Part shown: piece by piece, positions 1 to 64,000 of the stretch | How the letters are laid out: each line of letters begins with the position of its first letter | How positions within the stretch are numbered: position 1 is the stretch's first letter | Assembly: GCF_004137795.1 (NCBI RefSeq) | Contig: NZ_NWTM01000001.1 | Coordinates: 1,539,229-1,603,228 of the forward strand | Reading direction: 5' to 3' | From: Pectobacterium zantedeschiae | GTDB lineage: Bacteria > Pseudomonadota > Gammaproteobacteria > Enterobacterales > Enterobacteriaceae | Length of the DNA: 64,000 nt | Made by a program: the position numbers and the translations under genes | Notes under the pieces: model-generated | Database searches by the model: none | What the model was told of the DNA's origin: nothing | The model's input: only the letters and a program-made list of their open reading frames with translations

Positions 1-2150
1 TTAACACCCGGTGCCAGATCCAATTCAAACCGTGTGATTACTGGTCCAGGAGAGTGATCGACCACATCCGCTTTTACCCGGAAATCAGCCAAGCGCGCTT
101 CAATCAGCCGGGCCGTTTGCTCCAGCGCGAAACTATCAACAGGCGCTTCGCTTGCTGGTGGCGGGGTCAACAAATCTAACGTTGGCAACGGCGTAGTCGG
201 CTTCTGCAACGGTTGTTCATTACGCATCAGGAACGGATGAATCAGGCCATCCATTGCCGGATGATGCGCTGGAGCCGCTGCATTTTCCTGTCGCATAACA
301 TCAGCAGACGCAGGCGTCGATTGCACTGGCTGCTCAAACATCAACGGGTTACGTTCATCGTTTGCATCTTCATCTTCGCCAGCATGCATCGGCGGAAGAT
401 CGGGCTCAGTGTTACAGGCTGGCTGCGAATAGGTGGATTCGCTGAACGTACGCGGTTCAGGTTCAGGCTCACTCTCCGCGCTAAACGGTGAGAATGAAAA
501 GGCGTTATGTGACACCACAGGGTTTGACTGAATCGGCTCTCGGGTTGCAGGTGATGCTATCGGAGCAGGAATTTCTTCATCGCGCTGCGACATGCTGTCG
601 TCATAACGTGACTGCTGCTGTGCAGCGAAATCTCTGGCTAGCTGCGCTTGCAGAAGCGCATCCTCATCGTCTTCCTGTAACGGGTACTCATCACCGTAAC
701 GTTGACGCTGCTGGTCCAGATATGCCTGCTGCAATGCTGCTTCCTGCTGGGCGATGTCATCCGGCGTCTCTTCCTGATACTCCTCGCTCGTCAATTCCCT
801 TTCTGCGCTGCCGTTTTGCGCCTGTAGCCTTGCTTGCTCTTCGGCCAGCCGCTGTGACGGCAACTTGATTCCATATGACGCCAGTTCACGGCGCGTAGGA
901 ATACGAACCGGATTAGGGCGCGGCAGTTCCGGCCCTACGCCGCGTTTAATCTGAGGATTATCATCCCCATCGGCACTGAACGCAGGCATAAAGGTGTTGT
1001 TTGCGCTGAAATCCGTATCTTGCGCAGGCTGTGGAGGTTCAGCAAATGGTTGAACCGCTGGAGACACGACGATCGGCGGTACAACACTATTTCCGTAGGG
1101 TGTATACGCACTGCTATGGGGATCAGGCGTGGCTACATTCACTGGCATCGCTGCAGGCGTTTCAGGAACCTCAAACGAATAGAGTGGCGGATTCAGCGAC
1201 GGCGCTGTATCAATCGTTGATGGCATAACAGGAGGAACAATGCCAGATGCGGCCAAGTCAGGTAACGTTGACGCTACCGCTGGCGTTTCTGCCAGAAGAG
1301 CCGGTTGCGTAGCTACTGACGCGTTTTCGACAGAAGGTGATGGTTCTTGTTCTGCCCTATTATCTGTCGTCGTGCCGTTTATGGCATCAGCAACGGAAGG
1401 CGCAGAAAACAGGACATCATCGTCATCACGCTGTTGTGTTACCGCTTCACCTGATACTGCATCGTGCTGCACGTTGAGCGCATCACGTTCATCGTCCTCA
1501 CGCTCGGTTTCTTCACGGTAGTCCTCATCGCGGCGCGAACGGTTTGACATAAATGTCAGACAGCCCAAAACACCGGCACCGATTTTCTCGGCAATGGTTA
1601 ACCATGACCAGCCGGTAAACAGCGTTAACCCTGCGCCCCAAACACACAGCAGAATTAGCGTTGCTCCCATACTGTTGAAACGTGGGATCATTGAGCTGCT
1701 CAACAAACTTCCCAAGACACCGCCGGAAGCAAAATAGTAGAGATCGTCAATATTCAACGCAGCCAAACCACACGAGGTGAGGATCAGCGCCAATGTCCCA
1801 ATCAGACGAAGTGAAAAGGTAAAATATTCAATAGATTGCTGGTTATCACGCTGGCGGAAAGCAACCCAGCACAGGGATAACATAATCGGCGGAATAGCAT
1901 AGGCCAAAACGCCAAAAATAAAGAACAGCGTATCGGCTAACCAGGCACCCGCCACACCACCAAAGTTATGGATAGGCTCATGCCACGCCGTCTGTGACCA
2001 ACTGGGATCCGAGGGGCTGAAACTGAGTAGTGCGACACTGAGATAAACCGCAAAAAGTGCCACAACGATTAAAATCGCTTCAAGCAAACGACGTGTTCCA
2101 CCGAGTTTTTTCAGGGTAACGTCTTTATCTTCTGTATATTCCTGGCTCAA
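1..2150 (-). CDS. ftsK: DNA translocase FtsK, N-terminal part (cut by window edge)
   Basis: FtsK is the septal DNA pump that clears and resolves the chromosome terminus at division. The open frame begins at a TTG (2148-2150), preceded by a GGAGAG ribosome site; it reads MSQEYTEDKDVTL, matching the E. coli FtsK start. About 716 residues are present. Residues 1 to about 200 hold four membrane segments, including the family stretch SFSPSDPSWSQTAWHEP. A long Pro/Gln/Glu-rich linker follows. The last residues before the edge (ITRFELDLAPGVK) begin the motor region; the RecA-like ATPase and gamma domain lie outside. The linker is the usual variable part of FtsK. It lies downstream of lrp on the same strand, as in E. 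coli. The assignment is firm; only the end is missing. Confidence 0.95.
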   Translation of the reverse strand, partial: MSQEYTEDKDVTLKKLGGTRRLLEAILIVVALFAVYLSVALLSFSPSDPSWSQTAWHEPIHNFGGVAGAWLADTLFFIFGVLAYAIPPIMLSLCWVAFRQRDNQQSIEYFTFSLRLIGTLALILTSCGLAALNIDDLYYFASGGVLGSLLSSSMIPRFNSMGATLILLCVWGAGLTLFTGWSWLTIAEKIGAGVLGCLTFMSNRSRRDEDYREETEREDDERDALNVQHDAVSGEAVTQQRDDDDVLFSAPSVADAINGTTTDNRAEQEPSPSVENASVATQPALLAETPAVASTLPDLAASGIVPPVMPSTIDTAPSLNPPLYSFEVPETPAAMPVNVATPDPHSSAYTPYGNSVVPPIVVSPAVQPFAEPPQPAQDTDFSANNTFMPAFSADGDDNPQIKRGVGPELPRPNPVRIPTRRELASYGIKLPSQRLAEEQARLQAQNGSAERELTSEEYQEETPDDIAQQEAALQQAYLDQQRQRYGDEYPLQEDDEDALLQAQLARDFAAQQQSRYDDSMSQRDEEIPAPIASPATREPIQSNPVVSHNAFSFSPFSAESEPEPEPRTFSESTYSQPACNTEPDLPPMHAGEDEDANDERNPLMFEQPVQSTPASADVMRQENAAAPAHHPAMDGLIHPFLMRNEQPLQKPTTPLPTLDLLTPPPASEAPVDSFALEQTARLIEARLADFRVKADVVDHSPGPVITRFELDLAPGV

Positions 2151-2180
2151 GAGTCTCTCCAGGGGCCTGTAAGGTTTATG

Positions 2181-2206
2181 ACAAAGCGCCGAGAAAACCC
2201 GGCGCT
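2181..2206 (-). terminator. Probable terminator of lrp
   Basis: On the minus strand a GCGCCG/CGGCGC stem is followed by a short T-rich stretch. It lies after the lrp stop and before ftsK, so it probably ends lrp transcription. Confidence 0.5.
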
Positions 2207-2264
2207 GGGACTGTATAAATTCACAGGAGTGTAGCTGAATTTATCGGGTTTTGCATCCACACGT

Positions 2265-2759
2265 TTATCGCGTCTTAATGACCAGACGATTACTTTGCTT
2301 CACTTCTTCCATCACCACGTAAGTACGGGTGTCGTTTACACCCGGCAAACGCAGCAGCGTTTCGCCCAGGAGCTTACGGTAGGCGGACATGTCCGGCACT
2401 CGCGTTTTCAATAGGTAGTCAAAATCACCGGAAACCAGATGGCATTCCTGAATTTCTTCCAGCTTCTGCACCGCAGAGTTAAACTGTTCAAACACATCAG
2501 GCGCGCCGCGGTTTAGCGTTATTTCAACAAAAACCAGCAGTGACGCATCCAGATAATGCGGGTTTAGCAGCGCTGTATAGCCATTAATGAAACCCTGTCT
2601 TTCCAGACGACGCACACGTTCCAGACAAGGTGTTGGCGACAGCCCAACTCGCTTGGAAAGCTCGACATTGGAAATACGCCCATCTTTTTGCAATTCGTTC
2701 AGGATGTTACGATCAATACGATCGAGATCTTTTCCTGGCCGTTTTTTAGTGTCTACCAT
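2265..2759 (-). CDS. lrp: Leucine-responsive regulatory protein Lrp
   Basis: Lrp is a global DNA-binding regulator of amino-acid metabolism, transport and surface structures that responds to leucine. The 164 residues match the family length. The N-terminal winged helix-turn-helix is residues about 12-60 (IDRNILNELQKDGRISNVEL then SKRVGLSPTPCLERVRRLE). The C-terminal RAM ligand-binding and oligomerisation domain is residues about 65-155. It is transcribed away from trxB, as in E. coli, leaving a long leader of almost 600 bases between the two genes. It is highly conserved and nothing is unusual. Confidence 0.98.
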   Translation of the reverse strand: MVDTKKRPGKDLDRIDRNILNELQKDGRISNVELSKRVGLSPTPCLERVRRLERQGFINGYTALLNPHYLDASLLVFVEITLNRGAPDVFEQFNSAVQKLEEIQECHLVSGDFDYLLKTRVPDMSAYRKLLGETLLRLPGVNDTRTYVVMEEVKQSNRLVIKTR

Positions 2760-4319
<1,560 letters not shown>

Positions 4320-4330
4320 TTCAATGCTGA

Positions 4331-4360
4331 AACGGAGCGGTAACTGCCGTTCCGTTTTCT
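4331..4360 (+). terminator. Terminator after trxB
   Basis: An AACGGA/TCCGTT outer stem with an inner CGG/CCG pairing is followed by TTTTCTTCC, eleven bases after the trxB stop. Confidence 0.65.
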
Positions 4361-4555
4361 TCCTTCCGACTTGCCTTCTGTAACACAAAAATTGATCGCC
4401 CCACCCATTTCCCCTCTCCTTTTCGTTTTCAGCGCGCCCCTCTCGCGGTAACATGGCGGCATTCTGCATAATAGAAGATAATTTTGTTACCCAACAGTTA
4501 CATAAGAGTTATTTTCTGTTAAGTCCATTTCTGCAATATAACGAACTGGTGCCTG

Positions 4556-6322
4556 ATGAAAAAAACCAGACAGCAAGAACTGACCGCCTGGCTGAAACAG
4601 CAAAGTAAGCTGGCGCAACGGTGGCTACGACTTTCACTGCTGCTTGGATTCCTGAGCGGCGCGTTGATCGTGGCACAAGCCTGGCTGTTAGCTACCTTGC
4701 TTCATGCCTTGATCATCGATCATGCCCCACGTGAATCCCTGATCTCACCCTTCCTCTTTCTGATCGCCACATTTATTCTGCGCGCACTGAATAGTTTGGT
4801 ACGCGAGCGTGTTGGTTTTCTTTGCGGACAAGCCGTTCGACAGCAAATTCGTAAGCTCGTGCTGGATAGGTTGCAACAGCTTGGCCCAGCCTGGGTACAG
4901 GGTAAACCCGCCGGTAGCTGGGCAACGATGATTCTTGAGCAGGTTGATGATATGCAGGATTATTACGCCCGCTATCTGCCGCAAATGTATCTTGCCGCAC
5001 TGATCCCACTACTTATTTTGATCACGATCTTTCCACTCAACTGGGCTGCGGGTCTGATTCTATTTCTAACCGCACCACTTATTCCCCTGTTTATGGCGCT
5101 GGTCGGTATGGGTGCAGCGGATGCCAATCGACGCAATTTTCTGGCGTTGGCACGCCTGAGCGGGCATTTCCTCGATCGCCTGCGCGGGATGGAAACGCTA
5201 CGTCTGTTTCATCGCGGTCAGGCTGAAACCGAACAAATCCGTCATGCTTCCGAAGATTTCCGTAGCCGTACCATGGAAGTGCTGCGTATGGCATTTCTCT
5301 CCTCGGGTGTACTGGAATTTTTTGCCTCCATTTCTATCGCCGTTGTCGCCGTCTATTTCGGTTTCTCGTATCTCGGGGAGCTGGATTTTGGTCATTATGG
5401 AATGGGCGTGACACTCTTCGCCGGTTTTCTCGTCTTAATTCTGTCACCGGAATTCTTTCAGCCTTTGCGCGATCTCGGCACGTTCTATCATGCCAAGGCC
5501 CAAGCTATTGGTGCGGCAGAATCGCTGGTGACATTTTTGGCAGAAGAAGGCGAGACGGTCGGCTTTGGCACACACGAATTCAGCAGCGATACCGCTATTG
5601 TCATTAGGGCAGAAAACCTGGTTGTTCTCGCACCGAATGGCACACCGTTGACTCAACCGTTGACGTTCAATATCCGAGCAGGTGAACGTATCGCGCTGGT
5701 CGGTATCAGTGGGGCAGGAAAAAGTTCACTGCTTAATGCGCTGCTGGGCTTTCTGCCCTACCGTGGCTCACTCACCGTCAACGGCCAGGCACTGGACACA
5801 CTTACGCCTGAATCATGGCGTAAGCAGTTGAGCTGGGTTGGGCAAAACCCCCATTTGCCGGAACTGACGCTGCGTAGCAATATTCTGCTGGGCAACCCGC
5901 AGGCCAGCATTGTGGAGTTGCAGCAGGCGATTGAGCGCGCCTATGTGCAAGAATTTTTACCACAGCTTCCACAGGGGTTGGAAACCACGATCGGTGACGG
6001 CGCAGCACGTTTATCCGTTGGACAAGCGCAGCGCGTCGCCGTTGCCCGTGCTCTCATTCATCCTTGTAATTTACTGCTGCTAGATGAACCGTCAGCCAGC
6101 CTGGATGCCCATAGCGAAGAGCTCGTTATGACGGCACTGAACGACGCTGCACGTTCCCAGACTACGCTGCTAGTCACGCATCAGCTCACCGATATCACCG
6201 AGTATGATGCAATTTGGGTGATGGAAGGCGGTCAGTTAGTTCAACAAGGTGATTATCAAACACTCCGAGCAGAAACAGGCCCCTTCGCGGCACTGCTGGC
6301 ACAACGACAGGAGGCGCTGTAA
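4556..6322 (+). CDS. cydD: Cysteine/glutathione ABC exporter subunit CydD
   Basis: CydD pairs with CydC as a heterodimeric inner-membrane exporter of reduced thiols, needed for cytochrome bd and periplasmic cytochrome maturation. The 588 residues contain an N-terminal six-helix permease (about 20-320) and a C-terminal ATPase. Visible motifs are Walker A GISGAGKSS, the signature LSVGQAQR (a variant of LSGGQ), Walker B LLLLDEPSAS and the switch histidine in LLVTHQL. The final base of the stop overlaps the cydC start (TAATG), so the two are translationally coupled. The ribosome site before the ATG is weak. Confidence 0.96.
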   Translation: MKKTRQQELTAWLKQQSKLAQRWLRLSLLLGFLSGALIVAQAWLLATLLHALIIDHAPRESLISPFLFLIATFILRALNSLVRERVGFLCGQAVRQQIRKLVLDRLQQLGPAWVQGKPAGSWATMILEQVDDMQDYYARYLPQMYLAALIPLLILITIFPLNWAAGLILFLTAPLIPLFMALVGMGAADANRRNFLALARLSGHFLDRLRGMETLRLFHRGQAETEQIRHASEDFRSRTMEVLRMAFLSSGVLEFFASISIAVVAVYFGFSYLGELDFGHYGMGVTLFAGFLVLILSPEFFQPLRDLGTFYHAKAQAIGAAESLVTFLAEEGETVGFGTHEFSSDTAIVIRAENLVVLAPNGTPLTQPLTFNIRAGERIALVGISGAGKSSLLNALLGFLPYRGSLTVNGQALDTLTPESWRKQLSWVGQNPHLPELTLRSNILLGNPQASIVELQQAIERAYVQEFLPQLPQGLETTIGDGAARLSVGQAQRVAVARALIHPCNLLLLDEPSASLDAHSEELVMTALNDAARSQTTLLVTHQLTDITEYDAIWVMEGGQLVQQGDYQTLRAETGPFAALLAQRQEAL

Positions 6323-8061
6323 TGGCTCAGATGAAAACGATGCGGGTATTGAAACCGTTTCTGGCACTTTATCGTCAGCACTTCTGGTATTTGAGTCTGG
6401 GCGTGGTGCTGGCAATTGCTACGCTGCTAGCCAGTATCGGTCTACTCGCCCTATCTGGCTGGTTTCTGGCGGGTTCCGCGCTGGCAGGGATCGTCGGGCT
6501 ACTCACCTTTAACTATATGCTGCCCGCCGCAGGCGTACGGGGTGCCGCCATCGCGCGCACGGCTGGGCGCTATGGCGAAAGAGTCGTCAGCCACGATGCC
6601 ACATTCCGTGTTCTACTGCGCCTACGCGTTTTCACATTTTCCCGTATTCTGCCGCTCTCTCCTGGCGGATTGGCGCAATTTCGTCAGGCAGAACTGCTAA
6701 ACCGGCTCGTAGCGGACGTTGATACGCTCGACCACCTCTATCTTCGCGTTATTTCTCCCATTATCAGCGCCTTCGCCGTCATTCTTATCGTTTGTTACGG
6801 CCTGAGCTTTATTGATGCCTCACTGGCTCTGACGCTTGGTGCCATCATGCTGGTACTGCTGTTGTGTCTGCCTATTATCTTTTATCAGGCGGGGAACAGT
6901 ATCGGGCAGGACTTGACCGCACTGCGCGCACAATATCGCCTTCAGCTAACAACCTGGCTGCAAGGTCAGGCGGAGCTCACCGTCTTCGGCGCACTCGATC
7001 GCGTCCGCCAGCAGTTGGCACTGGTGGAAATTAACTGGCTGCGTCGCCAGCGCCAACAGGCCAATCTTACCGGTCTGTCTCAGGCGGTGATGATTTTATG
7101 CAGTGGGCTGACAGTTGCCCTGATCTTGTGGCTGGCAGCCGATGGCGTTGGCGGTAATCCACAGCCCGGTGCATTGATCGCCCTGTTCGTGTTCGCTTCA
7201 CTTGCTGCCTTTGAAGCGCTGGCGCCCGTCACGGTAGCCTTCCAACACATGGGGCAAGTTATAGCTTCCGCCGCTCGGGTCGATCAAATCATTCGTCAGC
7301 CCGTTGACGTCACGTTCCCAACACATGGCCCAGAAACTTCACGTGCGGCATCACTCGAACTCGCACATGTCGGGTTCACTTATCCTGGCCAGCCACAGCC
7401 CGTGCTGCAAAATATCTCCCTTTCCATTCAGCCGGGAGAACATCTGGCGCTGCTGGGACGTACTGGATGCGGGAAATCGACGCTATTGCAGTTGCTGACT
7501 CGGGCATGGAATGCTGAATACGGTGATATTACGCTTAACGGCCACCCTCTTGCCGACTGGCGGGAAGAAGATCTCCGTACCATGATGAGTGTGGTGCCAC
7601 AACGCGTACATATTTTCAGCGCAACGCTACGCGATAACCTGCTGCTGGCTGCACCAACTGCACGGGACGAAAAACTGACCGAAGTATTACAACAGGTCGG
7701 GTTAGAAAAGCTGCTGGAAAACGAAGGGCTGAATGCCTGGTTGGGAGAAGGTGGTCGCCAGCTATCCGGTGGCGAACAGCGTCGTATCGCTTTAGCTCGA
7801 GCCTTATTGCACGACGCGCCGTTAGTTCTGTTGGATGAACCCACAGAGGGATTAGATGCAGAAACCGAAAAACGTATTCTGCAACTGCTCCGCCAACACT
7901 GTGCCGATAAGACCTTGATCGTCATCACCCATCGGCTATACGGTTTAGAATCAATGGATCGCATCTGTATTCTGGATGATGGTAAAGTGATCGAACAAGG
8001 CAGCCATCAGGCATTGATGGCACAACAAGGGCGTTATTGGCAATTTCGCCAACACGTTTAA
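6322..8061 (+). CDS. cydC: Cysteine/glutathione ABC exporter subunit CydC
   Basis: This is the second half of the CydDC thiol exporter. The 579 residues form a permease domain (to about residue 320) fused to an ATPase with Walker A GRTGCGKST, signature LSGGEQRR and Walker B LVLLDEPTEG. The start overlaps the end of cydD by one base. Its ATPase motifs are canonical, while CydD carries the variant signature, as expected for an asymmetric heterodimer. The gene order cydD-cydC-aat-infA matches E. coli. Confidence 0.96.
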   Translation: MAQMKTMRVLKPFLALYRQHFWYLSLGVVLAIATLLASIGLLALSGWFLAGSALAGIVGLLTFNYMLPAAGVRGAAIARTAGRYGERVVSHDATFRVLLRLRVFTFSRILPLSPGGLAQFRQAELLNRLVADVDTLDHLYLRVISPIISAFAVILIVCYGLSFIDASLALTLGAIMLVLLLCLPIIFYQAGNSIGQDLTALRAQYRLQLTTWLQGQAELTVFGALDRVRQQLALVEINWLRRQRQQANLTGLSQAVMILCSGLTVALILWLAADGVGGNPQPGALIALFVFASLAAFEALAPVTVAFQHMGQVIASAARVDQIIRQPVDVTFPTHGPETSRAASLELAHVGFTYPGQPQPVLQNISLSIQPGEHLALLGRTGCGKSTLLQLLTRAWNAEYGDITLNGHPLADWREEDLRTMMSVVPQRVHIFSATLRDNLLLAAPTARDEKLTEVLQQVGLEKLLENEGLNAWLGEGGRQLSGGEQRRIALARALLHDAPLVLLDEPTEGLDAETEKRILQLLRQHCADKTLIVITHRLYGLESMDRICILDDGKVIEQGSHQALMAQQGRYWQFRQHV

Positions 8062-8094
8062 GGCAATTCCAATGAAGCACAACGCTTGAAAAAC

Positions 8095-8799
8095 ATGCGC
8101 CTATACCAGCTATCGTCGCAATCACTTCAGTTTCCTGACCCGAATCATGCTCTGGATGACCCCAACGGCCTGCTGGCCGTTGGCGGCGATCTCTCCGTTG
8201 CCAGGCTTAAGGCAGCTTACCGGCAAGGTATTTTCCCTTGGTTCTCCCCCGGTGAGCCTATCCTGTGGTGGTCACCGAATCCGCGTGCGGTGCTACTTCC
8301 GGGTGAATTTCATCTCAGCCGCAGTATGAAAAAATTTCTGAAGCGCCATACTTTTCATGCCACGTTGAATCAGGCATTTGATGATGTTATTCATGCCTGC
8401 GCGCACGAACACTATGATGGAACCTGGATTACGCCGGACATAATTTCAGCTTATCAGCAGCTTCATCGGGCTGGGAAAGCGCATTCCGTCGAAGTGTGGC
8501 ATAATGGCGAATTAGTTGGCGGGTTATATGGTGTTGAACAAGGGCGATTATTTTGCGGTGAGTCGATGTTCAGCCGTACGGATAATGCATCAAAATTCGC
8601 GCTGTTGGCGTTTCAACAACATTTTATTCGCCACGGTGGTCAGTTGATTGATTGTCAGGTGTTAAACTCCCATACCGCTTCGCTGGGCGTGAGTGAAATT
8701 CCCCGAGATCGCTTTCTACAACAGCTTTCCCAGTGGCAGGATATCGCTGTCGATGACGGTTGCTGGCTACCACAGCGGCTCGCAGAACCGACTTTTTAA
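8095..8799 (+). CDS. aat: Leucyl/phenylalanyl-tRNA-protein transferase
   Basis: Aat adds Leu or Phe from tRNA to proteins with N-terminal Arg or Lys, making them ClpS/ClpAP substrates. About 234 residues match the family. Conserved blocks include [40 protein letters not shown] and [16 protein letters not shown] chose the ATG at 8095 (MRLYQLS) because the E. coli protein begins there. An in-frame TTG at 8086 would add three residues, and neither start has a strong ribosome site. Its partners clpA and clpS lie just downstream on the opposite strand. Confidence 0.95.
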
Positions 8800-8894
8800 T
8801 AGAGAAAAGCGGGTAAATAACGCCCCAAACGTGAACGCTTCTTTACATAATGTCGGTTTTTCGGCATTATCTTGCGGTTAAAAAATAAAGGTAG

Positions 8895-9131
<237 letters not shown>

Positions 9132-9184
9132 CCGGTTAGCTCATCGCTGATAACAGCGGTATATGAGGATGTGACTCCCTCCCC

Positions 9185-9217
9185 AGCCCTTCCCTTCATT
9201 GGCAAGGGCTTTTGTTT
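9185..9217 (+). terminator. Terminator after infA
   Basis: An AGCCCTT/AAGGGCT stem with a 12-base loop is followed by TTTGTTTTTT. It is a classical intrinsic terminator. Confidence 0.85.
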
Positions 9218-9386
9218 TTTGGTGCATTCCCGTCCCTACCTTCACGCTAGCGTCACCCTACTCATCGGCTTTTAATCCTGATTAAACGATCGGGTCAGAT
9301 AAAATCATCTCTTTTTCAAAGAAAATTGACTTATAGTTAAGATGAATAACGATATGATTGATGAAATGCTCATATAAGGACGTGAC

Positions 9387-9767
9387 ATGTTTAAACCGAA
9401 TAGCTTAATCATTTATGTTGAAGATGTTTTATTAAGCACTGAATTTTATAAAAAAATATTAAAATCGGAACCATTAGAAGCCTATGAGGAATTCTCTGTT
9501 TTTCCTCTCGCCTCCGACTTTATTTTAGGCATCCAGTCTAAATCAGGAATTGATCCAAAACCTCAAGCCCAATTTGGTGGGTTTGAAATTTGCCTGTCCG
9601 ATGTCACCCAAAATGATGTAGACACGATATATCAGGAGTGGAAAAAGTTAGGCGTAAAATTTGAACTCGAACCAATAAATCTTGAATTCGGCTATACCTT
9701 TGTTGCCATAGATCCTGATGGGCATCGATTGAGAGTCTGCGCGACGGACACAAGCAACATTTCTTAG
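9387..9767 (+). CDS. Small VOC-superfamily (glyoxalase/bleomycin-resistance-like) protein
   Basis: The 126 residues fit a one-domain vicinal-oxygen-chelate fold: an N-terminal beta-alpha unit (SLIIYVEDVLLSTEFYKKIL) and a C-terminal unit ending in FVAIDPDGHRLRVC, the usual VOC finish. Such proteins may be glyoxalase-like, drug-binding or dioxygenase-like. The sequence does not tell which. Metal ligands are not obvious. It is AT-rich compared with infA and clpA and lies between them, where E. coli has no such gene, so it was probably acquired. It has its own upstream region (9218-9386) and a ribosome site, AAGGA, ten bases before the ATG. Confidence 0.75.
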   Translation: MFKPNSLIIYVEDVLLSTEFYKKILKSEPLEAYEEFSVFPLASDFILGIQSKSGIDPKPQAQFGGFEICLSDVTQNDVDTIYQEWKKLGVKFELEPINLEFGYTFVAIDPDGHRLRVCATDTSNIS

Positions 9768-9877
9768 TCAGAAGCGATCCTAGATAGGTTCTTTACTTGT
9801 ATCCTAATCAGCCATAGTCGACGCACCAGTAAAAAAGGGATGCATCAGCATCCCTTTTAGATAACAAACGGTATCGA

Positions 9878-12151
9878 TTAATTAACGCTTTCCGCTTTCC
9901 GCTTCTGCGCGCTTTGGAAGCCATAGGTCAGCTGTTGCGTCTCTTTATCCAGTTCCACCGTTACAGAACCACCATCCACCAGCGAACCAAACAGCAGCTC
10001 ATTGGCCAGCGGTTTCTTGAGGCTTTCCTGCATCACGCGCGCCATTGGTCGGGCACCCATCGCCTTGTCATAGCCTTTCTCTGCCAGCCAGTCACGCGCT
10101 TCATCGCTCACTTCCAGCGACACGCCTTTCGCGTCTAGCTGTGCCTGAAGTTCAACGATAAACTTATCGACAACCTGTTGGATAACATCGGTCGACAGAT
10201 GGTTGAACCAGATAATGCCATCAAGACGGTTGCGGAACTCCGGCGTAAACACCTTCTTAATCTCTTCCATCGCATCCGTACTGTTGTCCTGATGGATGAT
10301 ACCGATGGATTTACGCTGTGTTTCCCGCACGCCCGCATTGGTAGTCATGACGACAATGACATTGCGGAAATCCGCTTTACGGCCATTGTTATCTGTCAGC
10401 GTGCCGTTATCCATCACCTGCAACAGCAGGTTAAAGACGTCTGGGTGCGCTTTTTCGATTTCATCCAACAGCAGCACGGCATGAGGATGCTTGATCACCG
10501 CATCCGTCAGCAGACCGCCCTGATCGTAGCCCACATAGCCTGGAGGTGCACCAATCAGGCGGCTGACGGTATGACGCTCCATGTATTCAGACATGTCAAA
10601 GCGCAGCAGTTCGATATCCAGCGCTTTTGCCAACTGTAATGTCACTTCCGTCTTACCAACCCCCGTAGGGCCTGCGAACAGGAAGGAGCCTACCGGCTTG
10701 CGCTCCTGACCCAGTCCTGCACGGCTCATTTTGATGGATTCAGACAGCGCTTCGATAGCCTTGTCCTGCCCAAACACCAGCATTTTCAGGCGATCGCTGA
10801 GGTTTTTCAGCACATCACGATCGCTGGCGGAGACGGTTTTTTCTGGAATACGAGCGATACGGGCAACAACCGATTCGATGTCACTCACATTGACCGTTTT
10901 CTTGCGCTTGCTGACTGGCATCAAACGGCTTCTCGCGCCGGCTTCATCGATTACATCAATGGCTTTATCTGGCAGATGACGGTCATTGATGTATTTCACT
11001 GCCAGCTCTACTGCCGCACGAACCGCTTTTGACGTATAGCGAACATCATGGTGAGCCTCATACTTCGGCTTCAGACCATTAATGATTTGTATGGTTTCTT
11101 CCACGCTAGGTTCAGTGATATCGATTTTCTGGAAACGACGCGCCAACGCCCGATCCTTTTCAAAGATATTGCTGAATTCCTGATACGTCGTGGAACCAAT
11201 AACGCGGATCTTACCGCTGGAAAGCAGCGGTTTAATCAGATTAGCCGCATCAACCTGACCACCGGACGCTGCGCCAGCACCGATAATCGTGTGGATTTCA
11301 TCAATGAAGAGAATGCTGTTTTTATCCTGCTCTAGCTGCTTCAACAGTGCTTTGAAGCGTTTTTCAAAGTCACCGCGGTATTTGGTGCCTGCCAGCAGCG
11401 CCCCGATGTCCAGCGAGTACAGCGTGCACTCCGCCATCACTTCCGGCACATCGCCCTGCACAATACGCCAGGCCAGCCCTTCAGCAATCGCGGTTTTACC
11501 CACGCCGGACTCACCGACCAGCAGTGGGTTATTTTTACGGCGACGGCACAGTACCTGAATCGTGCGCTCCAGTTCTTTATCCCGGCCAATAAGCGGATCG
11601 ATACCGCCAACGCGAGCCAGTTGATTCAGATTGGTGGTGAAGTTTTCCATACGATCTTCCCCTCCTGCCTGTTCTTCATTGACGGGACTTTCAGCGTTCG
11701 GCGCCTGATCGGATTCTTCTTTGCGCGTGCCGTGAGAAATGAAGTTCACGACATCCAGACGACTAACGTCATGCTTACGCAGCAGGTAGGCGGCTTGGGA
11801 CTCCTGTTCGCTAAAAATTGCGACCAGAACGTTAGCGCCAGACACTTCACTGCGGCCGGAGGACTGCACATGAAAGACGGCGCGTTGCAGTACGCGTTGG
11901 AAGCTGAGCGTCGGCTGAGTTTCGCGCTCATCGTCACTCTGCGGTAATGTTGGAGTGGTCTGTTCAATGAAGGCTTCCAGCTCTTGGCGTAGCGCGGCTA
12001 AATCTACCGTGCAGGCTTCCAGTGCTTCACGGGCGGCCGGATTACTGAGTAGAGCCAACAGCAGGTGCTCCACGGTCATAAACTCGTGTCGGTGCTCACG
12101 CGCTCTGGCGAAAGCCATGTTGAGACTGAGTTCCAGTTCTTGATTGAGCAT
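9878..12151 (-). CDS. clpA: ATP-dependent Clp protease ATP-binding subunit ClpA
   Basis: ClpA is the AAA+ unfoldase that feeds substrates to ClpP. It has an N-domain (1 to about 145) that docks ClpS, then two ATPase rings: D1 Walker A GESGVGKT and D2 Walker A GPTGVGKT, with Walker B sites LFIDEIH and LLLDEIE. The ClpP-contact loop region, IGIIHQD, is present. I start at ATG 12151 (MLNQELELSLNMAFARA) as in E. coli; an upstream in-frame GTG would add five residues that overlap the GGAGAGG ribosome site. It lies 29 bases after clpS on the same strand. Confidence 0.98.
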   Translation of the reverse strand: MLNQELELSLNMAFARAREHRHEFMTVEHLLLALLSNPAAREALEACTVDLAALRQELEAFIEQTTPTLPQSDDERETQPTLSFQRVLQRAVFHVQSSGRSEVSGANVLVAIFSEQESQAAYLLRKHDVSRLDVVNFISHGTRKEESDQAPNAESPVNEEQAGGEDRMENFTTNLNQLARVGGIDPLIGRDKELERTIQVLCRRRKNNPLLVGESGVGKTAIAEGLAWRIVQGDVPEVMAECTLYSLDIGALLAGTKYRGDFEKRFKALLKQLEQDKNSILFIDEIHTIIGAGAASGGQVDAANLIKPLLSSGKIRVIGSTTYQEFSNIFEKDRALARRFQKIDITEPSVEETIQIINGLKPKYEAHHDVRYTSKAVRAAVELAVKYINDRHLPDKAIDVIDEAGARSRLMPVSKRKKTVNVSDIESVVARIARIPEKTVSASDRDVLKNLSDRLKMLVFGQDKAIEALSESIKMSRAGLGQERKPVGSFLFAGPTGVGKTEVTLQLAKALDIELLRFDMSEYMERHTVSRLIGAPPGYVGYDQGGLLTDAVIKHPHAVLLLDEIEKAHPDVFNLLLQVMDNGTLTDNNGRKADFRNVIVVMTTNAGVRETQRKSIGIIHQDNSTDAMEEIKKVFTPEFRNRLDGIIWFNHLSTDVIQQVVDKFIVELQAQLDAKGVSLEVSDEARDWLAEKGYDKAMGARPMARVMQESLKKPLANELLFGSLVDGGSVTVELDKETQQLTYGFQSAQKRKAESVN

Positions 12152-12180
12152 AGGCACCTCTCCCAATAAATCGCCTGACT

Positions 12181-12501
12181 TCAGGCTTTTTCCAGCGTAC
12201 AGAGCAGCGGGTGCTCGTTTTCTCTGGCATAACGATTAACTTGTACGACCTTGGTCTCAGCCACTTCAGCGCTGAATACGCCACAAATTGCTTTACCCTG
12301 ATAATGCACAGTTAACATAAGCTGTGTGGCACGTTCAATATCATAAGAAAAGAACTTTTGCAGAACGTCAATAACAAATTCCATCGGGGTGTAATCATCG
12401 TTATTCAACACCACGTTATACATGGACGGTGGCTGCAATTTTTCTTTCTGTTGATCGGCGGTCAGGCTTTCCGATTGTGACCACGTACTATTGTTTCCCA
12501 T
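12181..12501 (-). CDS. clpS: ClpA adaptor ClpS
   Basis: ClpS recognises N-end-rule residues and delivers proteins to ClpAP. The 106 residues hold a flexible N-terminus of about 24 residues and the folded domain with [20 protein letters not shown], the family hallmark, and [19 protein letters not shown]. It is upstream of clpA and probably in the same transcript, and diverges from cspD. Confidence 0.98.
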
Positions 12502-13049
12502 TCTCTATCCACATCATGTAACGAACATCGCGACTCGCGACATTGGTCTGTTTATTCCCAATAGATCCGAGAAGCAGGAAATGCGTGCCTGCGACTTGAA
12601 AGATGACGGGTACCTTTTAATCCCAGCCACTTAAGTATGGGTTCAGGGGGAAACACTGATGATGAGACTCTCGCTGGGATGCCTCGCATCGTGGTAGCCC
12701 CCGGAATCTCGATCCTTAAACAATCGGCATTACGGGTATTTCTACATTTACAGTAGCACGTCTACTTTTTATTTTACCACCTGAGGAATGAAATGGTTCC
12801 CGGAAAGCAAAATTCAAGGCCTGCACTCGATATCTTGATTACGCAACACGATTGCTGGTTCATCAATAGCGTTATCTGCATCAAACTTTGACAAACTCTC
12901 TTCCCCACCACGCGGTGGATCGCTTGACGCCGGGATCGATTTCACTAAAGTGTACGGATGAATTGATGAGGTTTTAATCAATTCGTATTCGTAGTAACCA
13001 AATAACCACACCTTACTGAAAAGAATACTCTTGCGAAGGATGTCAATGC
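12502..13049. other. Long clpS-cspD intergenic region with possible RNA structure
   Basis: This 548-base divergent region has no credible gene. It contains paired segments 12620-12627 with 12673-12680 (ATCCCAGC/GCTGGGAT) and 12640-12650 with 12698-12708, which interleave. A degenerate half of the MITE end (ACTTGAAAGATGACGGGTA) lies near 12593-12612. An inverted repeat GAATTGAT/ATCAATTC (12960-12984) lies about 65 bases before cspD. Confidence 0.45.
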
Positions 13050-13271
13050 ATGGAGACAGGTACTGTTAAATGGTTCAATAATGCCAAAGGGTTTGGTTTT
13101 ATCTGTCCAGAAGGGGGCGGTGACGATATCTTCGCGCACTACTCAACGATTCAAATGGATGGTTACCGGACTCTGAAAGCCGGACAGGTTGTCAGGTTTG
13201 ATGTTCATCAAGGGCCGAAAGGCAATCATGCCTGCCTGATCGTCCCGCAAATCGCCGAGGCCGCATCCTGA
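13050..13271 (+). CDS. cspD: Cold-shock-like protein CspD
   Basis: CspD is a stationary-phase, single-stranded-DNA-binding toxin-like inhibitor of replication. The 73 residues form one cold-shock domain with RNP1-like KGFGFICP and RNP2-like DIFAHYS. The match to E. coli CspD rather than CspA is clear from the start, METGTVKWFNNAKGF, and the YRTLKAGQVVRFDVHQG segment. It is divergent from clpS, as in E. coli. Confidence 0.96.
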   Translation: METGTVKWFNNAKGFGFICPEGGGDDIFAHYSTIQMDGYRTLKAGQVVRFDVHQGPKGNHACLIVPQIAEAAS

Positions 13272-13346
13272 CCCCTTCTACATACACCCTACACTTCTAC
13301 TCAGAACACGCGACGCTAAACAGTAAAAATTAATACAATGCGACCA

Positions 13347-13376
13347 ATGCCGTTCAGCACACTGAACGGCATTTTT
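13347..13376 (+). terminator. Terminator after cspD
   Basis: An 11-base-pair perfect stem (ATGCCGTTCAG/CTGAACGGCAT) with a four-base loop is followed by TTTTT. It may serve both cspD and the convergent ybjD. Confidence 0.85.
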
Positions 13377-13402
13377 ATTTAGAGTCTATGCGTCGCGCGC
13401 AT

Positions 13403-15067
13403 CTAATCCGCACGTCCGCGGGCCAGCCACAGGACGCGGGAGAACATGCTGCGAATAAGCGGTGGGATCGCATCGCTGCCCATCGCGGCGGCTTCCATCG
13501 CCACTTCAATTGCCAGATCAGGTTTGGATGAACGATGGATAGCCCTGATGATAATTTTGTGCATCGATAGCGGCACTTTCTCCGGTAGTTGTGCGATGCG
13601 GTGATAAACCTGGCTGAATCCCTCACGATACATGTAGTGTTCCATGTCCGATGCCGGCAAGACGGTCAGATGATCTCGCTCACTTTCATTCTGTACGATT
13701 AACTGGCTCCTCGCCGTCGCCGCATACTTTTTCCCCGCATCGTCGCCATCGACCAGCACATGCCATTCAATCCCCATACGACGCGCGAACTTCAGCAATG
13801 GCCGAAGACCCGACTGGGCAAACTCAATCACTTTTACCCCTTCCGCCTCAAAATGATGGCCACACTGACGCGCGAGCTCATTCAACATCCAGACTTCGGT
13901 TTCCCCTTCCACCAGTAACCAACAGCGGGCGAAAAGCGAGGCTGGCCGGTTCAAACGAATGTGAAACGCAATCCGCCGGCTGTCTTCCGCGTTCATGCCC
14001 TGACGACCAATACGGTACGTCGCAACCCTTGAGGACTCTCGCACCAGACGACACACCTGCTCCATCGGTACCAGCGACAGCAGCTCTCCCGAATTGGTCG
14101 TCGTGACTTTCTGAAGTGGCAGTTGCGTCAGAAGCCCCCACGCAACTGACAGCATAATCGGGTGCAGCCGGGTTTCCGGGTCTTCAATCAGCAAGAGTGG
14201 ACGAGCGTGGGGATCCAACGCCACAGACCCTTTCGCCTGTAACAGCGTGGAGAACAGCTCTAACAGGATAATTCGGCGACTGCGGCTATTGGGATCGGCA
14301 ATCAGGCGGTTGATGTTATCCAGCGACCGCCACGATTTACCGTTGTGCGTTCGCGCATGGCGGTGATGGCGTCGGTCGTTACCCGTGGCGTTCTGCTCGG
14401 AAAAATAGTGTTCCAGCAGTTGCCGCATAGCGACTAATCCCTGGCGCAGCTCTTTATCCGTCAGCTTCTGTGGATTTTGCACCAGCTCACGCATCAGTTG
14501 CTCAAACTGCTGAGCTAGCTTTTCATTGCTGTTATCTAACGTCGCCGCCAGCGTTCCCGAACGCAGACGTCGCATAAAGCGCGCATCGCGCAGCCGTAGC
14601 ACCGGATGCAGGCGGATAATTTCTCTAGCCAGCTCATCAATATCGTCCAGCGGTATCGGATGCCCGTCGGCGTCCAGAAAACTGCGCCAGGTGAAAACCG
14701 ACTGACTTTCGTCCACCTCACCTTCCAGCCGATAAAAAACGCGGTATAACGACTCGTTTCCCTCCACCCAAACGGGGCTAAGCGAACGGTAGCGAGGAGA
14801 TAAATGGTGGCCAGGTGCCGTCTCGCAAAAAGTAAAAATAACCTGAAGGTGCTTTTCCCGACTGTTTTCATCCCCCGGAGTGAAGTGAAAATCCTGCATG
14901 TCAAAATGATAAAGCGGCAACGTCGGTGCCAACAGCAGCGAGAGTGCATCCAGCAGGCTCGATTTACCCCAGGCGTTCTCCCCAATCAGCACGTTATTTT
15001 CGTCCAGTGTCAGCGACAGACGATTGATTCCCCGAAACCCCAGGATTTCAATACTTTCCAGATGCAT
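13403..15067 (-). CDS. ybjD: OLD-family ATPase/TOPRIM nuclease YbjD
   Basis: This protein resembles E. coli YbjD and belongs to the class of OLD (overcoming lysogenization defect) nucleases. Residues 1 to about 350 form an SMC/RecF-like ATPase: Walker A GENAWGKSS at 29-37, where most relatives have GxNGxGKS, and Walker B LLLIEDPE near 290-297. The C-terminal TOPRIM domain shows LLVEGETEVWML with the catalytic Glu and VLVDGDDAGKKYA with the DxD. It acts on DNA, but a cellular role is not settled. Its neighbours differ from E. coli: aqpZ, ybjX and macAB are missing between cspD and lysO. Confidence 0.9.
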   Translation of the reverse strand: MHLESIEILGFRGINRLSLTLDENNVLIGENAWGKSSLLDALSLLLAPTLPLYHFDMQDFHFTPGDENSREKHLQVIFTFCETAPGHHLSPRYRSLSPVWVEGNESLYRVFYRLEGEVDESQSVFTWRSFLDADGHPIPLDDIDELAREIIRLHPVLRLRDARFMRRLRSGTLAATLDNSNEKLAQQFEQLMRELVQNPQKLTDKELRQGLVAMRQLLEHYFSEQNATGNDRRHHRHARTHNGKSWRSLDNINRLIADPNSRSRRIILLELFSTLLQAKGSVALDPHARPLLLIEDPETRLHPIMLSVAWGLLTQLPLQKVTTTNSGELLSLVPMEQVCRLVRESSRVATYRIGRQGMNAEDSRRIAFHIRLNRPASLFARCWLLVEGETEVWMLNELARQCGHHFEAEGVKVIEFAQSGLRPLLKFARRMGIEWHVLVDGDDAGKKYAATARSQLIVQNESERDHLTVLPASDMEHYMYREGFSQVYHRIAQLPEKVPLSMHKIIIRAIHRSSKPDLAIEVAMEAAAMGSDAIPPLIRSMFSRVLWLARGRAD

Positions 15068-15280
15068 TATTCTCTCCTGTAGCGGCTGCCTGCGGATTTC
15101 TGCTGGTAAGATCCCCTCCGAGTAGAATATCCTGCCAGACAGCGCTTTACTCGCTCCGATAATTTGTTTAATTTTAATAGATTATCGTTTTTCTTCCCGC
15201 CAAGTGTAGCCGATGAATCCCACGATGCTGTCAATGCACGGTTTGTATTTCCGTCGTATAGACATCTCTCGGGGTAACAA

Positions 15281-15307
15281 ATGAAGAAGAAAAGCCTCAT
15301 TGTCTAA
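15281..15307 (+). CDS. Candidate lysine-rich leader peptide of lysO
   Basis: The open frame MKKKSLIV (codons ATG AAG AAG AAA AGC CTC ATT GTC TAA) lies 69 bases before lysO. It has a GGGG ribosome site six bases upstream. Its stop codon is two bases from a terminator-like hairpin. Three consecutive lysine codons before a terminator in front of a lysine exporter suggest translation-coupled attenuation. The stop position would place a terminating ribosome over the 5' arm of the hairpin. This is inference from layout; eight codons could occur by chance. Confidence 0.55.
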   Translation: MKKKSLIV

Positions 15308-15309
15308 CG

Positions 15310-15354
15310 ACGGCAACCCCCGCCAATCCTAAAATACGGGTTAGCGCCGTTTTT
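15310..15354 (+). terminator. Candidate attenuator terminator in the lysO leader
   Basis: An ACGGC-AACCC / GGGTT-AGC-GCCGT two-part stem, with a three-base bulge and an 18-base loop, is followed by TTTTT. It ends only 22 bases before the lysO start. Its CCCC-containing 5' arm could instead pair with the leader GGGG ribosome site at 15271-15275, giving an alternative fold. Confidence 0.6.
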
Positions 15355-15376
15355 CTCGCGTAAGGACATCAATTCT

Positions 15377-16279
15377 GTGATGTATTCAGGATTATTAATT
15401 ATTTTATTACCGCTCATCATTGGCTATCTGGTACCGCTACGTGCCAAAAAAGCATTACAGCTGATTAATCAACTGTTGAGTTGGATGGTGTACGTTATTC
15501 TGTTTTTGATGGGAATTAGTCTGGCATTTCTGGAAAATCTCAGCAGTAATTTGTTACTGATCTTCCGCTACACCGCTGTCTTCGCGTTGTGCATTGTCGC
15601 GGCAAACGGTGTTGCGCTGTGGCTGTGGGAAAAACGTAGCGCGTGGCAGAGCAAGTTTAGAGATGCAGCCCCGCCTTCCCGACTGCGTATGATCGTTGAA
15701 TCATTCAAACTCTGCGGCGTAGTCTTCGGAGGCTTTTCGCTCGGTTTAACGCAATGGTCAGGGTTCACTCACGCCAGTAAAGGCAGCGAGTATGCCCTGA
15801 TTTTTCTGCTATTTTTGGTGGGCATTCAACTGCGTAACAGCGGAATGACGCTGCGTCAGATCGTATTAAATCGTCGCGGTCTGGTTATTGCGCTCATCGT
15901 GGGTATCAGCGCCCTCGGTGGCGGCCTGCTTGCTGCGTGGATTCTGGGGCTACCGCTAAAAACCGGTCTGGCGATGGCATCCGGCTATGGGTGGTATTCG
16001 CTATCAGGCATTCTGCTGACCGACGCCCTCGGCCCCGTCATCGGCAGTGCGGCATTTTTCAACGATCTGACCCGCGAGTTACTGGCGATTATGCTGATTC
16101 CTGCGCTGGCACAGCGCAATCGCTCATGCGCATTAGGCCTGTGCGGTGCAACATCGATGGATTTCACACTGCCCGTTTTACAGCGCAGCGCGGGTGTTGA
16201 TATCGTACCTGCTGCCATCGTACACGGTTTCTTGTTAAGCCTCGCGGCACCAATATTGATGGCATTATTTACCTCATAA
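15377..16279 (+). CDS. lysO: L-lysine exporter LysO (YbjE)
   Basis: LysO exports L-lysine (and toxic analogues) across the inner membrane. The roughly 300 residues form about eight hydrophobic segments with family blocks LFLVGIQLRNSGMTLRQIVLNRRG, ASGYGWYSLSGILL, GSAAFFNDL and LCGATSMDFTLPVLQR, all matching E. coli YbjE. The frame opens with GTG-ATG. The AAGGA ribosome site is ten bases from the GTG (15377) and thirteen from the ATG (15380), so either may be used. A leader peptide and hairpin precede it. Confidence 0.93.
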   Translation: MMYSGLLIILLPLIIGYLVPLRAKKALQLINQLLSWMVYVILFLMGISLAFLENLSSNLLLIFRYTAVFALCIVAANGVALWLWEKRSAWQSKFRDAAPPSRLRMIVESFKLCGVVFGGFSLGLTQWSGFTHASKGSEYALIFLLFLVGIQLRNSGMTLRQIVLNRRGLVIALIVGISALGGGLLAAWILGLPLKTGLAMASGYGWYSLSGILLTDALGPVIGSAAFFNDLTRELLAIMLIPALAQRNRSCALGLCGATSMDFTLPVLQRSAGVDIVPAAIVHGFLLSLAAPILMALFTS

Positions 16280-16353
16280 GCGCCTACTTCTCACCTTTTT
16301 CCCCTCGTTTATGGGCTGTGATTGAGAGTGATTTTCATTGCCCATCACCAAAA

Positions 16354-16367
16354 TTGCGCTAAATCAA
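16354..16367 (+). promoter_or_regulatory. FNR-like site upstream of hcp
   Basis: TTGCGCTAAATCAA has a perfect right half (ATCAA) and a weaker left half of the TTGAT-N4-ATCAA FNR consensus. FNR control of hcp-hcr is established in E. coli. Confidence 0.5.
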
Positions 16368-16427
16368 ATTTACCTAAAGTTGCATTAAAAAAGCCTTTTT
16401 ACCTGCCTCGGCTGACACTATGCTTTA

Positions 16428-16450
16428 AACAAGCATTTTAAATGCAACTT
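16428..16450 (+). promoter_or_regulatory. NsrR-type operator upstream of hcp
   Basis: A 23-base palindrome of the 11-1-11 NsrR type is present, with core AAGCATTTTAAATGCAA and an outer ACTT. It ends 17 bases before the hcp ATG. A second half-site, AAGTTGCATT, is at 16377-16386. NsrR is the nitric-oxide-sensing repressor of hcp in E. coli. Confidence 0.75.
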
Positions 16451-16467
16451 AAAAAAAGGAAGTCATT

Positions 16468-18120
16468 ATGTTTTGTGTGCAATGTGAACAAACGATTCGT
16501 ACCCCTGTTGGAAATGGCTGCTCTTACGCGCAGGGCATGTGCGGCAAAACCGCAGAAACCTCCGATCTACAAGACCTGCTGGTGGCTGTGCTACAAGGAC
16601 TTTCGGCCTGGGCGCTGAAAGCACGCGAGCTGGATATTATCGATCATGATGTAGACAGCTTTGCGCCACGTGCCTTCTTCTCTACGTTAACCAACGTTAA
16701 CTTCGATTCCCAACGTATTATTGGCTACGCGCAGGAAGCCATTACGTTGCGTGAATCGCTGGCGGTTCGCTGTCGTCTGCACGATGCCACGGTGACCGTA
16801 GATCACCCGATGGCGGCACTGCAACTTGCTGGCAACGATATTCCGGCCTTGCTGCAACAAGCGGAAGATTTTGCGCTAGACAGCGATAAAGCCAGTATCG
16901 GTGATGACGTCCATGGCTTACGCATGCTCAACCTCTACGGTTTGAAAGGTGCAGCGGCCTACATGGAGCACGCCCACGTTCTCGGTCAGTATGACAACGC
17001 TATCTATGCCGAATATCATGCTTTCATGGCGTGGCTGGGCACACAGCCATCCGATGTTGACACCCTACTGAACAACGCGATGGGCATCGGTAAAATGAAC
17101 TTCAACGTCATGGCGATCCTCGACCATGGCGAAACCGATGCTTACGGTCACCCACAGCCAACCTCCGTTAACGTGCGCCCGATTGCCGGTAAAGCCATTC
17201 TGATTTCCGGCCATGATCTGAAAGATCTGCGCATGTTGCTGGAGCAAACCGAAGGCACGGGTGTGAATATTTATACCCACGGCGAGATGCTGCCTGCGCA
17301 CGGTTACCCAGAGCTGAAAAAATTCAAGCATTTGGCAGGTAACTACGGCAGCGGCTGGCAAAACCAGCAGACCGAATTCGCCAAGTTCCCTGGCGCAATT
17401 GTCATGACCTCTAACTGTATTATCGACCCGAACGTAGGCAACTACGGCGATCGCATCTGGACGCGTAGCATCGTCGGCTGGCCGGGCGTGAATCATCTGG
17501 AAGGCGACGATTTCAGCCCGGTTATCGAACAAGCACAGGGTCTGGCTGGTTTCCCGTACAGCGAAATCGAGCACACGATCACCGTCGGCTTTGGTCGTGA
17601 AACGTTGCTGAGCGCCGCCGATACCGTGATCGATCTGGTTGCACAGAAAAAACTGCGCCACGTCTTCCTGGTTGGTGGATGTGACGGTAGCCGTGAAGAA
17701 CGTAGCTACTTCACTGACTTCACGCTGAATGTCCCACAAGACTGCCTGATCATGACGCTGGCATGCGGTAAATACCGTTTCAACAAACTGGACTTCGGGA
17801 CACTGGAAGGTCTGCCGCGTCTGCTGGATGTCGGCCAATGTAATGACGCCTACGCGGCCATTATTCTGGCTGTCAAACTGGCAGAGAAACTGGGCTGTGG
17901 CGTCAACGATCTGCCGCTGAGTCTGGTACTGTCCTGGTTTGAACAGAAAGCGATTGTCATCCTACTCACCCTGCTGTCCCTCGGCGTGAAAAATATCTAC
18001 ACCGGGCCAACTGCACCGGGCTTCCTGACGGACAATCTGCTTGCCATTCTGAATGACAAATTCGGTATGCGGGCAATTACCACCGTTGAACAGGACATGA
18101 ACACCATTCTGGCCGCTTGA
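16468..18120 (+). CDS. hcp: Hydroxylamine/NO reductase, hybrid cluster protein
   Basis: Hcp reduces nitric oxide (and hydroxylamine) under anaerobic nitrosative stress and takes part in S-nitrosylation. The N-terminal CX2CX11CX6C (Cys 3, 6, 18, 25) binds a [2Fe-2S] cluster and marks the enterobacterial class. The hybrid Fe-S-O cluster ligands lie further on, in [35 protein letters not shown] and LACGKYRF. The length of 550 is normal. The ribosome site AAGGAAG is good. It forms a pair with hcr (139 bases downstream). Confidence 0.98.
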
Positions 18121-18259
18121 TGAATCAATGCGGACGGAGGAGCGCGTTCCTCGTCACGCAGCGTGAGGTGTCGATATTGATGCCTCATGCTAAGCCTACC
18201 TTCCCATAGGCCGCTATTTTTACACGCTTCACCGTATCCGTTTGTTATGGAGATTGACT

Positions 18260-19285
18260 ATGACGATGCCAGTACCACACGCTGGGCCGACACCGCTTTG
18301 TTCTAACCGCATGCAGGTGCACTCGATTACCCAGGAAACGCCGGATGTCTGGACGATTTCACTGGTTAATCATGATTTTTATCCGTATCAGCCGGGTCAG
18401 TATGCGCTAGTCAGCATTGCTAACAGCGAGGAAACGCTACGGGCTTATACGATCTCGTCTTCGCCAGGCCTCAGCCGCTTTATTACGTTGACAGTAAGAA
18501 GGCTGGACGACGGCGTCGGTTCACGCTGGCTGACTCAAACGCTGAAAGTCGGTGATTATCTATGGCTGTCCGATGCACAAGGAGAATTCACCTGCACCAA
18601 CGCGGTCAGCGATCGTTACCTGATGGCAGCAGCAGGCTGCGGCGTCACGCCGATTATGTCAATGTGCCGCTGGTTGCTGGCAAACAGACCGCAAACCGAC
18701 ATCCACGTCATTTTCAACGTGCGCAATCCACAGCAGGTGATCTTCGCCAGCGAATGGCAAGATCTGATGCAGCGCTACCCGCAGCAGCTGCATCTAACGC
18801 TGATGGCAGAGTTTGATGCAGCGCCCGGCTTCCTCACCGGACGTATCAGCGGCGACCTGCTGGCCGAACACGTACCAGATATCGCCAGCCGTACCGTGAT
18901 GACCTGCGGCCCGGCGCCGTACATGAACCAGATGGAAACTCTAAGTCAACAGCGTGGCGTGGCCTCAAACCGCATCTTCAAAGAACAGTTCCGCCCGGCA
19001 GATGACGTGGTGGATGAAGATGCCGACCAGCTCACGTTGACCATCAGTCGTCCGCTGAAAAATCTGCGTGTTCCGGTGGGTATCAGCCTGCTGGCCGCAC
19101 TGGAAGCCAATAAGGTTCAGGTTCTCGCCGCCTGCCGAGCTGGTGTTTGCGGGAGTTGCAAAACCCGCGTGCTGTCTGGTAATTACACTACAACCAGCAC
19201 CATGACGCTGACACCAGCCGAGATCGCACAAGGCTATGTTCTGGCCTGTAGTTGCCAGCTACAAGGCGACACCGTTCTGGCCTGA
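18260..19285 (+). CDS. hcr: NADH oxidoreductase Hcr
   Basis: Hcr passes electrons from NADH to Hcp. It has a ferredoxin-NADP reductase-type FAD domain (RAYTISSSPG near residues 70-80), an NAD domain (AAAGCGVTPIMSM and VMTCGPAPYM) and a C-terminal [2Fe-2S] ferredoxin domain with CRAGVCGSCKTRV and a final Cys in LACSC. I start at ATG 18260 (MTMPVPH), which has a GGAG site and matches E. coli; an upstream TTG frame is ignored. It is 341 residues. Confidence 0.95.
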   Translation: MTMPVPHAGPTPLCSNRMQVHSITQETPDVWTISLVNHDFYPYQPGQYALVSIANSEETLRAYTISSSPGLSRFITLTVRRLDDGVGSRWLTQTLKVGDYLWLSDAQGEFTCTNAVSDRYLMAAAGCGVTPIMSMCRWLLANRPQTDIHVIFNVRNPQQVIFASEWQDLMQRYPQQLHLTLMAEFDAAPGFLTGRISGDLLAEHVPDIASRTVMTCGPAPYMNQMETLSQQRGVASNRIFKEQFRPADDVVDEDADQLTLTISRPLKNLRVPVGISLLAALEANKVQVLAACRAGVCGSCKTRVLSGNYTTTSTMTLTPAEIAQGYVLACSCQLQGDTVLA

Positions 19286-19443
19286 TATTCTCCCCCGCTT
19301 TACCCCCTTCTGCTCGGTAGCACAGCTATCGGGCAGGTAGGCCATAGTAAATTACGCCTTGTTATCGCACACTTTTTCTCACTTTCTTCTTTTTCCCCGT
19401 TATAGTAAGCCATGGTTATATTTTGCTGTGGAGCCGCTGGCGC

Positions 19444-20880
19444 ATGACATCCCCCTCAGCCCCGATCCTGATTCTGGGCGCAACTGGCTACATTGGCCGC
19501 CATTTAACCGAACGCTTAAGCAAACAGGGCAAGCGGATCATCGCTGCCGGTCGAAATACCGAATCCCTCGCGTCACGAAACTGGCCGGGCGTTGACTGCC
19601 AGCAGGTTGATCTCACCAGACCAGAAAGCCTGCCTGATGGCCTGTGGGGAGCGGAAACGCTCTATTATTTGGTGCACAGCATGGGTGACGGTGCAGATTT
19701 CGTTGCCAGAGAGCGCATGGCTGCCATGAATCTTTTGCTGGCGCTGTCCTCCAGCCGCGTAAAACAGGTTATCTATCTGGGGTCGCTTCAGGCGAAAGAT
19801 GACACCTCACCGCACATGCAGGCGCGCCAAATCACCGGTGATGTATTACGCAGTAGTGGTATTCCCGTCACGGAGCTGCGCGCGGGCATTATTATTGGCG
19901 CGGGTTCGGCGGCGTTCGAGATCATGCGCGATATGGTCTATAACCTTCCTGTGCTGACGCCGCCGCGCTGGGTACGCTCTAAATCGTCGCCTATTGCACT
20001 GGATAACCTGCTGGTTTATCTGATCGACATTGCACATCACTCCGCAACAGAGAATCGCATCATGGATGCCGCGGGCCCCGAATACATCAGTTACCAGACG
20101 ATGTTTGAGCGTTTCATTCAGATCAGCGGTAAACGCAGAGTGCTGATTCCCGTTCCGATGCCGACGCATCTGGTGTCTGTCTGGTTCTTGCATCTGGTGA
20201 CATCCGTTCCCCCATCCATCGCCCGCGCGCTGATTCAGGGGTTAAAACACGACTTACAGGCCGATGGACGTGAGCTACAGGCATTGATTCCACAAAAGTT
20301 GATGAGCTTTGATGACGCAGTGCGTCTCACGCTGCAAAGCGAAATGGAGAGCGTGCAGCAGGCTGACTGGGGCGACGACACCGAGGTACGTGCACGTTGG
20401 AAGCCGAATTACGGTTTTTATCCCAAGCAGGCGGGTCATACGATGGAGACGACAGCCTCCAGTCAGGCGCTCTGGCAGGTCATCCAGCAGGTCGGTGGCA
20501 AAGAGGGCTATTTTTACGCGAATACGCTGTGGAACATCCGCGCCCGACTGGACGATCTTTGCGGTAACGGCGTGACTTATGGACGCCCCGAGCGCCCAAC
20601 GCTGGAAGTGGGCGACAGAATTGACGGCTGGAAGGTTATCTCGATCACGCCACAGCGCCAGTTGGTACTGCTATTCGGCATGAAAGCACCGGGGCTGGGT
20701 AAACTCAACTTTACTATCACGGACAAAGGCACTCACCGAACCGTAGATGTCCGCGCCCGCTGGCACCCTTCCGGGTTCAACGGGCTGGTTTACTGGTTTC
20801 TGATGATGCCTGCTCACCTGTTTATCTTCCGTGGCATGGCAGCACGTATTGCGAAACTGGCGGAGAAGGACGCGGTTTAG
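19444..20880 (+). CDS. ybjT: NAD(P)-binding SDR-like protein with DUF2867 domain (YbjT)
   Basis: It matches E. coli YbjT along its length (478 residues). The N-terminal extended short-chain-dehydrogenase-like domain starts with ILILGATGYIGRHL (NAD(P)-binding GxxGxxG) and includes YYLVHSMGDG and TELRAGIIIGAGSAAFE. The C-terminal 150 residues (from about 320) are the DUF2867 domain, ending in an amphipathic or membrane-touching FLMMPAHLFIFRGM. Substrate and role are unknown. ATG 19444 is chosen for a GGAG site and the MTSPSAPILILGA start. The stop overlaps the convergent amiD stop by four bases. Confidence 0.88.
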   Translation: MTSPSAPILILGATGYIGRHLTERLSKQGKRIIAAGRNTESLASRNWPGVDCQQVDLTRPESLPDGLWGAETLYYLVHSMGDGADFVARERMAAMNLLLALSSSRVKQVIYLGSLQAKDDTSPHMQARQITGDVLRSSGIPVTELRAGIIIGAGSAAFEIMRDMVYNLPVLTPPRWVRSKSSPIALDNLLVYLIDIAHHSATENRIMDAAGPEYISYQTMFERFIQISGKRRVLIPVPMPTHLVSVWFLHLVTSVPPSIARALIQGLKHDLQADGRELQALIPQKLMSFDDAVRLTLQSEMESVQQADWGDDTEVRARWKPNYGFYPKQAGHTMETTASSQALWQVIQQVGGKEGYFYANTLWNIRARLDDLCGNGVTYGRPERPTLEVGDRIDGWKVISITPQRQLVLLFGMKAPGLGKLNFTITDKGTHRTVDVRARWHPSGFNGLVYWFLMMPAHLFIFRGMAARIAKLAEKDAV

Positions 20881-21704
20881 CGGCTGCCGTATTTCTCCAG
20901 CAGTGCGTCGACAATCGCTTCACTCTGGGCATCTGGCTGACCTTGATAGTTCATAGGTCGGAAATGCATCTGGAAAGCGGCAATCACCTGCCGCTTCTCG
21001 CGTGTCGTCATCGTTTCAGGCACCGCATAACCATAACGCGCCAGCTTTTCCAACAGAATCGCTTCATCCACTGGCTGCAACGGCAGACGCCCATTCAGAT
21101 AAAACGCCACCCGATGCGCATCCGGCCAGGCACCAACGCCCGCTTGCGCTAGCGCCTGCCAGGGGAACAGCGGTCCTGGGTCTTGTTTCCGCTGCGGGGC
21201 AATATCGCTGTGTGCCACCACATTCTGCGGTGCAATCTGATAACGGTCGACAATATCACGAGCGATGGCGGTCACGAGCTGAATCTGCGAAGCGGTGAAC
21301 GGCTCCCAGGTATAGCCCGTTAGCGTGCGCTGATAGCCTGCATTTTCAATCTCAATACCAATCGAGGAATTATTCAGTCGACTAAACCCACGCCAGCTAC
21401 TCGCCCCGGCATGCCAGGCGGACTGAGATTCAGGCACCAGTTGCCAGGCAAGCGGCTTGCCGTGCCGCAACGGCGGATGTGCCGGAATAAGGTAATGGGC
21501 GCTGACGTGCTCGTCCGTCAAAATATTCAGCGAGGTGGCAAAATCTTCCGCCGTGTAATGAATGACCAAAAAGCGGATACGGGATTCCTGCGCACGCGAC
21601 TGTAATGCCGTCTCCAGTACATAATTATTCTGTTCCTGCAACGAGGGAGCCGTCTGGCAACCCGCCAACAGTCCCAACGCTATGCAGACCATCCATTTCA
21701 GCAT
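20877..21704 (-). CDS. amiD: N-acetylmuramoyl-L-alanine amidase AmiD, lipoprotein
   Basis: AmiD is a zinc amidase of the outer-membrane inner face that cleaves peptides from muramic or anhydromuramic acid. From ATG 21704 there are 275 residues: a lipoprotein signal MLKWMVCIALGLLAGC (lipobox LAGC, Cys 16), then an Amidase_2 (PGRP/AmpD-like) domain with the zinc ligand in LVIHYTAED and another in NVVAHSDIAPQRKQDPG. A C-terminal peptidoglycan-binding region follows. The upstream in-frame extension (to 21749) would bury the signal peptide and is rejected. Confidence 0.93.
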   Translation of the reverse strand: MLKWMVCIALGLLAGCQTAPSLQEQNNYVLETALQSRAQESRIRFLVIHYTAEDFATSLNILTDEHVSAHYLIPAHPPLRHGKPLAWQLVPESQSAWHAGASSWRGFSRLNNSSIGIEIENAGYQRTLTGYTWEPFTASQIQLVTAIARDIVDRYQIAPQNVVAHSDIAPQRKQDPGPLFPWQALAQAGVGAWPDAHRVAFYLNGRLPLQPVDEAILLEKLARYGYAVPETMTTREKRQVIAAFQMHFRPMNYQGQPDAQSEAIVDALLEKYGSR

Positions 21705-21774
21705 CGTTATTCCACTATATCCGTGCTTTTCCACGACGTGTTTGCCCATTCTCGCTCAATTAACCCATTAGCGA

Positions 21775-22098
21775 CTAGCGGCGAACCTTCACGGCAGTGC
21801 CGCTGACGGTTACCATCAGCATACTGGCATCCTTCCCGACGGTTTCATAGTCAAGATCAATGCCTACAACGGCGTTCGCCCCTAACTCTTCAGCTTGTTC
21901 CTGTAGTTCCTTAAACGCAATCTGACGCGCCTTACGCAGCTCTTTTTCATAGGCACCGGAACGTCCGCCAACAACATCGCGGATACTAGCGAAAAAGTCA
22001 CGGAAGATGTTCGCTCCCAAAATGGCTTCACCGGTCACGACACCACAATATTCAGTAATGGTGAAGCCTTCCAGATTTGGCGTAGTAGATAGTTGCAT
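21775..22098 (-). CDS. ybjQ: YbjQ family (DUF74) heavy-metal-binding-domain protein
   Basis: The 107 residues match the YbjQ/UPF0145 family, which forms small pentameric rings. Hallmarks are [21 protein letters not shown] and [18 protein letters not shown]. The function is not established. It is 70 bases upstream of amiD on the same strand and divergent from artP. Confidence 0.92.
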
Positions 22099-22255
22099 TC
22101 ATCTCTCCTATAGCGGGGCTCGGGTCGTAATACATTATTTTGTGCTATTATTTAACCAACAAATCGCTTATTGGCAAATTTTAACCCACGGTGATTGCAT
22201 AACTATTCTGCCGACGTTAACATTCGCCGCATCAATGTCTATTCAATTCTTACGC

Positions 22256-22984
22256 ATGAGTATTCAACTAAACGGCATTAACTGTTTCTACGGCACATAC
22301 CAGGCGCTATTTGATATCACCCTCGATTGTCCTGCGGGTGAAACGCTGGTTCTTCTTGGCCCTAGCGGGGCAGGAAAGAGTTCGCTGATACGCGTTCTTA
22401 ACCTGCTGGAAATGCCGCGTTCAGGCACACTTTCCATCGCTGGTAATCAGTTTGATTTTCAGCGCACGCCATCCGACAGCGCGATCCGTGAACTGCGCCA
22501 GAACGTCGGGATGGTGTTCCAGCAATATAACTTGTGGCCACATTTAACCGTGGTGCAGAATCTGATCGAAGCGCCCTGCCGCGTGCTGGGGCTAAGTAAA
22601 GAAGAAGCCAGAGCCCGTGCTGACAAGTTGCTGACTCGCCTGCGCCTTAATGATTTTGCCGATCGCTTTCCTCTTCATCTTTCGGGTGGGCAGCAACAGC
22701 GCGTAGCGATTGCTCGTGCGCTAATGATGGAACCTCAAGTCTTGCTGTTTGATGAGCCCACTGCCGCATTGGATCCAGAGATTACCGCGCAGGTCGTCAA
22801 CATCATCCGTGAATTGGCACAAACCGGTATTACGCAGGTCATCGTTACCCACGAAGTTGAATTTGCTCGTAAAACGGCAAGCCGGGTGGTTTATATGGAA
22901 AACGGCCGCATCGTTGAGCAGGGGGATGCGACGCACTTTACCCAGCCGCAGACACCTGAATTCGCTGGTTATTTATCACATTGA
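22256..22984 (+). CDS. artP: Arginine ABC transporter ATP-binding protein ArtP
   Basis: ArtP powers L-arginine import with ArtQ and ArtM. The 242 residues carry Walker [11 protein letters not shown]-loop [12 protein letters not shown], signature LSGGQQQR, Walker [13 protein letters not shown] and switch VTHE. I start at ATG 22256 ([16 protein letters not shown]) as in E. coli; the frame extends upstream but without homology. It heads artPIQM. A weak ArgR-like 18-mer lies at 22194-22211. Confidence 0.97.
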
Positions 22985-23004
22985 TTGCTATCAGGAAAAT
23001 GATA

Positions 23005-23739
23005 ATGAAAAAATTGATTGTTGCAGCCTTATTCGCAGTAGGGGCCGCCGCCTCTGCTAACGCCGCGGATACTATCCGTTTCGCGACAGAAGCCTCCTAT
23101 CCTCCGTTCGAATTTGTTGATGCCAATAACCAGATTCAGGGCTTTGATATCGATCTGGCTAACGCCCTGTGCAAAGAAATGCAGGCCAACTGCACATTTA
23201 GCAATCAGGCTTTCGATAGCCTGATCCCCGGCCTGAAATTCCGTCGTTTCGAAGCCGTCATCGCGGGAATGGATATTACGCCAGAGCGTCAGCAGCAAGT
23301 GTCATTCACTCAGCCTTACTATGATAATGCTGCCCTGTTTATCGCCCAGAAAGGAAAAGTTGCCGATGTCGCTGCGCTGAAAGGCAAACGCGTTGGCGTG
23401 CAAAATGGCACGACCCATCAAAAATATCTGATGGAAAAGTACAGCGATATCAACACTGTGCCTTACGATAGTTACCAGAATGCAGTTCTGGATCTGAAAA
23501 ATGGCCGTCTGGATGCGGTATTCGGTGATACCGCCGTAGTTAACGAATGGCTGAAGCAGAACGATACACTGGCATCAGTGGGTCAAAACGTAACGGATAA
23601 AGACTACTTCGGTGTCGGTCTGGGCATCGCGGTACGCCAGAATAACGATGAGCTGCTGAAAAAATTCAACGATGCGCTCAACAAAATCAAGCAGGATGGC
23701 ACTTACGAGACCATCTACAAAAAATGGTTCCAGCAGTAA
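23005..23739 (+). CDS. artI: Arginine-binding periplasmic protein ArtI
   Basis: This is the periplasmic solute-binding protein of the Art importer. From ATG 23005 (AGGAAAA site) there is a signal peptide, MKKLIVAALFAVGAAASANA, then the mature protein from ADTIRFATEASYPPFEF, with the amino-acid-binding signature GFDIDLANALC. It is 244 residues. It closely resembles ArtJ (25335-26066). I assign ArtI from its position inside the operon, between artP and artQ. Confidence 0.95.
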   Translation: MKKLIVAALFAVGAAASANAADTIRFATEASYPPFEFVDANNQIQGFDIDLANALCKEMQANCTFSNQAFDSLIPGLKFRRFEAVIAGMDITPERQQQVSFTQPYYDNAALFIAQKGKVADVAALKGKRVGVQNGTTHQKYLMEKYSDINTVPYDSYQNAVLDLKNGRLDAVFGDTAVVNEWLKQNDTLASVGQNVTDKDYFGVGLGIAVRQNNDELLKKFNDALNKIKQDGTYETIYKKWFQQ

Positions 23740-23750
23740 TCTGACGCTCA

Positions 23751-24467
23751 ATGATTGAATTTCAACCTCTTGCAAGCGCCGCCGGGATGACCGTCGGCCT
23801 TGCCGTTTGTGCACTGGTGCTCGGCCTTGCGCTGGCGATGCTGTTTGCCGTTTGGGAAACCGTTCGCTGGAAAGCCGTTAGCTGGACGGGTACAGCGATA
23901 GTCACACTCTTGCGCGGTCTGCCAGAAATTCTGGTCGTGCTGTTTATCTATTTCGGTTCTTCCCAACTGCTGATGATGTTGGCGGATGGTTTTACGCTGA
24001 ATCTTTTCATTGTGCAGATTCCGGTAAAACTGGATATTGGCATGTTTGAAATCAGCCCTTTCCTGTGTGGTGTGATTGCGCTGGCGCTGCTGTATGCGGC
24101 TTACGCGTCTCAAACGCTGCGCGGTGCGCTGAAAGCGGTACCGCAAGGACAATGGGAATCTGGACAAGCGCTGGGGCTCAGTAAGTCTGCGATCTTTTTC
24201 CGCTTGATTATGCCGCAGATGTGGCGTCACGCCCTACCCGGATTAGGTAATCAGTGGCTGGTATTACTGAAGGATACCGCATTGGTTTCCCTGATTAGCG
24301 TTAACGATTTGATGCTGCAAACCAAAAGTATTGCGACACGGACGCAGGAGCCCTTTACCTGGTACGTCGTTGCGGCAGCAATCTATTTGGTTATCACGCT
24401 GTTAAGTCAGTATGTGCTGAAACGCATTGATCTGCACACCACGCGTTTTGAGCGGAGACCTTCCTGA
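23751..24467 (+). CDS. artQ: Arginine ABC transporter permease ArtQ
   Basis: ArtQ is one of two inner-membrane subunits of the arginine importer. The 238 residues have about five membrane segments and the HisMQ-type EAA loop ([24 protein letters not shown]). The last base overlaps the start of artM, so the two are coupled. Confidence 0.95.
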
Positions 24468-25135
24468 TGCTCGCTTATTTACCTGAGCTATTAAAAGGTC
24501 TGCATACCAGTCTGACGTTAACCGCCGTCTCGATTGTCGTGGCGCTGGTGCTGTCACTGCTGCTGACTGTCGTGCTGACGCTAAAAACGCCTGTCGTATC
24601 ACTGTTGGCGAAAGGCTACATTACGTTGTTTACCGGTACGCCGCTGCTGGTGCAAATCTTCCTGATTTACTATGGCCCAGGGCAATTTACTTCTATTCAG
24701 CAAATCCCTTGGCTGTGGAACCTGCTTTCACAACCGTGGCTGTGTGCGATGGTAGCGCTGGCGCTCAATAGCGCGGCTTATACCACACAGCTGTTCTATG
24801 GTGCGGTAAAAGCCATTCCTGCCGGACAGTGGCAATCCTGCGCGGCTCTGGGAATGAATCAGAAGCAAACATTACGCATTTTGCTGCCGTTCGCGTTTAA
24901 ACGTGCTCTCTCTTCTTATTCAAACGAAGTGGTGCTGGTATTTAAGAGCACGTCGCTGGCTTATACCATTACGCTGATGGAAGTCATGGGCTACAGCCAA
25001 CTGATGTACGGTCGTACGTATGACGTGATGGTGTTTGGTGCCGCTGGGATTATCTACCTGTGTGTCAACGGGTTACTAACGCTATTGATGCGCTGGGTTG
25101 AACGCCGTTCACTGGTATTCGAACGCCGCAACTGA
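24467..25135 (+). CDS. artM: Arginine ABC transporter permease ArtM
   Basis: ArtM is the partner permease of ArtQ. The 222 residues include the EAA loop GQWQSCAALGMNQKQTLRILLP and an N-terminal YLPELLKGLHTSLTLT, typical of polar amino-acid permeases. It is the last gene of artPIQM and is followed by a strong terminator. Confidence 0.95.
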   Translation: MLAYLPELLKGLHTSLTLTAVSIVVALVLSLLLTVVLTLKTPVVSLLAKGYITLFTGTPLLVQIFLIYYGPGQFTSIQQIPWLWNLLSQPWLCAMVALALNSAAYTTQLFYGAVKAIPAGQWQSCAALGMNQKQTLRILLPFAFKRALSSYSNEVVLVFKSTSLAYTITLMEVMGYSQLMYGRTYDVMVFGAAGIIYLCVNGLLTLLMRWVERRSLVFERRN

Positions 25136-25159
25136 TCTTTAACGCACTTATCCGTTTAG

Positions 25160-25188
25160 AAAGCAGGCTTTGATAGCCTGCTTTTTTT
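25160..25188 (+). terminator. Terminator after artM
   Basis: A perfect ten-base-pair stem (AAAGCAGGCT/AGCCTGCTTT) with a five-base loop runs into seven T residues. Confidence 0.9.
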
Positions 25189-25218
25189 ATGGCGTGCTGA
25201 TGTAAAAACATGCAATAA

Positions 25219-25257
25219 ATCGATTTATTAATCATTTTAATTGCATATAAATTCAAT
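25219..25257 (+). promoter_or_regulatory. Candidate paired ArgR boxes upstream of artJ
   Basis: The 18-base segment 25240-25257 fits the ARG-box palindrome with one mismatch (core TGCATATAAATTCA). A weaker 18-base box (25219-25236) is separated by exactly three bases, the usual ARG-box spacing. ArgR repression of artJ is known in E. coli. Confidence 0.6.
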
Positions 25258-25334
25258 TACTGGCATGGTAATCGCCATGACGCCGGAATGTTTCCGCAAG
25301 TCTACCGTATAAGAAAAACAGACAGGAGTAAGTA

Positions 25335-26066
25335 ATGAAAAAATTAGTGCTCGCCACCTTACTGGCAGGAATCGCCTTCAGCGCCACCGCCGCAGACACC
25401 ATCCGTTTTGCGTCATCAGCCACCTACCCGCCATTTGAGTCACTGGATGCCAGCAACGAAATTGTCGGTTTCGATATGGATCTGGCGAAAGCGCTGTGCA
25501 AACAAATGCAAGCCACCTGTACGTTCACCAATCAGGCGTTTGACAGCCTAATCCCCGCGCTGAAATTCCGTCGCTATGACGCGGTCATTTCCGGTATGGA
25601 TATCACCCCTGAACGTAGCAAGCAGGTGGCGTTCACCCAGCCCTACTATGCCAACTCTGCCGTGGTGATTGCGCAAAAAGGGAAATTCAGCGACTTTGCC
25701 GCGATGAAAGGCAAACGTATTGGTATGGAAAACGGTACGACGCACCAGAAATACATGCACGATAAGCACCCTGAAGTACAGACCGTCTCTTACGATAGCT
25801 ATCAAAATGCGGTACTGGATCTGAAGAACGGTCGTATCGACGGGGTATTCGGCGATACCGCTGTCGTCAATGAGTGGATTAAGACAAACCCTGAACTGGC
25901 AACAGTTGGCGAGCATGTGACTGATGCTGAATACTTCGGCACTGGATTGGGCATTGCCGTTCGCCCTGATGACAAGGCGCTGCTGGAAAAACTAAATAAA
26001 GCGCTGGATGCCATCAAAGCCGATGGCACTTATAAAACCATCAATGACAAGTGGTTCCCACAATAA
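25335..26066 (+). CDS. artJ: Arginine-binding periplasmic protein ArtJ
   Basis: This is a second binding protein for the ArtQMP transporter, specific for L-arginine in E. coli. The 243 residues carry the signal MKKLVLATLLAGIAFSATAA and the motif GFDMDLAKALC. It is highly similar to ArtI, so the two are paralogues. It stands alone with its own promoter and ArgR-like boxes. The ribosome site AGGAG is clear. Confidence 0.95.
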   Translation: MKKLVLATLLAGIAFSATAADTIRFASSATYPPFESLDASNEIVGFDMDLAKALCKQMQATCTFTNQAFDSLIPALKFRRYDAVISGMDITPERSKQVAFTQPYYANSAVVIAQKGKFSDFAAMKGKRIGMENGTTHQKYMHDKHPEVQTVSYDSYQNAVLDLKNGRIDGVFGDTAVVNEWIKTNPELATVGEHVTDAEYFGTGLGIAVRPDDKALLEKLNKALDAIKADGTYKTINDKWFPQ

Positions 26067-26074
26067 TATTAAAC

Positions 26075-26106
26075 AAGCATTGGGTGGTAAAACCATCCAA
26101 TGCTTA
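26075..26106. terminator. Hairpin after artJ
   Basis: A long stem, AAGCATTGG-TGGT / ACCA-CCAATGCTT, lies nine bases after artJ and just beyond the end of the convergent gene. The T tract is poor on both strands, so termination is possible but not certain. Confidence 0.45.
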
Positions 26107-26119
26107 TCTACTGTGCTAG

Positions 26120-26611
26120 TTATTCATATTCAAGCTTATCTAGCTTTTTCTTCTTTTCTTTCAATGCCTGAATTTTTTCATATAGCACTATTTTTCCGTC
26201 TGCTAATGTTTGTTTAAATTCATCGACATCTGAGGTATCCATTTTTTTCATTTTTTCTTCAAAAGAGTCGATAAGATCATTTATCAGTGTGACTTCAAGA
26301 TATAAGCTTCTTTCTGCTTCTATTCTTTCCTTTCGTGCCGCGTGCTGGGCTTTCAACATAAGTCCACCAGCAATCAAACTCCCTCCCGCAGCAGCAATAG
26401 TATAATTAACGATGGAAAGAGATAATTTTACGTCTTTAAAAAGCTCTAGAGGTTCCAGGCTCTCAAATGAAGCGATAACAATGGCACCCGCAAAACAAAA
26501 ACATAGCCCGATAATAATCATGAAGGATGGTTGTCTATAAAAAAAACCGGACATTACTCCCCAAGCAAGGAGCAGTATTACTAAAATGAAAATAATAGAG
26601 CTTTCGATCAT
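26120..26611 (-). CDS. Hypothetical membrane protein with C-terminal coiled coil
   Basis: I do not recognise this 163-residue protein. It shows three hydrophobic segments (about 4-22, 29-47 and 66-86) and then a charged region (about 90-163) with Lys/Glu-rich heptads (EEKMKKMDTSD, then IQALKEKKKKLDKLEYE) that should form a coiled coil in the cytoplasm. It lies between artJ and rlmC, which are adjacent in E. coli, and its AT-rich codon use differs from both, so it is probably an acquired gene. Its ATG has an AGAGAGGG ribosome site, on the minus strand, seven bases upstream. Confidence 0.65.
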   Translation of the reverse strand: MIESSIIFILVILLLAWGVMSGFFYRQPSFMIIIGLCFCFAGAIVIASFESLEPLELFKDVKLSLSIVNYTIAAAGGSLIAGGLMLKAQHAARKERIEAERSLYLEVTLINDLIDSFEEKMKKMDTSDVDEFKQTLADGKIVLYEKIQALKEKKKKLDKLEYE

Positions 26612-26653
26612 AAAATCCCTCTCTGATTTGACAAATACATTTACTTATTCAAT

Positions 26654-27781
26654 CTAATATTTTTCCAATAACGTCAGCACTTCGTAATGTGCCGTATGCG
26701 GGAACATATCGAACAGTTGTACGCGCAGCGCGCGGTAATTCCTCAGCTCCGTCATGTCTTTTGCCATGCTTTCGGCGTTGCAACTAGAATAGAGAATATA
26801 GTCTGGCGCCATCCGGCTCAGGTAGGCGCACAGCTCGCTACCGATACCGCGACGCGGCGGGTTCACCAACACTAAATCCGGTATTTCCGCTTTTGCTGTC
26901 GCAAACTGCGTTGAATCCAGCGCCTGAAACTCCACCTGTGTTAAACCCAGCTGTTCCGCAGAGCGACGTGCGCAGGCTATCGCCTCAGCGCTGATTTCAA
27001 TGCCCGTCAAACGCATTGAGGATGAGGCACAATGCAGGCCAAACCCCCCGACGCCACAAAACAGATCCCACATGCTGGTAATCTTCAGTTCTGCAACCCA
27101 GTCGCGCGCCGTCGCATAGAGTGCAGCCGCCACCTGTGGGTTAGTCTGGAAGAAACTTTGCGGGCGAATATACAGCGGCACCTGATTGAACTGCTCAGCC
27201 AACGCGGCAGCATCACTCAAGATAATCTCCGTTTTTCCTTCCATAATTGCCTGATGCACGGGCTGGATGTTAGCAGATATCACTTCAAGCTGCGGTAACT
27301 GCTGTTGTAACCAAGGTAAAGCGGCACGCAACTGCGCCAGTTTCGTTTCCGAGCGCAGGACAAAGCGCAACATAAACGTACTGCGCTGCGTACTTTCCGT
27401 CAGCAGCAGATATTTCAATTCTCCACGGCGACGCTCCACGTTATAAGGCGTCAATCCTGCACGGGCGATGAAAACTTTAAGTACGTCGAAAACTGGCGCG
27501 AAGCTGTGCGGATAAAGCGGACAATCACAGAGATCCACCGCCGTTCCATCACGATGCAGCATCCCCAGCAGCGGGCGTTCCACGCTGCCGCTCACCACCA
27601 TTTTGGCTTTATTACGAAACGCAGACTGCGCAGAGGGCTGCACTGGCAACCAGCGCTGCACGGCGTGCGGCTGTAGCAAACCTTCAAGATGCTGTTGCTT
27701 ATCGGATAGTTGCTGTGGGTAGGCTTTTTCCAACCATTGGCAGGAACGACAGGTTCCCGTGCTGTAGCGGGCACAATGCAT
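26654..27781 (-). CDS. rlmC: 23S rRNA (uracil-747-C5)-methyltransferase RlmC
   Basis: RlmC (RumB) methylates U747 of 23S rRNA with S-adenosylmethionine. The 375 residues match the family. N-terminal cysteines in [16 protein letters not shown] and CDCPLY bind a [4Fe-4S] cluster. The methyltransferase domain shows [14 protein letters not shown] (motif I), VNPPRRGIG (motif IV) and [14 protein letters not shown] with the catalytic Cys. RlmD is excluded by the short N-terminus, which lacks a TRAM domain. Confidence 0.95.
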
Positions 27782-27909
27782 AAAAATCTAACTATTAAAA
27801 AATAAGACGGAATGAGAGGATTATACCACCCTGATGGCGTCACCCTGCGATCTTTCCGCTTACTCATGGGCGACGCCAGCGGATCGACTGGCTCAGGAGA
27901 GAGAAATGT

Positions 27910-28362
27910 CTATTTCTGGCGCAGAAAAAAGCGCTTACTGCGTCGTGGCAGAAACAGTAAAACAATAACCAGAAGATCTGGGATCTTTTGCAGCAGGAGT
28001 TGGTGCAGCACGGCTGCATTATTCTCTCCTGATATATGGAATATCGCCGGCATAAATTCACTGAACGATGCCAGTAACAGATAACACACCACCACGGCCT
28101 GACAGGCTACATACCCCCATCGGCCCCAGTTCACACCGGCCAAAACAGCAAAGCCACAGCGGATCTCAATGCCGACAATAACAAGCGATAGCATTAGCAC
28201 TAACGTCGAATCCCAGGCTTCCGCGTTACTGCCAATCCAGCCGCTCAAATCGCTGAGCCCTAACTCCCACACTAGCAGCAAAATCCCCAAAAAACGGGTA
28301 GCAATAATCGCAATCCCCGCCACCATGACTGGCACCGGGGCATAAACTTTGCGTTGTGTCAT
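27910..28362 (-). CDS. ybjO: Inner-membrane protein YbjO
   Basis: This 150-residue protein has four hydrophobic segments and is similar to E. coli YbjO (162 residues), including the C-terminal LLLQKIPDLLVIVLLFLPRRSKRFF. It has no known function. It lies between rlmC and potI as in E. coli. Confidence 0.85.
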   Translation of the reverse strand: MTQRKVYAPVPVMVAGIAIIATRFLGILLLVWELGLSDLSGWIGSNAEAWDSTLVLMLSLVIVGIEIRCGFAVLAGVNWGRWGYVACQAVVVCYLLLASFSEFMPAIFHISGENNAAVLHQLLLQKIPDLLVIVLLFLPRRSKRFFLRQK

Positions 28363-28454
28363 TTCCTTCTTCGTGTACAGAATTTCAACGCTCTCCCTTT
28401 ATGCGGCCATTTATCAGCCCAAAATACGACACCCACATAAAATTGGATGCTGAT

Positions 28455-28490
28455 ATAAAACAACAACGCCCCCATACTCTGGCGGCGTTG
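28455..28490 (-). terminator. Terminator after potI
   Basis: On the minus strand a CAACGCC/GGCGTTG stem with a 13-base loop is followed by TTGTTTTAT, about 45 bases after the potI stop. Confidence 0.65.
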
Positions 28491-28533
28491 CTGGAAACTT
28501 CGCTAGGCTAACAAATTACGGTGAGAAATCGAA

Positions 28534-29379
28534 TCAGCCGCGTCTCGCTTTTTGCATATCGCGATAGCGCTGCTTCTCCGCTCTCGCCATAAACCACCAG
28601 GCGATAAACCCAATAATACCAACGACTAACAATATCAGGGAAGCCAATGCGTTAATTTGTGGATTAACGCCCATTCTAACGCTGGAGAATACCAGCATTG
28701 GCAGCGTTGTCGAACCAGGCCCAGCGACGAAGCTGGCGATAACCAGATCGTCCAGCGACAGCGTAAACGCCAGCAGCCAGCCGGAAAGCAGCGCAGGAGC
28801 AATCATTGGCACCGTGATAATGAAGAAGACTTTGAGCGGGTTAGCGCCCAGATCCATCGCCGCTTCTTCAATCGAACGGTCCAGCTCACGCAGACGAGCA
28901 CTGATCACCACCGTGACATACGCAGTACAGAACGTGACGTGCGCCAGCCAGATAGTTAACATCCCTCTTTCCGCTGGCCACCCAATGGCATGCCCTAATG
29001 CCACAAAAAGCAACAACAGCGACAGGCCGGTAATCACATCTGGCATAACCAGCGGAGCCGTCAGCATAAACGCAAACCCATTAGCTCCGCGGAAACGGCC
29101 AAAACGCACCATCACTACGGCGGCGATCGTTCCGAGGATCACGGCCATCGTTGCCGAGGCGGCGGCAATCGTCAGGCTCAGGAGCACCGCACTGATCATT
29201 GCCGTATTGTGGAAAAGCTCGACATACCAGCGCGTCGACCACCCTGCCCACACGGTAACCAGCTTGGAGCTGTTGAACGAATAGATTACCAGCATCAGCA
29301 TCGGCGCATACAGGAACGTAAAGCACAGCACCAAAATCACAATACGCCACGGTGAGCGAACGACAGGTAAATTATTCAC
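28534..29379 (-). CDS. potI: Putrescine ABC transporter permease PotI
   Basis: PotI is one of the two membrane subunits of the PotFGHI putrescine importer. The 281 residues have six membrane segments and the EAA loop SIEEAAMDLGANPLKVFFIITVP. The start is a GTG at 29379, giving VNNLPVVRSPWRIVIL as in E. coli. It overlaps the potH stop by four bases (GTGA). A longer frame (to 29481) runs inside potH and is not used. Confidence 0.96.
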   Translation of the reverse strand: MNNLPVVRSPWRIVILVLCFTFLYAPMLMLVIYSFNSSKLVTVWAGWSTRWYVELFHNTAMISAVLLSLTIAAASATMAVILGTIAAVVMVRFGRFRGANGFAFMLTAPLVMPDVITGLSLLLLFVALGHAIGWPAERGMLTIWLAHVTFCTAYVTVVISARLRELDRSIEEAAMDLGANPLKVFFIITVPMIAPALLSGWLLAFTLSLDDLVIASFVAGPGSTTLPMLVFSSVRMGVNPQINALASLILLVVGIIGFIAWWFMARAEKQRYRDMQKARRG

Positions 29380-30341
29380 GCTTCCCCCTCCGCAGTTTTG
29401 CTCTGATGTTTGTGGAACCAGATAATCGGCATAATCAACAGCAGCAGCATGACGATGGCAACCGCGGAGGCCACTGGCCAATCTCGGTTATTGAAGAATT
29501 CCTGCCACAGAATACGGCCAATCATAATGCTGTCCGGCCCGCCAAGCAGCTCTGGAATCACGTATTCCCCCACGGCGGGGATGAATACCAGCATCGAGCC
29601 CGCAATAATGCCGCCTTTCGTTAGCGGGACGATCACGCTGAAGAAGGTTCTTAGCGGCCGAGCCCCCAGATCCAACGATGCTTCCACCAGCGAATAGTCC
29701 AGCCGCGTCAGCGCGGTATAGATAGGCAACACCATAAACGGCAGGTAGGAATAGACAACACCGATATAAACCGCCAGATTGGTGTGCAGAATGATCAACG
29801 GTTCATCAATCACGCCCAGCCAAAGCAGGAAATTATTCAGGATGCCGTTATTTTTCAGAATCCCCATCCAGGCGTAAACGCGAATCAGGAATGACGTCCA
29901 TGACGGCAGAATTACCAGCAATAGCAGGATATTACGCGTTGAGGGTTTACTGTGCGCCACTGCCCAAGCTAGCGGATAGCCGATAAATAGGCAGCACAGC
30001 GTCGATACTGCAGCAACCTGAAGCGATTGCATATAGGCATCAAAATACAGCGGATCGTCCAACAAATGCAGGTAGTTCCCAAGGTTCAGGGAAATATCCA
30101 GCTTGTCATCCATCCAGGAAACCAGATCGGTATAAGGCGGAATTGCTCGCGCCATCTCAGCGAAACTGATTTTAAATACAATCAGGAATGGCAGCATGAA
30201 CAACAGCAGCAGCCATAGATACGGCAGCGCGATAACCAGCTTGCGCCCGTGCTTTTGACGCCAGCGCGCCATCAACACACGCAGCCAGAGTCTGGCCTTG
30301 CCCGGTGGTTCCGCCGTGTGATGTTCAGGAAATAGAGTCAT
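29376..30341 (-). CDS. potH: Putrescine ABC transporter permease PotH
   Basis: PotH is the partner permease of PotI. The 321 residues include a cytoplasmic N-terminus of about 35 residues, six membrane segments and the EAA loop SLVEASLDLGARPLRTFFSVIVP. It overlaps potI by four bases and follows potG by 14 bases. Confidence 0.96.
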   Translation of the reverse strand: MTLFPEHHTAEPPGKARLWLRVLMARWRQKHGRKLVIALPYLWLLLLFMLPFLIVFKISFAEMARAIPPYTDLVSWMDDKLDISLNLGNYLHLLDDPLYFDAYMQSLQVAAVSTLCCLFIGYPLAWAVAHSKPSTRNILLLLVILPSWTSFLIRVYAWMGILKNNGILNNFLLWLGVIDEPLIILHTNLAVYIGVVYSYLPFMVLPIYTALTRLDYSLVEASLDLGARPLRTFFSVIVPLTKGGIIAGSMLVFIPAVGEYVIPELLGGPDSIMIGRILWQEFFNNRDWPVASAVAIVMLLLLIMPIIWFHKHQSKTAEGEA

Positions 30342-30355
30342 GGCATTCTTCCTCG

Positions 30356-31489
30356 CTACACCGTCAGAACCACACAGCTATCCGCATCCCAACACAGCCG
30401 AACCTCATCTCCCCAGGTCGGTGCGCCTTTACGATAGCGGTAGGCATTTTGTAACTGCGCGCTAATGGTTTGTCCGCTGTTAAGTCTGACATGGTAAATC
30501 GACAAATCGCCCAGATAAGCGATATGCACCACTTCCCCCACGGCGAAATTACAGCCGTCAGCCGGAACGTCTTCACACAGCATGATTTTTTCAGGACGCA
30601 ACGCGATGTAAACCGGAACGCCATCCACTACCGAGACATCCGAATCCACTTTCAGTGGATGCACCAGCCCGGGGCTTTTGATGATCAATGCATCGTCCTG
30701 ACGCTCCTGCAATATGCCTTCAAACATATTGACCGAGCCGATGAACTCCGCACTGAAACGCGTATTCGGGTGCTCATAAATCTCTTCCGGCTCGCCGATC
30801 TGTACGAACTTGCCGCGATTCATGATGGCAATACGACCGGCCATAGTCATGGCTTCTTCCTGATCGTGCGTCACCATCACGCAGGTCACGCCTACGCGTT
30901 CCAGAATATCGACCACTTCAAGCTGCATGCGGTCGCGCAATTTCTTGTCCAGCGCACCCATCGGCTCGTCCAGCAACAACAGTTTTGGACGCTTAGCCAG
31001 ACTACGTGCCAGCGCAACACGCTGGCGCTGACCACCGGAAAGCTGATGCGGCTTACGATTAGCGAATTCCTGCATATGCACCAACGACAGCATCTCTTCC
31101 ACACGATCTTTGATTTCTGCACGCGGTAGCTTGTCCTGTTTCAGACCAAACGCGATATTCTTTTCCACCGTCATGTGTGGGAACAACGCATAAGACTGAA
31201 ACATCATATTGATGGGTCGCTGGTAAGGCGGCACCAATGACAAATCCTGACCATCCAGAACAATCTGCCCTTGCGTGGGGAGCTCAAAACCTGCCAGCAT
31301 GCGCAACAGCGTGGATTTTCCACAGCCAGAGGCACCCAGCAGAGCAAAGATTTCGCCTTTATAAATTGTCAGGCTGACATCATCGACGGCGGCCTGACCA
31401 TCGAACGACTTCGTCAGGTTACGCACTTCCAGCAGCGGCGTGGCCGCTTTTTGAGGTTTTAATTGAGGGCGGGGGATCGCGTCATTCAC
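30356..31489 (-). CDS. potG: Putrescine ABC transporter ATP-binding protein PotG
   Basis: PotG is the ATPase of the putrescine importer. The 377 residues from a GTG at 31489 (VNDAIPRPQ, like E. coli MNDAIPRPQ) include Walker A GASGCGKST, signature LSGGQRQR, Walker B LLLLDEPMGALD, the switch VTHDQEEAM and a C-terminal TOBE-type regulatory domain from about residue 290. An upstream in-frame ATG at 31549 lacks homology. The gap to potF is enlarged to 353 bases by a MITE-like repeat. Confidence 0.95.
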   Translation of the reverse strand: MNDAIPRPQLKPQKAATPLLEVRNLTKSFDGQAAVDDVSLTIYKGEIFALLGASGCGKSTLLRMLAGFELPTQGQIVLDGQDLSLVPPYQRPINMMFQSYALFPHMTVEKNIAFGLKQDKLPRAEIKDRVEEMLSLVHMQEFANRKPHQLSGGQRQRVALARSLAKRPKLLLLDEPMGALDKKLRDRMQLEVVDILERVGVTCVMVTHDQEEAMTMAGRIAIMNRGKFVQIGEPEEIYEHPNTRFSAEFIGSVNMFEGILQERQDDALIIKSPGLVHPLKVDSDVSVVDGVPVYIALRPEKIMLCEDVPADGCNFAVGEVVHIAYLGDLSIYHVRLNSGQTISAQLQNAYRYRKGAPTWGDEVRLCWDADSCVVLTV

Positions 31490-31584
31490 TTCGCATTGCT
31501 CTCCGGCAAAAGCAGAACAAGTCACACCGCTGATGTCGCCAGTAGGCACTTTTTACAGTCAGCGGTATAACACAATATAGAGCG

Positions 31585-31612
31585 CAAACAGGCGGTATCT
31601 CCGCCTGTTCTT
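31585..31612. terminator. Palindrome between potF and potG
   Basis: A perfect AACAGGCGG/CCGCCTGTT stem with a five-base loop lies between potF and potG. On the minus strand it is followed by TTTGCGC, so termination would be partial at best. It may protect or attenuate the potF message. Confidence 0.45.
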
Positions 31613-31621
31613 TGCCACATT

Positions 31622-31768
31622 AATACTCGTCATACTTCAAATTACATGTACGTTGGCTACGTTCAAATCGGCTCCTAGCAGATTTGTCACCCGAATCGCT
31701 TACTTGAGTAAGCTTATCGGGATGCCTTCCCTTGCCGCCTGCCTGAAACTTGAATTATTTAGAGTATT
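31622..31768. repeat. MITE-like palindromic repeat, copy A
   Basis: This 147-base element begins AATACTC and ends GAGTATT (perfect inverted ends). The adjoining GTCATACTTCAAATT and ACTTGAATTATTTA are shared with copies B and C. The interior contains a CGAATCGCTTACTTGAGTAAG segment reminiscent of the ERIC core. It lies inside the pot operon, between potF and potG. Confidence 0.8.
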
Positions 31769-31842
31769 TTGTACCCATCCATTCTTTGGTTGCTGAAACC
31801 AGCAACCATCAAACGCTTGGGTCACTATTCAGATCCAAAAGG

Positions 31843-32952
31843 CTATTTGCCGCTTTTGACCTTCGTCCATGCACGGGTACGCGTACGGTCAATCTGAGGA
31901 GATTGCACCTTGAGCGTAAACATTTTGGCGCGAACATCTGCTGGCGGGTAAACGCCAGGGTTGTTACGAATCTCTTCGTTCACCAAAGGCAAGGAGGCCA
32001 GATTACCGCTCGCGTAATACGTGTGATTACTGATCTCCGCCATCACTTCCGGCTTCATCAGGTAATCCAGAAACGCGTAGGCTTCGTCCAGATTTTTAGC
32101 ATCTTTCGGGATGGCGAGGACATCAAAGAATGCCAACGCACCTTCTTTCGGAATGCTGTATTGGATATTTACCCCGTTCTTCGCTTCTTTCGCACGGTTC
32201 CCCGCCTGCATGATATCTCCCGCCCAACCCACTGCGACGCAGATGTCGCCGTTAGCCAGATCGTTGATGTACTGCGACGAATGGAAGTAACGAATGCTTG
32301 GACGCAATTTCAGCAACAGATCGGTCGCTGACGTGCTGTAATCACCCGGTTTGGTGCTGTTCGGATCTTTACCCTGATAGTTCAGTACGGTGGCGAAGAT
32401 CTCTTCCGGTGCATCCAGGAAGGATACGCCGCAGCTTTTCAGCTTTTCCAGATTCTCTGGCTTCAATACCAGATCCCAACTGTCAACGGGTGCATCGGCG
32501 CCCAGCGCGGCTTTAACTTTATCAACGTTATAGCCGATGCCGGTGGTCGCCCACAGGTAAGGCAACGCATATTTGTTACCGGGATCGTGCTGCGCAATGA
32601 GCTTCATCAGCTCAGGATCCAGATTTTTGTAATTTGGCAGTTTGCTCTTGTCTAATGGCTGAAACACTCCCGCAGAGAGCTGGCGCTCCAGGAAGCTGGC
32701 AGAAGGCACCACCAGATCAAAACCTGTACTGCCCGCCATGAGCTTGCCTTCCAACACTTCGTTGGAGTCAAACACATCATAGACAACCTTAATACCGGTT
32801 TCTTTCTGGAAATTGGCTAACGTGTTCGGTGCGATATAGTCGGACCAGTTATAAACATGCAGCGTTTTCTCTTCCGCAGATGCGGTGACGGACGCGGCCA
32901 TCAGCAAGCCGGTAACAACACCCGATAGCCATTTTTTACGTTGGGTGAACAT
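31843..32952 (-). CDS. potF: Putrescine-binding periplasmic protein PotF
   Basis: PotF binds putrescine in the periplasm for PotGHI. From ATG 32952 (AAGGAAC ribosome site) the 369 residues begin with a signal peptide ([21 protein letters not shown]) and then the mature protein, [16 protein letters not shown]. Family segments [31 protein letters not shown] and [14 protein letters not shown] are present. The upstream in-frame ATG at 32997 is not used because it would precede the signal by a charged stretch. Confidence 0.97.
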
Positions 32953-33324
32953 CCGTTCCTTCCTCCATATAAGGGGGTGATTCATGGGAGTAAGCATGTA
33001 TCGTTCCGATACAAAATATATCCTGCCGCGCTATTCAACCGGTGAATGAGTATGCACCGATTTTTATTCGCTCAGACACAGACATAGCCCTGATTGCACT
33101 GTCTGTCTCTTACAGGAATAAAGCATAACCCCACAACATCGTACGCACCATACTTGAACGTAAAAAATGGGTTTTAACGATTATTTATTCACATTTTATC
33201 GATGTGATGGAGGCGTTTAGCGGCAAACAAAGAGAAATATCTGGCAACAATGGTAAATAACCAGAATAAATGGCGGTGAAAGGAAAATAAGTAAAACCAA
33301 TTGCTGCCTTTGGCAGCAACCGTA
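32953..33324. other. potF upstream region
   Basis: This 372-base stretch carries the potF promoter and the ybjN 3' end. I see no gene in it and no operator I can name with confidence. Confidence 0.5.
33289..33319 (-). terminator. Terminator after ybjN
   Basis: On the minus strand a TTGCTGCC/GGCAGCAA stem with a three-base loop is followed by TTGGTTTTAC, a few bases after the ybjN stop. Confidence 0.7.
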
Positions 33325-33807
33325 TCAATGCAGATGTGAGGTCATGACTCTGGCAGCAGAGCCCTCTTCTTCCTCGCCGATAAACAGCAGATTATTAGCG
33401 CTGGCCTCAAGGATCACCATTGAGATTTGCTCTTCGGATTGCTGCATAAAATGTCTGAATTGTTCCAACGTCATGCCTGCGGCAACGCTGAATGACTGGC
33501 ACACAATCAGTTTCGGCAGGTTGTCGTCCTGAACATCAATAAACGCCTTGACGGTCAGCGAACTAGCATTGATTTGGCTTAGATCGCCGACCAGAGGAAT
33601 GAGCGCACTGGGTTTCACTTCAGCGAGTGCGGAAAACAGGATCACGTTATCTACCAGATCAACTTTCGCATCGAACACACCATCAAAATTTTGCATATGA
33701 GGAAGATGGAGTGCCTGACAGGAATCACATTCAAAATACAGAATATTCAGTTGATCCAGCCACCGCCGTAGCATAGCCAAATCCGGGACGATGAGTGAAT
33801 CCATCAT
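33325..33807 (-). CDS. ybjN: YbjN family protein
   Basis: The roughly 160 residues match E. coli YbjN, linked there to motility, biofilm and stress phenotypes, with no known enzyme activity. The fold resembles type III secretion chaperones. Conserved stretches are FECDSCQALHLPHMQNFDG and NASSLTVKAFIDVQDDNLPKL. The ATG-ATG start at 33807/33804 follows GAGG; an upstream in-frame extension is ignored. It is the last gene downstream of nfsA and rimK. Confidence 0.92.
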   Translation of the reverse strand: MMDSLIVPDLAMLRRWLDQLNILYFECDSCQALHLPHMQNFDGVFDAKVDLVDNVILFSALAEVKPSALIPLVGDLSQINASSLTVKAFIDVQDDNLPKLIVCQSFSVAAGMTLEQFRHFMQQSEEQISMVILEASANNLLFIGEEEEGSAARVMTSHLH

Positions 33808-34082
33808 GTTTGCCTCATACCTGCCGCCGTACAGACAGCGTTGTTGAAAAGAGAACACCGTTTACGCAGAAGCGGTGCTTAACAGAAACCGCATTAAAAC
33901 AGAAACAATGTCAAAAACGGCACATAGCTTACGGAATATTGAGCGACGATGCCACGATAAAAGCACTTCATCGCCCGCTTTCCTCGTTCCGCAGCGCCAC
34001 GACGCAGCAGGTCAGCCTTAGCCCAATGTCCACACACTAAGAGTCAGCCCCCATTTTACGGTGCAGCCCCTGTTTCAGAAAG

Positions 34083-34994
34083 CTAACTTTTGGCTATTGT
34101 TGCTGATGTTGCGACGAGCCTCTGAGTATTTTGCTCAATAAATTCAATCATCATGCCAGCAATGTCGAGTCCGGTTGTCGTTTCAATGCCTTCCAACCCC
34201 GGGGAAGCATTCACCTCCATCACCAACGGCCCCCGATCGGCACGCAAAATATCAACACCCGCCACATTCAGACCCAATGTTTTCGCTGCTTTGATGGCAA
34301 TCGCACGTTCCTGCGCCGTAATTTTCACTTTATTCGCCGTACCACCGCGGTGCAGGTTTGAACGGAACTCCCCCGCTTTCGCCTGCCGCTCAATGGCCGC
34401 AACAACCCGATTGCCGATAACAAAACAGCGAATGTCCCTACCCTGAGCTTCATGCACATATTCCTGCACCAGAATATGCGCATTCAGCCCGCGAAAGGCA
34501 TCAATTACGCTTTCCGCAGCCTGACGTGTCTCGGCCAATACGACACCGATCCCCTGCGTGCCTTCCACCAACTTGACGACCAGCGGCGCACCGCCCACCA
34601 TCGCAATCAGGTCACCGGTATCATCCGGCGAGTGAGCGAATCCGGTGATCGGCAGGTCAATGCCTTCGCGGGCAAGCAGTTGCAATGAATGAAGTTTGTC
34701 ACGAGCACGAATCACCGCAACAGAATTATTCAGCGGGTAGCTTCCCAGCATTTCAAACTGGCGCAATACCGCCGTGCCGTAAAACGTGATCTGTGAACCA
34801 ATACGCGGAACAATCGCATCGTATTTATCCAGCCGACGCCCGCGATAATGCACTGACGGGGCCGCCGAATTGATATTCATGTAGCAGGAGAGCGGATCAA
34901 TAATCTCAACGCTGTGCTTGCGCGCCTCAGCCGCTTCACGCAGACGTTTGCAGGAATATAACGCCCCATCACGAGACAGAATGGCTATCTTCAT
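34083..34994 (-). CDS. rimK: Ribosomal protein S6 glutamate ligase RimK
   Basis: RimK adds glutamates to the C-terminus of ribosomal protein S6. The 303 residues form an ATP-grasp enzyme: [19 protein letters not shown] (ATP-binding loop), [21 protein letters not shown] and [15 protein letters not shown] (metal-binding Glu/Asn). It starts 16 bases after the nfsA stop, so the two are probably cotranscribed. Confidence 0.97.
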
Positions 34995-35010
34995 AAATAT
35001 CCTACTGATA

Positions 35011-35730
35011 CTAGCGTATCGCCCATCCTTGCTGATGTAAGTAGTCCAACATGAACGGACGTAACTCTTTTTTCAGCGTGCGTTCAACGTGCTCACTCCA
35101 ACTTTCGCGGCGGCTCCCGGTACGCTGTAGATAATATTCCACCATTTGCCGATCGTATTGCGCCAACACATCGCGGTCGAGCGGCTGATAGACATTTTCA
35201 TGCAGCATCATGGCGGTTGGCATGCGCGGTTTCAGCATTGGTTCAGCGTCAGGGTGCCCCAGGCACAGGCCAAACAGCGGAATCACTAATGTCGGCAATT
35301 GCAGCAACTGCGTTACATCAGCAATTCGGTTACGGATTCCGCCGATAAAAACCCCACCCAACCCCAGTGATTCGGCGGCAGTCAGTGCATTCTGCGCCAT
35401 GAGCGCGGTATCGACACAACCAATCAGCAACTGCTCGGCCAGCCCGGTTTCAGCCTGTGGGAAGATTTCCACGTGGCGGTGGAAATCGGCACAAAAGACC
35501 CAAAATTCTGCCGCCTGCGCCACATAGCCTTGTTCGCCGGTATAGTGAACCAGCGTTTCACGCACGGCAGGATCGGTAATACGAATAATGGAACTGCATT
35601 GTAAAAAGCTGGAGCTGGACGCACTTTGTGCGGAGGCAATGATGGCGTGACGTTGATCATCCGTCACAGCCTGAGATGTAAACGCGCGAATAGAACGGTG
35701 GCGTTGCAGCAAATCAATGGTTGGTGTCAC
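35011..35730 (-). CDS. nfsA: Oxygen-insensitive NADPH nitroreductase NfsA
   Basis: NfsA is an FMN flavoprotein that reduces nitroaromatics and quinones. The 239 residues begin with GTG ([17 protein letters not shown]). Family motifs are HRSIR (FMN phosphate contact), [14 protein letters not shown] and [17 protein letters not shown]. In E. coli it is SoxS-regulated and is preceded by ybjC; no ybjC is present here. Confidence 0.96.
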
Positions 35731-35767
35731 TCGGGCATCCTTGGGTCGGTAAAGTTATTTCATTCTT

Positions 35768-35944
<177 letters not shown>

Positions 35945-36131
35945 AATAGCTTCAACAAATCGTTGTAACAGGTAATGACTACTTTTTTTCATCAATGAAT
36001 ACGGGCATAGTAGCGCGATTCGCAGTAACCTCATTAACCGTAACATTTTTAGCCGTGACCTTGTCTGCAACAGGCGTCACGCTATACGTTTCAAGAATGA
36101 GCACATTTTCTACTTTTACAAAGGAGTTTAC

Positions 36132-36398
36132 ATGTTCGCTGTAATTTTCGGGCGCCCGGCTTGCCCTTATTGTGTACGTGCGAAAGAACTGGCAGAGAAA
36201 CTGTCCGAGCAACGTGATGACTTCAGCTTCCGCTATGTAGACATTCACGCAGAAGGCATTTCGAAAGAAGATTTGTCCAAGACGGTAGGAAAGCCGGTTG
36301 AAACCGTGCCGCAGATTTTCCTGGATGAAAAACATATCGGTGGCTGCACCGATTTTGAAGCCTATGCCAAAGAGCATCTGGCTCTGTTCCAGTCATAA
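36132..36398 (+). CDS. grxA: Glutaredoxin 1
   Basis: GrxA reduces disulfides, including ribonucleotide reductase and OxyR, with glutathione. The 88 residues show the dithiol site CPYC at 11-14, the TVPQIF cis-proline loop and the GGCTDFEAYA glutathione site. The AAGGAG ribosome site is good. The divergent nfsA cluster starts about 400 bases away, beyond the repeat. OxyR control is known in E. coli, but I could not pin a site here. Confidence 0.97.
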   Translation: MFAVIFGRPACPYCVRAKELAEKLSEQRDDFSFRYVDIHAEGISKEDLSKTVGKPVETVPQIFLDEKHIGGCTDFEAYAKEHLALFQS

Positions 36399-36418
36399 TA
36401 ATCAGACTGGCAGGACAA

Positions 36419-36446
36419 GAGCGCGGCGAAAGTCCGCGCTTTTTTA
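36419..36446 (+). terminator. Terminator after grxA
   Basis: An AGCGCGG/CCGCGCT stem with a seven-base loop is followed by TTTTTT. It may also serve the convergent ybjM. Confidence 0.9.
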
Positions 36447-36468
36447 TGGGCTATTGTCCAGAACTCAC

Positions 36469-36840
36469 TTAGCGAAGATAGCGTCGATACAGGCTACGCA
36501 AACACAGCATGCCCAGTGCCCCCAGCACACACCAAAAGACCGCACTCATCACATAGGCCAGCTCTTGCCAGAAAGAACGCATCGGCGTATTCCACAGGTG
36601 GAGAATCAATAAACACACAGGCATAGCCGCCAACGCGCCGAACAACGGGTAAAGCAGGCGACCGCGGGAGGAAAGAAAACAGGCCACCATACCGGGCAAC
36701 ACAAAGAGCAACATACCAGGACTACCGCGCAGCCCATCATTCACCACGACATCCGACACTTCAATCTTTTGGCTCAGAAACACCACGGTGAACAATAGAA
36801 AACAACAGGTCGCACCGACCCAACCTTTATTTATTGCCAT
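36469..36840 (-). CDS. ybjM: Inner-membrane protein YbjM
   Basis: This 123-residue protein has four hydrophobic segments and resembles E. coli YbjM (125 residues), e.g. RSFWQELAYVMSAVFWCVLGALG. Its function is unknown. It is convergent with grxA, as in E. coli. A perfect 20-base palindrome lies about 43 bases upstream. Confidence 0.82.
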   Translation of the reverse strand: MAINKGWVGATCCFLLFTVVFLSQKIEVSDVVVNDGLRGSPGMLLFVLPGMVACFLSSRGRLLYPLFGALAAMPVCLLILHLWNTPMRSFWQELAYVMSAVFWCVLGALGMLCLRSLYRRYLR

Positions 36841-36882
36841 AAATCGCCCCTCTCAATATGCCTCCCAATCTTCATCAACCAA

Positions 36883-36902
36883 ATACCGAAAGCGTTCGGT
36901 AT
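36883..36902. promoter_or_regulatory. Perfect 20-base palindrome upstream of ybjM
   Basis: ATACCGAA-AGCG-TTCGGTAT is fully self-complementary in its arms and lies in the ybjM-ybjL divergent region. It looks like an operator for a dimeric repressor, but I cannot name one. A small hairpin in RNA is the alternative. Confidence 0.4.
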
Positions 36903-37213
36903 GGTAAAAATGATTGGTGTATCTATTCCCCGATATGAAAAACATGAGGCTTCGCTACGATTTATTCGACGCACTGGTTGTCTGTAAAAAAGACGATAAT
37001 CCGCGTATTTCGTTAACAGCGGCACCACAATCATTAAATTAAACAATAATTACACTGAACAATTTTTATCGGATAAATTATACTGAATGAGGCTGATTCC
37101 TTTCAGCTGACGCGTATTGATGCCGTCGCGGGAATTCATGCATTTCATGGCTAAATCTAGCCGCTATAATGAATAACATCAAGAACTTACTGGTAAACAA
37201 CAAGTTGCATTCC

Positions 37214-38902
37214 ATGAATATAAACGTCGCTGATTTGTTAAACGGGAATTACATTCTGCTTTTATTCGTGGTTCTTTCATTAGGACTCTGTCTGGGAAAA
37301 TTGCGACTCGGACCAGTACAACTCGGTAATTCTATTGGCGTTTTAGTGGTTTCTTTATTACTCGGCCAACAACATTTCTCGATTAATACCGAAGCGTTGA
37401 GCCTCGGTTTTATGTTATTTATTTTTTGCGTAGGTGTCGAAGCGGGGCCGAATTTCTTTTCTATTTTCTTCCGCGACGGGAAAAATTATTTCATGCTGGC
37501 ACTGGTGATGGTCGGCAGCGCTATGTTACTGGCGTTAGGCCTAGGCAAACTCTTTGGCTGGGGGATTGGTTTGACGGCGGGGATGCTAGCAGGCTCCATG
37601 ACATCAACGCCAGTGCTGGTCGGCGCAGGTGACACGCTGCGCAATACCGCCAGCTTGGGGAGTCAACTCAGTATTGAACAAGATCACCTGAGTCTGGGCT
37701 ATGCGCTAACGTATCTGGTCGGGCTGGTCAGCCTCATTTTTGGTGCCCGCTATCTGCCCAAACTCCAACATCAGGATCTCCCCACCAGCGCGCAGCAGAT
37801 TGCACGCGAGCGCGGGCTGGATGCGGACAGCCAGCGAAAAGTGTATCTACCAGTGATTCGCGCCTACCGCGTTGGGCCTGAGCTAGTAGACTGGGCGGCT
37901 GGCAAGAATTTGCGCGAACTGGGGATCTACCGCCAAACGGGTTGCTACATTGAGCGCATTCGACGCAACGGAATTTTGGCCAGCCCCGATGGCGATGCCG
38001 TCTTGCAAATCGGCGACGAAATCGCGCTGGTCGGTTATCCCGATGCCCATTCCCGCCTGAACTCCAACTTCCGCGATGGCAAGGAAGTTTTTGACCGCGA
38101 TTTGTTGGACATGCGCATCGTGACGGAAGAGATTGTCGTCAAGAATCACAACGCCGTCGGCAAGCGCCTCAGTCAATTGAAGCTGACCGATCACGGCTGC
38201 TTCCTTAACCGAATTGTCCGTAGCCAGATTGAAATGCCGATTGACGATAGCGTCGTACTGAATAAAGGCGATGTCTTACAGGTCAGCGGTGACGCCCGCC
38301 GGGTAAAAAGCATTGCTGACAGAATCGGGTTCATTTCTATTCACAGTCAGGTCACCGATCTGCTGGCCTTCTGCGCCTTTTTTGTTATCGGCATGATGGT
38401 CGGGCTGATCACGATCCAGTTCAGTAACTTCACCTTTGGCATCGGAAACGCAGCCGGATTGCTCTTCGCCGGTATTATGCTGGGCTTCCTGCGTGCCAAC
38501 CATCCAACCTTCGGATACATTCCGCAAGGCGCGCTCAACATGGTCAAAGAATTTGGCCTCATGGTCTTTATGGCGGGCGTAGGCCTGAGTGCGGGCAGCA
38601 CAATCAACAGTAGCCTGGGAGAAGTCGGTATCCAGATGCTGGCTTCAGGGTTGATTGTCAGCCTTGTGCCGGTGGTGATTTGTTTTCTGTTCGGCGCATA
38701 TGTACTGAAAATGAACCGAGCGCTACTGTTTGGTGCCATGATGGGCGCACGGACCTGTGCACCCGCCATGGAGATCATCAGCGATACGGCACGCAGTAAT
38801 ATTCCTGCTCTCGGCTATGCGGGGACCTACGCCATCGCTAACGTGCTGCTCACACTAGCAGGTTCACTTATCGTGGTTATCTGGCCTGAATTGCCCGGCT
38901 GA
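37214..38902 (+). CDS. ybjL: Putative AAE-family transporter YbjL
   Basis: YbjL belongs to the aspartate:alanine exchanger family; its substrate is unknown. The 562 residues have two membrane halves (about 5-190 and 380-560), each near a conserved [15 protein letters not shown] or [16 protein letters not shown] motif, and two TrkA_C (RCK_C) domains between them (about 205-370). I start at ATG 37214 ([18 protein letters not shown]), identical to E. coli; the frame extends to 37169 without homology. The ribosome site is weak. Confidence 0.92.
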
Positions 38903-39009
38903 GAAATGTAAAAAATCGTCAATATTATTTTCTAAAAAATCAGAACTTTTTCTTTGATCTAAAGTCTGAGTAAGTGCCACTGCTTTTCTTTGATTCCCCT
39001 TATTGAGGA

Positions 39010-39058
39010 GCCCATCGTTCCCGCCTTTCAGGTTCAAGAACGATGGGCGTTTTCTTTT
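39010..39058 (+). terminator. Terminator after ybjL
   Basis: A perfect 11-base-pair stem (GCCCATCGTTC/GAACGATGGGC) with a 17-base loop is followed by GTTTTCTTTT. Confidence 0.8.
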
Positions 39059-39064
39059 CTGCCT

Positions 39065-39256
39065 TATACTCGTCATACTTCAAATTGCATGTGAGTTGGC
39101 TACGCTACTCGGCACACTTGCGTGTGTATCGCCCCGTAGGGGCCGCTGCAAGCAGCGTTATTCGGCCTTATGGCCTCTCCCCTCCGGGGTCAGCGCAAGC
39201 GCTGTTCAAAAACGTCTTGCCGTTTTTATCCTGAAATTTGAATTAATTAGAGTATA
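39065..39256. repeat. MITE-like palindromic repeat, copy C
   Basis: This 192-base element begins TATACTCGTCATACTTCAAA and ends TTTGAATTAATTAGAGTATA. The ends match copies A and B. The interior differs and contains several small GC-rich hairpins (GCCCCGTAGGGGC, CGGCCTTATGGCC, CGCAAGCG). Confidence 0.8.
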
Positions 39257-39311
39257 CCTCTTCCCTATTTCCCGATATCCACACATCCGCTATCACATTC
39301 GCTTCATTGTT

Positions 39312-39357
39312 TGTTATTAAAATAACAAATATTAATTTTTTTGTTATTTTTGTGACA
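39312..39357 (+). promoter_or_regulatory. Two DeoR-type operators upstream of deoC
   Basis: TGTTATTAAAATAACA (39312-39327) and TGTTATTTTTGTGACA (39342-39357) resemble the 16-base DeoR operator (TGTTA-N6-TAACA); the first has perfect outer halves and the second one mismatch. Their starts are 30 bases apart. They lie 65-110 bases before deoC. Confidence 0.65.
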
Positions 39358-39421
39358 TTCAAATCATTGAGTGCCATAATCACGCTATCTGATTTTCTAT
39401 CGACACAACCAAGGATTTATC

Positions 39422-40090
39422 ATGACTGACTATGCACGCTATATCGACCACACTCTGTTGGCAGCAAACGCCACTGAACAACAAATCGTCACGCTGTGCG
39501 ATGAAGCGATAGCGCACCATTTTTATGCCGTCTGTGTTAATTCCGGTTACGTTCCCTTAGCGGCCGAAAAACTGAAAGGTTCAACGGTACAGGTGTGCTC
39601 CGTTATCGGTTTTCCTCTCGGTGCAGGCCTGACCTCCAGTAAAGCTTTTGAAGCGAAAGCCGCGATTGATGCCGGAGCACAGGAAATCGACATGGTAATT
39701 AACGTCGGCTGGCTGAAAAGTGGGAAAATTGACGCCGTTAAAGCAGATATTCAGGCCGTGCGTGAGGTTTGCGCGGCTATACCGTTGAAGGTAATATTGG
39801 AAACCTGTCTGCTTGATGACGAACAGATTGTGCTGGTGTGTGAAATGTGTCGTCAGTTGAATGTCGCGTTCGTCAAAACATCTACCGGTTTCAGCACGGG
39901 TGGCGCACGCGAAGAACACGTTCGACTGATGCGCAATACCGTCGGCAACGAAATGGGTGTAAAAGCCTCCGGCGCGGTTCGCGATCGCGAAACGGCACAA
40001 CGTATGATTGAAGCTGGCGCCACGCGTATTGGCACCAGTTCAGGCGTTGCTATCGTTTCAGGTGAAACTGCCGCAGCAGGAAACTACTAA
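39422..40090 (+). CDS. deoC: Deoxyribose-phosphate aldolase, short Bacillus-type
   Basis: DeoC splits 2-deoxyribose-5-phosphate to glyceraldehyde-3-phosphate and acetaldehyde. The 222 residues form a TIM barrel with the Schiff-base lysine in VKTSTGF (Lys 152), the second lysine in VKASGAVRD (Lys 181) and the acidic residue in EIDMVINVG (Asp 90). It is shorter than E. coli DeoC (about 259) and resembles the Bacillus-type subfamily ([28 protein letters not shown]). It is followed 28 bases later by deoR, unlike the E. coli deoCABD operon. Confidence 0.95.
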
Positions 40091-40118
40091 CAAAAAATAG
40101 CTACTAGCAGGGAATTTT

Positions 40119-40892
40119 ATGGAAACGCGGCGCGACGAACGAATCGGTAGACTGGCTCAGGCACTAAAGAAAACCGATAAACTCCATCTTAAGGACGCCG
40201 CACAGCTACTCGGCGTGTCCGAGATGACCGTGCGCCGCGATCTAAATGCAGATTCCACCAGCGTCATGCTGCTCGGCGGCTACGTCGTTAGCGACCTGAA
40301 AAATAACGGTGTCACGAACTACTTTGTCTCCGACCAGCAGACTAAACACGTAAGAGAAAAGCAGTCTATCGGTACCGCCGCCGCCTATCTTGTGGAGGCA
40401 AACGATACCGTTTTTTTCGACTGTGGCACCACCATTCCCTTCATTATTGATGCAATTCCCGACGAGCTGCCTTTTACTGCGATTTGCTATTCCCTGAACA
40501 CCTTTTTGGCGTTGCAGGAGAAAAAGGCGTGCAGAGTGATTTTATGCGGCGGGGAATATCATCCAGATAACGCGATTTTCACCCCGCTCAACCAGCGCAG
40601 TGAACTGGACAACATTTGCCCGAATAAAGCCTTTATCTCTGCGGCAGGCATCGACCTTAACGCAGGCGCGACCTGCTTTAATTTTGCCGAGCTAGGCATG
40701 AAGCAGCGCGCAATGGCGACCGCACAGCGAATCATTATTGTGGCAGACAACAGCAAATTCGGTCAGATCAAACGCGCCTGTATCGGCCCGATGACGCTGT
40801 TTGATACGGTGATTTCAGACAGCGCCCCCGGAGAACAATACCTACGTTACTTCTCTAACAACAGCATTCAGTTAATCCATCCGGGAAATTAG
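40119..40892 (+). CDS. deoR: Deoxyribose operon repressor DeoR
   Basis: DeoR represses nucleoside/deoxyribose catabolism and is released by deoxyribose-5-phosphate, the DeoC substrate. The 257 residues have an N-terminal helix-turn-helix (about 22-43, LHLKDAAQLLGVSEMTVRRD) and a C-terminal sugar-phosphate isomerase-like sensor (TVFFDCGTTIPFI, VADNSKFGQ). The METRRDERIGRL start matches E. coli DeoR. With deoC it forms a two-gene unit that is probably autoregulated through the upstream operators. Confidence 0.93.
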   Translation: METRRDERIGRLAQALKKTDKLHLKDAAQLLGVSEMTVRRDLNADSTSVMLLGGYVVSDLKNNGVTNYFVSDQQTKHVREKQSIGTAAAYLVEANDTVFFDCGTTIPFIIDAIPDELPFTAICYSLNTFLALQEKKACRVILCGGEYHPDNAIFTPLNQRSELDNICPNKAFISAAGIDLNAGATCFNFAELGMKQRAMATAQRIIIVADNSKFGQIKRACIGPMTLFDTVISDSAPGEQYLRYFSNNSIQLIHPGN

Positions 40893-40938
40893 AGTCTGTT
40901 CTAGTCGGCGTTATTGGTAGCCCTACTAGGATAGACTC

Positions 40939-42144
40939 TTAGCCGAATAACCCACCAAACCACTGCTGTACCTTCATCATCACCGAATCCCAGAGACGAC
41001 TAAAGAAGCCGGCCTCTGGGATATCATCCATCGCCACCAGTTGGCGCTGTCCGATGCTTTTACCATCCAGTTGGAAGTCAATGGTGCCAACAACCTGATT
41101 CTTGGTTAACGGTGCCGAGAGCTGTGGCTGATTCAGCGTGAAACTGGCTTTCAGATTCTTCATCTGCCCTTTTGGGATCGTCAATGCCGCATCCTGCGCC
41201 ACCCCAAGCCGTGTCTCCTTCTCCGTGCCAAACCATACTCGCTGCGTGGTAAAAGGTGCATCTGTCTTGATCGGCGTTACCGTTTCAAAAAAGCGGAAGC
41301 CCCATGTGAGCAATTTTTCGCTTTCACGGAAACGAATGGCATCCGTTTGTGCCCCCAACACCACGGAAATCAGGCGCATATTGCCTTCCGTTGCCGAGGC
41401 CACCAAATTATGCCCCGCGCCATTGGTGTGACCCGTTTTCACACCATCCACATTCAGGTTCGTGCTCCATAGCAGACGGTTACGGTTAGGCTGACGAATA
41501 TTATTGAAGGTGAACTCTTTTTCTTTGTGTAATGCATACTCTTCCGGCACGTCGCGAATCAGCGCCTGCCCTAAGAGCGCCATATCGCGCGCGGTACTGT
41601 ACTGCCCCGGCGCATCAAGACCATGTACAGTAAGAAAATGCGTATTCGTCAGATTAAGCGCCTTTGCATAATTGTTCATCAGGCTGACGAATGCATCCTG
41701 ACTACCCGCGACGTAATCAGCCAGTGCAATGCTGGCATCATTACCCGACTGAATGACAATCCCTTTATTTAACTCAGAAACCGGGATGCGATCGCCCGGC
41801 TTCAGGAACATCAGAGACGATCCGCGCAGCGTCGGATTACCCGTTGCCCACGCATCTTTTCCAACTGTGACTTCATCCGTCGGACGAATTTTACCGGATT
41901 TGATAGCCTGCCCAATCACGTAGCTCGCCATGATTTTTGTCAGGCTGGCAGGATCAAGGCGCTCATCGGCGTTACTTTCCGCCAGCACCTTGCCGCTGTT
42001 GTGATCGATCAAAATAAAGGCTTTGGCGTCAATTTGCGGCACGGCTGGCAACTGTTCCGCATAGGTGAGAGGCACCAAACCAACAAGCAATACCGTACCT
42101 ACAGAGAAAGACGTGAGTCTGGTCAGGAAAGGAGTTGTTTTCAT
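40939..42144 (-). CDS. dacC: D-alanyl-D-alanine carboxypeptidase DacC (PBP6)
   Basis: This is a penicillin-binding protein that trims the terminal D-Ala from peptidoglycan stem peptides. The 401 residues include a signal peptide (cleavage near residues 29-30, TYA-EQ), SLTK at 67-70 with the catalytic Ser 67, SGN at 133-135 and KTG at 236-238, then a beta-rich domain and a C-terminal amphipathic anchor ([18 protein letters not shown]). It lies next to deoR as in E. coli, which supports DacC rather than DacA. Confidence 0.94.
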
Positions 42145-42427
42145 GAGTTCGCCGCAATGTCCATCAGTCGTTAAAAATTATTAATTTTCAATATGTTTTG
42201 AAAACTTTAGTAACATACAAAGGTAACGCGTCACCCCTAGGATGAAAACCGCTGCTTCTGTAAAGATAGTCAAAGAAATGAAATGTTCTAAAAAAACTTT
42301 TATAAAAAAAGGACTTAGCGAAACATAAGGAATGTCTGAAAATGCAAACGGTAGAATAATCAGAAAAATAGCAGAAGTACGAGGGGATATGGCAGCATCA
42401 GTCCCCCCTCGTGCCCAGACGTGACGC
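42145..42427. other. AT-rich gap with terminator-like stem
   Basis: The gap between dacC and the importer operon holds an ACGAGGGG/CCCCTCGT stem (42379-42412) that could end the importer transcript on the minus strand, though its T tract is poor. Nothing else is recognised. Confidence 0.45.
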
Positions 42428-43087
42428 CTAACGGCGCTCGCGTTTATCGGCGCGTTTCGACAGCCAGTCACCCAGCGTCTGCACCACCTGCACCAGAATA
42501 ACCAGTGCAATCACGGTAATTACCATAACCTCGGTTTCATAACGGTAATAGCCGAAGCGGATCGCCAAATCACCGACTCCACCGCCGCCGACAATGCCCG
42601 CCATCGCCGAATAGCCGATGAGGCTTACGAGCGTAATCGTCAGACCACGCAATAGTCCTGCTTTTGCTTCTGGCAACAGTACCGTGCCAATAATGCGCAT
42701 CGGACTGGCGCCAAAGGCTTCAGCCGCTTCCACGATACCGGGATCGATCTCACGCAGTGCGCTATCTACCAGACGGGCATAAAATGCGATCGCCGCGACA
42801 GACATCGGCACTGCCGCCGCCACAGGTCCAATTGTATTGCCCAACAGAATCTGTGTAAGCGGCAGCAGCAGCACCAGCAGAATAACGAAGGGAATAGAAC
42901 GGATGATATTCACCAACACGGTGCCAAACAGATAGACGGCGCGATTTTGCCAGAACAGGTTCCTGTCCGTAACGTAAATCAGCAGCCCCAGCGGTAAACC
43001 ACCGATTACAGCAAACAGCGTGGAAATGCCCACCATCTGGAATGTTTCACCAAACGCTGCGATCAGATCGATCCATAAATCAGCCAT
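42428..43087 (-). CDS. MetI-like ABC transporter permease
   Basis: This is the permease of a D/L-methionine-type (MetNIQ-family) importer. From ATG 43087 (MADLWIDLIAAFGET) the 219 residues have five hydrophobic segments and the EAA-type loop GIVEAAEAFGASPMRIIGTVLLP. The start overlaps the end of the ATPase gene by eight bases, so translation is coupled. The substrate cannot be read from sequence. Confidence 0.9.
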   Translation of the reverse strand: MADLWIDLIAAFGETFQMVGISTLFAVIGGLPLGLLIYVTDRNLFWQNRAVYLFGTVLVNIIRSIPFVILLVLLLPLTQILLGNTIGPVAAAVPMSVAAIAFYARLVDSALREIDPGIVEAAEAFGASPMRIIGTVLLPEAKAGLLRGLTITLVSLIGYSAMAGIVGGGGVGDLAIRFGYYRYETEVMVITVIALVILVQVVQTLGDWLSKRADKRERR

Positions 43088-44096
43088 GTAGCACCTCCAC
43101 ATTCGCCGTTCTTACCTGAATATGCTTCACCGCTTCCGCCACTTTTTCGGGGTCTGATGGATGAGTCAATAGCGCCACGAGTATGCCTAACGCACGATTA
43201 CCAATGTATTCGATCTTACCGTGTAGAATATTGACGGACACACCAAAGCGCGTTGCAACGTCCGATAGCACAGGCTGCTCCGCCGATTCACCGACGAATA
43301 GAATCTTCAATAATGTGCCTTGTAAGTCCTCCAGCAAGCGAGGCGGCAAGGCGAGATCCAACGTATGAGATACTAGTTGGTGGGTAAATTCGTGCTGTGG
43401 CGTAGCAAAGATATCGAAAACATCCCCCTCTTCTACCACCCGACCACCCGTCATCACTGCGACCCGATCGCAGACAGCTTTAATCACGCTCATCTCATGG
43501 GAGATCAGCACGATGGTAATACCGAGTTTCTCGTTAATCTCTTTCAGTAGTACCAGAATGGCGGCTGACGTTTCCAAATCGAGTGCCGAGGTCGGTTCAT
43601 CGCACAGCAACACTTCAGGATCGTTGGCAATCGCTCTGGCTATGCCCACCCGCTGTTTCTGACCACCGCTGAGCTGTGCCGGGTAAGACGATGCTTTATC
43701 AGACAACCCCACCAGATTCAGAATTTCCGGCACGCGCTGAGCAATTTCCGCATTAGATTTCCCGGCAGCTTTCAAGCTAAACGCGACGTTTTCTGTCACG
43801 GTCCGCGTCTGCATCAGGTTGAAATGCTGAAATATCATGCCAATTTTTTGCCGCTGTTCACGCAGCGGCTGCCCTGCTAATTCGCTGATGAGCACGCCAT
43901 TGACGAGCACACGGCCAGAGGTCGGCCGCTGTAAGAGATTGATGGTCCGCAGCAACGTACTTTTTCCCGCACCGCTAGTGCCGACAATACCGTAAACCTC
44001 TCCGCGTTGGATGTGCAGAGACACATTGTCCACTGCGCGATTTTCTGGTTGCTTCCCTTGTGAGAAGTCAACGCTAACCCCTTCTAACTGAATCAT
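43080..44096 (-). CDS. MetN-like ABC transporter ATP-binding protein with NIL domain
   Basis: This is the ATPase of the second Met-type importer. The 338 residues from ATG 44096 (MIQLEGVSVDF) include Walker A GTSGAGKST, Q-loop MIFQHFNLM, signature LSGGQKQR, Walker B VLLCDEPTSALD and a C-terminal NIL domain (about 260-335) that in MetN senses intracellular methionine. A TTG three codons earlier is less likely. The gene order is binding protein, ATPase, permease, unlike metNIQ. Confidence 0.92.
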   Translation of the reverse strand: MIQLEGVSVDFSQGKQPENRAVDNVSLHIQRGEVYGIVGTSGAGKSTLLRTINLLQRPTSGRVLVNGVLISELAGQPLREQRQKIGMIFQHFNLMQTRTVTENVAFSLKAAGKSNAEIAQRVPEILNLVGLSDKASSYPAQLSGGQKQRVGIARAIANDPEVLLCDEPTSALDLETSAAILVLLKEINEKLGITIVLISHEMSVIKAVCDRVAVMTGGRVVEEGDVFDIFATPQHEFTHQLVSHTLDLALPPRLLEDLQGTLLKILFVGESAEQPVLSDVATRFGVSVNILHGKIEYIGNRALGILVALLTHPSDPEKVAEAVKHIQVRTANVEVLHG

Positions 44097-44177
44097 TATC
44101 CGCAAACTCCTGGCCTGAGCGGAAAAGAAGAAAGCCGGTCATAGACCGGCCAAATAGTATTCTGTACAGCTTAACGC

Positions 44178-45023
44178 TTACTGTGCGGGCGCTGGCGTTT
44201 TTGCCTGCATCCACTCAGGTTTCTGGAACTGGCTATACATCAACGCAGGATCGTTGATCACAGCGGCATACGCAGGTGATTCCACAATCGCTTTTGTATC
44301 TTTCACGAATGGCTTATCAAGATCGTCGGTGCGCACGGCAATAACATTCTTCAGGTTCTCATCCAGCGTTTCCAGCTTGATGGCCGATGACAGCTTCATG
44401 CCTGATGCCAGCGCAAAATTACCGTTCACCAGCGATGCCGTCACGCTATCCAGCGTACGAGGCAACTGTGCCGCTTCCATCGGTTTGAAAACCAACCCAC
44501 GTGGGTTTTCAAGGATATCTTTCTCAGAAGCCTTGGTTGGATCGATATCAGCCTTAATCTTAATCAGCCCTATCGATTGCAGAAAACGCAGGCCACGTGC
44601 CAGGTTGGTGGCATCGTTAGATAGCGTGACCACATCTCCTTTTTTCAGCTCATCCAGCGATGTGATCTTCTTCGAATAGAAGCCCATGCTTGCCGTCGGT
44701 ACAACAATCAGTGGAGAAATTTTTAACCCTTTATCCTCGGCAAATTTCTCCAGATAGAGTGTATGCTGGAAGAGGTTGGCGTCGATGCTGCCGTTTGCCA
44801 GTGCCAGATTGGGCTGAACGTAATCACTGAATTCACGCACGACGACCTTGTAACCTTTTTTCACCAGCTCAGGTTTAATCGCCAGATTCACCATGTCGCC
44901 ATACGGCCCAGGTGCTACGCCAAACGTGATCGTCTGCGGATCGCTGCTGGCCACAGCAAATTGCAAACTGGCGGCAAACAGCGTGATGCCCAGAGCGGCG
45001 CGAACAGAATGCGTCAATTTCAT
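44178..45023 (-). CDS. MetQ/NlpA-family periplasmic binding protein
   Basis: This is the substrate-binding protein of the importer. The 281 residues contain an N-terminal signal peptide (ALGITLFAASLQFAVAS) with no lipobox Cys, so the protein is probably soluble in the periplasm, whereas MetQ is a lipoprotein. Family stretches are TITFGVAPGPYGDMV, DANLFQHTLYLEKF and LSNDATNLARGLRFLQ. No MetJ-type operator (AGACGTCT repeats) is seen upstream; an inverted repeat at 45055-45074 is there instead. The substrate may be methionine or a related sulfur compound. Confidence 0.9.
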   Translation of the reverse strand: MKLTHSVRAALGITLFAASLQFAVASSDPQTITFGVAPGPYGDMVNLAIKPELVKKGYKVVVREFSDYVQPNLALANGSIDANLFQHTLYLEKFAEDKGLKISPLIVVPTASMGFYSKKITSLDELKKGDVVTLSNDATNLARGLRFLQSIGLIKIKADIDPTKASEKDILENPRGLVFKPMEAAQLPRTLDSVTASLVNGNFALASGMKLSSAIKLETLDENLKNVIAVRTDDLDKPFVKDTKAIVESPAYAAVINDPALMYSQFQKPEWMQAKTPAPAQ

Positions 45024-45054
45024 TGTGTAACTTTCCTGTCTGAATGTAACTTGC

Positions 45055-45074
45055 TGTCATTATTAAGAATGACA
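45055..45074. promoter_or_regulatory. Inverted repeat upstream of the Met-type importer
   Basis: TGTCATT-N6-AATGACA lies about 32 bases before the binding-protein start on the divergent gstB side. It could be an operator for either gene. Confidence 0.4.
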
Positions 45075-45164
45075 AGTTAAATCATAAAGACTAAAAAGGC
45101 ATATCATTATTTCTCATCGACTGTCGCAAACATTTGAACATCCTTTATGCAGAAAGAGGTAGGT

Positions 45165-45782
45165 ATGATAACGATTTGGGGTCGTGACAATTCGACCAAC
45201 GTCAAGAAAGTCCTGTGGTGCGCGGAAGAGCTTGCGCTGCCGTATCAACACATAGTGGCTGGCGGACAATTCGGCCGTAATCATGATGCTGATTATCTGG
45301 CGATGAACCCTAATGGCCTCATTCCCTGTTTGCAGGACGACGATCTGGTGCTGTGGGAATCCAACACCATCGTACGTTATCTGGCGGCACAGTACGGCCA
45401 GAATTCGCTGTATCTCGCTGATGCGGGCGAACGTGCAGGTGCAGAAAAGTGGATGGACTGGACGAGCTCACTTGCAGCGTCTTTCGGCCCGGTGTTCATT
45501 AATATGGTGCGCATCGCGCCGGAAAAACGCGATATGGCATTGGTACAGAAAGGCATGGCTGAATGTGAACGTCTGCTCAGTATTGTCGATACGGTTCTGG
45601 CTCGTCAGCCGTGGCTATCCGGCGATCGGTTTGGCGTTGGTGATATTCCGCTAGGCTGCGTTGTCTACGGCTGGCTAAATATGCCGATTGAACGTCAGAC
45701 GCATCCTCATCTGGAGCGCTGGTATCAGCAGTTGGCAGCACGTCCGGCTTACCAAAAGCACGTCATGATTCCGCTGTCTTAA
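45165..45782 (+). CDS. gstB: Glutathione S-transferase GstB
   Basis: The 205 residues match E. coli GstB (YliJ), which conjugates glutathione to electrophiles such as bromoacetate. The N-terminal thioredoxin-like domain (ITIWGRDNSTNVKKVLWCAEEL, with NPNGLIPCL and WESNTIVRYL) and the C-terminal helical domain (GDRFGVGDIPLG) are complete. ATG 45165 has a strong AGAGGTAGG site; an upstream frame is ignored. It is divergent from the importer and convergent with yliI. Confidence 0.93.
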   Translation: MITIWGRDNSTNVKKVLWCAEELALPYQHIVAGGQFGRNHDADYLAMNPNGLIPCLQDDDLVLWESNTIVRYLAAQYGQNSLYLADAGERAGAEKWMDWTSSLAASFGPVFINMVRIAPEKRDMALVQKGMAECERLLSIVDTVLARQPWLSGDRFGVGDIPLGCVVYGWLNMPIERQTHPHLERWYQQLAARPAYQKHVMIPLS

Positions 45783-45790
45783 GTGGACAC

Positions 45791-45815
45791 AGGCACCTTC
45801 CGGTGCCTGATTTTG
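45791..45815 (+). terminator. Terminator after gstB
   Basis: An AGGCACC/GGTGCCT stem with a four-base loop is followed by GATTTTG, eight bases after the gstB stop. Confidence 0.8.
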
Positions 45816-45852
45816 CTGACAAAGTATGCAGAGCGGTGATAATGGGTAGATC

Positions 45853-45917
45853 GTAAAGACGCTGCAAGTACATCCCTGTAAGCTCGGATTGCGCCATCCA
45901 TGGCGCAAACGCTTTAC
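45853..45917. repeat. 65-base palindromic intergenic repeat
   Basis: The element is bounded by GTAAAG and CTTTAC, with an internal ACATCCCTGTAAGCTC and a perfect eight-base-pair TTGCGCCA/TGGCGCAA hairpin. Repeats with this layout are, to my knowledge, frequent in Pectobacterium and Serratia intergenic DNA. It lies between gstB and yliI. Confidence 0.7.
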
Positions 45918-45964
45918 TCTTCTATCCCATTACCCCCGTTCTCGTTCCATAGGTTTGTCAACGG

Positions 45965-45989
45965 GGCACCTTGCGGTGCCTGATTTTTT
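45965..45989 (+). terminator. Second rightward terminator near the yliI end
   Basis: GGCACC-TTGC-GGTGCC followed by GATTTTTT nearly copies the gstB terminator 170 bases earlier. The T tract points rightward, so it would stop read-through into yliI antisense. Confidence 0.65.
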
Positions 45990-47154
45990 ACTCCAGCCCA
46001 ACCTTCAGTAATTTGCCATTGTCGTGATCGGTCAGCAAATAGAGGTAGCCGTCAGGTCCCAGCCTTACGTCGCGGATACGTTCACCCCGATCGTTCAGCA
46101 AACGCTCTTGTGAAGCGACCTTGTCACCCTCAAGCGTCAGACGAATCAGGTTCTTCTCTGCCAGTGCACCGATAAAGACCGAGTTTTTCCACTGCGGGAA
46201 ACGATCGCTGTTATAGAAGGCCATCCCGCTGATGCCCGGTGATTTTTCCCAGTAAAAATCAGGATTCGCCATTCCTGCGATCTCTTTTCCTTTCGCTTCT
46301 GGAATTTTTAGCCCGGAATAGTTGATGCCATGTGTTGCAATCGGCCAGCCGTAATTCTCACCCGCTTTAGGGATGTTGATCTCATCACCGCCTTTCGGGC
46401 CGTGTTCATTTTCCCACAGCACACCAGACCATGGGTTAATCGCCAATCCCTGTGGATTACGGTGCCCATAAGACCAGATTTCAGGACGTACGTTAGGTGT
46501 GTTAACAAACGGGTTATCGGACGGCACCTTGCCATCTGCCGTCAGGCGAACAATTTTACCTTGTAACTTATCCAGATCCTGTGCAGTCGGGCGCTCGTTG
46601 TTTTCACCCAGTGCGATAAACAGATACCCTTGTCGATCAAAGGCCAGCTTGCCGCCGAAATGATTACCCGTCGACAGCTTCGGTTCCTGACGGAAGAAGA
46701 TAGTGAAATTCTCTAACCGCTTATTATCTTCGGAAAGTTTGCCATACCCGACGGCGGTTCCCGCTTTGCCATCGCTCCCCTCCTCGGCAAAGCTCAGGTA
46801 GATGCGACGGTTCTGCGCAAAATCCGGCGATAGCGCAACTTCCAGTAGCCCACCTTGTGATTTGGCGAAAACTTTCGGCACGCCAGCAATGGGGGCAGAC
46901 AACGCGCTATCCGCTTTCCATAAACGTAGATTCCCAGCACGTTCCGTGATCAAGATTCCCTGATTTTCCGGCAAAAATGCTAATGACCACGGGTGATCCA
47001 GCTTATCCTGTAATTCAGTCACCTTCGGTTCGGCCGCCAATAGCTGGCTGGAAAACAGCAACGTTGCGCTCAGCAGCAACCAGTGTGGCGCAGCAGAAAA
47101 TCGTCGTAACCGAGTGTGTGAAGCAGAATTGCAAGGCATCGGGCAATAGGACAT
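45988..47154 (-). CDS. yliI: Periplasmic PQQ-dependent aldose sugar dehydrogenase YliI
   Basis: It matches E. coli YliI (Asd), a soluble glucose-dehydrogenase-like beta-propeller that oxidises aldoses with added PQQ. From ATG 47154 (GGAG site) the 388 residues have an N-terminal signal with hydrophobic core HWLLLSATLLFSSQLLAA, then the propeller with LDHPWSLAFLPE, GLLEVALSPDF, GNHFGGKLAFD, SYGHRNPQGLA and ENEHGPKGGDEIN. The frame is open to 47265, but the extra 37 residues lack homology and a signal. It is the last E. coli-like gene before the accessory block. Confidence 0.9.
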   Translation of the reverse strand: MSYCPMPCNSASHTRLRRFSAAPHWLLLSATLLFSSQLLAAEPKVTELQDKLDHPWSLAFLPENQGILITERAGNLRLWKADSALSAPIAGVPKVFAKSQGGLLEVALSPDFAQNRRIYLSFAEEGSDGKAGTAVGYGKLSEDNKRLENFTIFFRQEPKLSTGNHFGGKLAFDRQGYLFIALGENNERPTAQDLDKLQGKIVRLTADGKVPSDNPFVNTPNVRPEIWSYGHRNPQGLAINPWSGVLWENEHGPKGGDEINIPKAGENYGWPIATHGINYSGLKIPEAKGKEIAGMANPDFYWEKSPGISGMAFYNSDRFPQWKNSVFIGALAEKNLIRLTLEGDKVASQERLLNDRGERIRDVRLGPDGYLYLLTDHDNGKLLKVGLE

Positions 47155-47672
47155 AGCGTTGTCTCCATCCAACAAAAGTCCTGTAAATTTAGGCGGCAGG
47201 CGATGTTTGTGCAAAAAAAAAGTTACGACAAGCCAATAAGTGGAAGCTTTTGATCTCATGCCCACACGCTTCTATTTTGTTTGTTTACCATCTTTCTGAA
47301 ATTAGAGCTATTTAGAATCTACATCCTGATATTGCATGGAATATAGAAACCATTTCGAATTCAATTAAAAACATGCCAACACTCAGCAATGTGCATAAAA
47401 TGCGGTTGTTGAAATATTCATTTGCCACAAATATTAGCATAAGATACGATTTTTTCGTATCTATACAAAAAGGAATAAATTAAACCCACATAATTAAACA
47501 TCGAACAAAAAAAACAATAAGCCATTTACACCTACATCATGGTTAATTTTTCAAATCAATACAAAGCAATAAAAAACGCATCCATTAATAACGGTCAATT
47601 GTAAATCGTTCATTAACTTGAAGAGTCTGTGACGTACATCACATAAAAATCCTAATAGCAAGGAGTGCATAT
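47155..47672. other. AT-rich promoter region of the glycosyltransferase block
   Basis: This 518-base, strongly AT-rich region carries no gene. It contains an AGATACGA-N5-TCGTATCT hairpin (47442-47462) and the CRP-type palindrome at 47628-47643. The AT bias fits H-NS-silenced, acquired DNA, but that is inference. Confidence 0.55.
47628..47643 (+). promoter_or_regulatory. Perfect CRP-type palindrome before the first glycosyltransferase
   Basis: TGTGACGTACATCACA matches the CRP consensus TGTGA-N6-TCACA in all ten fixed positions and is itself a perfect palindrome. It ends 29 bases before the ATG at 47673, so it may lie around or downstream of the transcription start. Confidence 0.7.
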
Positions 47673-49523
47673 ATGGAACAACAAGGCCAAGATTTACTTA
47701 TTCCACACGATAGTTTATTACCACATCCTCCAGAAAATATTAGAATAGAATCAGTTATTCACCCTGTAAAAGAACATTATTCCAGTACACAACCACTTCA
47801 GGATATTCACTCGGAAGTATTTAAAATATTGCTCAATAGACATGATGCAAAGGAAGTGATTGAAATAATACGGCAGAGAATGCCAGAACTGACTTTAGCT
47901 CATGTGTCAGCCCACTATTTACAACTCTGCCTAATGTACGGTGCCGATCGCGGTGTGGCCAATCTGTTTCAGAAGATCAGAATGCGCTACAACCGAAACA
48001 CTCATAATGATCTTGTTAATGTCGCAACACGTTTGATTAACACCAGTTTCATGGACGAGGCTAATACGATTATTTTGCACTTATCGGAGTTCGCTAGTCG
48101 GCATCCCGCTCAACGTATCTTGCGCTTAAAATATCTATTTGCACTCGAACAGCTTGATGAACTGAGTTCAGTGTTTAAAGACATTCCCCTGAAAGATTAC
48201 CAAACGTCAGACGAGCTGCTTGCGCTTCGTATCAAATATGACTGTGTGATGGGGAATCCAGTAGCAGGTCTGGAATGGTTAATAGCCTTATCCCCCCTCA
48301 ACACGCTACCGCCTCTCTTACTCCGGTGGGCCGTGGATTGCATGACTACGCTGGAACGATACGAGGAAGCTATTCCCTTACTAGAAGCATCGCTTAGCCT
48401 TGATTTTTCCTATCAGAGGGACACTAAGCGCGTGCTGCGGGTGGCGGAAAAAACGGGGGAAACGCCCAGGCTGGTGCAGACTATCGAACACCTCCATGGC
48501 TGGTTTACCAGTCCTGATCTGGTCCGCTTGCGCACGACGCTGCTTCAGGCTTATACCACGTCCTACCCAGTTCAAACTAACGTCCCCCTTCCAACAGGCA
48601 ACTCTCAAACATTCGGTGATGTCCCTTTGTCGTTAGTGCCCCCCCTATCTGAATATGCCATATTTTTCTGTACAGATGCCGCGTTTAGTCTCCCGACCGT
48701 TGTAGCGTTAACGTCATTGGCGATGTCGATAGACTGCGCCAAGAATCCACCAGATATCTATATCTTTGTTCCACCCGAAATACATCCCCGTTGGGAACGT
48801 ATTGCCGATCGATTCTCAGCAACGTTTCAAGCCATAACGCTACGAATTGTATCAACATTACAGATGGAGCTGGATGAAAAACGAGCACATTTTGGTTTCT
48901 ATAGCGCGGGTGAGAAATTGAGTACAGCAGCCTACGCACGGTTCTACGCAAGCCGCTATTTACATCATATCGGCGTGGCCCGTGCACTCTATCTGGATTC
49001 TGATATTGTGATCCTGCATTCGCCCTTATCCCTGCTCTATGAGGATATGCAGGGGTTCCCATTGGCTGCACGCACTGACCGAAATAGTCCGCTGATAAAA
49101 CGTGCAATAAGACTACATCGGATTGCCAATAAGCGTTATTTCAATGCTGGAGTGCTGCTGTTTGACCTCACGCATCCGGCCACAATTTCTAACATTAATA
49201 CCGCAATTACTTATAGCGAACAAGGGGATAGCTCGTTGCTTTTCCTTGACCAATGCGCACTAAACAAAGCCATTTCGGGGCTTTATCTGGCGCTGGATGA
49301 GCGGTACAACAGATTCATGCCACCCAGTAGCCCAACACAAATGACGGTTGATGACACCATTATTGTGCATTTCATTGAAGCACCAAAACCCTGGCAAGCG
49401 GGCTACGCTGGACAAGGCCTCAAGCTATGGAATGAATACCAACGCCATGCGCTACGCATAGTCGGCGATGAGCTTTTTTGTTTTACCCCTCCCCGTCCCT
49501 CCGCGAAGGAAGACGGCTTTTAA
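47673..49523 (+). CDS. Tandem GT8-type glycosyltransferase 1 with helical N-terminal domain
   Basis: The 616 residues have two parts. Residues about 45-290 are alpha-helical, TPR-like (AHYLQLCLMYGADRGVANLF, RYEEAIPLLEASLSLDF). After a variable linker, residues about 325-600 form a GT8-type domain: AIFFCTDAAFSLPTVVALTSL, the metal/nucleotide-sugar DxD in LYLDSDIV (Asp 442, Asp 444), RYFNAGVLLFDL (489-500), LDQCALN (525-531) and IVHFIEAPKPW (His 566), where the usual Gly of HxxGxxKPW is absent. No signal peptide or membrane segment is seen, so it acts in the cytoplasm. Donor and acceptor are unknown. It leads three paralogues and an exporter. The AAGGAG site is good. Confidence 0.82.
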   Translation: MEQQGQDLLIPHDSLLPHPPENIRIESVIHPVKEHYSSTQPLQDIHSEVFKILLNRHDAKEVIEIIRQRMPELTLAHVSAHYLQLCLMYGADRGVANLFQKIRMRYNRNTHNDLVNVATRLINTSFMDEANTIILHLSEFASRHPAQRILRLKYLFALEQLDELSSVFKDIPLKDYQTSDELLALRIKYDCVMGNPVAGLEWLIALSPLNTLPPLLLRWAVDCMTTLERYEEAIPLLEASLSLDFSYQRDTKRVLRVAEKTGETPRLVQTIEHLHGWFTSPDLVRLRTTLLQAYTTSYPVQTNVPLPTGNSQTFGDVPLSLVPPLSEYAIFFCTDAAFSLPTVVALTSLAMSIDCAKNPPDIYIFVPPEIHPRWERIADRFSATFQAITLRIVSTLQMELDEKRAHFGFYSAGEKLSTAAYARFYASRYLHHIGVARALYLDSDIVILHSPLSLLYEDMQGFPLAARTDRNSPLIKRAIRLHRIANKRYFNAGVLLFDLTHPATISNINTAITYSEQGDSSLLFLDQCALNKAISGLYLALDERYNRFMPPSSPTQMTVDDTIIVHFIEAPKPWQAGYAGQGLKLWNEYQRHALRIVGDELFCFTPPRPSAKEDGF

Positions 49524-49704
49524 TAAACACTAACGCCTATCAACACCAGGGCGCTTCAAATCTTTTATCGATCTAATAGGCGCAGTCCCATCGAGACCGC
49601 GTCTGATACTAGTGCAGGTAGTACAACTACGGGCGGATACCGTTGGCCGTCATTTCATTGGGTGACAGTACCAACTCACGATATCCGCAATAGGGAGTGC
49701 AGAG

Positions 49705-51570
49705 ATGACGGCACAAGACAAGGATTTTTTTTTCTCACACCACACCAGAGGGCCCGTTGCACCACCCTTGGTTTCAGGTCATTTATCGGCTAGTCGAATA
49801 ACCGAGCCTTCGGCTGGCCTTACCATAACCGACACATTCCTCAATATTGAGATAAGCAGAATAGTGCTCAATTTGCACGATGCCAGTCGCACGTTTGCTG
49901 CACTGCAAACAAAGAACGCCAATGTTTCTCTGGGTGTTTTGACAGCTAGCTACCTGCAATTATGCCTCCGCTATGGTGCCGACCAAGGTGTCGCCCGCTT
50001 GCTAAAGAGCGTGCAAATGGCATACGTGCATAGCTGTTATCAGGCGCTGGTCGGCGTCGCAACTCGCCTAATCGACGCAGAGCTGATGTCAGATGCAGAG
50101 TCGGTCATTTCACATCTATGTGAATTCACTGGCCACACTTCAGATATCAAGATTCTCCGTTTGAAATTCATGCTTAAGACTGCACAGTTCGACGAGTTGC
50201 ACAGACAATTTGTCCGTATTTCTTTACGCGATTATCAGCTCAACACTGAGCTCCTTACACTACGTGTTAGATACGAGTGTATGACGGGACGGCCCGATAC
50301 AGGGCTAACATGGTTGGAGAAGTTAGGTCCTCTAAACACGTTACCTGTCGACCTCATGTGGTCTGCGGCACAATGCCTGAACGACCTCGGCAGATTTGAG
50401 GAGGCCTTGCCTTTACTTGAAACATGGCTCAGTCTCAATTTCTCTTTTAAGGATCACGCGGAACTGGTGCTGAATACGGCGTCAAAAAGCAGTGGCACCT
50501 TGAGGCTCGTGCGGGCTATCGAGGTATTACATGGCTGGTTCACTTCGCTCGATCTGTTACACCTGCGTAGCGCATTACTCCAAACAATTGAAGCACGCCA
50601 TTCTGCTCATGCGAAAGTTACTTCTGTTGATGAGCACCAAAGCACCAGAGAGCTAGCCTTCCCCTACGCCAACGACATGATATCCATGACAGCCTCAAGG
50701 CAAAGACACGCTATTTTCTTATGTGCTGATACCGCATATAACGTTCCAGCGCTGGTAGCGCTAACCTCATTGGCAATGTCGATTACACAGACTAAGGATC
50801 TCCCCGAAATTTACATGTTTGTTCTGCCTGAAACGCATGACATCTGGCTCCACATAGCACACTGCTTTGCCCAAAAATTTACGCTGACAGTGCAAATTGT
50901 GTCGACATTACAGATAAATCTCGATGAAAGCCGGGCGCATTACGGGTTTCAAAACTACGGCAAAATGCTGAGCATCACCGCGTACGCCCGGCTTTACGCA
51001 AGTCGCTATTTGCAAGAGTTAGGCATTACACGGGCATTGTATTTGGATTCCGATATTGTTGTGCGCCGTTCACCAACGAGTTTGCTGCATATGGACATGG
51101 AAGGATATCCACTCGCAGCACGTACTGAACGTACACACCCAAGAATCAGCCGCGCCATTAAGTTGCACGGTATTCCAAGTGGGCGCTACTTCAATTCCGG
51201 TATTTTACTGCTTGATTTCCAGCACCCAGCAACGCAATTAACAGTAAATTCGGCCATCGCTTATAGCGAGCAACTCGATAATAAACTGCTCTATCTCGAT
51301 CAATGCGCTCTAAACAAAGCCGTGCAGGGACTGTATCTGGATTTGGATGAAAGGTTTAACTGGTTCATTGTTCCTGACGATACGGCCCATCCTCAAGATG
51401 AGAATGCAACTATCGTGCATTTTATCAGTACGCCTAAACCTTGGGATCTTACCTACAGCGGTAGAGGAGCCGCACTTTGGGCTGGCTACAAGCACCATGC
51501 AATAGAGACAGTCAGCGAGGAGGTCTTTTATGCCATAAGCGAAGATCGCACTACGAGGGACACATATTAA
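49705..51570 (+). CDS. Tandem GT8-type glycosyltransferase 2 with helical N-terminal domain
   Basis: The 621 residues are colinear with the genes on both sides. The helical part (about 45-295) shows ASYLQLCLRYGADQGVARLL and RFEEALPLLETWLSLNF. The GT8-type part carries AIFLCADTAYNVPALVALTSL, DxD in LYLDSDIV (Asp 448, Asp 450), RYFNSGILLLDF, LDQCALN and IVHFISTPKPW. All catalytic-type motifs are kept, so the paralogue looks active rather than degenerate. The linker between the halves (about 295-335) is unlike that of its neighbours. It lies 181 bases after the first gene, with its own GGGAG site, and 65 bases before the third. Confidence 0.82.
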   Translation: MTAQDKDFFFSHHTRGPVAPPLVSGHLSASRITEPSAGLTITDTFLNIEISRIVLNLHDASRTFAALQTKNANVSLGVLTASYLQLCLRYGADQGVARLLKSVQMAYVHSCYQALVGVATRLIDAELMSDAESVISHLCEFTGHTSDIKILRLKFMLKTAQFDELHRQFVRISLRDYQLNTELLTLRVRYECMTGRPDTGLTWLEKLGPLNTLPVDLMWSAAQCLNDLGRFEEALPLLETWLSLNFSFKDHAELVLNTASKSSGTLRLVRAIEVLHGWFTSLDLLHLRSALLQTIEARHSAHAKVTSVDEHQSTRELAFPYANDMISMTASRQRHAIFLCADTAYNVPALVALTSLAMSITQTKDLPEIYMFVLPETHDIWLHIAHCFAQKFTLTVQIVSTLQINLDESRAHYGFQNYGKMLSITAYARLYASRYLQELGITRALYLDSDIVVRRSPTSLLHMDMEGYPLAARTERTHPRISRAIKLHGIPSGRYFNSGILLLDFQHPATQLTVNSAIAYSEQLDNKLLYLDQCALNKAVQGLYLDLDERFNWFIVPDDTAHPQDENATIVHFISTPKPWDLTYSGRGAALWAGYKHHAIETVSEEVFYAISEDRTTRDTY

Positions 51571-51635
51571 ACACCACCGATAGATCTCACGTTTAGTATC
51601 GATTTTAGAAAGCCAACAATACAAGGAACATAGAT

Positions 51636-53444
51636 ATGTCCAAACAGGATCGGAACTTAGTGCTGCCAAACCTCGCACTGCAACCAGAGAGACAATCAAC
51701 GTCTAATCCATCTTCTCTTACCAATAATGCATCACCTGAAGATATTCATGTAGCGATATTCAAAACACTTCTCAACCAGCATGATACTCGTGAGGTGCTG
51801 CTTGCACTCCAGCAGCAAACATCGCTTTCATCGGGAATTTTGGCCGCCAGTTATCTGAACATTTCCCTGCAATATGGTGCTGACAGTGCAACTGCCAGAC
51901 TTTTTAACAACGCGTCTATAGCCTACTCTTCTCGTAATTATGACGGCCTTGTCCACAGCGCAACCCGTCTGATTAATGCCGGGAGCCTAAAAGAAGCGAA
52001 TGCCATCCTTTCACATTTGTCAGAGTTTGCCGGCCAGCATCTCAATACTCGTATACTTTATTTAAAGTACCTATTTAGAGACCGGCGTTTAGACGAACTG
52101 CGCCAACAGTTCGAAAATATTCCAATTCGAGATTATAGGGTGTCTGAAGAACTTTTAGGGCTTCGTATCCGCTACGAGTGCGATATCGGTAATCCAGAAG
52201 CAGGGTTGGCATGGTTGACCGATCTTGGCGCATATGAAACGCTATCTCCTCGTCTTATCCAAAGTGCTATCTATTGCTTGATCAGTTTAGCGCGCTACGA
52301 CGACGTTGTTCCCTTGTTAGAAATCTGGCTCAACCTTGATTTTTCTTATCAGTACAACGCCAAACATATTTTGCTGGTTGCGACTCAGACAGGAGAAACA
52401 ATCAGGCTGATACGTGCCATAGAACAACTGCACGGTTGGTTTACTTCACCCGACCTGATCCGCTTACGGAGCGCACTAATAACATTAGATTCAACGCAAC
52501 AACGAATTCATAACGGGAACGACCAAGATCATAAACCAGAAAATACAGAGCAACAGGAACAATCTTCACTTGGTGTTCATCCTTCACCACTGCATACCGT
52601 TTCCGAAAGTGCCATTTTTTTCTGTACCGATGCAGAGTATACCGCACCAGCGATTGTCGCACTCATTTCGTTAGCGCTCACCATCGAACGTAGTGAAAAT
52701 TTACCAGATCTCTATATTTTCGTGTTACCGGAAACCCATAGCCTATGGGAACGTATTGCAGACAATTTCAACAAGGAATTTTCGTCTCTGACGCTACGAG
52801 TGGTCTCAACGTTGCAAATGCAACTTTCTCAATGCCGTACTAAGTACGGGTTTAACACTATGGGAGATGTACAGAGCACAATGGCATACGCTCGGATTTA
52901 TGCCAGCCGTTACCTATCCCAATGTGGTGTAGCCCGCGCCCTATATCTTGATTCAGATGTTGTTGTCCAATTTTCACCACTGCCGCTGTTATATATGGAT
53001 ATGGAAGAGTTCCCGCTGGCGGCGTGCAATGATCAGATTGACCCTCTGGTAGACAAAGCGATCAAGCTGCATGGTATCACTAATGGCCGCTACTTTAACT
53101 CTGGTGTGATGCTATTGGATTTCCATCACCCAGCTACATTACCCGCAATAGAAGCTGCGATTGCCTACAGTGAAGACACAGACAACTTACTCATTTTTCA
53201 GGATCAGTGCGCACTGAACAAAGCGATCCGTGGCCTCTATCTACCACTGGATAATAAATATAATTGCTATATGCCCCCAGGTCGGCCGGTGAGTGCAATT
53301 CATGAAAACGCCACTATTGTCCATTTCGTCAACACACCTAAACCGTGGCACCTGGCTTACTTAGGTCAGGGAGTAACACTCTGGTCCCGCTTTTATGACC
53401 ATGCCGTGCGTATTTTCGGGAAAGATATTTTCCTCTCTATCTAA
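51636..53444 (+). CDS. Tandem GT8-type glycosyltransferase 3 with helical N-terminal domain
   Basis: The 602 residues are the third paralogue. The helical part (about 36-285) shows ASYLNISLQYGADSATARLF and RYDDVVPLLEIWLNLDF. A Gln/Glu/His-rich linker (about 286-322) follows. The GT8-type part has AIFFCTDAEYTAPAIVALISL, DxD in LYLDSDVV (Asp 439, Asp 441), RYFNSGVMLLDF, QDQCALN and IVHFVNTPKPW. The AAGGAAC site precedes the ATG. It is followed 136 bases later by the exporter gene, suggesting that the sugar-modified product is exported. The substrate is unknown. Confidence 0.82.
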   Translation: MSKQDRNLVLPNLALQPERQSTSNPSSLTNNASPEDIHVAIFKTLLNQHDTREVLLALQQQTSLSSGILAASYLNISLQYGADSATARLFNNASIAYSSRNYDGLVHSATRLINAGSLKEANAILSHLSEFAGQHLNTRILYLKYLFRDRRLDELRQQFENIPIRDYRVSEELLGLRIRYECDIGNPEAGLAWLTDLGAYETLSPRLIQSAIYCLISLARYDDVVPLLEIWLNLDFSYQYNAKHILLVATQTGETIRLIRAIEQLHGWFTSPDLIRLRSALITLDSTQQRIHNGNDQDHKPENTEQQEQSSLGVHPSPLHTVSESAIFFCTDAEYTAPAIVALISLALTIERSENLPDLYIFVLPETHSLWERIADNFNKEFSSLTLRVVSTLQMQLSQCRTKYGFNTMGDVQSTMAYARIYASRYLSQCGVARALYLDSDVVVQFSPLPLLYMDMEEFPLAACNDQIDPLVDKAIKLHGITNGRYFNSGVMLLDFHHPATLPAIEAAIAYSEDTDNLLIFQDQCALNKAIRGLYLPLDNKYNCYMPPGRPVSAIHENATIVHFVNTPKPWHLAYLGQGVTLWSRFYDHAVRIFGKDIFLSI

Positions 53445-53580
53445 GATCCTATGCTAAGAAAGGTCTACCAGATTGAGCATAAAAGTAAACTTTCACGGAT
53501 TATCGAAAAATACAGCCAAGCCTGCTGTGATATATCAGAGCAGGCTACTTCCTTCAGGGATGAATATAAAAGAGGTAGGT

Positions 53581-55413
53581 ATGCTTTATCGTCGATTTGA
53601 GCAACTGATAGCTATTTTCCGCGATGCGCCAACAGATACCCCCCCAAATAGATTACGAGCCTTTTATTTTCACTATCTATATCAAGTCTGGCCAAGCTTC
53701 GTTGTACTATTAGTCGTAGGGGGAATTACCGCGCTTATTGATGTGGTGATACTCAGTTATTTAGGCCGTATTATCGATCTCATCCGCATCACTCCCAATA
53801 ACCGCTTCTTTAGTGAACATGGTAATGAACTTCTCTGGATGGCGACCCTTATGCTCGTCATTCATCCCTTTTTTATGGGATTACGTAACTTACTCACTAA
53901 TCAATCGATTAACCCTTGTATGACGAACATGATTCGATGGCAGAATTATAATGTTGTACTCAAGCAGAGCCTGAATTTCTTTCAAAGTGATTTTGCCGGA
54001 CGGATCGCACAACGCATTATGCAAACAGGAGGAGCACTACGTGACTCAGCTGTTCAGGCGGTCTCTGCTATTTGGCATGTGCTGATTTATATATTAAGTA
54101 CGCTGTTTCTGCTGTCAGAAATGGACTGGCGTTTAATGTTAATACTTATTATCTGGGTAGCATTATACATCGGCTGTATCCGCTATTTCGTGCCACGGGT
54201 CAAGGCACGGACTATTGAGTCAACAGAGGCCAACTCAAAACTCATTGGGCGTATCGTTGATGGCTATACCAACATTTTCACTTTGAAGTTATTTTCTCAT
54301 ACCATGCTTGAAACTCGCTATGTTCGGGATGCAATGGAAGAACAAACGCATAAAATGCAGATGGCCAACCGTGTACTCACCAGTATGGATCTGGCAATCA
54401 TCATGCTGAATAATCTGTTGATCATCGGTAGTATCGGTTTTGCGCTATGGCTCTGGACGCAATCCTTGCTAAGCGCTGGCGCGATCGCGATAGTGACCAG
54501 TTTAATAATTCGTATCGCAAATATGTCAGGGTGGATCATGTGGGTGATGAATAGCATCTTCGAAAACCTTGGTATCGTACAAGAAGGCATGAAGACAATT
54601 TCTCAACCTATTGGCATTACCGATAAAGTAGATGCTCCGTCATTGAATATACAGAATGGCGCTATCACCTTTGAGCAGGTTAATTTTCGTTACAACACCT
54701 CACACCACATCATTGAAGAATTCAATTTTTGCATCAGGCCTGGGGAAAAAATTGGTCTCGTCGGGCCCTCTGGAGCAGGTAAGTCAACGTTGGTCGGATT
54801 GCTTCTTCGCCTTTATGACCTGCAAAGTGGAAGTATCCTCATCGATAACCAGAATATTGCCGACGTGACACAAGAAAGTCTGCGGGAGCAAATCGGGATG
54901 ATTACACAAGATACCTCGCTGCTGCACCGCTCGATACGCGATAACCTGCTGTACGGTAAATACAACGCCACTGATAAAGAGTTGATGCAAGCACTGAGGA
55001 ATGCACAAGCAGATGAATTCATCATGCAAATCGCCGATTCACAAGGTCGTTCAGGACTAGATGCACATGTAGGAGAACGGGGTATCAAATTATCGGGAGG
55101 TCAGCGTCAACGTATTGCCATCGCACGCGTATTGCTGAAAGATGCCCCTATTTTAGTGATGGATGAGGCAACATCAGCACTGGACTCGGAAGCAGAGGCC
55201 GCTATTCAGGATAATCTGGATATATTAATGAAAGGAAAAACCGTTATTGCTATCGCCCACCGCCTATCAACCATCGCCAAAATGGATCGTCTGGTGGTAA
55301 TGCAACAGGGAAGAATTGTCGAAGTAGGAAACCATACCGATTTATTGGCACGAGAGGGGGTATATGCCCGTTTGTGGCGGCATCAAACGGATGGGTTTGT
55401 CGGGATAAGCTAA
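53581..55413 (+). CDS. Fused ABC exporter (permease-ATPase) of the glycosyltransferase block
   Basis: This is a half-transporter of the MsbA/Atm1-like exporter type. From ATG 53581 the 610 residues have a six-helix permease (about 38-330) and an ATPase with Walker [10 protein letters not shown] (395-403), Q-loop MITQDTSLL, signature LSGGQRQR (504-511), Walker B ILVMDEATSALD and switch IAHRLST. The start is chosen for its AGAGGTAGG site and because MLYRRFEQLI is the typical beginning of this family; a TTG frame opens 36 codons earlier without homology. A homodimer is expected. Direction is inferred as export; the cargo is unknown, and linkage to the three glycosyltransferases suggests a glycosylated product. 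Confidence 0.85.
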   Translation: MLYRRFEQLIAIFRDAPTDTPPNRLRAFYFHYLYQVWPSFVVLLVVGGITALIDVVILSYLGRIIDLIRITPNNRFFSEHGNELLWMATLMLVIHPFFMGLRNLLTNQSINPCMTNMIRWQNYNVVLKQSLNFFQSDFAGRIAQRIMQTGGALRDSAVQAVSAIWHVLIYILSTLFLLSEMDWRLMLILIIWVALYIGCIRYFVPRVKARTIESTEANSKLIGRIVDGYTNIFTLKLFSHTMLETRYVRDAMEEQTHKMQMANRVLTSMDLAIIMLNNLLIIGSIGFALWLWTQSLLSAGAIAIVTSLIIRIANMSGWIMWVMNSIFENLGIVQEGMKTISQPIGITDKVDAPSLNIQNGAITFEQVNFRYNTSHHIIEEFNFCIRPGEKIGLVGPSGAGKSTLVGLLLRLYDLQSGSILIDNQNIADVTQESLREQIGMITQDTSLLHRSIRDNLLYGKYNATDKELMQALRNAQADEFIMQIADSQGRSGLDAHVGERGIKLSGGQRQRIAIARVLLKDAPILVMDEATSALDSEAEAAIQDNLDILMKGKTVIAIAHRLSTIAKMDRLVVMQQGRIVEVGNHTDLLAREGVYARLWRHQTDGFVGIS

Positions 55414-55782
55414 ATCTGGCGTAAAACACAACCGGAAGGCACAGCCACTAACAGATATCGCTTCTACCCTCCACGCTTCTGGCTACTGGCCTTAATGATT
55501 CGCTACAATTTCGCCGGAAAACGGAAAAAGTGAGTCCTCCCTTTCATGCCTGTCACTTAAGGCCATTTTTAAGATAAATATGGGGACAGGTTCGCAGGAA
55601 CACCTCTCCCCGTAGTCTCACTGAGTCTCTCAGTGCTTAAACGCACGGTATTCGCCCCTACGTCCCGTGGGCAAAAAACCCCATTGTTATCGCTTTCTCC
55701 CTCATCTTCTTATAGGCATTTGATGTTGACATCGGTACAATCGCTGCCCTAACGAACATAACTTTGACTATTTTTTATCCTT
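55414..55782 (+). other. Gap before rimO with promoter
   Basis: No gene is seen in these 369 bases. A sigma-70-like promoter, TTGACA (55726-55731) and TAACGA (55750-55755) with an 18-base spacer, lies just before rimO. The E. coli gene bssR, found at this place, is absent. Confidence 0.5.
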
Positions 55783-57111
55783 ATGAGCAATATCGCCCCC
55801 CCACAACCACGTATCGGCTTTGTTTCCCTTGGTTGCCCGAAAAACCTCGTCGACTCCGAGAGGATTCTGACCGAACTGCGTACTGAAGGTTATCAGGTCG
55901 TGCCACGTTATGACGACGCTGAACTGGTTATCGTCAATACCTGTGGTTTTATTGACAGCGCCGTACAAGAGTCGCTGGAAGCTATCGGCGAAGCGCTGAA
56001 TGAAAACGGCAAAGTCATCGTGACAGGCTGTTTGGGCGCCAAAGAAAATCAAATACGCGAAGTGCATCCTAAGGTTCTGGAAATTACCGGTCCGCACAGC
56101 TACGAGCAAGTGCTGTCACACGTTCATCAATATGTCCCTAAACCGACGCACAATCCGTTTACCAGTCTGGTTCCCGAACAAGGTGTGAAACTCACACCAC
56201 GTCATTATGCATACCTGAAAATTTCAGAAGGCTGTAACCACCGCTGTACGTTCTGCATCATTCCTTCCATGCGTGGCGATTTGGATAGCCGGCCGATCGG
56301 TTCGGTACTGGATGAAGCGAAACGTCTGGTCGATGCTGGAGTAAAAGAGCTGCTGGTGATTTCGCAAGACACCTCGGCATACGGTGCTGATGTGAAGCAG
56401 CGTACCGGTTTTTGGAATGGCCAACCGGTCAAGACAAGTATGGTCAGCCTATGTGAGCAACTGGCCTCGCTGGGTGTGTGGGTGCGCTTGCACTATGTCT
56501 ACCCTTACCCACACGTAGACGATGTGATCCCATTAATGGCCGAAGGGAAAGTTCTGCCTTATCTGGACATTCCGCTCCAACACGCCAGCCCGAAGATCCT
56601 CAAGCTGATGAAGCGCCCGGGCGCGGTAGAAAGAACGCTGGAGCGCATTAAGCGCTGGCGCGAAATTTGCCCTGATTTAACGCTGCGATCTACCTTTATT
56701 GTCGGCTTCCCCGGCGAAACGGAAGAAGACTTCCAGATGCTGCTCGACTTCCTGAAAGAAGCCAAACTTGACCGTGTAGGCTGTTTCAAATTCAGCCCGG
56801 TCGAAGGCGCAGCGGCTAATGAATTGCCAGGTCAGGTGCCGGAAGAAGTTAAAGAAGAACGTTTCCACCGCTTCATGCAGCTTCAGCAGGCAATCTCCAC
56901 CCAGCGTTTGCAGGATAAAATTGGCCGTGAAGTGCTGGTGCTGATCGATGAAATCGACGAAGAAGGTGCGATTGGACGCAGCATGGCCGATGCGCCAGAG
57001 ATAGACGGTGCGGTTTACCTGAACGGAGAAACTGGCGTAAAAGTCGGTGATATCGTCAAAGTAAAAATCGAACATGCTGACGAATACGATCTGTGGGGTA
57101 GCCGCGTTTAA
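55783..57111 (+). CDS. rimO: Ribosomal protein S12 methylthiotransferase RimO
   Basis: RimO is a radical-SAM enzyme that methylthiolates Asp 89 of ribosomal protein S12. The 442 residues contain the N-terminal methylthiotransferase domain ([29 protein letters not shown] with its three [4Fe-4S] cysteines), the radical-[11 protein letters not shown] motif (about 149-156) and a C-terminal TRAM domain (from about 375). The ribosome site is weak. As in E. coli it neighbours the yliI region. Confidence 0.97.
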
Positions 57112-57119
57112 TACGCTCA

Positions 57120-57158
57120 TCACGCCAGCTTTTCTGCCCGAAAGGCTGGCGTTTTATT
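57120..57158 (+). terminator. Terminator after rimO
   Basis: An ACGCCAGC/GCTGGCGT stem is followed by TTTATTT, about ten bases after the rimO stop. Confidence 0.8.
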
Positions 57159-57284
57159 TCCACACCCTATCGCCCCGAACGCTGAAAATTCAATCAATAA
57201 ACCGTCTGTTCCTCGCCTGCTTCTTGCGTCACCCTGTCAGGTAAAGTAGCCTTGAGACATGATTAGTCTACTCGCCTTACCTGA

Positions 57285-58073
<789 letters not shown>

Positions 58074-58082
58074 TGCATCTTC

Positions 58083-59258
58083 CTACGCCGTTTTCCCTAT
58101 CGCATTGGTGAGTTTACGCCACAACCATTCAAGTGGCCCCTGGCGGAAATAACGTAACCAATAGTGGGAAAAGACCAGATTGACGACCCAGATAGCGGGA
58201 ACCAGCGCCAGCAGTTGCAGACGGGTGAAGGCCATAAATAGGCCAAGTTGGTTGAACAACGCCACACAAATCAGCGTTTGTAATAAATAGTTGGTTAGCG
58301 CCATACGTCCAATATCCGTAATCCAATACGTGATTCGCCATTGGCACAGCGTGGCCCAAAAACCATAACACAGCGCAAGATACCCTATCGCCTGTAATGG
58401 TGAGCTAAGCTCACGCGGGATCTGCAATAATAGCCCGCTCCAGCGATACTCCCAGCCCACCAGCCACTGCCCCACCACACCGATGCTATTAATTGCCACA
58501 CCCAGCGGAATCAGCCAAAGGGCAACCTTACGATAGTGTGCAGTACTGAATTCACCTTTCAGCCAGCCGCTGCGCATCAACCCTGCGCCTAGCAGCATCG
58601 ATCCCGCCAGTAACCAGCCGTACTGCACGCCCAGCGATAACAGGCTTTCCGTTAACAGATCAATGCGATTTTCCCACGCTACCGGTCCACCTAACGCCCG
58701 CCAATATGCCTCATAGGTGACATCTGCCATGCCTGGCAGCCAGAATCTTCCCGGTTGTAAACTCAGAATCTGGCTCAGGACAAATAGCACGCCTATTCCC
58801 ACAAGATACAGAACCGCTCCGGTGCGCATTAACAAGCGGCTGCTCTCCGCATGGCGAATCATGCCATAGCACACCAGCCCAATCAGCGCATAGTCGAGCA
58901 AAATGTCACCATCCCACAGAAAAATGGCATGAATCAGCCCGATGATCATCAACCAGAACAGGCGTGCATGTACCCAGCGTTTCCCCCGCGAGAGCAGAAG
59001 CTGTAGTCCCGCACCGAAAAGAAGAGAAAACAGTGTCAAAAATTTCGCCTGTGCAATCAGATCCATCGCAGCCCATGTTAAGGCATCAGATAATGTGGTT
59101 TGTCCCTGCCATGCGGGGTTCAGGTATGCCGCATGCGGTAAACCAAACGCCGTAATATTCAGCAGCAGAATGCCCAAAATAGCGATACCGCGTGCAAAAT
59201 CTAGCGCAACGATCCGCGAGGGTGGCAAATGAGGTGATGGTACAGTTTGAGAAGGCAT
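58083..59258 (-). CDS. yeiB: DUF418 membrane protein YeiB
   Basis: This is a 391-residue protein with about ten membrane segments, matching the YeiB family: RIVALDFARGIAILGILLLN at the start and the C-terminal DUF418 domain with IGRMALTNYLLQTLI and GPLEWLWRKLT. Its function is unknown. It is downstream of folE on the same strand, as in E. coli. No clear ribosome site precedes ATG 59258. Confidence 0.9.
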   Translation of the reverse strand: MPSQTVPSPHLPPSRIVALDFARGIAILGILLLNITAFGLPHAAYLNPAWQGQTTLSDALTWAAMDLIAQAKFLTLFSLLFGAGLQLLLSRGKRWVHARLFWLMIIGLIHAIFLWDGDILLDYALIGLVCYGMIRHAESSRLLMRTGAVLYLVGIGVLFVLSQILSLQPGRFWLPGMADVTYEAYWRALGGPVAWENRIDLLTESLLSLGVQYGWLLAGSMLLGAGLMRSGWLKGEFSTAHYRKVALWLIPLGVAINSIGVVGQWLVGWEYRWSGLLLQIPRELSSPLQAIGYLALCYGFWATLCQWRITYWITDIGRMALTNYLLQTLICVALFNQLGLFMAFTRLQLLALVPAIWVVNLVFSHYWLRYFRQGPLEWLWRKLTNAIGKTA

Positions 59259-59380
59259 ACAAATTATATTTTCAAATCATCAAAGTAGCGATTGTATGCA
59301 CTGACGGAGAAAAAGCGAAGGTGCTTGCTGATTTGGCGATGACAAAATGTCTTTTCTTCATCATCGCCTATACGAGAGGA

Positions 59381-60043
59381 TTAATTATGATGACGTACCG
59401 CACGCAAGAATTCCTGACGCGTGTTCTGGCTGGATTTAAACAGACCACCTAGCGATGTCGTGGTTGTGGCACTGGTCGCATCACGAATGCCGCGCGCCTT
59501 CACGCAATAGTGCACCGCATCAATTGAGACTGCGACGTTGTTTGTTCCAAGCAACGTTTGTAGCGCGACCAAAATCTGCTGCGTTAAACGCTCCTGCACC
59601 TGAGGACGCTGCGAGAAAAACTGAACGATTCGGTTGAGCTTCGACAAACCGATGACGCCATCCTTCGGGATATATGCCACGGTAGCTTTCCCATCGATCG
59701 TCACAAAATGGTGTTCGCAGGTGCTGGTCAATGTGATATCCCGCACGGTGACCATTTCATCCACCTTCATTTTGTTTTCAATGATGGTGATTTTAGGGAA
59801 GTTGGCGTAGTCCAAACCGGAGAATATTTCATCAACGTACATTTTGGCGATACGCGTCGGTGTTTCAGCCAGACTGTCATCGCCCAGATCGAGGCTCAGC
59901 AAATTCATAATTTCCGTCATATGCTCGGCAATACGTTGCTTACGCGTATCCCGATCCAACAGCGCCCCGCGCAGCGGCGTTTCCAGACCGCGTGCCAGCA
60001 GCGCTTCGTGCACCATAACGGCTTCTTTACTTAGTGATGACAT
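59381..60043 (-). CDS. folE: GTP cyclohydrolase I
   Basis: FolE makes 7,8-dihydroneopterin triphosphate from GTP, the first step of folate synthesis. The 220 residues match E. coli in length. Zinc ligands are in STCEHHFV and HYCVKARG; other family blocks are [18 protein letters not shown] and [13 protein letters not shown]. The AGGAG site before the ATG is good. Confidence 0.98.
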
Positions 60044-60355
60044 TATTATTCTCCTGCAGGTGTAACTATGCCTATCGCACTATCACGGCCTCGGTCAGAC
60101 CCAAGCGCCGTCAACACTCTAGTTGAGAGAGTAACGATTATCCAGCGATTGTATGTCATGATTGTTGAAATAGATTCAAGTTATCAAGCGCAGTGGGTAT
60201 GCCTGTGCGCCGTAGCAAGGATAGAAGAGTACACAGTAAAACGGCTATTCTGCGATAAACAAAAAAGCACTGAGAACATAATCTCAGTGCTTTTAACGAT
60301 AAATTACCTGACTTTTGCGGCCGCCACTGTCCTGACGCCGTTTGTCATGAAATTA
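60044..60355. other. folE upstream region and chemoreceptor 3' end
   Basis: Apart from the folE promoter area and the bidirectional terminator at 60260-60297, I see nothing coding here. Confidence 0.5.
60260..60297. terminator. Terminator after the chemoreceptor gene
   Basis: An AGCACTGAG/CTCAGTGCT nine-base-pair stem is flanked by AAAAAA on one side and TTTT on the other, so it works on either strand. The main use is probably for the leftward chemoreceptor gene. Confidence 0.75.
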
Positions 60356-62038
60356 TCAGAAGGTTTCCCAGTTGTCGTTGGCATTGCCTTTCTTACCGCC
60401 AGCGGCCGCTAATAACATCGGCTTCTGCGCAGCTGGCGCTTTCTCTGCCAGACGTTGCTGAGGACGACGATGCCCGTCTGTGGCCGACAAGTGGAACACC
60501 GATACGGCTTCCGTCAACTGCCGGGCCTGATCTTCCAGAGATGCAGCGGCGGCAGCAGACTCCTGTACCAGTGCGGCGTTCTGTTGCGTAACGCCATCCA
60601 TCTCGGTAACAGCCTGACCAATCTGAGTAATCCCGCGACTCTGTTCATCCGATGCCGATGCGATTTCTCCCATCAGATCGTTCACACGGGTAATGGCAGA
60701 AATGATGGAATCCATCGCTTCGCCAGTTTGTGTGACCTGATTTGACCCCATGTTGACGCGTTGAACTGATTCCGTAATCAGGCCTTCAATTTCTTTCGCC
60801 GCCTGAGCACTGCGCTGCGCCAGATTACGGACTTCACCCGCAACGACCGCAAAACCGCGACCTTGCTCACCGGCTCTGGCTGCTTCTACCGCGGCATTCA
60901 GCGCCAGAATATTGGTCTGGAAAGCGATACCGTTGATCACACTAGTGATGTCGGCAATTTTCTTTGAGCTTGTCGTAATGCTCGCCATCGTCGCCATCAC
61001 ATCTGCCGTGACATCGCCACCCTTTTTCGCTGCCACAGAAGCTTCCTGCGCCAGCTTCGTGGCTTGATGGACGTTATCGGCATTCTGTTTCACCGTCGCA
61101 CTCAATTCTTCCATGCTAGCCGCCGTCTGCTCCAGTGCGGCTGCCTGCTGCTCGGTACGTGCGGACAGATCGTTGTTTCCGCTTTTGATCTCACTTGAGC
61201 CCTGATGAATCGACGCTGAACTGTCGCGGATGATAGAAACCGTATTGACCAGACTTCCCTGCATCTCTTTCAGGTAAGGGATTAGTTGTCCGGCACAGTT
61301 GCGACCAAACTCGTCAATCGGGTGGCCAAGCTGCCCGGCAGCCAGTACCTGGAAATAGCCTTTGATCATATTCAACGGCTTGACCAGGTAATGAACCAGA
61401 TAGCGATCTGTCAACAGCAGGATAAGCAACCCAATAATCGCTGCACCTAACAGGATATGATTACTCCAGCTAGCCAGACTATAGACCGCATTCATTGACG
61501 TCTCTGACGACGAAATAATCGCGGTCTGATATTTTTCCATATTGCTGCCAAACGCCACGCTCAGCGGTGGGTACGTTTTACGGAAAAGCTGACGAAACTC
61601 CTCCTGGCGGTTATCACGCGCGGCATTCAGCATCGGCGTTAACCCATTATCCAGCAGTTGGGTCCACGCCGCGATCATATTGTCTGCCGTATCTTTATCG
61701 ACGCCGACATGTGCAGCGGCTTTAAACGCAGCCAGTTGATCTGATGTATTTTTAAACGCCGTTGTTGCTGACGTAAATACTTTTTCTGCTTCCGCAGTTT
61801 CGCTCGTTTCCTGAAAATCCATCGAACGCAACAAGCGAGTAACCGTACGAAAATACTGGTCATTGCCTTTTACCAGCATCTCTACGTTTTTACGCTGAGT
61901 TTCGCCGGACTCCAATAGTTTAGTCATGCTGCTTAATGACGTAGAGGTAAAGAAAGATGCTCCACCCCATACAACCAAAAACAGCCCCAATATTGTTAAA
62001 AGCATTGCCCTGATGGTGATATTTTTTAAAAAGTTCAC
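60356..62038 (-). CDS. Methyl-accepting chemotaxis protein
   Basis: This 560-residue transmembrane chemoreceptor has a first membrane segment at about 9-30, a periplasmic four-helix-bundle-like sensor (about 31-190), a second segment (about 191-212), HAMP, methylation helices and the conserved signalling tip ([21 protein letters not shown] followed by GRGFAVVA). It ends in NWETF, the pentapeptide that tethers CheR and CheB, as in Tar and Tsr. The ligand is unknown. A perfect sigma-28 promoter lies about 200 bases upstream. Confidence 0.95.
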
Positions 62039-62738
62039 AGAAGACTCCTATAAATTATCTGGCGATTTTCCTCTGCGCTTTCTACAACATGGCTGCACAT
62101 TTTTAATTGGAAATACGCCGGGTGTTACGTCATTTAATGAAGAGCTAAGGCTCTCATTAGTTAGAGTTATTTTCCTTTAATGACAAAAAGATACACTTCC
62201 TTACAATAACGATAAGGTATTTCTAATACACATTAACATTATCGGCACTTTAGCCGGGCACTTTACGCCCTTACATCAACAAATGCGATCAAAATGAAGA
62301 AATGCGATAGTTTTTGGCTATTGCTTGGTTACAACTATTTACCTATACATTTAACTGTTTATTTTAATTATCTATTTATTTCCCCTCTTCTGCTATTGTG
62401 TCAGGGAAGATACGAATTTATTTTTCTGTGATTATTCTTATTTTTTATCCCGTTCTCTTTTCTTAGAGAATATGTCCTATTTGCTGTAATAGGTAATTGC
62501 GGTGCTATTAATTCAGAGCGCGATCATTTCATCGATTTCTTTCCTTTCTAAATCCAGATATTAATCCTGATGATAATTACGCCCGTAATTTTCATCACTC
62601 ATGCATGTTTCATACCGCCAGATTTAGGTTGTGTTCACCATCAACGTGCTCTAAGCCAGTTGCGAAATGCACAGCTTGCCGCTACACTTCACAAAAAATG
62701 AATAATCAAACGTTAGTTCATTACAAAAAGAGAAAGAT
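62039..62738. other. Long AT-rich divergent region
   Basis: These 700 bases hold the chemoreceptor promoter (62239-62265), a hairpin AGAGC-TAAG-GCTCT near 62144-62157, and the upstream region of the LysR gene. No credible gene is present. Confidence 0.55.
62239..62265 (-). promoter_or_regulatory. Sigma-28 (FliA) promoter of the chemoreceptor gene
   Basis: On the minus strand TAAA, exactly 15 bases, then GCCGATAA matches the flagellar class 3 promoter consensus without error. It points to the chemoreceptor 200 bases downstream. Confidence 0.85.
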
Positions 62739-63611
62739 ATGGATTTGACCCAACTCCGCATGTTCTGCCTCGTCGCCGAAACGGGATCCGTCGCGCGCGC
62801 CGCAGAGCAGCTTCATCGGGTGCCCTCAAATCTGACCACGCGGTTACGCCAGTTAGAGCAGGAATTGGGCACCGATCTGTTTATCCGTGAGAAACAGCGT
62901 CTGCGTCTGTCGCCGATTGGTCACAATTTTTTATGCTACGCACAGCGCATTCTGGCGCTCAGCGAGGAAGCGATCAGCATGACACGTACGGGGGAGCCTG
63001 CGGGCAACTTCGCGTTAGGATCGATGGAAAGCACCGCAGCAACCCGCTTGCCCACGCTATTAGCGGCTTATCATCTGCGTTACCCGAATGTCTCGCTGTC
63101 CCTAAATACCGGCACGTCAGGAGAAATCATCGAGCGCGTGCGGGCAGGAACGCTGGCAGCGGCGTTAGTTGATGGCCCCGTCGTGTACGATGAACTGAAT
63201 GGTTGCTCGTGCTTTGCGGAGCGATTAGTGCTGATATCCGACCCTGCACACTCGCCGATTACACATGCTCGAGATGCCAGCCACGATACGCTGTTTGCCT
63301 TTCGCCCCAGCTGTTCCTACAGAAAGCGCCTGGAGAACTGGTTCCGTCAGGATGGTGTCGTCCCTGCTACCATCATGGAAATCCACTCATATCACGCCAT
63401 GCTTGCCTGTGTGGCCAGCGGCGCTGGGCTAGCCATGTTGCCGTATACCGTCCTCGAATCGTTACCTGCTGGGGCACGCGTTCAGGTACATGAATTACCC
63501 CCCGACATCGCAGCCGCCTCAACCTGGCTAGTCTGGCGGCGCGACGCTTTCGGCCCCAATGTCGAAGCACTTAAAAAACTCATTATCGAGCAGTCCACTC
63601 AGCCGGAATGA
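62739..63611 (+). CDS. LysR-family regulator, PtrR (YneJ)-like
   Basis: The 290 residues have an N-terminal helix-turn-helix (about 1-60, MDLTQLRMFCLVAETGSVAR then HRVPSNLTTRLRQLEQELG) and a periplasmic-binding-like effector domain (about 90-290). The HRVPSNLTTR-RQLE stretch and SMESTAATRLP resemble E. coli PtrR/YneJ, but the identity is not certain. It lies 111 bases before and on the same strand as the formaldehyde dehydrogenase gene, so it may control it. The AAGAGAAAG ribosome site is acceptable. Confidence 0.85.
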   Translation: MDLTQLRMFCLVAETGSVARAAEQLHRVPSNLTTRLRQLEQELGTDLFIREKQRLRLSPIGHNFLCYAQRILALSEEAISMTRTGEPAGNFALGSMESTAATRLPTLLAAYHLRYPNVSLSLNTGTSGEIIERVRAGTLAAALVDGPVVYDELNGCSCFAERLVLISDPAHSPITHARDASHDTLFAFRPSCSYRKRLENWFRQDGVVPATIMEIHSYHAMLACVASGAGLAMLPYTVLESLPAGARVQVHELPPDIAAASTWLVWRRDAFGPNVEALKKLIIEQSTQPE

Positions 63612-63662
63612 GCATTTATTTTCAGTGAACGACCATTTTCAATAGAGGCGACCCAGTGATGA

Positions 63663-64000
<338 letters not shown>

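Follow-up and report, generated by a model that had tools for sequence, protein, structure and literature searches.

In a 64,000-nucleotide stretch of the Pectobacterium zantedeschiae genome (the window), a four-gene block flanked by yliI and rimO encodes three paralogous glycosyltransferases, GTa, GTb and GTc, and an ABC transporter. The sequences establish the domains and motifs of these genes, the build that the enzymes share and the selection on the block, as well as its co-inheritance and joint transfer. We tentatively propose, giving it somewhat less than an even chance, that the block is a mobile cassette whose enzymes assemble a short alpha-linked glycan on a single, probably soluble acceptor, while the transporter inherited with them exports this product or another molecule of the pathway.

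Organization of the block

The variable segment between yliI and rimO, delimited by the ends of the flank matches and by the site contents of 20 non-carriers, spans 47220..55802, with no strand assigned. Within it, ORF calls and Pfam define GTa (47673..49523, 616 amino acids), GTb (49705..51570, 621 amino acids) and GTc (51636..53444, 602 amino acids), each a TPR-like plus GT8 glycosyltransferase on the plus strand. The initial annotation had described three consecutive genes of the same architecture, of 602-621 residues, with a fused permease/ATPase next in line, and both descriptions hold: the fourth gene (53581..55413, plus strand, 610 amino acids) encodes a PA3228-type permease-ATPase fusion with ABC_membrane and ABC_tran domains. 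Its ORF was called as 53473-55413 and its start is corrected here. The start is most likely the ATG at 53581, judging from related loci, because the ORF of carrier locus L005 itself opens at the matching ATG, the coding sequence annotated for the L106 relative begins at this position as well, and the stretch upstream has indels between carriers. The gap between GTc and the ABC gene is then 136 bp.

A perfect predicted CRP box, TGTGA-N6-TCACA (which we take to be the CRP consensus), lies at 47628..47643 on the plus strand, 29 bp upstream of the GTa start codon. It is the sole such box in the window, where 0.06 would be expected; among the other carriers the predicted box is perfect in L005 and L022 and has one mismatch in L023.

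The absence of an acceptor gene, remarked on in the initial annotation, extends to small genes, in that the GTa-GTb, GTb-GTc and GTc-ABC gaps contain no ORF of at least 15 residues common to the four carriers. Short ORFs with partial similarity occur before GTa (two) and after the ABC gene (six), none of them convincing, and a hidden precursor peptide was rejected on these two grounds.

Three glycosyltransferases with N-terminal solenoids

Pfam places a GT8 catalytic domain at residues 330-575 of GTa (48660..49397), 337-581 of GTb (50713..51447) and 327-572 of GTc (52614..53351, also found by structure search), all on the plus strand, with Glyco_transf_8 scores of 95, 109 and 112 bits against a gathering cut-off of 24.3. 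DxD, FN[AS]G, DQ and H-to-KPW are hallmarks of GT8, and all three enzymes carry LYLDSD, FN[AS]G, DQCALN and the HF-PKPW motif; these had been listed correctly at the outset except for the spacing of the last, which is HF-x3-PKPW and not HF-x4-PKPW. In an alignment of 12 proteins, all 12 keep the active-site motifs unchanged apart from the A/S of FN[AS]G. Over its whole length GTa is 46% and 50% identical to the other two paralogues (45-52% by other alignments), and the similarity extends through the N-terminal half, so the three evidently arose by gene duplication and not by chance. The proteins are acidic and have no clear membrane anchor, and they look soluble. A weak Nol11_C match in GTc (14.6 of 25 bits) was set aside.

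Among solved structures, those that match best by sequence are LgtC and 3tzt, a GT8 protein of Anaerococcus, which also rank among the top structural matches of the GT8 domain; both resemble the C-terminal domains of the window enzymes and share the DxD, FN[AS]G, DQ and H-to-KPW motifs. Their solved chains have 276-311 residues, whereas each window protein has in addition a TPR-like solenoid, about 260 residues long. LgtC has a C-terminal membrane tail, of which the window proteins show no sign.

This N-terminal solenoid, which the initial annotation had not included, is present in each enzyme according to structure models and alignment. In GTa (47787..48563, plus strand) it was modelled with AF2 as 16 helices (mean pLDDT 89.4, pTM 0.80), and its TPR character is weak by sequence; in GTb (49816..50610, plus strand) it was placed by alignment to the modelled domain, with weak TPR_4/TPR_14 matches below cut-off; and in GTc (51732..52520, plus strand) it comes from a model of the full protein, in which residues ~40-260 are mostly at pLDDT 73-92 with one 10-residue block at 65, while the mean is 61 overall and the catalytic half is poor. 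In the N-terminal domains, helix-turn-helix repeats, each about 34 residues long, follow one another to form the solenoid. Only one of the three full-length proteins gave Pfam TPR matches, and these stay below the gathering scores (TPR_4, 17.5 of 27 bits; TPR_14, 16.6 of 23.5 bits), for which reason we call the domain TPR-like; when N-terminal parts were searched alone, four of six matched TPR_14 (best E 0.0015). We name no single closest fold, since second fold searches gave tied rows.

Distribution, transfer and selection

Full-length glycosyltransferases of this type occur in 4 of 25 Pectobacterium genomes, and the exporter in the same four; every carrier holds all four genes together, between yliI and rimO. 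Other Pectobacterium genomes have tandem GT8 genes that match the catalytic part only, in frames of 181-371 residues. Beyond the genus, the family, order, class and phylum were sampled in sets that partly overlap, and no orthologue was found. A search with a full-length profile at E 1e-20 had no match in 368 further genomes of the class. With the source genome aside, relatives of the TPR-like domain (E<=0.01) were seen in 3 of 391 family genomes and 0 of 397 phylum genomes, and in 1 of 393 order genomes, where the match (E 1.9e-4) covers only positions 14-162, in an 892-residue frame. These four weak matches were set aside as non-orthologous: one in G1017 (E 9.6e-6) that spans, with an internal stop, two genes presumed from their protein sequences to be nuoA and nuoB; one in G869 (E 0.002), at an ORF resembling a thioredoxin-TPR protein; one in G924 (72 positions, E 0.009); and one in G090. 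Viral contigs yielded no confirmed relative and seven phage records match the GT8 part only, at 24-33% identity, so a phage origin was rejected.

Matches of the flanks to near-empty sites stop at 47219 (L065-L067) and resume at 55803 (8 of 8 compared). In all 20 non-carrier Pectobacterium genomes examined, the yliI-rimO site is near-empty or has other content, and its contents alternate between near-empty, zeta-toxin-like, biosynthetic and glycosyltransferase. A comparison of P. aroidearum L6 with another carrier species gave 97-99% identity for the block, against mostly 87-94% for its flanks, so the block has evidently moved between species as one unit. A tree of the yliI locus groups the four carriers with support of 1.000 (one inner node has 0.657), which we do not take as proof of a single gain, because that locus adjoins the block. 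Between the window and P. aroidearum, dN/dS for the four genes is 0.14-0.25, which points to purifying selection on all four; between the nearly identical copies of L005 and L023, which differ by few changes, it is 0.16-0.44.

GTc is the orthologue of PC1_1675 of P. aroidearum; L005 contains exact matches to the published F3, B3, LF and LB primers for that gene. The published work that we found on the block concerns this third gene alone: PC1_1675 is a 1809-bp Glyco_transf_8 gene used as a LAMP diagnostic marker for the species, and the sections of that report dealing with the marker call it a 'glycosyl transferase', with no further function and no mention of neighbouring genes (PMC6514923). 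Flagellin glycosylation islands are described at the fliDC and fliAZ loci (PMC4875605), whereas the neighbours of the block are yliI and rimO, and the literature on flagellin glycosylation gave no function for it. Anti-phage defence was also rejected: PADLOC has no match to the glycosyltransferases at E<=0.01, and the matches of the ABC protein to mad3 (E 3.6e-30) and mad8 (E 1.5e-6), over part of the ATPase half, are read as ATPase similarity.

The ABC transporter

The ABC protein is 64% identical, over 609 residues, to an ABC gene product of L106 that exact primer matches and gene order identify as P. aeruginosa PA3228, and its homology to the PA3228 type is full-length. The start sites are shared, with 2 differences in 20 bases. 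PA3228, the best studied of these relatives, forms an operon with PA3225-PA3227, none of them a glycosyltransferase in the published description. It has been implicated in drug susceptibility, not in glycan export, and a role in multidrug efflux has been proposed for it (PMC5527654); the window gene, in contrast, follows three glycosyltransferases. The one annotated glycosyltransferase of L106, an unrelated family 1 gene, lies ~7 kb upstream of PA3228.

The initial annotation had joined enzymes and exporter in one system. This is partly supported by their occurrence in the same 4 of 25 genomes and by their joint transfer, and within the genus the exporter gene occurs only beside the block glycosyltransferases; against it, exporter relatives are widespread without such enzymes. 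They occur (E<=1e-100) in 187 of 295 order genomes, the source genome included, and at 10 of 10 loci around the closest relatives tblastn (E<=1e-3) found no match to the window glycosyltransferases within ~8-10 kb. Export of a glycan is weakened as a proposal because the closest relatives examined lack such glycosyltransferases nearby and PA3228 affects drug susceptibility.

Possible functions

We infer the catalysis, donor and order of action of the three enzymes, together with substrate, acceptor and enzyme-exporter link, as follows. GTa, GTb and GTc would be soluble, cytosolic, retaining glycosyltransferases. The C-terminal GT8 domain, with its LgtC-type active-site set, would transfer a hexose from a nucleotide-sugar donor by way of DxD and a metal ion, and the TPR-like solenoid would hold the acceptor or partner enzymes. 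The three would most likely act in turn on one acceptor, giving a short alpha-linked glycan, and the PA3228-type transporter would carry this glycan product, or some other molecule of the pathway, out of the cell. The acceptor is probably soluble, a protein or a metabolite, rather than a membrane lipid. As an alternative to sequential action, the paralogues may each use a different acceptor. Besides the wide spread of exporter relatives and the role of PA3228, what counts against this reading is the 136-bp gap before the ABC gene, the poor catalytic half of the GTc model and the dN/dS of up to 0.44 between the recent L005 and L023 copies.

The enzymes could instead glycosylate proteins in the cytosol, the solenoids docking them as in OGT and the ABC gene being a neighbour with a separate role, although we put the likelihood of this at only about one in four. 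In OGT, too, a TPR-like superhelix precedes a glycosyltransferase on one chain, and its TPR domain is the second Foldseek match of the solenoid (E 7e-3), a weak argument because TPR folds are common and much alike; no OGT match reached E<=0.001. The catalytic family of OGT is a different one, GT41, which has a GT-B fold, and no GT41 model was among the Pfam matches of the window enzymes at E<=1. The GT-A structural matches include glycogenin, UGGT, Skp1 galactosyltransferase and GlyE, all of which act on proteins, and the acidic, apparently anchorless enzymes and the many ABC relatives that occur apart from them also fit. Against this, neither the inner gaps nor the other block genes offer a target, and the ABC gene has moved with the glycosyltransferases and is found in the genus only beside them.

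Slightly less probable is a role in decorating surface glycans, in which the enzymes would lengthen a precursor that is lipid-linked or belongs to LPS or exopolysaccharide, with the ABC protein as a PglK/MsbA-type flippase or exporter. TPR domains are found in capsule polymerases (PMC5974469, PMC11666461), and 8qoy appears in both structure lists. Cps3D, Cps7D and Cps7C, which are capsule polymerases and transition transferases, combine a TPR domain with glycan-making domains, as here, and linker elongation by Cps3D/Cps7D is reported to require the TPR (PMC11666461); yet their domains are TagF-like, GT-B or nucleotidyltransferase and stand in a capsule gene cluster, not in GT8 trios. The ABC protein does score against MsbA-like and PglK models, but far below the curated NCBIfam cut-offs (MsbA 340 of 602, PRK11176 283 of 867 and PglK 186 of 1000 bits), and none of the four block genes is for an initiating transferase, a polymerase, a ligase or sugar-nucleotide synthesis; a capsule or PglK-type flippase locus was rejected for the low scores and missing partner genes. 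Each of the three enzymes has its top NCBIfam score with PRK15171, the LPS 3-alpha-galactosyltransferase (WaaI/WaaJ type), yet at 35.9, 42.3 and 42.5 bits against a cut-off of 461. The same genome does have a GT8 that passes this cut-off (483 bits), which fits a surface-glycan role, but it lies on contig C7, apart from the block. An LPS core or O-antigen locus, a described identity that the initial annotation had held would count against its proposal, was thus rejected.

GT1 is the usual family for small-molecule detoxification, we know of no GT8 enzymes in that role, and three large solenoid enzymes would be an odd choice for it. It is improbable that they attach sugars to a metabolite, such as perhaps a defence compound of the plant, for removal of the glycoside by a drug-type ABC pump, although the closest studied pump, PA3228, was proposed to act in multidrug efflux (PMC5527654), P. 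aroidearum is a soft rot agent of konjac (PMC6514923) and a CRP-type box is predicted upstream of the block.

Returning to the proposed assembly of a glycan on a soluble acceptor, the TPR-like-GT8 fusion in a three-copy cassette was found in no sampled genome outside Pectobacterium. It is conceivable, if unlikely, that this trio of one plant-pathogen genus is a new bacterial glycosylation machine, a self-contained cassette for TPR-scaffolded oligosaccharide assembly on a soluble protein or metabolite with a dedicated drug-type ABC exporter. If active, it would be a compact, movable system for learning how a repeat solenoid sets the acceptor choice of a GT8 enzyme. The yliI-rimO site is itself useful for finding clade-specific traits, and the enzymes, if active, may underlie some trait, at the surface or secreted, by which the P. 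aroidearum group differs from the rest of the soft-rot bacteria.

A three-gene glycosyltransferase cassette with an exporter gene

The window, at G000:C3:1539229-1603228 of the 5.06-Mb host genome, was described in the initial annotation as carrying three tandem GT8 paralogues, and ORF calls and Pfam bear out their number, lengths and domains. GTa (47673-49523), GTb (49705-51570) and GTc (51636-53444), all on the forward strand, encode proteins of 616, 621 and 602 amino acids, each with a TPR-like N-terminal solenoid and a C-terminal GT8 domain. The motifs reported for them are found in all three, but the last reads HF-x3-PKPW, not HF-x4-PKPW. GTb and GTc have 46% and 50% identity to GTa, and the similarity spans both halves alike. 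Pfam likewise supports the reading of the fourth gene as a permease-ATPase of exporter type. This gene runs to 55413 and likely starts at ATG 53581, since the P. aroidearum L6 ORF begins at the matching ATG, the annotated relative in L106 has the same start, and the start of PA3228 differs from this site in two of 20 bases.

A perfect CRP-consensus palindrome was found by sequence match at 47628-47643, 29 bp before GTa, and is retained with at most one mismatch in the carriers searched. This putative CRP box suggests that the block is under carbon-source control. Rfam places the sRNAs RybB and Ysr224 at 38979-39056 and 45809-45915.

Distribution

When the genomes in which the four genes occur together were listed within the genus, full-length glycosyltransferase relatives, three copies in each, and the exporter (E<=1e-100) were present in the same four of 25 genomes. 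No orthologue of the TPR-like half was seen in 394 order, 398 phylum or 392 family genomes, and the full-length profile likewise found none among 369 class genomes; the host is included in every count. Four weak matches from the wider samples were set aside as not orthologous. A scan of named genomes with two short peptide patterns returned one relative of the block, in Pectobacterium aroidearum L6, and none was found in the viral contigs scanned. Partial matches, chiefly to the GT8 part, came from 50 plasmid records with GTc (28-31% identity among 20 listed) and seven phage records with GTa (24-33%).

One GTc relative is already published. PC1_1675 of P. aroidearum PC1, a 1809-bp Glyco_transf_8 gene, was selected as a LAMP marker; it is described as absent from all other GenBank sequences, and 24 P. 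aroidearum strains are reported positive (PMC6514923). Primers F3, B3, LF and LB match the L6 locus exactly, inside GTc; a literature search by locus name found no further papers on it. Among these outer and loop primers, matches without mismatch occur in genomes of three different species (G024, G003 and G004), and the test may therefore not be species-specific; for loop primer LB, L022, the locus of a carrier, differs at a single base.

Insertion site, movement and selection

The block lies between yliI and rimO in all four carriers. In the window, the neighbouring yliI, rimO and sanA proteins have 93.8-98.6% identity to those of P. aroidearum L6, also the source of the one named relative of the block, and the host is therefore taken to be a Pectobacterium species. 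The edges of the variable segment are near 47219 and 55803, and GC content is 44.7-48.3% in the block genes and 50.1% in the window. We fetched the same site from 20 of the 21 non-carriers, leaving out G020, and none had block genes there above 60% identity. The yliI-rimO spacing was about 165-200 bp in eight and about 1.2 kb in nine, while rimO was absent from the fetched 7.5-7.9 kb in three. Pfam, run on L056, identified a Zeta_toxin-like ORF (74-595) in its 1.2-kb insert, and a similar ORF lies in that of L060 (7191-7682). Three large inserts (L052, L053 and L059) hold a biosynthetic-looking cluster upstream of yliI, at the block's site; Pfam, run on L053 alone, gave acyl-CoA reductase, AMP-binding/PCP and amine oxidase domains, with an acyltransferase domain scoring just below the cut-off.

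Comparison of the P. aroidearum L6 locus (L005) with G004 gave 97.4-99.2% identity in 500-bp bins across positions 10000-18499 of L005, against 86.6-94.0% in full flank bins, and dS was 0.019-0.031 in the block and 0.27-0.29 in rimO and sanA. Judged from these sequences, the high identity and low dS relative to the flanks mean that recombination or transfer carried the four genes across species as a group. When the window is compared with L005, dS in the block (0.32-0.68) is of the same order as in the flanks (0.52-0.75), so by this measure that split is old. The dN/dS of the block genes in that comparison, 0.14-0.25, is a sign of purifying selection; for L005 against L023, another carrier's locus, it was 0.16-0.44 with few changes. 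The first 500 bp of GTa (L005 10000-10500, window 47673-48170) have 93.6% identity and later GTa bins 78-83%, which suggests that its 5' end is constrained or recombined.

What the block may do

The proposal that the transporter exports a glycan fared less evenly. Exporter relatives occur at E<=1e-100 in 187 of 295 order genomes (own counted). Among the matches listed, six besides the gene itself have 64-68% identity and the next at most 49%. Around the six closest order loci, and around four plasmid loci (57-64% identity, examined for four of 664 plasmid records), the window glycosyltransferases had no match nearby at E<=1e-3; in L106 a single gene annotated as glycosyltransferase family 1 lies some 7 kb from the exporter relative. 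Gene order and an exact match of primers identify that relative as P. aeruginosa PA3228. Deleting PA3228 raised susceptibility to several drugs, above all with PA3225 also deleted, and its authors propose a multidrug pump (PMC5527654). These relatives without nearby glycosyltransferases of the window type, together with the proposed drug role of PA3228, are the strongest result against glycan export, although the joint movement speaks for some role shared by exporter and glycosyltransferases. The main rival is that the glycosyltransferases glycosylate protein and the exporter is not involved.

In the reading we favour, the three GT8 enzymes would form a cytosolic assembly with the TPR-like domains as docking parts, and GTa, GTb and GTc would extend one common acceptor before its export; we infer catalysis, donor, order and acceptor. 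As the enzymes have no visible membrane anchor, we give a soluble acceptor a slight preference. The cassette is real, mobile and narrow in distribution, its enzyme architecture is unusual, and glycan export is a plausible proposal for its function.
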